Of a stretch of 10,163 bases of DNA, positions 1-10,163 are shown one piece after another (within the stretch, counting starts at the first letter, position 1; each line of letters opens with the position of its first letter). The translations under genes were made by a program, and so were the position numbers. Source of the DNA: Dehalococcoidia bacterium (GTDB lineage Bacteria > Chloroflexota > Dehalococcoidia > GIF9 > AB-539-J10); assembly GCA_030605665.1 (NCBI GenBank), contig JAUWHW010000051.1, positions 1 to 10,163 on the forward strand. The letters run 5' to 3'. The notes below the pieces were generated by a model. It was not told where the DNA came from. It made no database searches and saw only the letters and a program-made list of their open reading frames with translations.

Positions 1-624
1 AGTTTTGAGCTAGCAGTACGAAACGTCGGCAATGTAACCAATGCCCTACATAACCTGGATATAGGAGCAACGGTGGGTATTAGAGGACCTTTCGGCAATG
101 GCTTCCCTGTAGATAATCTTAAGGGTAAAGACATCGTGATAGTAGCTGGAGGCATAGGTCTATTCCCTCTACGCTCCTTAATCAATTACATTCTAGACAA
201 AAGAAGTGAATTTGGCAGGCTTATCATCCTATCTGGTAGTAGGACTCCACAGGAGCGCATGTTCGTCAATGAGCTTGAGAAGTGGCATAAAAGGGAAGAT
301 GTGGAGCTTTTGGAAACAGTGGATGAAGGCGATGAAGAATGGACTGGACATGTGGGAGTAGTAACTACCCTCTCTTCCGAAGTTCATATAGACCCCGAAA
401 AGATATTCGCCGTCGTAGTAGGGCCGCCAGTGATGTACAAGTTTGTGGTGGCTGAATGCCACAAAAAAGGCATCCCTGATGAAAGAATAATAATGTCTCT
501 GGAGAGAAGGATGAAGTGTGGCATAGGTAAATGTGGGCATTGCCAGATTAACGGTGTTTATGTCTGTCAAGAGGGACCGGTCTTCACCTATGCTGAGGTC
601 AAGAAATTAAGGGAGGCGATCTAG
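1..624 (+). CDS. hydG: [NiFe] hydrogenase gamma subunit, FAD/NAD(P)-binding with [2Fe-2S] (5' partial)
   Basis: This is the electron-transfer subunit that passes electrons between NAD(P)H and the hydrogenase clusters in the cytoplasm. The reading frame is open from base 1, so the gene starts left of the window. The GTG at 73 is internal, because the codons before it already read family sequence (RNVGNVTNALHNL, then GIRGPFGNGFP), the end of the flavin-binding barrel of the ferredoxin-NADP reductase fold. A nucleotide-binding motif (VAGGIGLFPLRS) and a VGPPVMYKF segment follow. The C-terminus carries a C-x4-C-x2-C-x7-C pattern (codons at 517, 532, 541 and 565), the [2Fe-2S] site of the PyrK/dihydroorotate dehydrogenase B-type electron-transfer domain. 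The stop directly abuts the next ATG, which implies one operon with the delta and alpha subunits. The family is clear; the group 3b assignment rests on gene order. Confidence 0.9.
   Translation, partial: SFELAVRNVGNVTNALHNLDIGATVGIRGPFGNGFPVDNLKGKDIVIVAGGIGLFPLRSLINYILDKRSEFGRLIILSGSRTPQERMFVNELEKWHKREDVELLETVDEGDEEWTGHVGVVTTLSSEVHIDPEKIFAVVVGPPVMYKFVVAECHKKGIPDERIIMSLERRMKCGIGKCGHCQINGVYVCQEGPVFTYAEVKKLREAI
610..616 (+). promoter_or_regulatory. Ribosome binding site for the hydrogenase delta subunit
   Basis: AGGGAGG lies 8 nt before the ATG at 625, inside the last codons of the gamma subunit gene. It supports that start and coupled translation of the two subunits. Confidence 0.7.
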
Positions 625-1362
625 ATGAAAGCAAAGTTAGGTTTTTTCGATTTTACTGGTTGTGAAGGCTGCCAGCTTGAGGTTCTCAACTTTGAGACTG
701 AATTAGTGGAGCTACTGAACCACGTAGATATCGTCAATTTTAGGGAGGCTAAAACAGAAAGGGAAGATAACTATGAAATAGCTTTTGTGGAGGGGTCCAT
801 CACCAGGGAATCAGAAATACCCAGGTTGAAGAAAATAAGGCAACAAGCAAAGATAGTGGTGGCTTTAGGTGCTTGCGCTTGTTTAGGTGGAGTTAACTGC
901 CTGAAAAATTTCCGTCCTATGGAGGAAAACCTTAAGATAGTTTACGGCGATGCCGCTAGATACTATGACACCATCCCGGCACGTCCCATCAGCAGCATTG
1001 TTCCGGTTGACTATTATGTCCCTGGCTGCCCTATTGATAAAAAAGAGTTTCTTAAAGTAACCAAGGCTTTGCTTTTGGGCAAAAGGCCGGAGATACCTAA
1101 TTATCCCGTATGTGTTGAGTGCAAATTGGCCGGGAATGTCTGCACCTTCGATAAAGGAGAAACATGCTTAGGCCCGGTTACCAGAGCCGGTTGCAACGCC
1201 ATCTGTATTAGCAATGGTCGCCATTGCTGGGGTTGCCGGGGTCCGGTAGATGATCCTAATACCAATTCGGAAAAGGAGATACTACAAAAGCACGGATTGA
1301 CTGTAGAGGATATATTGAACCAGTTCAGAATCTTTAACGGCTATCTGGAGGTGTCAAAATGA
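625..1362 (+). CDS. hydD: [NiFe] hydrogenase delta (small) subunit, three [4Fe-4S] clusters
   Basis: This 245-residue small subunit relays electrons from the Ni-Fe site to the gamma subunit. The proximal-cluster motifs are visible: TGCEGCQLE (C13, C16), LGACACLGG (C84 or C86) and VPGCP (C135). The C-terminal part adds eight cysteines in two sets, C163/C166/C173/C181 and C190/C194/C201/C204, enough for two further [4Fe-4S] clusters. This is the arrangement of soluble group 3 enzymes. There is no twin-arginine signal or membrane segment, so it is cytoplasmic. It begins directly after the gamma stop, and its TGA overlaps the alpha ATG (ATGA at 1359-1362). The cluster ligand sets are inferred from spacing. 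Confidence 0.93.
   Translation: MKAKLGFFDFTGCEGCQLEVLNFETELVELLNHVDIVNFREAKTEREDNYEIAFVEGSITRESEIPRLKKIRQQAKIVVALGACACLGGVNCLKNFRPMEENLKIVYGDAARYYDTIPARPISSIVPVDYYVPGCPIDKKEFLKVTKALLLGKRPEIPNYPVCVECKLAGNVCTFDKGETCLGPVTRAGCNAICISNGRHCWGCRGPVDDPNTNSEKEILQKHGLTVEDILNQFRIFNGYLEVSK
1347..1353 (+). promoter_or_regulatory. Ribosome binding site for the hydrogenase alpha subunit
   Basis: GGAGGTG lies 5 nt before the ATG at 1359, within the end of the delta gene. It supports the overlapping ATGA start. Confidence 0.75.
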
Positions 1363-2645
1363 CGCAGCTAAACATCAATGTCCACCATATAACTAGAGTA
1401 GAGGGACATGGCAACATCACCGTTAACACCAAGGATGGTAAGATAGAAGAAATAACCTGGGCAATTCCAGAGTCCCCTCGGTTTTTCGAAGCTATGCTAA
1501 GAGGCCTAAACTATGCGGACGTAACTTGGATAGCTCCCAGAATTTGTGGCATATGTTCCATAGCTCATGCCACCGCATCCATTCAAGCAACCGAGGCTGC
1601 CTTCGGTGTCCAACTAAGTGAACAAGCAATGCTCCTGCGCAAGCTTCTGTATCACGCCGAGACACTGCAAAGCCATGTACTTCATTTCTACTTCCTGGCA
1701 GCACCAGACTTCCTAGGGGTGGGCAGCGTTTTCCCTCTAGTCAATACCCACAAAGAAGTAGTTTTAAGGGCTCTGCGGCTGAAGAAATTGGCTAACGATC
1801 TGGCCGACCTTATAGGTGGCAGGAAAACTCATCCTATGGCCTGCATTGTTGGTGGATTCACCAAATTGCCTGAAATTAGCCAATTGAAAATCATGCAGCA
1901 AAGATTAGCCCAAGCGATGGATGATTTAAGGGAGACAGTCAAACTATTCAGGGGACTCAAAATACCCAACTTTGTCAGAGAGACAGAATATATCGCTCTT
2001 AAAGACCCGAAAGAATATGCCTTCATTTCTGGCGATATCGCTTCAACTGATACCGGCACTGCACCAGTGACTGATTACCTCAGCATAACCAACGAGTTTT
2101 GCGTCCCTCAATCCACGGCTAAATTCAGCAAGCATAACCGTGATTCCTATATGGTTGGAGCTCTGGCACGATTCAATAACAACTATGCTCAGCTTTCGCC
2201 TGAGGCTCAAAAAGCAGCCGAAGATTTGGGATTAAAAGCAATCTGCCACAATCCGTACATGATAAGCGTAGCTCAGGTTGTGGAATCGATCCACGCAGTT
2301 GAGGAAAGTCTGAAGATAATTGATCAACTTATGGCTCAGGGACTAAAGGAAGAGAAACCAGATGTCAAGGTTAAAGCAGGGAGGGGTATTGGTGCAGTAG
2401 AAGCTCCCCGAGGAATACTATTCCATGATTATACCTATGACGATAAAGGAGTATTAACCGAAGCTAACTGTGTTATTCCGACCAATCAAAACCACAACAA
2501 CATCCAGAAGGATATGGAAGCATTAGTGCCGAGCGTTATCAACAAGAGCCAAGAGGAGATAACTCATCTGCTAGAAATGCTGGTGCGTGCCTATGATCCA
2601 TGCATTTCTTGCTCAGCTCACTTCCTGGAAGTAAAATTTGTTTAA
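1359..2645 (+). CDS. hydA: [NiFe] hydrogenase alpha (large, catalytic) subunit
   Basis: This 428-residue subunit holds the Ni-Fe active site where H2 is oxidised or formed. The N-terminus reads HHITRVEGHGNITV with the conserved glutamate E15. The first metal-binding pair is RICGIC (C63, C66) and the second is DPCISC (C415, C418), followed by SAH with H421. Large subunits of this family are trimmed after that histidine once nickel is inserted. Here the tail to be removed would be only seven residues (FLEVKFV), short as in archaeal sulfhydrogenases. The length and motifs match group 3 enzymes (MvhA, sulfhydrogenase alpha, FrhA relatives). The gene overlaps the delta stop by 4 nt and is followed after 3 nt by hypF, so enzyme and maturation factor are probably co-transcribed. 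No endopeptidase gene is visible here. Confidence 0.95.
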   Translation: MTQLNINVHHITRVEGHGNITVNTKDGKIEEITWAIPESPRFFEAMLRGLNYADVTWIAPRICGICSIAHATASIQATEAAFGVQLSEQAMLLRKLLYHAETLQSHVLHFYFLAAPDFLGVGSVFPLVNTHKEVVLRALRLKKLANDLADLIGGRKTHPMACIVGGFTKLPEISQLKIMQQRLAQAMDDLRETVKLFRGLKIPNFVRETEYIALKDPKEYAFISGDIASTDTGTAPVTDYLSITNEFCVPQSTAKFSKHNRDSYMVGALARFNNNYAQLSPEAQKAAEDLGLKAICHNPYMISVAQVVESIHAVEESLKIIDQLMAQGLKEEKPDVKVKAGRGIGAVEAPRGILFHDYTYDDKGVLTEANCVIPTNQNHNNIQKDMEALVPSVINKSQEEITHLLEMLVRAYDPCISCSAHFLEVKFV

Positions 2646-2648
2646 CCT

Positions 2649-4991
2649 ATGGCTAAAATAAAAACCTTGGCGCTAGCTCATATCAGTGTTTTTGGTGTTG
2701 TTCAGGGAGTCGGCTTCAGACCTTTTGTTTATGGGCTAGCCACCAAACACAACTTAAAGGGATGGGTATGCAATACCTCTGGGGATGTCAAAATTGAAAT
2801 AGAGGGGGAGGCAGAAGCTATTGAGCAGTTTAAGCTGGAGCTGCAAACAAAAGCCCCACCTCTAGCTCGCATTGAAAGTATAGCTATTAGCTATCATTCA
2901 CCCATTGGCTACAAAAGCTTTGAGATCCGTAGTAGCATTGCCGAAGAAGGAAAATACCAACTCATTTCCCCAGATATTGCCACTTGTCAAGCTTGTCTGA
3001 GCGAACTACTAGACCAAAATAATAGGCGCTATCGCTACCCCTTCACTAACTGCACCAACTGTGGCCCACGATTTACCATAATTGAAGATATGCCCTATGA
3101 CCGTCCCAAAACTACCATGCGCTATTTCCAAATGTGCCACCAATGCCAGGAGGAATATGATAATCCGCTGGATCGCCGCTTTCATGCTCAACCAAATGCC
3201 TGTCCAAAATGTGGTCCAAAAGTCGAACTAGTTAATGCCCAGGGTAAACCTGTAGCCAGTCCAGACCCTATAGCTACCGCCAGCCAGCTCTTGAAAAGAG
3301 GGAGTATCATCGCTATCAAAGGCCTGGGGGGATTTCTGCTCGCTTGCGATGCTACCAATAAAACGGTGGTCAAAACCTTGCGGGAAAGGAAAAGGCGATG
3401 GTTCAAGCCATTTGCCATAATGGTAACCAACATGGAAGAAGTTAAAAAACACTGCTATGTTTCCCCAAAGGAGGAGAAGCTGCTCACCTCACCTCAAAGC
3501 CCTATCGTGCTTATGAAATGGAGGGATGGCTCACCTGTATCTCCAGAGGTAGCTCCAAATTTAGCCTACTTGGGAATTATGCTGCCTTATACGCCATTGC
3601 ACCACATCTTGCTTAGAGATACTGGATTGCCTTTAGTGATGACCAGCGGCAACATCAGTGAAGAGCCTATTGCTAACGATAATGATGAAGCATTGAGGAG
3701 ACTAAAAGGAATTGCCGATTACTTCTTGATTCACAATCGGGATATTTATTCTCGTTATGATGATAGCGTGGCCATAGTGGAAAGAGGAACAAACCAGCTT
3801 GTCAGGCGAGCTCGCAGCTATGCCCCTTGCCCCATCATTTTGCCTTTTAAAGCCAAACAAGTGCTCGGCTGTGGTGCTGAGATAAAAAATACTTTTTGCC
3901 TAACCAGAGATAATTACGCTTTCTTAAGTCAACATATTGGTGATATGGAAAATATGGAAACCTTAGAACATTTTGGCAACACTATTTCCCTCTATAAAAG
4001 GTTGTTTCGAATTGAGCCTGAGATCGTCGCTTATGACCTTCACCCCGATTATCTTGCTACCAAGTATGCCCAAGAACTAAGCAAATCTGGCCCGAAACTT
4101 ATTCCTGTACAGCACCATCATGCTCATATTGCTAGCTGCATGGCAGACAATGGATTACAGTCCGCGGTAATCGGTGTCGCCTTTGATGGCACCGGAATGG
4201 GCAGCGATGGGCATATTTGGGGAGGAGAATTCCTAGTATCTGACTATAAAAGTTTTAACAGGGTAGGTCACCTAGAATACCTTCCTTTGCCTGGAGGAGA
4301 TGCAGCTATAAAAAGACCCTACCGCACTGCCATTGGCTATATTCTCAGCCTATTAGGAGAAGATGCTTTAAGGCGATTAGCCTTTATGGAACAAGTTAGC
4401 AAAGCTGAGGCAGAAGTTATAAAGCGCCAAATAGAAAGAGGGCTAAATTCGCCGCTGACTTCGAGCATGGGGCGCCTGTTTGACGCCGTATCAGCGCTGA
4501 TAGGCATAAGGGGCAAAATAGATTATGAAGGGCAAGCAGCTGTAGAGCTAGAAATGGCAGCTTACACCTGTCATTGCGAAGAGCGAGATTCCTCGCTTAC
4601 ACTCGGAACAAGCTCCGCAATCTCCAATGATAATGAAAGCTATCCCTACAGCATAACCACGGACAGGGGAATGAGGATTATTAAACTAAGGGAGCTGCTT
4701 CAAGCTATAGTAGAAGACTTAAAGCAAGGAGGCTCTAAAGCCAGAATATCAATCAGATTCCACAATACCATAGCTCAGATGACTAGCCAAGTGTGCCGGT
4801 TGATAACTAATGAAACTGGTATTAACCAGGTAGCTCTAAGTGGCGGCGTATTCCAGAATCGGCTGCTACTAAACAAAACAGCTAGCCTACTGGAAAAAGG
4901 CGGCCTCCAAGTATTTACCCACAAGCAAGTGCCTTGCAATGATGGCGGCATCTCTTTAGGGCAAGTAGTGGTCGCCAATTTTGCTAAATAA
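2649..4991 (+). CDS. hypF: Carbamoyltransferase HypF, hydrogenase maturation
   Basis: HypF uses carbamoyl phosphate and ATP to place a carbamoyl group on the C-terminal cysteine of HypE, the first step toward the cyanide ligands. Domains in order: an acylphosphatase-like domain (about residues 8-95; VQGVGFRP with R24, and N42); two zinc fingers (C113/C116/C135/C138 and C163/C166/C185/C188); a YrdC-like domain (about 200-390); and a Kae1-like domain (about 400-778) with the metal-binding stretch QHHHAH (H489-H493), FDGTGMGSDG and SGGVFQNR (from S731). At 780 residues it is full length. The odd part is residues 641-660, which read CHCEER...AISN. They are encoded by a repeat-like DNA segment sitting in a loop between YEGQAAVELEMAA and SYPYSI. 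The gene starts 3 nt after hydA with no good ribosome binding site, so it is probably translated by coupling. Confidence 0.96.
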   Translation: MAKIKTLALAHISVFGVVQGVGFRPFVYGLATKHNLKGWVCNTSGDVKIEIEGEAEAIEQFKLELQTKAPPLARIESIAISYHSPIGYKSFEIRSSIAEEGKYQLISPDIATCQACLSELLDQNNRRYRYPFTNCTNCGPRFTIIEDMPYDRPKTTMRYFQMCHQCQEEYDNPLDRRFHAQPNACPKCGPKVELVNAQGKPVASPDPIATASQLLKRGSIIAIKGLGGFLLACDATNKTVVKTLRERKRRWFKPFAIMVTNMEEVKKHCYVSPKEEKLLTSPQSPIVLMKWRDGSPVSPEVAPNLAYLGIMLPYTPLHHILLRDTGLPLVMTSGNISEEPIANDNDEALRRLKGIADYFLIHNRDIYSRYDDSVAIVERGTNQLVRRARSYAPCPIILPFKAKQVLGCGAEIKNTFCLTRDNYAFLSQHIGDMENMETLEHFGNTISLYKRLFRIEPEIVAYDLHPDYLATKYAQELSKSGPKLIPVQHHHAHIASCMADNGLQSAVIGVAFDGTGMGSDGHIWGGEFLVSDYKSFNRVGHLEYLPLPGGDAAIKRPYRTAIGYILSLLGEDALRRLAFMEQVSKAEAEVIKRQIERGLNSPLTSSMGRLFDAVSALIGIRGKIDYEGQAAVELEMAAYTCHCEERDSSLTLGTSSAISNDNESYPYSITTDRGMRIIKLRELLQAIVEDLKQGGSKARISIRFHNTIAQMTSQVCRLITNETGINQVALSGGVFQNRLLLNKTASLLEKGGLQVFTHKQVPCNDGGISLGQVVVANFAK
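4569..4626 (+). repeat. Palindromic repeat inserted in frame within hypF
   Basis: The segment opens with TGTCATTGCGA and closes with CGCAATCTC. It contains a 6-bp stem AGCGAG (4582-4587) / CTCGCT (4592-4597) around a 4-nt loop, and a wider pair GAGATT (4585-4590) / AATCTC (4619-4624). Its core matches, in opposite orientation, the repeat inside hypD. Its interior (CTCGCTTACACTC then ACAAGC) resembles the intergenic repeat at 5034-5070. It is read through without a stop as residues 641-660 of HypF. The exact ends are uncertain because no uninterrupted copy is available. Confidence 0.7.
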
Positions 4992-5198
4992 AACCTAACT
5001 GTTTCCCCGTGTCATTCTAAGGGAGCACTTCAGCTTCGCTCAGTGTAAACTCAGCAAGCGAAGAATCTTGGAGCCCCTTCGCGGAGCTTGTCCTGAGCGC
5101 CATGACATTCTTCACTTCGTTCAGAATGACAGGAAGCGAAGGGCTCAGGGTCACATAAGAGGTGGCTGAACACTTACGCAAGCTGCCCAGTATGTTTT
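4992..5198. other. Non-coding repeat-filled region between hypF and the MFS gene
   Basis: These 207 nt contain no plausible gene. They are mostly imperfect inverted repeats: CTTCGCT (5034-5040) with AGCGAAG (5057-5063); CCTGAGC (5092-5098) with GCTCAGG (5143-5149); and CATTCT (5106-5111) with AGAATG (5123-5128). No hairpin is followed by a T tract, so no intrinsic terminator can be called. No convincing -35/-10 pair is seen before the MFS gene. The region probably separates the hydrogenase-hypF unit from the MFS gene. Confidence 0.7.
5010..5131. repeat. Composite inverted-repeat element with TGTCATTCT ends
   Basis: A perfect 9-bp terminal inverted repeat, TGTCATTCT (5010-5018) and AGAATGACA (5123-5131), bounds 122 nt. 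Inside are a 7-bp stem (5034-5040 with 5057-5063) and, at the right end, a hairpin 5103-5131 pairing TG-CATTCT with AGAATG-CA around an A-A mismatch and an 11-nt loop. The internal AGCGAAGAATCT and CTTGTCCTGAGC are pieces I associate with dispersed intergenic repeats in several bacterial lineages. It looks like nested or decayed copies rather than one clean element, and it has no transposase. A non-autonomous miniature element is possible but unproven. Confidence 0.6.
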
Positions 5199-6440
5199 AT
5201 GAAAAAAGATAGCTTGTGGCATGATAAAACTCTCCTTGCCCTTTGTATGGCTGCGCTAGTGCTTATGATGGGGTTAGGATTTCTTAGCCCTATTTTGCCT
5301 AAGTTTGTCCAAGCGCTGGGCATTGCTCCGACACGAATAGGAACCATGGTAGGGCTAGTTATAACCGTCTTTGGCATAGCTCGAGCCGCTATGGACCTGC
5401 CCGCTGGCAGGCTAGCTCACCTCTGGGGGCGGAGACCTCTTCTCATCCTTGGTCCATCTCTGGTGACTATCAGTGCCATTGGTTGTGGCTTGGCTATGGA
5501 ATACTGGCAATTAGTGGTATTCCGCTTGCTCCAAGGGTTGGGCTCAGCCCTCTTCAGTGTAGCCGCCATAATTGTCATCGGCGAGATCAGCACCCCGGCT
5601 AACCGTGGACAATATATAAGCTTTTACTGGGGAGCTTTCCTTATTGGCTGCAGTCTTGGGCCGACATTAGGTGGATTCGTGGGGGAGTATTTAGGTTATC
5701 GAGCCCCTTTCTTTTGCTTCGCTGGACTCGCCTTACTAGCTACCCTGTGGTGCTACTTCCGCATCCCAGAAACTAAAGGAAGGCAACCGACTAGCATATT
5801 TGCCTCAAGCAATCTCCCAGTTAAGAACAGTTCAATAGAGAAACCGCCTCCCCTACATAAGAATTTAAACTTCATACTCATCTCCATGGTATCTTTATTT
5901 ACCTTAATTACCTTGAGCGGCAACCAGATAACTCTAATTCCCCTCCTTGGCTATGAACGCCTCAACCTAAGGGAGGGGCAAGTAGGCTTGGCCCTTACCC
6001 TGGTAGCCGCTATGCAATTTGCCTTTGTTTTTCTTGCCGGCAGGCTTTCGGATAAGCTGGGAAGGAAAACTATTATTGTGCCCGGGGGAATAATAACTGC
6101 CCTAGGGCTAGTTTTGTTCATCCATAGCCCTAGCTACCAGTTTTTCCTGCTCAGTGCTGTAGTGCTAGGGATGGGAAGGGGATTTGGTGGCGCTGTCCCT
6201 ACTGCCTATGTCGCTGACATCGCCCAATCACAAAATTACGAACATACTATGGCGCTATATCGCACGGTGAGCGATATCGGCTTTGTAGTAGGTCCCATTC
6301 TCTTAGGTTGGCTTAAAGATACTCGTGGGCTTGATTTTCCCTTCTTTCTGGGCGCTGGGTTTCTCCTTGGAGCAATAATCCTTTTCGCCGCATTAGCCAA
6401 AGAAACTACTGAGCACGGTAAAAATCAGGAAGTGCTATGA
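5199..6440 (+). CDS. MFS transporter, probable drug/H+ antiporter type
   Basis: This 413-residue integral membrane protein has about 12 hydrophobic segments split by a polar loop at about residues 190-224. The MFS motif A between helices 2 and 3 is clear (D66-LPAGRLAHLWGRR-79), with a matching repeat in the second half (AGRLSDKLGRK, about 280-290). R109 in RLLQGLGSAL fits motif B. The GPTLGG stretch (154-159) resembles the antiporter motif C of exporters, which points to proton-driven efflux. The substrate cannot be told. There is no His-rich tail as in nickel exporters of the NreB type. The start has only a weak ribosome binding site, and the ATG at 5192 is in another frame and soon stops. 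The gene splits hypF from hypCDE, so either it is carried along by chance or it serves the same pathway. Confidence 0.85.
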   Translation: MKKDSLWHDKTLLALCMAALVLMMGLGFLSPILPKFVQALGIAPTRIGTMVGLVITVFGIARAAMDLPAGRLAHLWGRRPLLILGPSLVTISAIGCGLAMEYWQLVVFRLLQGLGSALFSVAAIIVIGEISTPANRGQYISFYWGAFLIGCSLGPTLGGFVGEYLGYRAPFFCFAGLALLATLWCYFRIPETKGRQPTSIFASSNLPVKNSSIEKPPPLHKNLNFILISMVSLFTLITLSGNQITLIPLLGYERLNLREGQVGLALTLVAAMQFAFVFLAGRLSDKLGRKTIIVPGGIITALGLVLFIHSPSYQFFLLSAVVLGMGRGFGGAVPTAYVADIAQSQNYEHTMALYRTVSDIGFVVGPILLGWLKDTRGLDFPFFLGAGFLLGAIILFAALAKETTEHGKNQEVL

Positions 6441-6585
6441 TGAATGAAGTATTTTCCGCTACCAAAATAGCTTTCCAGGTTATTATAGTGATACATTTGC
6501 TCCGTCAGCTTCCTTTAGCTTGAGTTAACCGATATATAGCTTCGGCTTGTATTACAGGGAAATTCGGGCTAAAATGCCTAAAGTT
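6441..6585. other. Intergenic region upstream of hypC
   Basis: This stretch lies between the MFS stop and the functional hypC ATG. AT-rich TATATA (6533-6538) and TATTAT (6481-6486) are possible -10 boxes, but neither has a well-spaced -35, so no promoter is called. A 28-codon open frame starts at an ATGA overlapping the MFS stop (6437-6523). It has no recognisable similarity and is probably not a gene. Confidence 0.5.
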
Positions 6586-6813
6586 ATGTGTTTAGCCATA
6601 CCAATGAGAATTGCCTCCATAGAAGGCGATGAAGCCGAAGCAGAGGTTGGTGGGGTAGTGCGTCGAGTTAGCATCGCACTTACCCCGGAAGCGAAGGTAG
6701 GTGAGTATGTGTTGCTTCACACTGGTTACGCCATAGGCGTGATAGATGAAGCCGAAGCCAAGGAAACCTTAAAGCTCCTAGAAGAGATAGCAAGCTTCAG
6801 TGAAATTTCTTGA
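6586..6813 (+). CDS. hypC: Hydrogenase maturation chaperone HypC
   Basis: HypC partners with HypD to hold the Fe(CN)2CO unit and delivers it to the large subunit. The 75-residue protein starts MCLAIPMRI and contains the conserved VGEYVLLHTGYAIG stretch with H45. In this family the initiator Met is removed and the exposed cysteine (C2) binds the iron unit. The start is therefore placed at 6586, even though the frame is open upstream through ATG 6574 and TTG 6547, which would bury the cysteine. No strong ribosome binding site is seen for any of these starts; AGGGA at 6556-6560 is too distant. The 3' end overlaps hypD by 14 nt, which implies tight coupling with its partner. Confidence 0.93.
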   Translation: MCLAIPMRIASIEGDEAEAEVGGVVRRVSIALTPEAKVGEYVLLHTGYAIGVIDEAEAKETLKLLEEIASFSEIS

Positions 6814-7921
6814 CGAGTACCAAAACAGTGAGCTGGCCACAAAACTAGCACACAGAATCGCTAACCACTCTACTAAGCCAATCAGGTTAATGGAATTCTG
6901 TGGCGGGCATACCCATGCCATAATGAGACATGGAATTCGCCAGCTAGTCCCCGAAACAGTCGAAATGAGAGCCGGCCCAGGTTGCCCGGTATGCGTTACA
7001 GCAACCACCGATTTGGATAAGGCTATTGCTTTGGCATGGTTGCCCAATGTTACCATCACTACCTTTGGGGATATGATGAGGGTGTCTGGTAGCTATTCCA
7101 GCTTACAGCAGACGAAGGCTGAGGGAGCGGATGTGAGAGTTGTCTATTCCACTATGGACGCCGTGGAAATAGCCAGAGAAAACCCCAAGAAATCAGTTAT
7201 CTTTATCGGAATTGGCTTTGAGACCACGGCACCAACTATAGCTGCCTCCATAATTAAGGCACAGCAAGGGGGGATAGAAAACTTCCACGTCTTTTCCTGT
7301 CTCAAGTTAACCCCACCGGTGATGAAGGCGCTTCTTGACTCGGGTGAGGTAAAGCTAGATGGCATTATTTGTCCTGGGCATGTCAGCGTTATAATCGGCT
7401 CTCGTCCTTATGAATTTATACCTGCGGATTATGGGGTTGCTTGTGTTATCTCAGGCTTTGAACCCATAGATATTTTATTATGTGTAGGTAAGTTAGTGGA
7501 GCAAATTGAAGCTGGCCAGCCGAAAGTAGAAATAGCCTATCGCCGTGGAGTAAAGCCTCAAGGCAATAGGAAAGCCTTAGAATTGATGGAGGAGGTTTTC
7601 CAAATTGATGGAGCTAACTGGCGAGGAATTGGCATCGTGCCACAAAGTGGCTTAAAAATTAACCAGAAATATGAGCATTTTGATGCCGCTAAAGTTTTTT
7701 CGGGATTGCTTCGCTGTGCTCGCAATGACAAGCCAGTGAGAGAACCTAAAGGTTGCCGCTGCGGAGATATACTTCGGGGGGTAGCCACACCGTTTGAATG
7801 CCACCTCTTCGGAAAGGTTTGCACCCCCGAGAAGCCTGTAGGTCCCTGTATGGTCTCTAGTGAAGGTGCTTGCGCTGCTTATTATCAATATGGGTCCCCT
7901 GAAAGTTCTGGGAAATTTTAA
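6800..7921 (+). CDS. hypD: Fe-S scaffold HypD, hydrogenase maturation
   Basis: HypD carries a [4Fe-4S] cluster and redox-active cysteines, and with HypC it assembles the iron with its CN and CO ligands. The GTG start at 6800 gives MKFLDEYQNSEL, typical of the family N-terminus, and overlaps hypC. Conserved motifs are CGGHTH (C34 onward), GPGCPVC (C62, C65) and FGDMMRV. The C-terminal cluster ligands C321, C334, C341 and C358 have the spacing seen in E. coli HypD, ending SSEGACAAYY. Length is 373. Two oddities: residues 301-311 (SGLLRCARNDK) are encoded by a repeat inserted just before the KGCRCG cluster region, and the usual proline after FGDMMRV is serine (S96). The C-terminal region with all four ligands stays in frame, so function is probably kept. 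Confidence 0.95.
   Translation: MKFLDEYQNSELATKLAHRIANHSTKPIRLMEFCGGHTHAIMRHGIRQLVPETVEMRAGPGCPVCVTATTDLDKAIALAWLPNVTITTFGDMMRVSGSYSSLQQTKAEGADVRVVYSTMDAVEIARENPKKSVIFIGIGFETTAPTIAASIIKAQQGGIENFHVFSCLKLTPPVMKALLDSGEVKLDGIICPGHVSVIIGSRPYEFIPADYGVACVISGFEPIDILLCVGKLVEQIEAGQPKVEIAYRRGVKPQGNRKALELMEEVFQIDGANWRGIGIVPQSGLKINQKYEHFDAAKVFSGLLRCARNDKPVREPKGCRCGDILRGVATPFECHLFGKVCTPEKPVGPCMVSSEGACAAYYQYGSPESSGKF
7702..7730 (-). repeat. Palindromic repeat inserted in frame within hypD
   Basis: Read on the - strand this segment begins TGTCATTGCGA, identical over 11 nt to the start of the hypF repeat, and ends GCAATCCC. A stem ATTGC (7705-7709) / GCAAT (7722-7726) encloses 12 nt. On the + strand it encodes GLLRCARND, a peptide familiar as the translation of dispersed intergenic repeats. 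It sits between FDAAKVF and PVREPKGCRCG of HypD. Its precise boundaries are inferred. Confidence 0.7.
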
Positions 7922-7940
7922 GCAAAATATGGAGTGAGCT

Positions 7941-8945
7941 ATGAGTGATGTCATTCTTTTAGCCCATGGCAGTGGTGGCAAATTGAGCCATGACTTAGTG
8001 AAGAAAACATTCCTTCCCTCCCTGGCTAACACCATGTTAAATAAATTAGATGACTCAGCTATTTTTGAAGCCAGTGGACGCCTTGCCTTTACCACCGATA
8101 GCTATGTAGTTAACCCTATTTTCTTCCCCGGTGGGGATATAGGCCGGCTGGCCGTTTGTGGCACAGTCAATGATTTGTCTATGAGCGGAGCTAAACCTCT
8201 ATACTTAAGCTTGTCCATTATCCTAGAAGAGGGTTTCTCCCTAAGTGAACTTGACCACATAGTTAAATCAGTAAAGGCAGCCGCTGCAGAGGCTGGGGTA
8301 AATATAATCACCGGGGATACCAAGGTAGTAAACCATGGACAGGCTGATAAGCTATTTATCAATACCTCAGGAATAGGAATAATCTCTCCAGGGGTTGATA
8401 TCTCAGGAGCTAATGCTAAAGTCGGTGACAAAGTTATCTTAAGCGGCACTATTGGTGACCACGGCATAGCTATAATGAGCCATCGCGAGGGATTAAAGTT
8501 CTCCGTGCCTATAGAAAGCGATTGCGCTCCATTGAACAAACTGGTATCTCAAATACTGAAAGCCTCGCCCAGAATTCATTGCTTCCGTGACCCCACCCGA
8601 GGTGGACTGGCTACTACCCTTAATGAATTTGCTGCCCAGTCTAATGTGGGTATCGTAGTAGAAGAGGATAAAATACCGGTAAAGGAAAGTGTTAGGGCTG
8701 CCTGCGAACTTCTAGGCTTCGACCCTGTTTATGTCGCTAATGAGGGTAAACTGGTGGCTATAGTCGAGCCAAATGATGCTGACAAAGTTCTGGCTAAAAT
8801 GAAGCAAAACAGCTATGGCAGAGATGCTGCTATTATTGGTGAGGTAACCGATGCTCACCCCGGCAAAGTAGTAATGAAGATAAAGCTAGGCCCCTCACGA
8901 ATTGTTGATATGCTTTCCGGAGAGCTATTACCACGGATATGTTAG
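7941..8945 (+). CDS. hypE: Hydrogenase maturation protein HypE (thiocarbamate dehydratase)
   Basis: HypE accepts the carbamoyl group from HypF on its C-terminal cysteine and dehydrates it with ATP to a thiocyanate, the cyanide donor for HypC-HypD. The 334-residue protein belongs to the PurM/SelD-like ATP-binding fold. Visible motifs are LLAHGSGGK (H9-G13), CGTVNDL (C73-L79) and DPTRGGLAT (from D217). It ends exactly in PRIC, so the acceptor cysteine C334 is intact. The ATG is preceded by GGAG at 7931-7934 with 6-nt spacing. It lies 19 nt after hypD, the conserved hypCDE order. The stop lies 14 nt before the preferred acpS start. Confidence 0.96.
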   Translation: MSDVILLAHGSGGKLSHDLVKKTFLPSLANTMLNKLDDSAIFEASGRLAFTTDSYVVNPIFFPGGDIGRLAVCGTVNDLSMSGAKPLYLSLSIILEEGFSLSELDHIVKSVKAAAAEAGVNIITGDTKVVNHGQADKLFINTSGIGIISPGVDISGANAKVGDKVILSGTIGDHGIAIMSHREGLKFSVPIESDCAPLNKLVSQILKASPRIHCFRDPTRGGLATTLNEFAAQSNVGIVVEEDKIPVKESVRAACELLGFDPVYVANEGKLVAIVEPNDADKVLAKMKQNSYGRDAAIIGEVTDAHPGKVVMKIKLGPSRIVDMLSGELLPRIC

Positions 8946-8948
8946 GCG

Positions 8949-8955
8949 AAGGAGG
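8949..8955 (+). promoter_or_regulatory. Ribosome binding site that selects the acpS start
   Basis: AAGGAGG lies 4 nt before GTG 8960. It falls after the alternative ATG at 8939, and so argues for the GTG as the real start of acpS. Confidence 0.65.
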
Positions 8956-8959
8956 CAAA

Positions 8960-9319
8960 GTGCTCTCGATCGGCATAGATATAATAGAGGTAGAGCGTAT
9001 TGAGTCAGCAATAAAGCGATGGGACGAGCGTTTTTTAAATCGAATTTACACTGAAGCTGAGCGTAAGATTTGTCAAGGCAGAATTCCAGCCCTAGCCGCC
9101 CGATTTGCCGGCAAGGAAGCAGTGATGAAGGTGTTAGGCACCGGCACCAAAGGTGTTGGCTGGCAAGAAATTGAGATCCTAGCTGATGCTCGGGGGAAAC
9201 CATTGGTGCAACTCTATGGTAAAGCTAGGGAGAGAGCCAAAAAGTTAAACTTAAATGAATTCTCTATCAGCCTTTCCGAAACCAAGCAATATGCTGTAGC
9301 TGCGGCTATAGCAAGTTAA
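8960..9319 (+). CDS. acpS: Holo-[acyl-carrier-protein] synthase AcpS
   Basis: AcpS transfers 4'-phosphopantetheine from CoA to the acyl carrier protein, an essential step for fatty acid synthesis. The GTG start gives 119 residues, the usual size, beginning MLSIGIDIIEVERI with the metal-binding D7. RFLNRIYTEAE, ARFAGKEAVMKVLG (E53) and the C-terminal SETKQYAVA segment are typical. An in-frame ATG at 8939 would add seven residues and overlap hypE, but the strong AAGGAGG lies downstream of it. The gene follows hypE closely and is probably co-transcribed with it. This is likely a neighbour by chance, since AcpS has no known role in hydrogenase assembly. Confidence 0.92.
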   Translation: MLSIGIDIIEVERIESAIKRWDERFLNRIYTEAERKICQGRIPALAARFAGKEAVMKVLGTGTKGVGWQEIEILADARGKPLVQLYGKARERAKKLNLNEFSISLSETKQYAVAAAIAS

Positions 9320-9350
9320 AGCTGCCTTCCTACTAATGAGCACGAGCATC

Positions 9351-9359
9351 TGCTATAAT
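9351..9359 (+). promoter_or_regulatory. Extended -10 promoter element of yifB
   Basis: TGCTATAAT is a perfect extended -10 box (TGnTATAAT) in the short gap after acpS. The -35 position (about 9331-9336, TACTAA) is weak, which extended -10 promoters tolerate. Initiation 6-8 nt downstream would fall at about 9366-9368, almost on the yifB ATG at 9370. Confidence 0.6.
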
Positions 9360-9369
9360 GGGCAACGAT

Positions 9370-10163
9370 ATGCTAGCCAAGGTAACGAGTTGCGCTGTGG
9401 TGGGGATGGAAGGAGCCACAGTAGAAGTAGAAGTTGACATATCGCCTGGGCTACCATCGTTTACCATCGTAGGCTTGCCAGACAAAGCTGTTCAAGAATC
9501 CAGAGAGCGGGTAAGGTCAGCTATAAGAAACTCGAACTACAAGTTCCCCGCCAGACGCATCACGGTCAACTTAGCACCAGCAGACTTGAAGAAGGAAGGC
9601 CCGGCTTATGACTTGCCTATAGCCATAGGCATACTAGTAAGCTCAGGACAGTTATACGCTGACCTTTCTCAAAGTGTCTTCTTAGGGGAGCTTTCCCTGG
9701 ATGGCAAGCTACGCCATACCCATGGCATATTGCCTATGGTAGCTCTAGCCCGTGATAAAGGCTTATCTACAGTATTCGTGCCTGCGGATGACACCAAGGA
9801 GGCGTCTTTAGTAGATGGTGCTCATATATTCCCAACAGAATCTCTAGCTCAGCTAGTTACCCATCTTCGTGGTGAAATAAGTATTCCAGAATACCACAGC
9901 GCTATAAACTGGCAGCAGGAAGCTTGCCCTGATTATGCCTTCGACCTTGCTTATATCAAGGGTCAAGAACATGCCAAGAGGGCTCTGGAGATAGCAGCGG
10001 CAGGAAGACATAATATTCTTATGTGTGGACCACCGGGAAGCGGTAAAACTATGCTGGCTCGTTGCTTGCCCTCAATATTGCCTTGGTTAACCATGGAAGA
10101 AGCCATAGAGGTAACCAAGATTTATAGCGTCAGCGGGCTATTGCCGCAAGATACCCCGATCAT
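9370..10163 (+). CDS. yifB: YifB/ComM family Mg-chelatase-like AAA+ ATPase (3' partial)
   Basis: The frame is open to the right edge, and 264 codons are visible out of roughly 500 in the family. The N-terminal Lon-protease-like domain shows EVDISPGLPSFTIVGLPD (about residues 21-38), then VQESRERVRSAI, ITVNLAPADLKKEGPAYDLP, and the FLGELSLDGKLR stretch. The Mg-chelatase-type ATPase domain begins after YIKGQEHAKRALEIAAAGRH, with Walker A GPPGSGKT at G220-T227. ComM of this family is a helicase that helps integrate donor DNA during natural transformation; whether this bacterium is competent is unknown. MLAKV at 9370 matches the family N-terminus better than the ATG at 9358, which overlaps the -10 box. 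No ribosome binding site is visible. Confidence 0.93.
   Translation, partial: MLAKVTSCAVVGMEGATVEVEVDISPGLPSFTIVGLPDKAVQESRERVRSAIRNSNYKFPARRITVNLAPADLKKEGPAYDLPIAIGILVSSGQLYADLSQSVFLGELSLDGKLRHTHGILPMVALARDKGLSTVFVPADDTKEASLVDGAHIFPTESLAQLVTHLRGEISIPEYHSAINWQQEACPDYAFDLAYIKGQEHAKRALEIAAAGRHNILMCGPPGSGKTMLARCLPSILPWLTMEEAIEVTKIYSVSGLLPQDTPI

Follow-up and report, generated by a model that had tools for sequence, protein, structure and literature searches.

Two in-frame copies of a palindromic repeat in hydrogenase maturation genes

Within the stretch of DNA analyzed here (10,163 nt, hereafter the window), part of a [NiFe]-hydrogenase operon comes first, and then hypF, an MFS transporter gene, a gene that we take, from a motif, to be hypC, and finally hypD, hypE, and acpS. 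Exact matches to the 11-nt core TGTCATTGCGA occur twice in the window, at 4569-4579 on the plus strand within hypF (2649-4991, plus strand) and at 7720-7730 on the minus strand within hypD (6800-7921, plus strand), where about 0.005 would be expected by arithmetic on both strands of 10 kb. When up to two mismatches were allowed, seven matches were found compared with a shuffle mean of 1.99, and seven were reached in 1 of 200 shuffles. The copy in hypD is 29 nt long (7702-7730, minus strand), and its plus strand is read as GLLRCARND (7703-7729), which forms codons 302-310 of HypD. The copy in hypF is a 57-nt composite of the same family (4569-4625, plus strand) that is translated as CHCEERDSSLTLGTSSAIS. 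The first-pass annotation had described one core shared by the two genes in opposite orientations, in frame in both, and had read GLLRCARND on the plus strand; both descriptions are confirmed by these matches and codons.

HypD is otherwise intact (TIGR00075 at 473.8 bits; cut-off 192.8), and a frameshift or pseudogene reading was ruled out for HypD and HypF, as both lie far above their profile cut-offs. A chance match of the core was ruled out by the window shuffles and by reversed controls in relatives, and a tandem array within the window was rejected. Between hypF and the MFS transporter gene sits a head-to-head pair of a sister repeat (TCTGA type; 5010-5131, unstranded), in which TGTCATTCT begins on the plus strand at 5010 and on the minus strand from 5131.

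A dispersed repeat family

Whole-genome counts were taken from relatives, the closest found being a Dehalococcoidia MAG (G001, locus L001) whose hypD DNA outside the element is 98.2% identical to that of the window. The proposal that both copies stem from one repeat family was borne out by the genome scan, which recovered 51 exact copies of TGTCATTGCGA on both strands of G001, and 40, 67, and 135 in G002, G003, and G004, respectively, while the reversed control gave 0 in all four. At least two exact cores per genome were present in 14 of 14 relatives searched, and the core plus one more base was present in 44 of 52 genomes of the family of G001 (control total of 2). Among 40 further genomes reached via other HypD loci, 26 matched an 11-mer of the repeat at least once, comprising 15 with at most six matches (near control level) and 11 with at least 20; the richest were G069 and G073 (249 and 303 matches; loci titled WOR-3 and Nitrospiraceae). 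These copies were searched for with the tag, and untagged relatives of the repeat would therefore escape. The element at 7702-7730 is thus confirmed as a copy of a dispersed, multicopy palindromic repeat.

Element architecture and folding

The common plan among the copies listed is TGTC-ATTGC-GA-inner stem-GAA-GCAAT-C, others being nested or composite, and the sister type has ATTCT/AGAAT. The inner stem retains pairing while its sequence varies: the variants GC/GC, GCC/GGC, GGCAC/GTGCC, GGGGC/GCCCC, and GTCGC/GCGAC are all paired, and the unpaired inner cells of a GGAGC type are G-A or A-G oppositions. For the inner stem anchored on the outer stem, the mean over 66 distinct arms was 1.89, versus 1.60 when 3' arms were re-dealt among copies of equal length (0/1,000). 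Covariation across 12 equal-length variants was 0.145 versus 0.095 when shuffled (1/500), and did not exceed 0.065 when slid. The outer stem is invariant in this set of 12 variants and so provides no evidence by itself.

The sequence GCGAAGC, present in the simplest form of the element, makes an exceptionally stable mini-hairpin as DNA. With DNA parameters, simple units were no better at folding than their shuffles (z -0.25 to 0.28; GCGAAGC is not credited by the program), which we count as a point against the explanation preferred below. The hypF composite (z -1.70) and the intergenic pair at 5010-5131 (z -1.85) folded somewhat better than shuffles as DNA, and as RNA the pair also outfolded most of its shuffles (z -2.41). 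Positions -7 to -2 ahead of TGTC were pyrimidine-rich in G001 and G002 (76%-85% for intergenic copies and 59%-70% for those in genes), and this tract of about 6-7 positions may reflect a preferred target or belong to the element itself. Tails after AAT were mostly CTC or CCC among the copies listed (CCC in the hypD copy). Neighbors within 250 nt were arranged head-to-head in 9 cases, in tandem in 7, and otherwise in 2 for the GCGA type (111 copies); the corresponding numbers for the TCTGA type (91 copies) were 4, 21, and 1.

Filled and empty sites in the HypD linker

The HypD linker, defined as GLK to CxCG, was readable in 28 of 31 rows (the window and 30 family loci). Its length is exactly 33 residues in the 21 rows that do not have the element, and exactly 39 in the 7 that do (the window and six relatives). 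Hence, 21 of the 27 relatives read share an identical shorter linker with no element, and 6 are filled. The element-free homologues align with a six-residue gap rather than ungapped, in agreement with the earlier reading of the peptide as a true insertion. The element lies in one orientation (A) in the window, G001, G002, G003, G019, and G020, and on the other strand at the same place in the linker (orientation B) in G030, where it reads FPDLSLRAKRSNLEKEP. At the DNA level, the net gain is exactly 18 nt in all seven filled rows, and since the unit is 29 nt long, approximately 11 nt of target were seemingly replaced, irrespective of orientation. The hypD of G002 (L182) contains a run of N, with an apparent identity to the window of 86% overall and 96.0% outside the N.

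Of 120 HypD protein homologues, 22 were labeled A, two B, two other, and 94 empty, although A labels were partly assigned by linker length alone and decayed rows (such as P0036, P0067, and P0086) may be something else. Two of the sequences (P0002 and P0003) are one residue longer than other A rows. An AlphaFold2 model of HypD (41 homologues) had a mean pLDDT of 61, with residues 308-373 below 50, and was uninformative about the loop.

Linkers of other core proteins

Linkers of four proteins were surveyed in 30 loci each using four 11-nt probes at no more than one mismatch (two-mismatch matches, close in number to chance, were disregarded). The element was found in the linker in 6 of 29 readable loci for HypD, 8 of 25 for HypF, 10 of 17 for CarA, and 16 of 28 for MiaB (1, 5, 13, and 2 of the 30 loci were unreadable, respectively). 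When HypF is aligned to PDB 3vth, the residues of its insert lie within a gap of 20 residues, and the frame of this insert varies, giving CHCEE in some genomes and VIA in others. A different repeat, encoding SSPLKGE-like peptides, was found in the CarA linker of five loci (L247, L250, L251, L253, and L254); in other species, this same linker carries the TGTCATTGCGA element. Across species, the linkers of HypD, HypF, CarA, and MiaB accordingly differ in the version, frame, or type of the repeat that they hold. Relatives thus carry the element at one position in both orientations, which makes particular loops of housekeeping proteins look like places where genomic repeats land repeatedly.

Annotators who meet GLLRxARND, VIASEAKQS, LSLRAKRSN, CHCEERSDEAIS, or similar peptides in a predicted protein should recognize them as repeat read-through, which can yield short spurious protein matches. 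For example, HypF residues from about 630 to 680 matched short stretches in several genomes, and one reading of these matches is that they represent the TGTCATTGCGA repeat.

Sibling genomes and the search for a mobilizing enzyme

We compared sibling genomes G001 and G015 for both core types. Out of 110 copies in G001, 40 were shared with G015, 43 had one flank matched, 17 had no hit, 6 were partial, and 4 corresponded to empty sites. In the reciprocal comparison (99 G015 copies), 48 were shared, 22 had one flank matched, 20 had no hit, 1 was too far, 6 were partial, and 2 were empty. Two of the six empty sites were clean; the other four, being longer gaps inside arrays, were left out. One clean site lies between genes (L118:3109-3137; 28 nt gained and 4 nt lost), and the second is inside a gene (L374:2415 versus L133; 28 nt gained and 10 nt lost) that matches dihydroorotate dehydrogenase electron-transfer models below their cut-offs. 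No target-site duplication was present at either of these two filled/empty sites. At a second place in the gene at L374:2415, the repeat is of the TCTGA type in G001 and of the GCGA type in G015. With 40 of 110 G001 copies shared, and only four scored as empty, of which one was clean, movement is slow, which we also count against the preferred explanation.

The gene at L374 2249-3118 in G015 contains three repeat-derived inserts (VIASEAKQS, a PSPSKGEGKGEGE stretch, and SLRAKRSNL), two of which differ from, or are missing in, G001. Relative to G015, G001 also has a 21-nt gain nested within an element (L116 12391-12447) and an expanded loop (L114 16088).

A match to PF01797 was absent in 9 of 14 and in 12 of 25 genomes, although these are drafts in which absence is no proof; repeat-rich genomes with no match included G003, G004, G008, G018, and G050. 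None of 40 Y1 transposase loci had exact TGTCATTGCGA cores on both sides, and a RAYT-driven REP was rejected on these two grounds; four loci had a core on one side (L322, L326, L331, and L338). That these searches turned up no mobilizing enzyme is a further point against the preferred explanation. The only Y1 (RAYT-like) gene of G001 (L129 about 4590-5230; C42) has GTAGTGGCGGGGTTTATCCCCGCC on both sides, a separate GTAG-type repeat next to what is likely its transposase.

One insertion or several

The filled linkers could descend from one old insertion per site, which was inherited and drifted, and was at times inverted at its site or removed through recombination with alleles that lack it. 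A gain of exactly 18 nt in seven of seven HypD rows of both orientations is what such a history would leave, and decaying copies in HypD and MiaB likewise hold their position and length. A HypD tree built without the linker requires at least 14 changes of insert state, but 55 of its 117 forks are unresolved, so that this count leans high and is compatible with a single origin. Moreover, the elements of G019 and G020 have drifted beyond their genes (21/27 identical positions, while gene identity is 92.3%).

Nonetheless, the opposite trend was found for G003. Its element is identical to that of G002 at 27 of 27 positions, whereas the genes are 77.2% identical and third positions 55.0% (P about 0.001), and it matches those of the window and G001 at 26 of 27 (P about 0.008), their genes being likewise about 77% and third positions about 55% identical; these 3 of the 15 pairs represent a single lineage contrast. 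Pairs of other genomes with G019 or G020 were unremarkable in element versus gene identity. Certain copies therefore appear recent or refreshed, and others are decaying. Transfer of a longer hypD tract between G001 and G003 was rejected, as flank identity was not raised (the G003 flanks are no closer to G001 than to G004). The reading of the HypF site in two frames, and the different repeat types that sibling genomes have at one coding place, also argue against a single old insertion, which we regard as unlikely.

Copies within and between genes

Gene calls were ORF-based, and in-gene copies are thus in frame by construction. Exact copies were inside genes in 20 of 51 cases in G001 (31 between genes) and 17 of 40 in G002 (3 overlapping and 20 between), and in a sample of 20 of the 135 copies in G004, 4 were inside, 1 was overlapping, and 15 were between genes. 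In the sequence fetched, chosen because it held copies, coding density was 0.87 in G001, 0.83 in G002, and 0.88 in G004, and per base, copies were rarer in genes by about 10-fold in G001 (binomial p 2e-15) and 6-fold in G002 (1e-8). The sister core TGTCATTCTGA was inside genes in 22 of 51 cases in G001, 5 of 31 in G002, and 2 of 9 in a sample from G004. Avoidance by the sister type of its stop-bearing frame in genes was dropped as a candidate observation, since it holds by construction. Five of the six frames of the hypD copy are open, compared to an average of 4.60 in dinucleotide shuffles, 54.6% of which (of 2,000) reach five. The first-pass suggestion of an element built for tolerance within coding sequence was not supported, given that the element is no more stop-free than shuffles and is depleted in genes.

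The 20 in-gene copies of G001 are distributed across 19 genes of many pathways, including proS, pheT, aroC, ispH, nadC, miaB, purC, tilS, carA, mfd, valS, ade, cobU, and lumazine synthase. Hence, the occurrence of copies in two partners of one pathway, HypD and HypF, looks incidental. Products of 18 of the 19 genes exceeded the curated cut-off of at least one family (HypD and HypF were scanned on the window copies), and the one below cut-offs resembles a damage-control phosphatase.

Eighteen of the 20 in-gene copies in G001 lie on the strand of the gene (10, 7, and 1 in the three frames), and the other two, on the opposite strand, share one frame. Across G001 and G002 combined, 34 of 37 copies in genes are on the gene strand; for copies lying between co-directional genes the figure is 19 of 28 (p 0.022; orthologues of the two genomes counted twice). 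This bias, for which the preferred explanation does not account, is a point against it, and would suit a hairpin that acts as RNA, for example, as a pause or mRNA-stability element of the hyp operon with the peptide as a by-product. However, the hypD copy has the less common orientation, its plus-strand RNA folds like shuffles (z 0.18), the element is absent from 21 of 27 relatives read, and a known RNA family was rejected, as no Rfam family reached its gathering score in the window; an RNA role is accordingly very improbable. It is also hard to credit that the peptide is useful to HypD and kept by selection (e.g., as an altered linker ahead of the cluster-binding cysteines), as might be suspected from a position and frame held in several lineages, when 94 of 120 homologues were labeled empty, the opposite orientation yields an unrelated peptide in the same place, and the same peptides occur in many unrelated proteins.

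Proposed origin of the HypD insert

The explanation that we prefer, and consider probable, takes 7702-7730 to be one copy of a dispersed, REP-like palindromic element, non-autonomous in its movement, whose insertion into the HypD linker kept the reading frame. The unit may be transferred as a hairpin of single-stranded DNA, with an enzyme of the host or of a transposon acting on it, and its insertion would replace a few target nucleotides. Insertions would strike genes and spacers alike, with selection purging those that break genes, such that survivors would be found in expendable loops, where they could later drift, nest, or be swapped. The GLLRCARND peptide would most likely have no function.

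A wider proposal is put forward more tentatively, and we rate its chances as somewhat below even. A REP-like hairpin may spread without a dedicated transposase, taking the place of a few target nucleotides, and return to the same few core-protein linkers across species in either orientation, the linkers constituting a shared, exchangeable stock of repeat-derived peptides. The hotspot alternative raised for the Rickettsia elements RPE-4/6/7 would then be the right one.

Comparison with known repeat systems

Rickettsia provides the best-known cases of repeats within coding DNA, and the available text of the relevant study did not settle whether sites held in common go back to one old insertion or are hotspots (PMC3767692). 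Here, that question becomes testable through the many relatives sequenced, the two orientations, and the presence or absence of copies in siblings. No description of the TGTCATTGCGA repeat was found in the literature searched among the matches listed (most subscription papers lie outside of it). None of the listed matches to the core letters concerned the TGTCATTGCGA repeat, as far as titles and the start of abstracts indicate, and a search with the peptides of the element found no paper. REP counts for Dehalococcoides mccartyi are reported by RepRanger, and the word "intragenic" is absent from the accessible part of that article (PMC12306157).

Short palindromic repeats in many copies are shared with REP/RAYT systems and REPINs, as outlined in the accessible parts of their descriptions (PMC2817692, PMC3116915), although here no tyrosine transposase has exact cores on both sides (40 loci). 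MITEs, according to the portion of the source available, are also small non-autonomous repeats able to fuse in frame with genes (PMC10969869), but the two clean sites here have no target-site duplication.

CGTC-tagged REPs, which were compared by the text description in the available part of the source rather than by consensus figures, are closer (PMC3733652). They have the tag CGTC, often TGTC, and TGTC or CGTC precedes the stem here; their stems start with A/T pairs, as in the ATT...AAT of the units aligned here; and they include intragenic copies and have no dedicated transposase. They differ, by the same partial description, in their uninterrupted stems of 8-9 bp with loops of 4-5, compared to a 5-bp outer stem, a GA/GAA interruption, and a variable inner stem in the element here, and in a mostly CCA tail, compared to mostly CTC or CCC (PMC3733652). 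Head-to-head dimers predominate among CGTC-tagged REPs; here, both head-to-head and tandem neighbors occur, in the numbers given above.

RPE-4/6/7, as described in the available text, likewise form in-frame inserts in housekeeping genes, including pheT, and different types occupy one site in different species (PMC3767692). They share with the TGTCATTGCGA element an ATGAC motif, the reverse complement of GTCAT. The inserts listed there are 68-192 bp long, whereas the copies in the window are about 29-57 nt, and the hosts belong to another phylum. The authors of that work, in the same text, left hotspot versus common origin open and leaned to common origin (PMC3767692). The behavior like that of Rickettsia palindromic elements suggested for the window at first pass is supported by the in-frame inserts in HypD, HypF, and other genes. 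The TGTCATTGCGA element thus resembles both CGTC-tagged REPs and RPE-4/6/7, and its most notable trait is the coding sites that look re-used.
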